Assembly (NCBI GenBank): GCA_030040395.1
Contig: JASHTU010000219.1
Coordinates: forward strand, 1 to 11,653
DNA length: 11,653 nucleotides
From: Acidobacteriaceae bacterium
GTDB taxonomy: Bacteria > Acidobacteriota > Terriglobia > Terriglobales > Acidobacteriaceae
Direction: 5' to 3'
Both the position numbers and the translations under genes were made by a program. Numbering within the stretch: position 1 is the first letter of the stretch; the number at the start of each line of letters is the position of its first letter. Under the pieces are notes generated by a model, which saw nothing but the letters and a program-made list of their open reading frames with translations, was not told the DNA's origin and made no database searches. Below are positions 1 to 11,653 of the stretch, piece after piece.

Positions 1-38
1 CAGCGGTGTTCAAACCAGAGAGGGCACCATGTGGCCGA

Positions 39-62
39 CCCGCACCTTGGGTAGGGTGCGGG
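39..62. other. Perfect 8-bp stem-loop upstream of the padR promoter
   Basis: CCCGCACC (39-46) pairs exactly with GGTGCGGG (55-62) around an 8-nt loop. No run of T follows on either strand, so it is not a canonical intrinsic terminator. It may be the end of an upstream transcript outside the window, or an intergenic repeat-like palindrome. The sequence shows only the stem. Confidence 0.45.
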
Positions 63-100
63 TGGATTGGAAGCGAACAGACAGAAAACATCGACCTAGC

Positions 101-128
101 TTGACAGTCGATATAGGGCCTATATAGA
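101..128 (+). promoter_or_regulatory. Probable sigma70 promoter of the padR gene
   Basis: A perfect -35 hexamer TTGACA (101-106) is followed, after 16 nt, by TATAGA (123-128); TATATA at 121-126 is an alternative -10 with a 14-nt spacer. The predicted transcription start falls only a few bases before the ATG at 138, so the mRNA may be leaderless or nearly so. No clear Shine-Dalgarno precedes the ATG, which agrees with that. Confidence 0.6.
111..125. promoter_or_regulatory. 15-bp perfect palindrome, candidate PadR operator
   Basis: ATATAGG-G-CCTATAT (7+1+7) sits between the -35 and -10 elements and overlaps the -10. A dimeric repressor bound here would block RNA polymerase. The palindrome lies directly ahead of a PadR-family gene, and autorepression through an operator in the promoter is common in that family, so this is its likely binding site. 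The palindrome is seen; who binds it is inference. Confidence 0.55.
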
Positions 129-137
129 GTTTCAGGT

Positions 138-455
138 ATGGGTGCGGAGATTCGCATTACGGGTCCAACGTTGCAGGTCATCGGGCAGATGCTCACGGCC
201 CCCGATGGCGGCGTCTCTGGTGCTGAGATAGCCAAGGTTACTGGCCTGCGGCCCGGCACGCTTTACCCGATCCTCTATCGATTGGAGAAGGCCGGCTGGG
301 CGAGCAGCAGGTGGGAGGAAGGCGACCCCTCAGAGATGGGGAGGCCGCGCAAGAGGCTGTATCGACTAACGGCGACGGGAATAAGAGAAAGCAGGTTGGC
401 GTTTCACAGTCTAGTCCCAAATGGAAGGTTCGCATGGGGTCCTAACAATTCTTGA
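138..455 (+). CDS. PadR-family winged-helix transcriptional regulator (short form)
   Basis: This 105-aa protein is a compact winged helix-turn-helix DNA-binding regulator. Residues 37-55 (LRPGTLYPILYRLEKAGWA) form the typical PadR recognition-helix region, and residues 69-81 (RPRKRLYRLTATG) form the wing with the family's GRPR-x-x-YRLT signature. The protein stops soon after the wing (last 20 or so residues look unstructured), so it lacks the long C-terminal dimerisation domain of PadR subfamily 1 and resembles the small subfamily-2 type. The ATG at 138 lies just behind a good promoter that contains a palindromic operator candidate. Its 3' end overlaps the next gene by 35 bp, so the two are probably co-transcribed and translationally coupled. 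The ligand and other targets cannot be read from the sequence. Confidence 0.9.
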   Translation: MGAEIRITGPTLQVIGQMLTAPDGGVSGAEIAKVTGLRPGTLYPILYRLEKAGWASSRWEEGDPSEMGRPRKRLYRLTATGIRESRLAFHSLVPNGRFAWGPNNS

Positions 456-939
456 GGCGATCCTCGGCAAGGTAATCGGCGAAGAGATCGAAGCATGGCT
501 TCCGCAGGCAGGTCCAAGGCTCCTACGCTACGCGGTTTCGAAGCTACCTGCCGATGAACGGGAACGGTACGCGGAGGAATGGGCTGCCGACCTTGACGCG
601 ATCCCCGGGCAGGTTTCGAAGGTTATTTACGCGCTGGGCTTCGTTAAAGCCGCTTGGGGAATGCGCAGGATCGCCAACAGAATTCTCAGCCAGCAGCATG
701 AAGTGATTCGAGCGATGTACAGAAATAAAGGCAGGCTGGTAGCTGTGGTTTCGTGCGACGAAAGTCTCACTGCGTCAAGGCATGAACGGGTGGGGCAGTT
801 GCTAATTACAGCGGTGCCTAATTTGGATATAGCTTTCTTGGTGGCGCAAATGCTGCCCAGTTGCGTGATGAAAGTTTACACGGAGCAAGCCGTAGCGGAA
901 CACGGCCTGAGCTGGCGCGCTAACCGGCGCCCGGTGTGA
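421..939 (+). CDS. Hypothetical protein with ERYxEEWxADLxxxPG motif, coupled to padR
   Basis: This 172-aa protein is of unknown function. Residues 42-83 carry a recognisable conserved block, LP..ERERYAEEWAADL followed by an IPG turn, then YALGF.KAAWGMRR. I have seen similar blocks in small proteins of Actinobacteria and Acidobacteria, often next to PadR regulators or membrane proteins; that recollection was not tested here. The N-terminal 35 residues are amphipathic. The last 70 residues (LVAVVSCDES onward) match no family I know. No signal peptide or strong membrane segment is visible. The ATG at 421 lies inside the end of the padR gene in another frame, and no good alternative start follows immediately, so overlap and co-expression with the regulator are likely. 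It may be the main target of the PadR protein. There is no evident link to the T6SS genes downstream. Confidence 0.7.
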   Translation: MEGSHGVLTILEAILGKVIGEEIEAWLPQAGPRLLRYAVSKLPADERERYAEEWAADLDAIPGQVSKVIYALGFVKAAWGMRRIANRILSQQHEVIRAMYRNKGRLVAVVSCDESLTASRHERVGQLLITAVPNLDIAFLVAQMLPSCVMKVYTEQAVAEHGLSWRANRRPV

Positions 940-1194
940 TGCGGATTCTGACGGTTTTGCCGCAGGTGGGCGACCTGAGGGTCGATTCAACTGCCTGCCC
1001 AATGTTCCTCAACGCAAGCCTCTGAGTCAGATCGATCCGCATGGACATTGCTCGCATCGGTGCGAGCTGAAGTTTGGACAAACCGTCATTCAAGGCGGCT
1101 TCAGCTTCAGCTTTGGAATTTCCCCTTCCAGTCTTTTCGGCTCCGTCATTCCGTCGGCTGACCAAGCTTGCCTTCATTGACTCGATCTACGAAC
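940..1194. other. Gene-free gap between convergent genes, with a GC-rich stem-loop
   Basis: No credible coding region lies here. A perfect 7-bp stem GCTCGCA/TGCGAGC with a TCGG loop occupies 1050-1067. A second inverted repeat, GCTGAAG (1066-1072) with CTTCAGC (1099-1105), overlaps its edge. Convergent genes on either side make a shared terminator region plausible, but no T-tract follows either stem on either strand, so a rho-independent terminator cannot be claimed. Confidence 0.35.
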
Positions 1195-4100
1195 TCAGTG
1201 CGCCACGGTGGAGACGCAGCGCATTCCGCTCAGGCCGCCGGGCATTAAGAGACCGGCGTTGGGGCCGGAGAGCTCGAGATGGACCACCAGGGGGACACCG
1301 CCGACCTGAATGGGGGTGTTCGCGATCTCCAGCGGGTAATCCAACCGCTCCAGGCTCCCCTCCTTTTCCACGTGGCCCTTGCCCAGCAGATGGAAGACCG
1401 CCCATGGCCCGGTGAACTGCAAGGGGAGGCTGCCGGAGCCGTAGTTCGCGGTCAAAGACGCCTGCTGGCTGTTGGCCAGCGACCAGGCAAATTGCTTGGA
1501 AACGTCCGAGCCGGTGAGATTCTGCGCGTCTACCTGGAAGGTGACGCTTTGAATTCCCTTGGCGGGCAGGATATGAACCGAGAAGGCGAGGCCACCCGAG
1601 CCGCCTGTCGGGTAGAGCAGCGCGGAGAGTCCCGCGGCGCGATTGAAGAACTGCACGAACGCGGGGTTGACCTGCATAGGCGCTCCGGTGACGGGAACCC
1701 AGGTGGATCCCTGCTGGACCAGGAGCGGCTTGAGCGTAGTGTCGTAAAACTGCCAGAGCGAGCCGGAGCCGGGCTGCAGCAGCGCCGCCACTTCAGCCGA
1801 AGTGGCGTCGACCGATGAGCTTGGCGAGAAGGGGAATTTGGTCATCACCTGCGAGAACGTGGAGCAGAAGCCAGCTCCGCCCGCATTGGCCTGCTGCGGT
1901 CCGCGACCGCGCACCACTTCGTCCACGGAATTGATGGGCGCCTGTATGAGCGCCAGGGCGGTCTGGTCGACGTGGGCCTGGGGATCGAGATTGAAGGCCT
2001 GAGCGGTCTGGCTGGCGGCGGTGTGGGCCGCGGTAGAGGCGGTGATGATGGGGGTCACGGCGGCGGGATTTGTAGCCGCGGTGGGATCCTGCGCGACCTG
2101 CGCCACCGCAGCCTGCAGGGCGAGGAGTCCATTGACGTAATTCGTGTTTCCCGGGCCGATGAACTTATCGACGCTGCCCGGCGCAACCAGCGCCTGCGTG
2201 GGCTGGAACTCCTTGGCGATATCGGGGTTGGCGACCGCGGTGTTGTGGGAAACAAGGTAGAAAAGCTCAAGCAGCGGGGAACTGGGATTGGAGAGCAGTT
2301 GCAGTTTGGCTCCGGCGTCGGCCAGGCTGCGGTATTTGACCACCTGAGCCGAGTGCAGGAAGGCGCGCCACTCGGATTGGTAGTCGCCCGTGTAACGCGT
2401 GGTGAGCTGCTGAGTCAGGGTGGCGCGGTCGAGCGACGGCGGGGCCTGGTTGCCGAGCACCCACACTTCTCCGCTGAAGTAACGGTCGGGGTGCTGGATG
2501 GCGTCCTGCATGAAAGTGTAGCCGGTGTTGGTATAGGCGCCATTGACGACGTGCGCGTCGACGACGGTGGCGGAGGAGCCGGGATACATGCGATTGAAAT
2601 CGACGGAGGGCGAGGCTTTATCGGCGGCGGTGATCATTTGCTGGTAGATGCGCTCGAAGCCGCCGAAGGTGGCGAGATAGGTGCGCGCGTGAGTGACGGC
2701 GGAAGTGTCGGCGGCGATGCTGTACGGGTTGTTTTGCGGGAGTTCGGCGGCGTAGAACTCGAACTGCTGCGTGGCGAGCTGCTTTTGCTGTTCGGTGTCG
2801 GGAACGCGTCCGTTTTCCCAATACTGCGTCAGCACGGGAACCAGAAAGTCAACCGTGCTCTTCTCGGGATTGGAGGTGGTGATGAGATAGGCCTTGAGCG
2901 GATTGTAAGCGGCTGAATAATCCGCTCCCGGCGCTGACGTGGCAGGCAGGGCGTTGAGAGTAGAGACCAGGTTGGCTTGGGTGTTGGCCAGCAGAAGGCG
3001 GCGGAAGCGATCGAAATAAATGCTGCGCGCCGCGGGAAGCAGGCTGCCGCCGTGATAGAGGCCGAAGCGGTACAGCAGGGGCGGTCCGTTGCGCCGGTAG
3101 CCTTCCAGCCGCACCACCACGGCGCGGAGCTGGTCGAGCGAGGACAGGGTCTGGGCGCCGGCGAGCGTAGCGGGCGAAATCGTAGTGGCGGGAAGGGCGT
3201 CGGCGGATGAGACCACGGCGTGTTCGAGGCGGGAGTTGTTGGCCCAGGACGCGGTGAGGCACAAAGCGTAGATCAGCAGCAGCGCGGAGGCAGAGGCGAA
3301 GACAACGCGGCGGAGAAGGTGGGTTCTGCGGCTGTCGCTGGTGACGGCCAGGGCGCTGCGGTCTTCGAGAATGACGTTGGGAAAAAGCCGGGGCAGAAAA
3401 CACCACTGAGCCTGCTTGCGGGCGATGGTTTGGGGCGCTTGCGCCACCGCCGCGGCCCGCATCTGTTCGGCCGAAAACATGCGCGTGGCGCCGGATCCGG
3501 CGGGCGCGGCCTGGGGCGCATGGGCAGCGGCGGCAACAACTTCCTCGATCACGTGGGCGCGTACCCCGGTGCAGTAAAGGCCGCGCAGGTAGGGATTGGC
3601 GTTGAGATGACTGGGGCGCGCCAGCTCCACCAGGTAGGACGCGAGATTGTTGCGCAGCTTGCGGAATTCGCGCGGGAACTCGTAGACGGGATCGATATTT
3701 CGCTGGTCGTTTTCGCGGGAGAGCAACTCGAGGCGGAATTCTCCGAGGGCGAAAATGATGCGATCGAGGGCGGAAGCCACCTCGCTCATGGCTTTTTCCG
3801 CATAGAGGCCGCTGGAGACGCCGTGGCGCGGAAAAGCCATGCCGAGGGGTTGGGCAACCTCTTCGTTGGAGAGATTGCGGACGAACTCAGTGAAGTGAGG
3901 GACGCGGTCGAGCTTGGTGAGGATCACATAGACCGGCACCTCGGTCCCGAGCTGTTGGGCGAGGTCGCGCAGCATCTGGTTGGTGGAGCGCGCGGCGGCT
4001 GCGGCCGCGTCTGCCGCACCGGCGCCGAGAAACTGCTCACTGCTGACGCAGACCACGGCGGCTCGCACCGGAGCTTGCTTGCCGATGGCGGAGCGGATGG

Positions 4101-4626
4101 CTCTGGGCCGGGTTTTGCGGATCAGGCGCTGCCAGAGCGCGGGGTTTTTGCGCACCGCATCGCCGCTTTCGACAAAGACCGAAGCCTGGGTGTACCAGAG
4201 GTTGGCGACCGGAGTGGCGGCGACGTCCTGGTCGCGGTAGACCTGGCCGGCGAGGAGCTCGGGATCGAAGCCGGATTTAATGACGGCGGTGGTTTTGGCC
4301 GCATTGGCGTCGCCAAGGATGTAGAGCAGGGGCAAAGTTTCAAGAGATTTGGGGCCGGTGCGCTGGGCGGCGGCGAGACGTTTTTCGGCCTCGCGCAGCA
4401 GAGTGTCGAGATCGGAGCCACCGGGTAATTTCAGCGCGGCCGCGTCACGCCGCTTTTCCTTGAAATAGAGAAAGAGGATGACGGCGGCAGCCACGGCTCC
4501 GAGCAGCACGAGCAGGATGCGCAGGACGAGAAGCGCGGTTCCGGCGACGCCGAGCAGAGGCCCGGCGAGCCAGGCCAGCACGATGGAGAGAATCAGGATC
4601 AAAGCAGAAACAAGAATGGGCAGCAC
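1195..4626 (-). CDS. tssM: T6SS inner-membrane protein TssM (IcmF family), atypical NTPase site
   Basis: TssM is the large inner-membrane core of the T6SS membrane complex and partners TssL. The 1143-aa length is normal. Hydrophobic helices at about 3-21 and 34-54 and a third at about 438-461 give the usual topology, with a cytosolic domain between helices 2 and 3 and a large periplasmic C-terminal part. The cytosolic domain has a P-loop-like GDANAAKTT (105-113), a VILTKLDRVPHF segment (234-245) equivalent to the NKxD motif, and LRGLYCTGVR (347-356), typical of TssM. GPWAVFHLL near residue 1073 is the conserved C-terminal IcmF signature. The P-loop has Ala in place of the usual Gly before Lys, and the expected DTAG motif is replaced by VESG (152-155), so nucleotide binding or hydrolysis may be altered. 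The start is GTG at 4626-4624, with AGGAG at 4634-4638 overlapping the tssL stop. An Ala-rich linker (362-400) precedes helix 3. Confidence 0.95.
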   Translation of the reverse strand: MLPILVSALILILSIVLAWLAGPLLGVAGTALLVLRILLVLLGAVAAAVILFLYFKEKRRDAAALKLPGGSDLDTLLREAEKRLAAAQRTGPKSLETLPLLYILGDANAAKTTAVIKSGFDPELLAGQVYRDQDVAATPVANLWYTQASVFVESGDAVRKNPALWQRLIRKTRPRAIRSAIGKQAPVRAAVVCVSSEQFLGAGAADAAAAAARSTNQMLRDLAQQLGTEVPVYVILTKLDRVPHFTEFVRNLSNEEVAQPLGMAFPRHGVSSGLYAEKAMSEVASALDRIIFALGEFRLELLSRENDQRNIDPVYEFPREFRKLRNNLASYLVELARPSHLNANPYLRGLYCTGVRAHVIEEVVAAAAHAPQAAPAGSGATRMFSAEQMRAAAVAQAPQTIARKQAQWCFLPRLFPNVILEDRSALAVTSDSRRTHLLRRVVFASASALLLIYALCLTASWANNSRLEHAVVSSADALPATTISPATLAGAQTLSSLDQLRAVVVRLEGYRRNGPPLLYRFGLYHGGSLLPAARSIYFDRFRRLLLANTQANLVSTLNALPATSAPGADYSAAYNPLKAYLITTSNPEKSTVDFLVPVLTQYWENGRVPDTEQQKQLATQQFEFYAAELPQNNPYSIAADTSAVTHARTYLATFGGFERIYQQMITAADKASPSVDFNRMYPGSSATVVDAHVVNGAYTNTGYTFMQDAIQHPDRYFSGEVWVLGNQAPPSLDRATLTQQLTTRYTGDYQSEWRAFLHSAQVVKYRSLADAGAKLQLLSNPSSPLLELFYLVSHNTAVANPDIAKEFQPTQALVAPGSVDKFIGPGNTNYVNGLLALQAAVAQVAQDPTAATNPAAVTPIITASTAAHTAASQTAQAFNLDPQAHVDQTALALIQAPINSVDEVVRGRGPQQANAGGAGFCSTFSQVMTKFPFSPSSSVDATSAEVAALLQPGSGSLWQFYDTTLKPLLVQQGSTWVPVTGAPMQVNPAFVQFFNRAAGLSALLYPTGGSGGLAFSVHILPAKGIQSVTFQVDAQNLTGSDVSKQFAWSLANSQQASLTANYGSGSLPLQFTGPWAVFHLLGKGHVEKEGSLERLDYPLEIANTPIQVGGVPLVVHLELSGPNAGLLMPGGLSGMRCVSTVAH

Positions 4627-4633
4627 GGCAAGG

Positions 4634-4638
4634 CTCCT
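4634..4638 (-). promoter_or_regulatory. Ribosome binding site fixing the GTG start of tssM
   Basis: On the minus strand AGGAG lies 7 nt before the GTG at 4626 and overlaps the TAG stop codon of tssL (4637-4639). This supports the GTG start over later in-frame starts and implies coupled translation of tssL and tssM. Confidence 0.7.
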
Positions 4639-5323
4639 ATTGCGTTGTCAGTCCGGCGTTCTGGGCCTGTGCCGCTCCGGAGCCGAGCATCAGTTCGTAT
4701 CCGCCGAAAGCGACGACCACGAGGCCGGCCAGAACGCAAGTGGCGATGAGCAGGGCATGCGTCCAGGGATCGCGGGCGCGAGCGGGCGGCACTTCCGGCG
4801 CGGGGACGGGCGGCATGAGACAAGCGGCGCCGCGGATGCGTTCGATTTTGCCGCGGGCCATACGCAGCACCTGGTGCAGTTCGCCGGAGTCTCCCAGGGC
4901 GTAGCGGCCGCGGTAACCCATTTGCAGGCACAGGCAGTGCAGTTCGAGGGCGTCGGCGGTTTCAGCGGAATCCTGGGCGTTCAAGAGAGATTGCAGGTTG
5001 CGGAAGAAAGCCTCGCCAGCGAGATGGCCGCCAAACAGCTCTTCCTGCAACGGGCGACGCGCCCAGTCGGCAAAGACGGGGCTCTGCAGGTTGAGGACGC
5101 TCTCATCGAGAAAGGCGACAGCGGCGAAGACGCCCATCTGCACGGCGTCGCTGGAATAACCCAGAGAGCGCGCCTCCTGCATGGCCGATTGCAACGAACG
5201 GCGCATTTGCGCGCGGAAACTCTCCGAGTCCTGAACCTGCTGGCGTTGAAAACGGACCCGGACGATGGCGGTCAGGGCTTCCTGGAAGCAAAGGGCAAGA
5301 TTGTTCACCCGTGCGGTGCTCAT
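4637..5323 (-). CDS. tssL: T6SS inner-membrane protein TssL (DotU/IcmH family)
   Basis: TssL is a cytosolic hook-shaped domain anchored by one C-terminal membrane helix; it binds TssM and the TssK baseplate adaptor. The 228-aa protein shows the DotU family pattern: AFLDE (70-74), Trp87, LQEELFG (92-98), GEAFFRNL (103-110) and LELHCLCLQMGYRGRY (126-141). A Pro-rich linker (171-181) leads to one hydrophobic helix at about 188-208 and a short tail of about 20 residues. There is no OmpA-like peptidoglycan-binding extension, so wall anchoring must come from another protein if present. Its ATG (5321-5323) overlaps the TAA of tssK by one base (TAATG), and tssM follows 10 nt after its stop, so tssK-tssL-tssM is a tight operon. 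Confidence 0.95.
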   Translation of the reverse strand: MSTARVNNLALCFQEALTAIVRVRFQRQQVQDSESFRAQMRRSLQSAMQEARSLGYSSDAVQMGVFAAVAFLDESVLNLQSPVFADWARRPLQEELFGGHLAGEAFFRNLQSLLNAQDSAETADALELHCLCLQMGYRGRYALGDSGELHQVLRMARGKIERIRGAACLMPPVPAPEVPPARARDPWTHALLIATCVLAGLVVVAFGGYELMLGSGAAQAQNAGLTTQ

Positions 5324-6675
5324 TACGATCGCTCCACGATCACGGTAAGGTCGAATTCGGGCTTGGTGATTTCACCGGGGATATAGATGCCCACGTTGCG
5401 GGTCTGCTGGATGTGTTCCCAACAGGGGCCGGTGGTTTCTAAGGCGAAGTATTGCATGTCGGCCTCGGCGCGCAGGGCGGAGGGGGGCACGGAGAGATGG
5501 TTGAGCGTCATGCCGGGCAGGGCGCGCTTGACCAGTTCGGGCACGAATTTGAGCGAGCACACCTTGACCAGTTTGGGAACCAGCATGAGGAGATCCGACT
5601 CGCCGAGAGCCGAGCGCACGCCCAAGACCCAGCGCGCGTGGCGGAAACAGCGCTCATCGCGGACTTCGGCGCCGTGGATGTACGGCTCGACGGGGTGGAA
5701 GTCGAGCGAAACGGTGTTTGACGGCACCACGATTTCAAGATGGCGGCGGATGTGCGCGTCGAGGGCGCGAAATGCGGGGCCGGGATTGCGATGATCGTAG
5801 GCGGGAAGCTGGCGCGGGTCGGAATCGACGGCGAAGGTGCACAAGGCGCCGGCCAGCCGCGAGAGCTCGATGAAGACATCCTCGGGATGGGCGTGGCGGG
5901 TGTTGGTGAGATGTTGAAGCGGCGGAATGGCGCTGTGCAGCGCGTGCAGAAACCAGTAGTTGGCGACGTCGAGAGCAGCCGTCCCGGCTTCAAACCTGCC
6001 GTGGCGGCGCGCGGAGCGGGCGATGACGGCGCTCTTTTCTCCGATGGCGTCGAGGAGACGGCGCACCAGCAACATAAGGGTCTCACAGGCGCTGATGCGC
6101 AGGCAGGGCGGGACAAATTCCTCGTCCGAAACCAACTGCCCGCGGCCGTCGCGCAGCACCTGCGCAAGCGGAATGGAGAGCAGGTCGGGAGTCAGTTCGG
6201 CTTCAGTCATCAGGCGGATGTTTTTCTGCCCCAGATCGATTTCGCGCTCGTCGATGCCGTTGGTCTCGTCGCGCAGCAAGCGCTGCATGCGCGCAAAGCG
6301 GCTGCTGTTGGGCGCGGCGGCCAGGTCGCAGTCGAAGCCGTTGTCGCGCCGGCGAGGGACGGTGAGGTAAACGGGAAGCATAGCGTCGGTGGAAGGGAAA
6401 ACTTCCAGCAAATTGCGGATGGGCGGCGGCGGATCGGAATTGGGCAGTTCGAAGACCAGGCCGTCAGGAAAAATGCCCGAAGCGTGCAGAAGAGCCGCGG
6501 TTCCGTTGCGCAGGGCCTTGGGATCCAGTTCGGCGTGCAGCAATCCCCACGGCTCGCGCCACAGGCTGGCGGCGAGGAAGGCCATAGAATCTTCGAAATA
6601 TCGGCTTTGCGTCTGGAAATGGTGAGGGCTCAGATACATGCCTTCGGACCAGACGACCCGCGAGAGGAATTTCAT
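5323..6675 (-). CDS. tssK: T6SS baseplate protein TssK, copy 1
   Basis: TssK trimers link the T6SS baseplate to the TssL/TssM membrane complex. This 450-aa protein is full length. It begins with the family N-terminus, W9 and LSPHHFQ (15-21), followed by GIFPDG (67-72), FVPP (187-190), VPSN in the middle domain, RALPGM, and the C-terminal-domain block QYFALETTGPCWE (408-420) and GEITKP near the end. I chose the ATG at 6675 because it puts the conserved N-terminal motif at its usual distance. An in-frame TTG at 6696 would add seven residues that do not look like TssK. Neither start has a convincing Shine-Dalgarno. It is the first gene of a tssK-tssL-tssM operon and overlaps tssL by one base. 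A second TssK gene at 8564-9919 has the same motif positions. As the copy beside tssL and tssM, this one is the likelier membrane-complex adaptor; that is inference. Confidence 0.93.
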   Translation of the reverse strand: MKFLSRVVWSEGMYLSPHHFQTQSRYFEDSMAFLAASLWREPWGLLHAELDPKALRNGTAALLHASGIFPDGLVFELPNSDPPPPIRNLLEVFPSTDAMLPVYLTVPRRRDNGFDCDLAAAPNSSRFARMQRLLRDETNGIDEREIDLGQKNIRLMTEAELTPDLLSIPLAQVLRDGRGQLVSDEEFVPPCLRISACETLMLLVRRLLDAIGEKSAVIARSARRHGRFEAGTAALDVANYWFLHALHSAIPPLQHLTNTRHAHPEDVFIELSRLAGALCTFAVDSDPRQLPAYDHRNPGPAFRALDAHIRRHLEIVVPSNTVSLDFHPVEPYIHGAEVRDERCFRHARWVLGVRSALGESDLLMLVPKLVKVCSLKFVPELVKRALPGMTLNHLSVPPSALRAEADMQYFALETTGPCWEHIQQTRNVGIYIPGEITKPEFDLTVIVERS

Positions 6676-6792
6676 AGCAATAAGGGCTGGTGGCAATGGC
6701 GCCGGTGAGCGGACCCCGGGTCAGGTCGATTCGCCGAGCCCGCGCTCCGCTCCCCAACCTGTCCTGACCTCGCTGCCATCAAGCGTGCTTGC

Positions 6793-6821
6793 ATCGTAGG
6801 CTGCCAGCCCTTTACTGTCAA
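6793..6821 (-). promoter_or_regulatory. Probable sigma70 promoter of the tssK1-tssL-tssM operon
   Basis: On the minus strand a perfect -35 TTGACA (6816-6821) is separated by 17 nt from TACGAT (6793-6798), which matches the -10 consensus at 4 of 6 positions. Transcription would start near 6786 and leave an untranslated leader of about 110 nt before the ATG at 6675. The plus-strand gene at 6885 has no equally clear promoter in this 209-bp divergent region. Confidence 0.6.
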
Positions 6822-6884
6822 GTCAAGGCGATGTAGTCTTGGTGTCCGGAACCATGCATTTAGCCGAGAGTGGGGTGGTGATCG

Positions 6885-8504
6885 ATGAATGCGTCCAGAG
6901 GTCCGTTCGATCAGCCGGATTCACGCGGGCCGGATCGCCCCGCCGGCGGGGAGGCTTCGAGCGCACCTTCGAGCGCCACGGGGATTTTTTCGACCGCTCC
7001 GGCGCATGACGACAAGGACTTGCTGGCGTCGCTTTTGGGGCAACCAACTCCGCCAGCGGCCCCGGCGCCACCCGCGCCCGCGGTCCCTGCGCCAGCCGCT
7101 CCGGCTCATGCTACGCCTGCCGCACCGGCTCAGGCTGCGCCGAGCGCTCCGCCCTCAACCGCGCCGGCCGTGGAACGGTCGCCGTCCGCTCCCGCCAGTC
7201 CCGGCGAGTTTACCCGGATGCTGCAGGCGCTGAGGACGCCCGAACCCAGCGCGGCGCCCGAGTCACAGCCATTTTCGCGGCCGTCGCAGGAGCTCGCGAA
7301 ACAATTCAGCCCGGTTTCCATGGACAAAAATCGCGCCAATGAGGCGCCGCCGGCGAGCGCGCCTAGCGCTCCGGGCAGTTTTACGCAAATGTTCAGCTCA
7401 TTGAGCGCTCCAGCGGCTTCCGCTCCGGCTGTAAGTTCGGCGTCTCCAGCGCCGGCAGCTTCCGGTCCGGCATCGAGCCCGGCTTCCACTCCGGCCTCGG
7501 GTTCGGGTGAATTTACGCGCTTGTTTCAAGGTCTTCCGCAAGAGAAGAGTGCAGCCCAGATGGCTGCTCCGCCTGTGGCCTTTCCCGCGCCAAGCCAAGA
7601 GCCAGGGGCATTCACGCGGCTGTTTCAAGGAGTTTCGCAAGAGAAGAGCGGGGCGGAGCCTGTGGCCGCGCCCGCGCCCAAGCCAGCGGCGAGTCAGGAG
7701 CCAGGCGCGTTTACGCAGATGTTTTCGCAGCCGGCCACACCGCAAGTCACGCAGGAGAGGGTGGTGGATTTTCTTCACTCCCAACCGGCGCCGGCGCGCG
7801 ATCTGCAATTTGCGACGGAACCGGTCAAGCCATTGGAACCGGCGATGCCGGCACAAGGCGGATTCACGCAACTGCTGCAGGCGCTGAACCAAGAGCCAGC
7901 GCCGAAGCGGACCGAGCCGCCCCTGGCTCCGGCTCCGATGTCTCCGCCACCCGCGGCGGCTCCGGCAGCGGGAGGATTCACGCAGCTTCTGCGCACTCTT
8001 TCGGCCGAGCCTGCGCCTGGGCCTCCTGCCGCGCCGCCTCAACCGCAAGCCTCGTTTACGCCAGCAGCCGCGCCGTCGATTGCCGCGCCCGCGGCAGGCT
8101 CCCCAGCGGTGTTGCCGCCTCTTCCTCAGCCCGCCGCGAGCGGGCCAGGCGAGTTTACGCGGGTGATTTCAGGCTCGGCGCTCCGCGATCTGCAGGGCCA
8201 GGGAGCAGCGGCGCCACCACCGGCCGCGGCCGCTGCGCCGCCGAGCGCGCCGGCATGGACCCCTCCCGGGGCTCCCAAGCCCCCAGCGATGCCGCCTCCG
8301 CAACCGCCAGCCGGGGCGGCGCCTCATTTCGCGCCGCCGGCATTCGCCTTTCCCATCCCACCAACCCCGACGCCGCCTCCGGTTGCGGCTTCCCCGCCGC
8401 CGACCAACCCGCTGCAGAAGTATCTGCCGCTGATCCTGGTGCTGAATGTTTTCCTGATGCTGGCAATCGTGCTGATTCTGGTCTTCGTCCTGCACCACAA
8501 GTGA
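6885..8504 (+). CDS. Tail-anchored Pro/Ala-rich protein with eight GxFT[RQ] motifs, T6SS-associated, function unknown
   Basis: I do not recognise a named family. The 539-aa protein has three parts. Residues 1-106 are polar then Pro/Ala-rich, with one ordered-looking segment (HDDKDLLASLLG, 41-52). Residues 107-431 carry eight short motifs of the form G-x-F-T-[RQ]-[LMV]-[LFI], at 107, 164, 208, 241, 274, 325, 363 and 422, separated by 33-59 residues of Pro/Ala/Ser-rich, probably disordered linker. Residues 432-512 are almost purely Pro/Ala. Residues 513-536 form one strong hydrophobic helix, followed only by HHK, so the protein looks tail-anchored in the inner membrane with everything else in the cytosol. 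There is no signal peptide. An in-frame TGA at 6879-6881 rules out earlier starts. It lies between two tssK genes and runs divergent from tssK1. A scaffold or tether that presents many copies of a peptide ligand is the simplest reading, but this is inference. Confidence 0.85.
   Translation: MNASRGPFDQPDSRGPDRPAGGEASSAPSSATGIFSTAPAHDDKDLLASLLGQPTPPAAPAPPAPAVPAPAAPAHATPAAPAQAAPSAPPSTAPAVERSPSAPASPGEFTRMLQALRTPEPSAAPESQPFSRPSQELAKQFSPVSMDKNRANEAPPASAPSAPGSFTQMFSSLSAPAASAPAVSSASPAPAASGPASSPASTPASGSGEFTRLFQGLPQEKSAAQMAAPPVAFPAPSQEPGAFTRLFQGVSQEKSGAEPVAAPAPKPAASQEPGAFTQMFSQPATPQVTQERVVDFLHSQPAPARDLQFATEPVKPLEPAMPAQGGFTQLLQALNQEPAPKRTEPPLAPAPMSPPPAAAPAAGGFTQLLRTLSAEPAPGPPAAPPQPQASFTPAAAPSIAAPAAGSPAVLPPLPQPAASGPGEFTRVISGSALRDLQGQGAAAPPPAAAAAPPSAPAWTPPGAPKPPAMPPPQPPAGAAPHFAPPAFAFPIPPTPTPPPVAASPPPTNPLQKYLPLILVLNVFLMLAIVLILVFVLHHK
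7203..8177 (+). repeat. Eight degenerate GxFT[RQ] peptide repeats within the tail-anchored protein
   Basis: The copies read GEFTRMLQAL (107-116), GSFTQMFSSL (164-173), GEFTRLFQGL (208-217), GAFTRLFQGV (241-250), GAFTQMFSQP (274-283), GGFTQLLQAL (325-334), GGFTQLLRTL (363-372) and GEFTRVISGS (422-431). Gly1, Phe3, Thr4 and Arg/Gln5 are kept in all eight, while the linkers between them diverge freely in sequence and length. This pattern, conserved core in a low-complexity chain, is what a repeated short linear binding motif looks like. The phase is coding, so this is a protein-level repeat. Confidence 0.85.
7506..7703 (+). repeat. Two 99-bp in-frame tandem repeats (33 residues each)
   Basis: Codons 208-240 and 241-273 form two adjacent 33-residue units. 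Both begin with G-x-FTRLFQG, continue with QEKS at the same offset and end with SQEP. The third motif follows directly at residue 274. The DNA is also alike (for example gtttcaagg and gcaagagaagag occur in both). This suggests a recent tandem duplication and shows how the motif array grows. Confidence 0.8.
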
Positions 8505-8563
8505 GGGGGGCGAGCTCCCAGCTTCTTGCCGGGGCACAAGCGAGAAGGAATCCGATTGTGACG
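8505..8563. other. Short convergent gap with imperfect stem-loop
   Basis: Between the convergent stops of the repeat protein and tssK2, CTTG (8525-8528) pairs with CAAG (8537-8540), and flanking CTTCT and AGAAG can extend the stem across mismatches. No T-tract follows on either strand. It could be a weak bidirectional transcription end but is not convincing. Confidence 0.25.
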
Positions 8564-9919
8564 TCAGGTGGGGTTGGCGAAGAGGAAGATCAACTCCATA
8601 TCGGGATTGGTAATCTCGGCCGGCATGTAGACGGCGAAATTGCGCGCGCGCACGACCGCTTCCCACACGGGGCCGCTCTGTTCCAGGCTGAAGTACTGGT
8701 AGCGCAGTTTTACCGGAATTGCCCGGGGCGGAACGGGGACATGGGTCAGCTTCAAGCCGGGCAGCGCTTGGCGGATGAGCTGTTCGATGTGGGTGGCGGA
8801 GCAGGCCTTGGCCAGGGCCGGAAGGCGGGCGATAAGATCGGCCTCGCGCATATCGGAAGAAACGGCCAGATAGGGGCGCGAGTTTTCGAAATAGCGGTCC
8901 TTGTCGATGGCCGTGGCATAGATGGAGTCGCGCAGCGGCTTAAGGGGCAGGGCCACGAAATTGCTGGGGACCACTGTCTCCAGCAGCTCCGCGATGGTGG
9001 CGTCGAGAGCCATGAAGCAGACACCCAGGTCTTCGTGCTCATAGGTGGGCAAATCCCGGGGCTCGATTTTGGAAGAGAAGGTGGTGAGCGCTCCGGCCAG
9101 CGAGAGCATGTGGAGAAAAAGCGATTCGGGATGGAGATGCGAGGCCTCGAGCATGTGGCGCGAGAGGGGAAGATGGACGTTGATGGTGTAGAGCAGCCAG
9201 AAGTTGGCGATGTCGGAAGCGCTGAAGTCGGCGAGTGACTGGTTGCGCTGCCGCCGCGAGCCGGCCAACTGGCTGCTCCGCGAGACCAGGGTTTCAATCT
9301 GGCCGCGCAGGATGCCGGTGAGGAGTTCGTTGCCCTTGATGTTCAGGAGCGGAGGCACGAACTTGGGATGGTGACGGTAGGCGCCAGACTCGGTGCGCTC
9401 AATGCGGGCGACAGGAAGCAGGACGGCCCCTTCGAGGTTTTCGCCTTCGGCCAGGATCTGAAGGTTTTTGCGGGTGAGGGAAACCGGCTTTTCCACCCCA
9501 GAGCTGTTTTCGTCGCGCAGCATCTGCAACTCCGCGTAAAAGCGGGTGCTGGCGCCGCTCTGCTGGAGCGCGATGTTGATGCCGCCAGGCCGGTCCTGGG
9601 GAACGCCCAGGAAAAAGGCGCATTCGCTTCTGCCGTCGGCGAAGCATTCGTCGAGGGTGCGCGAGGGGGGCGGGGCGTCGGATGCGGGCAGATCGAACAT
9701 GAGCCCGTCAGGGAAGATGCCCCCGGCCTCCATGATGTTGAGCCGGCCCTGGCTGAGCCCAGCCGCATCGATCTGCAAGGAGGCAAAGCCCCAGTTGCGG
9801 AAAGACAGAGCGCCGGTGAGGAAGCGCAGCGTATCTTCAAAAAAACGGTCCTGGGCCTGCAGATGCTGCGGGGAGAGAAAGACCCCTTTCGACCAAACCA
9901 CCGGCTGTAACTGTCGCAT
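8564..9919 (-). CDS. tssK: T6SS baseplate protein TssK, copy 2
   Basis: This is a second complete TssK-family protein of 451 aa. It has W9 and LSPQHLQ (15-21), GIFPDG (67-72), FVPP (187-190), VPSN (317-320), QALPGL, QYFSLEQSGPVWE (408-420) and an AEITNP near the end. These positions coincide with those of copy 1 (450 aa), so the two are colinear paralogs along their whole length although much of the sequence between motifs differs. All three TssK domains therefore appear present, and nothing suggests decay. The ATG at 9919 has a good Shine-Dalgarno (AGGAG at 9928-9932, 8-nt spacing). The gene stands alone on the minus strand, convergent with the tail-anchored repeat gene and divergent from tssB. 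It could serve a second interface of the baseplate, form mixed trimers with copy 1, or serve a different partner such as the repeat protein; the sequence does not decide. Confidence 0.92.
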   Translation of the reverse strand: MRQLQPVVWSKGVFLSPQHLQAQDRFFEDTLRFLTGALSFRNWGFASLQIDAAGLSQGRLNIMEAGGIFPDGLMFDLPASDAPPPSRTLDECFADGRSECAFFLGVPQDRPGGINIALQQSGASTRFYAELQMLRDENSSGVEKPVSLTRKNLQILAEGENLEGAVLLPVARIERTESGAYRHHPKFVPPLLNIKGNELLTGILRGQIETLVSRSSQLAGSRRQRNQSLADFSASDIANFWLLYTINVHLPLSRHMLEASHLHPESLFLHMLSLAGALTTFSSKIEPRDLPTYEHEDLGVCFMALDATIAELLETVVPSNFVALPLKPLRDSIYATAIDKDRYFENSRPYLAVSSDMREADLIARLPALAKACSATHIEQLIRQALPGLKLTHVPVPPRAIPVKLRYQYFSLEQSGPVWEAVVRARNFAVYMPAEITNPDMELIFLFANPT

Positions 9920-9927
9920 GCCCCGAT

Positions 9928-9932
9928 CTCCT
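9928..9932 (-). promoter_or_regulatory. Ribosome binding site of tssK2
   Basis: AGGAG on the minus strand with 8 nt to the ATG at 9917-9919. It confirms this start, which also gives the family-typical N-terminus. Confidence 0.7.
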
Positions 9933-9949
9933 GTGGACTCCTAGAAACA

Positions 9950-9964
9950 TTCGCGGACCGCGAA
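9950..9964. promoter_or_regulatory. 15-bp perfect palindrome upstream of tssK2, candidate operator
   Basis: TTCGCGG-A-CCGCGAA (7+1+7) lies 30 bp before the tssK2 ATG, between the start codon and the possible -10 at 9991-9996. It may be an operator, or in RNA a short hairpin in the tssK2 leader. It does not resemble the AT-rich palindrome before the PadR gene, so the same protein is unlikely to bind both. Confidence 0.45.
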
Positions 9965-10166
9965 GGCTCATAACAGGCTCTAAGGGGTGGAGTATACACC
10001 CGGGCCGCGGGCCAGGGGACGGGAAGTCCAAGGGCGCGGAGGCCTTAGGAAGCAGGGTAGGGCTTGGGGGCAGCATGCCTGTCGACGGCGGGGACAAACC
10101 ACAGGTACAACAGCGAGTGGAAAGGCGCGCGGCGCGAGGAGACTGTGAAAAGAATTGCGAGGGGGC

Positions 10167-10195
10167 TTGACACAAGACGCTACACGGGAAATAAT
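10167..10195 (+). promoter_or_regulatory. Strong sigma70-like promoter for tssB-tssC
   Basis: A perfect -35 TTGACA (10167-10172), a 17-nt spacer and AATAAT (10190-10195; 5 of 6 matches to the -10 consensus) make this the best promoter in the window. Transcription would begin near 10202 and leave a leader of roughly 170 nt before the tssB ATG at 10374. Confidence 0.7.
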
Positions 10196-10331
10196 CAAAC
10201 CGCTTCTACAAGCCTGCGCAAAGACGATCCCTAGGGTTCCGCGTCCGCGCGCCGGTGTTATTTTCGACCAAGGGAAAAATATCGTGTTTTCCGGTTGAGG
10301 CGCGCCCCAAGCGCGGCTTCTTCCAAATGAA

Positions 10332-10354
10332 GTGCGCGCGCGGGTGGCGCGCAC
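10332..10354 (+). promoter_or_regulatory. Stable GC-rich hairpin in the tssB leader
   Basis: GTGCGCGC (10332-10339) pairs perfectly with GCGCGCAC (10347-10354) around a 7-nt loop. It ends 9 nt before the G-rich Shine-Dalgarno-like stretch at 10364-10370. No T-tract follows, so it is not a terminator. A weaker stem, GGAAAA/TTTTCC, occupies 10273-10292 in the same leader. The hairpin may tune tssB translation or mRNA stability; this is inference. Confidence 0.5.
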
Positions 10355-10373
10355 GGGGTCTCCGGGGGGAAAA

Positions 10374-10895
10374 ATGGCTAGAGAAAGCACACAGCACAAG
10401 CTTGATCGCGTCCGTTCGCCACGCGTGCATATCACTTACGACGTCGAGATCGGCGACGCCATTGAACTGAAGGAATTGCCTTTTGTGATGGGCGTTCTGG
10501 GAGATTTGACAGGGCAGCCGGAGCAGCCGCTCGCGGCGCTCAAAGACCGCAAGTTCGTCGAGATCAATCCCGACAACTTCGACACGGTTCTGAAAGGGAT
10601 GCAGCCGCACCTGGCGTTCGCCGTCGAAAACAAGTTGAGCGACGATCCCAACGCGGGACAGGTGAAGGTGAACCTGAAGTTTGAGAGCATGGACGACTTC
10701 AGCCCCGAGAATGTGGCCAAGCAAGTGGGACCGCTCAAGGAGCTGCTGGATCTGCGCACACGGCTCTCCGATCTTCGCGGAAGCCTGCAGGGCAACGACA
10801 AGCTCGACGAAGCGTTGATGGAGGCAGTTTCGAACACGGAGTCCCAGGAAAAGCTGCGGGCTGAACTGGCCAAACCCTCCGGAGGTGACAAATGA
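10374..10895 (+). CDS. tssB: T6SS contractile sheath small subunit TssB (VipA family)
   Basis: TssB forms heterodimers with TssC that polymerise into the contractile T6SS sheath around the Hcp tube. The 173-aa protein has the expected length and signatures: RVHITYDVE (17-25), ELPFVMGVLGDLTGQ (34-48), RKFVEINPDNFDTVL (59-73), FESMDDFSPE (103-112) and LLDLRTRLSDLRG (124-136), the last being the C-terminal helical segment that meets TssC. I chose the ATG at 10374 because MAREST followed by the RVHITYD strand is the usual N-terminus; an in-frame GTG at 10332 would add 14 unrelated residues and lies within the leader hairpin. The start is preceded by a G-rich stretch (GGGGGGA, 10364-10370) at short spacing. 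Its TGA overlaps the tssC ATG. Confidence 0.96.
   Translation: MARESTQHKLDRVRSPRVHITYDVEIGDAIELKELPFVMGVLGDLTGQPEQPLAALKDRKFVEINPDNFDTVLKGMQPHLAFAVENKLSDDPNAGQVKVNLKFESMDDFSPENVAKQVGPLKELLDLRTRLSDLRGSLQGNDKLDEALMEAVSNTESQEKLRAELAKPSGGDK
10881..10885 (+). promoter_or_regulatory. Ribosome binding site of tssC
   Basis: A perfect GGAGG, 6 nt before the tssC ATG at 10892, lies inside the last codons of tssB. It supports high, coupled expression of the two sheath subunits. Confidence 0.75.
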
Positions 10896-11653
10896 GTGCG
10901 AATGATACGGCAGTTGCGGCGGTAAGCGAGAAAACAGCGGAAACCACGGAACAGGGGCTGCTCGACCAGATTGTGGCGCAGGGGCGCTTCACACGCGACG
11001 CGGCGACGCTGGAGCGCGGCCGCGACATGGTGAAGGAATTCGTGACCCAGGTGCTCGAGGGGCACATGACCGTGACGCGCGACGCGGAAGCCACCATCCA
11101 GGCCCGCATTGCGCAGATTGACCGGCTGATTTCGATTCAACTCAATGAAATTCTGCACTACCCGGCTTTTCAAAAGCTGGAGGCGACCTGGCGGGGCATC
11201 AAGTACCTGATCGACCAGTCGGAAACCAGCGAGATGCTGAAGATCAAGGTGCTCAACGTCTCCAAGCGCGAGCTGCTGAAGGATTTGCAGAGAGCCGCGG
11301 AGTTCGATCAGAGCGCGTTGTTCAAGAAGGTGTACGAAGAGGAGTTCGGGGTTTTCGGCGGAGCGCCGTTCGCCTCGTTGGTGGGTGATTACGAATTCGG
11401 CCGGGGGCCGGAGGATGTCGAACTGCTGGAGCGCATCTCCCAGGTGGCTTCGGCGGCGCATGCGCCGTTCCTGACGGCGGCCAGCTCAGAGTTGCTGAAC
11501 TTGAGCAGTTACACGCAACTGGGGGCGCCGCGCGACATCGGCAAGATTTTCGATTCCACCGAGTACGCGAAGTGGAAGAGCTTCCGGCAGTCGGACGATT
11601 CGCGCTACGTGGCCCTGACGCTGCCACACATTCTGGTGCGCGTGCCGTATGGA
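10892..11653 (+). CDS. tssC: T6SS contractile sheath large subunit TssC (VipB/EvpB family), 3' end outside window
   Basis: TssC is the large sheath subunit that ClpV recycles after contraction. The frame is open from the ATG at 10892, which overlaps the tssB stop as ATGA, to the last base, giving 254 codons of a protein usually near 490-500 aa. Family blocks seen are LNEILHYPAFQKLEATWRG (84-102), FGVFGGAPFASLVGDYEF (152-169), ISQVASAAHAPFL (182-194) and WKSFRQSDDSRYVALTLP (228-245), ending in the LVRVPYG strand. The variable N-terminal 20 residues are Thr/Glu/Ala-rich. The truncation is only the window edge; nothing suggests a broken gene. The remaining T6SS genes may continue to the right. 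Confidence 0.96.
   Translation, partial: MSANDTAVAAVSEKTAETTEQGLLDQIVAQGRFTRDAATLERGRDMVKEFVTQVLEGHMTVTRDAEATIQARIAQIDRLISIQLNEILHYPAFQKLEATWRGIKYLIDQSETSEMLKIKVLNVSKRELLKDLQRAAEFDQSALFKKVYEEEFGVFGGAPFASLVGDYEFGRGPEDVELLERISQVASAAHAPFLTAASSELLNLSSYTQLGAPRDIGKIFDSTEYAKWKSFRQSDDSRYVALTLPHILVRVPYG

Follow-up and report, generated by a model that had tools for sequence, protein, structure and literature searches.

The window, by which we refer to the whole analyzed stretch of 11,653 nucleotides from an Acidobacteriaceae bacterium, carries genes of a type VI secretion system (T6SS) and, among them, one gene whose product matches no family model in Pfam or NCBIfam. The genes and features are listed below in the order of their coordinates.

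1195..4626, minus strand: tssM (IcmF); Pfam PF06761 and others
4637..5323, minus strand: tssL (DotU); Pfam PF09850, E 1.5e-42
5323..6696, minus strand: tssKa, divergent neighbour and Ka-type reference sequence; Pfam PF05936, E 2e-131
6885..8504, plus strand: multi-motif tail-anchored protein gene (P0001, 539 aa); ORF with ATG start, translation, 87 homologs
6972..6989, plus strand: N-terminal SATGIF element (T-x-x-F), residues 30-35; conservation over 57 rows
7203..7223, plus strand: motif 1, GEFTRML; AF2 helix 108-117
7374..7394, plus strand: motif 2, GSFTQMF, the least conserved copy; residues 164-170
7506..7526, plus strand: motif 3, GEFTRLF
7605..7625, plus strand: motif 4, GAFTRLF; AF2 helix 242-248
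7704..7724, plus strand: motif 5, GAFTQMF
7857..7877, plus strand: motif 6, GGFTQLL; AF2 helix 326-334
7971..7991, plus strand: motif 7, GGFTQLL; AF2 helix 364-373
8148..8168, plus strand: motif 8, GEFTRVI, within the conserved GPGEFTRVISGSALR block; alignment
8424..8495, plus strand: predicted C-terminal transmembrane helix (tail anchor); AF2 helix 514-537, hydropathy
8564..9919, minus strand: tssKb, convergent neighbour and Kb-type reference sequence; Pfam PF05936, E 1.3e-136
10332..10895, plus strand: tssB (sheath small subunit); Pfam PF05591
10892..11653, plus strand: tssC, truncated by the window end; Pfam PF05943

The first-pass annotation had described a protein with eight GxFT[RQ][LMV][LFI] motifs and one C-terminal helix followed by HHK, encoded between two tssK genes and beside tssL and tssM. 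The Pfam matches of the flanking genes bore out this placement, with the P0001 gene on the strand opposite to both tssK genes, and the description of the protein was confirmed by the ORF, residue shuffling, AF2 prediction and hydropathy. Exactly eight copies of the motif are present (first residues 107, 164, 208, 241, 274, 325, 363 and 422), while 20,000 shuffles of the P0001 residues contained a mean of 0.004 motifs and at most 2. The membrane helix (Kyte-Doolittle 3.3, AF2 block mean pLDDT of 92-97) stops at residue 537 of 539, HHK stands at the protein end, and no further hydrophobic segment exceeded the cut-off used. A single membrane helix after a predicted cytosolic part is a PpkA-type feature. 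The mean pLDDT of the whole AF2 model was 53, which was taken as disorder, with the membrane helix as the confident part; the remaining helices are few, and four of them lie at motifs 1, 4, 6 and 7. Several conserved copies of a short motif in a predicted disordered chain are a feature of multivalent scaffolds, and the low-confidence AF2 chain with its helices at four motifs fits multivalent short ligands.

P0001 had no Pfam match at E up to 0.1 and no NCBIfam match at E up to 0.001 and thus, as had been claimed on first pass, corresponds to none of the known family models of standard T6SS components in these scans (TssA-TssM, Tag, PpkA, PppA and Fha); PADLOC matched neither P0001 nor P0089, a relative discussed below. 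No such protein was found in the titles and abstract starts of the literature searched on T6SS or TssK in Acidobacteriota, on two tssK genes and on tail-anchored, disordered or pseudokinase T6SS proteins, and the motif strings were absent from the same literature. The libraries and literature searched thus describe no family to which P0001 belongs.

A search among 5.8 billion proteins, with 7,996 candidates scored, returned 87 relatives of P0001 at E up to 1e-3. Every one of them has at least three motifs, and a hydrophobic helix is present at the C terminus in 86, so that the gene can be regarded as real. This bears on the notion that the ORF merely reflects low complexity or is an antisense artefact in GC-rich DNA. 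Long antisense ORFs occur in the window, Pro and Ala make up 43% of the chain, and the GC content at the three codon positions (0.73/0.66/0.68) is unlike that of the neighbouring genes, a difference that is expected because of the Pro/Ala-rich chain. The conservation of motifs and anchor among the relatives, together with the outcome of the shuffles, refutes such an artefact, to which we assign practically no probability. In a scan of genome contigs 21 loci were recovered, all labelled Acidobacteriota. The multi-motif gene adjoins tssK in all 21; it is flanked by both TssKa and TssKb in 15 and lies at a contig end in the other six.

Motif residues, whose conservation the first-pass annotation had treated as decisive for its reading, had a mean identity to the query of 0.72, compared with 0.31 for the rest of the chain and 0.69 for the anchor (alignment of 57 rows, comprising the query and 56 of the 87 relatives). 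Conservation of motif 2 ranged per position from 0.02 to 0.49. In the SATGIF element T (0.91) and F (0.95) are conserved in the same alignment, and the element perhaps represents a degenerate further motif copy. We collected 100 multi-motif proteins (99 different, L007 and L136 being the same DNA) by the presence of at least three motifs with T or S; these contained 639 motifs, 3 to 14 each, at a median spacing of 45. When core matches were counted in these proteins without the Thr requirement, the Thr position was occupied by Thr in 634 and by Ser in 5 of 664, a Thr share that is inflated by the pre-selection of the 100 proteins for motifs with T or S. In some T6SS loci (L159, L165 and L202) the residues that follow FT differ or the motifs have decayed further. 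The possibility that the motif is a native ligand inside another T6SS protein was unsupported, as the strict motif occurred in at most three members of each listed T6SS family of the loci and was not conserved there; the L209 family, with the strict motif in 19 of 22 members, is the kinase-N-lobe family described below itself.

The gene neighbourhoods analyzed comprised 93 stretches, to which 84 of the 97 class genomes with a family match contributed; of the other 13, G000, G155 and G231 were covered by separate stretches, and ten, G243, G310 and G510 among them, lay outside the set. The 93 stretches contained 76 ORFs with at least three motifs, and each of the 72 genomes in which these ORFs occur has TssK. 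The first-pass annotation would have been contradicted by homologs situated mainly outside T6SS loci; 69 of the 76 ORFs had a tssK gene within 3.5 kb, on the opposite strand in 69 of 69 and on both sides in 35. The seven ORFs with no tssK gene within 3.5 kb were L118 (near a contig end), L125, L140, L178, L180, L190 and L206, and a stricter hit length raised this number to eight by adding L177, which has only a 61-bit piece beside it. When each TssK was typed by its similarity to the two TssKs of the window, TssKa was the 5' neighbour in 62 of the 76 cases and TssKb the 3' neighbour in 41. A single adjacent type with at least 1.5 kb of sequence on the other side was TssKa in 20 cases and TssKb in one. 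The multi-motif gene is thus associated more strongly with tssKa than with tssKb, and its closest genetic coupling is to TssKa-TssL-TssM.

The association with TssK was also apparent across genomes. Among 399 genomes of the class, with TssK counted at E up to 1e-20, 97 contained the family and 116 contained TssK; both were present in 90, the family only in seven, TssK only in 26 and neither in 276 (Fisher p 2.6e-56). The link to a second TssK that had been anticipated on first pass was borne out as well, since the family was present in 89 of the 101 class genomes with at least two TssKs, compared with one of the 15 with a single TssK (G397, in which the match sits at a contig end). In a sample of 297 genomes of the phylum, which overlaps with the class sample, 51 had a TssK match, five of these being short (E 1e-6 to 1e-8). 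All six phylum genomes with at least two TssKs (G000, G155, G231, G100, G132 and G195) have a multi-motif protein, that of G132 having first been detected by reading its locus, and none was found in the remaining genomes of this sample in profile searches with few candidates scored per genome. Control stretches of 11-20 kb from 20 of the 45 single-TssK phylum genomes contained no ORF with two motifs (0/20). T6SS membership of the multi-motif protein is accordingly well supported, and the protein is a lineage-specific, conserved part of the two-TssK T6SS of Acidobacteriota.

No family match was obtained in 12 of the 101 class genomes with at least two TssKs. The two-TssK genomes G447, G509, G562 and G516 had no multi-motif gene in the 4-6 kb read, indicating that a TssK pair can exist without it. 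In G509 and G562 a methyltransferase gene lies between the TssKs that is 32-35% identical to the PrmC-like L044:15455-16978. A protein that combines the kinase N-lobe with the motif copies GDFTRMF and GEFTRMF is encoded in G367, which has no TssK match; a weak match of this kind was present in G338. G517 has the lobe alone, and in G611 the lobe is part of a long protein that is otherwise unrelated.

A wider family emerged when a distant, lobe-bearing member from G195 was used as the query. This search yielded 252 matches, and among the 120 matches listed all had at least three motifs, 116 had the C-terminal helix and most started with about 95 residues resembling the N-lobe of a Ser/Thr kinase. 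An N-lobe profile (E up to 1e-3) matched 55 of the 61 multi-motif ORFs of the class sample that lie outside the window's family, but none of the 15 window-family ORFs of the same sample and none of the 20 from the genome-contig loci L004-L024. By eye, the N-lobe is present in the window-family loci L159 and L165, whose variant motifs lie outside the search pattern. The N terminus of P0001 itself is without a kinase fold in Pfam and AF2. The kinase homology of the lobe rests on profile hits and fold. Across the 297 phylum genomes N-lobe profile hits connect to ORFs that read as kinases, and for P0089, in which AF2 modelled residues 1-90 with block mean pLDDT values of 91-98, a Foldseek search with the N-lobe returned protein kinases for all 50 PDB matches listed (best E 5.7e-4, two at E up to 0.001). 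A sequence profile (A5) had no match among PDB sequences at E up to 0.1, and BLASTP between P0089 and the locus kinase L145:2286-3440 gave no significant alignment, the N-lobe stretch reaching E 6.7. This locus kinase consists, in its layout by eye, of a kinase, a Pro-rich linker and a C-terminal helix. The HRDxK motif was found in none of the 120 homologs listed of the 252, and the place of the VAIK lysine was occupied by Phe (63) or His (49) in all 112 homologs in which it could be placed by a regular expression; judged from these residues, the N-lobe of the wider family looks catalytically dead. Since most wider-family members carry the lobe, their likely ancestor, as far as sequence and models indicate, was a tail-anchored, PpkA-like kinase, similar to the kinase found next to tssM in many of the loci. 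In the phylum sample a single-protein search with a kinase-lobe member was too narrow, matching only two genomes, and alignment profiles were used instead, which matched 37 of the 297. Most of the listed hits outside G000, G231, G100, G132 and G195 read as kinases, with ORFs of several hundred residues aligned at about profile positions 7-97. A weak match in G056 (E 1.5e-4, with an internal stop) was judged to be due to chance, no multi-motif ORF being present in the stretches read.

The best explanation for these observations, in which we place about even confidence, is a membrane-anchored, multivalent scaffold that docks the two-TssK baseplate onto TssL-TssM. The C-terminal helix would hold the protein in the inner membrane and leave a flexible chain of some 500 residues, rich in Pro and Ala, in the cytosol, a location suggested by the absence of hydrophobic segments other than the tail anchor; by the positive-inside rule the basic C-terminal tail (HHK, RHR) would favour the reverse orientation. 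The short amphipathic helix GxFT[RQ](M/L)(F/L) would be presented by the chain in several copies, eight in P0001. These most likely make numerous weak contacts with a surface that recurs on the baseplate or the membrane complex, and the probable docking site is the TssKa trimer, at its head or neck. In this way baseplates may be captured and kept at TssL-TssM during assembly. Docking of a TssKa baseplate is favoured because the floppy, anchored, multi-copy chain has TssKa, TssL and TssM as its closest genetic partners, although TssL, TssM, TssA or ClpV may be the binding partner instead of TssKa. In E. coli the head domain of TssK binds TssL and TssM (PMC6300606). The first-pass interpretation, a tether gathering baseplates to the membrane complex, was partly supported, in its link to the T6SS and the second TssK and in the conservation of the motif; the kinase-N-lobe ancestry and the preference for tssKa had been missed.

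How a cytosolic contractile baseplate finds the membrane complex and stays on it is still only loosely answered, and the protein suggests that the T6SS of many Acidobacteriota has a docking part of a new kind. The constant parts of the protein, a membrane anchor and a short motif in repeated copies, go together with the duplication of TssK and offer a direct handle on this question, with one peptide and few candidate partners. The findings also suggest the conversion of a regulatory kinase to a structural scaffold, and they mark the Acidobacteriota, a large soil phylum, as having their own T6SS variant.

Several known systems share parts of this architecture. As in PpkA, most members of the wider family combine a kinase N-lobe, a linker and one membrane helix at a T6SS locus; unlike PpkA, the wider family is without a catalytic lobe, the multi-motif protein is without a periplasmic domain and P0001 is without the N-lobe. 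CisA of the Streptomyces contractile injection system has a largely unstructured N-terminal region and one membrane segment and is proposed to bring the contractile particle to the membrane, perhaps via the baseplate component Cis11 (PMC12237407). P0001, with its unstructured N terminus and one membrane helix in the AF2 model, can be likened to CisA by architecture alone, and whereas a conserved domain follows the membrane helix in CisA, two or three residues do so here. TssW of Acidovorax is likewise an accessory T6SS protein that positions assembly (PMC12607579).

The near-invariant Thr of the motif and the kinase and PP2C genes near tssM invite a different reading, in which the motif Thr is phosphorylated by the Ser/Thr protein kinase encoded beside tssM and read by an FHA protein, the chain serving as a multi-site activation scaffold in the threonine phosphorylation pathway. 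FHA domains favour pT-x-x-hydrophobic, and the motif has this spacing, as does SATGIF. Of the 67 loci with room, 27 have a kinase in the 2.5 kb downstream of tssM, 19 have PP2C there and 41 have either of them, and a precedent is available in Agrobacterium, where Fha reads phosphorylated TssL (PMC3953482). The predicted inner-membrane location and the Thr-centred element resemble this Fha/TssL switch, which depends on one Thr14 rather than on many copies. However, neither gene type was present within this distance in 26 of the 67 loci, and PF00498, the sole model on which the FHA test was based, had no match in G572 (98% complete), G471 (99%) and G000 (77%); the other seven of the ten carrier genomes matched at 16 places, none of them at the T6SS locus. 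Because two near-complete carrier genomes are without PF00498, the phosphothreonine reading was kept as a rival but is disfavoured, and we consider it unlikely.

A kinase-based alternative is that the protein acts as a pseudokinase regulator whose main task is to control the tail-anchored locus kinase or other Ser/Thr kinases, pairing with them through the N-lobe and clustering with them at the membrane, with the motifs serving clustering instead of baseplate docking. The prevalence of the N-lobe outside the window's family, with its fold and profile support, the layout shared with the locus kinase and the condensates reported for PpkA of Acidovorax (PMC12607579) would agree with such a function. 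P0001 and its family, in contrast, have kept the motifs and the locus position without a lobe detectable by profile, kinase genes lie near tssM in fewer than half of the loci counted above, and the comparison of P0089 with the locus kinase was not significant, so this function appears improbable. The motif may also bind TssA, ClpV, the sheath or itself, as in a condensate, in which case the sheath, recycling factors or free components would be gathered and not TssK. Multivalent short motifs in a low-confidence chain do suit condensate scaffolds, but the genetic coupling is closest to TssKa-TssL-TssM and to the presence of two TssKs, and we regard a partner of this kind as quite unlikely. Docking of the two-TssK baseplate by the anchored scaffold remains our preferred reading.

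The two TssK types were compared in a tree of 86 rows (30 Ka sequences picked at random from 82, 30 Kb sequences likewise from 72, 5 from loci free of the motif gene and 21 single TssKs). With midpoint rooting, and with two single rows forming long branches, Ka formed one branch (100/100) and Kb another (100/100), and both together were set apart from the single TssKs (98/95); one old duplication is therefore the simplest history. At positions 221-240 (Ka numbering) the mean share of the commonest residue was 0.83 in Kb, 0.67 in single TssKs (16 rows) and 0.46 in Ka, which identifies Ka as the changed copy. Conserved positions specific to TssKa did not cluster in one domain, and from positions scattered in this way no docking face can be named. 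In the E. coli baseplate wedge two TssK trimers are bound, each by a different loop of TssG (PMC6300606), which provides a place for two kinds of TssK; by analogy, the Ka and Kb paralogs could fill the two TssG-bound places of the wedge. A more elaborate and rather doubtful version would assign TssKb to the ancestral place and TssKa to the other TssG-bound place, with a dead, tail-anchored descendant of the system's own kinase as a multivalent docking platform. This platform, which might form a condensate at the membrane, would capture the TssKa trimers, and constitutive binding of short motifs would replace phosphorylation-driven Fha clustering. While both trimers of the E. coli wedge are the product of one gene in that account, the Acidobacteriota loci encode two old paralogs and an extra membrane protein.

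A gene for a PrmC/HemK-like methyltransferase adjoins the two tssK genes or sits between them in stretches from several relatives:

L044:15455-16978, (-) strand, PrmC/HemK-like methyltransferase gene
L232:2107-3705, (+) strand, PrmC/HemK-like methyltransferase gene
L233:1781-3388, (-) strand, PrmC/HemK-like methyltransferase gene

This family was represented in 18 of the 105 loci, and its placement at tssK genes was also observed in loci without the motif gene. In an Edaphobacter MAG (L023:7961-17375), a degenerate motif gene with two motifs is surrounded by three TssK genes as well as a TssK fragment; the extra TssK copies perhaps reflect a local duplication.

A second tssL-tssM locus was observed in the genomes G604 (L196) and G618 (L200). 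No TssK match was detected within these two stretches, and a relative encoded near tssL/tssM carries GPSDFTRIV and ATQLF-type elements. Both genomes also contain two TssK matches, and these tssL-tssM loci perhaps represent a second, more divergent system. Short proteins that carry the kinase N-lobe and end in a membrane helix are encoded at L209:9639-10124 (-) and in L208; they lack the motifs, and no TssK match was found in either stretch.

A TssB-TssC fusion-like protein is encoded inside a T6SS locus at L176:1958-3331 (-), besides separate tssB and tssC genes. The protein gave sub-cut-off matches to NCBIfam VI_chp_5 and VI_chp_2. Its family is present in 35 of the 105 loci, and the L048 representative (14069-15619) matches Pfam VipA and VipB.

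The far side of tssM in the window is occupied by a regulator gene, the end of which is overlapped by an unassigned 172-aa ORF (window 421-939):

window 138-455, (+) strand, PadR-type regulator gene (Pfam E 3e-10)
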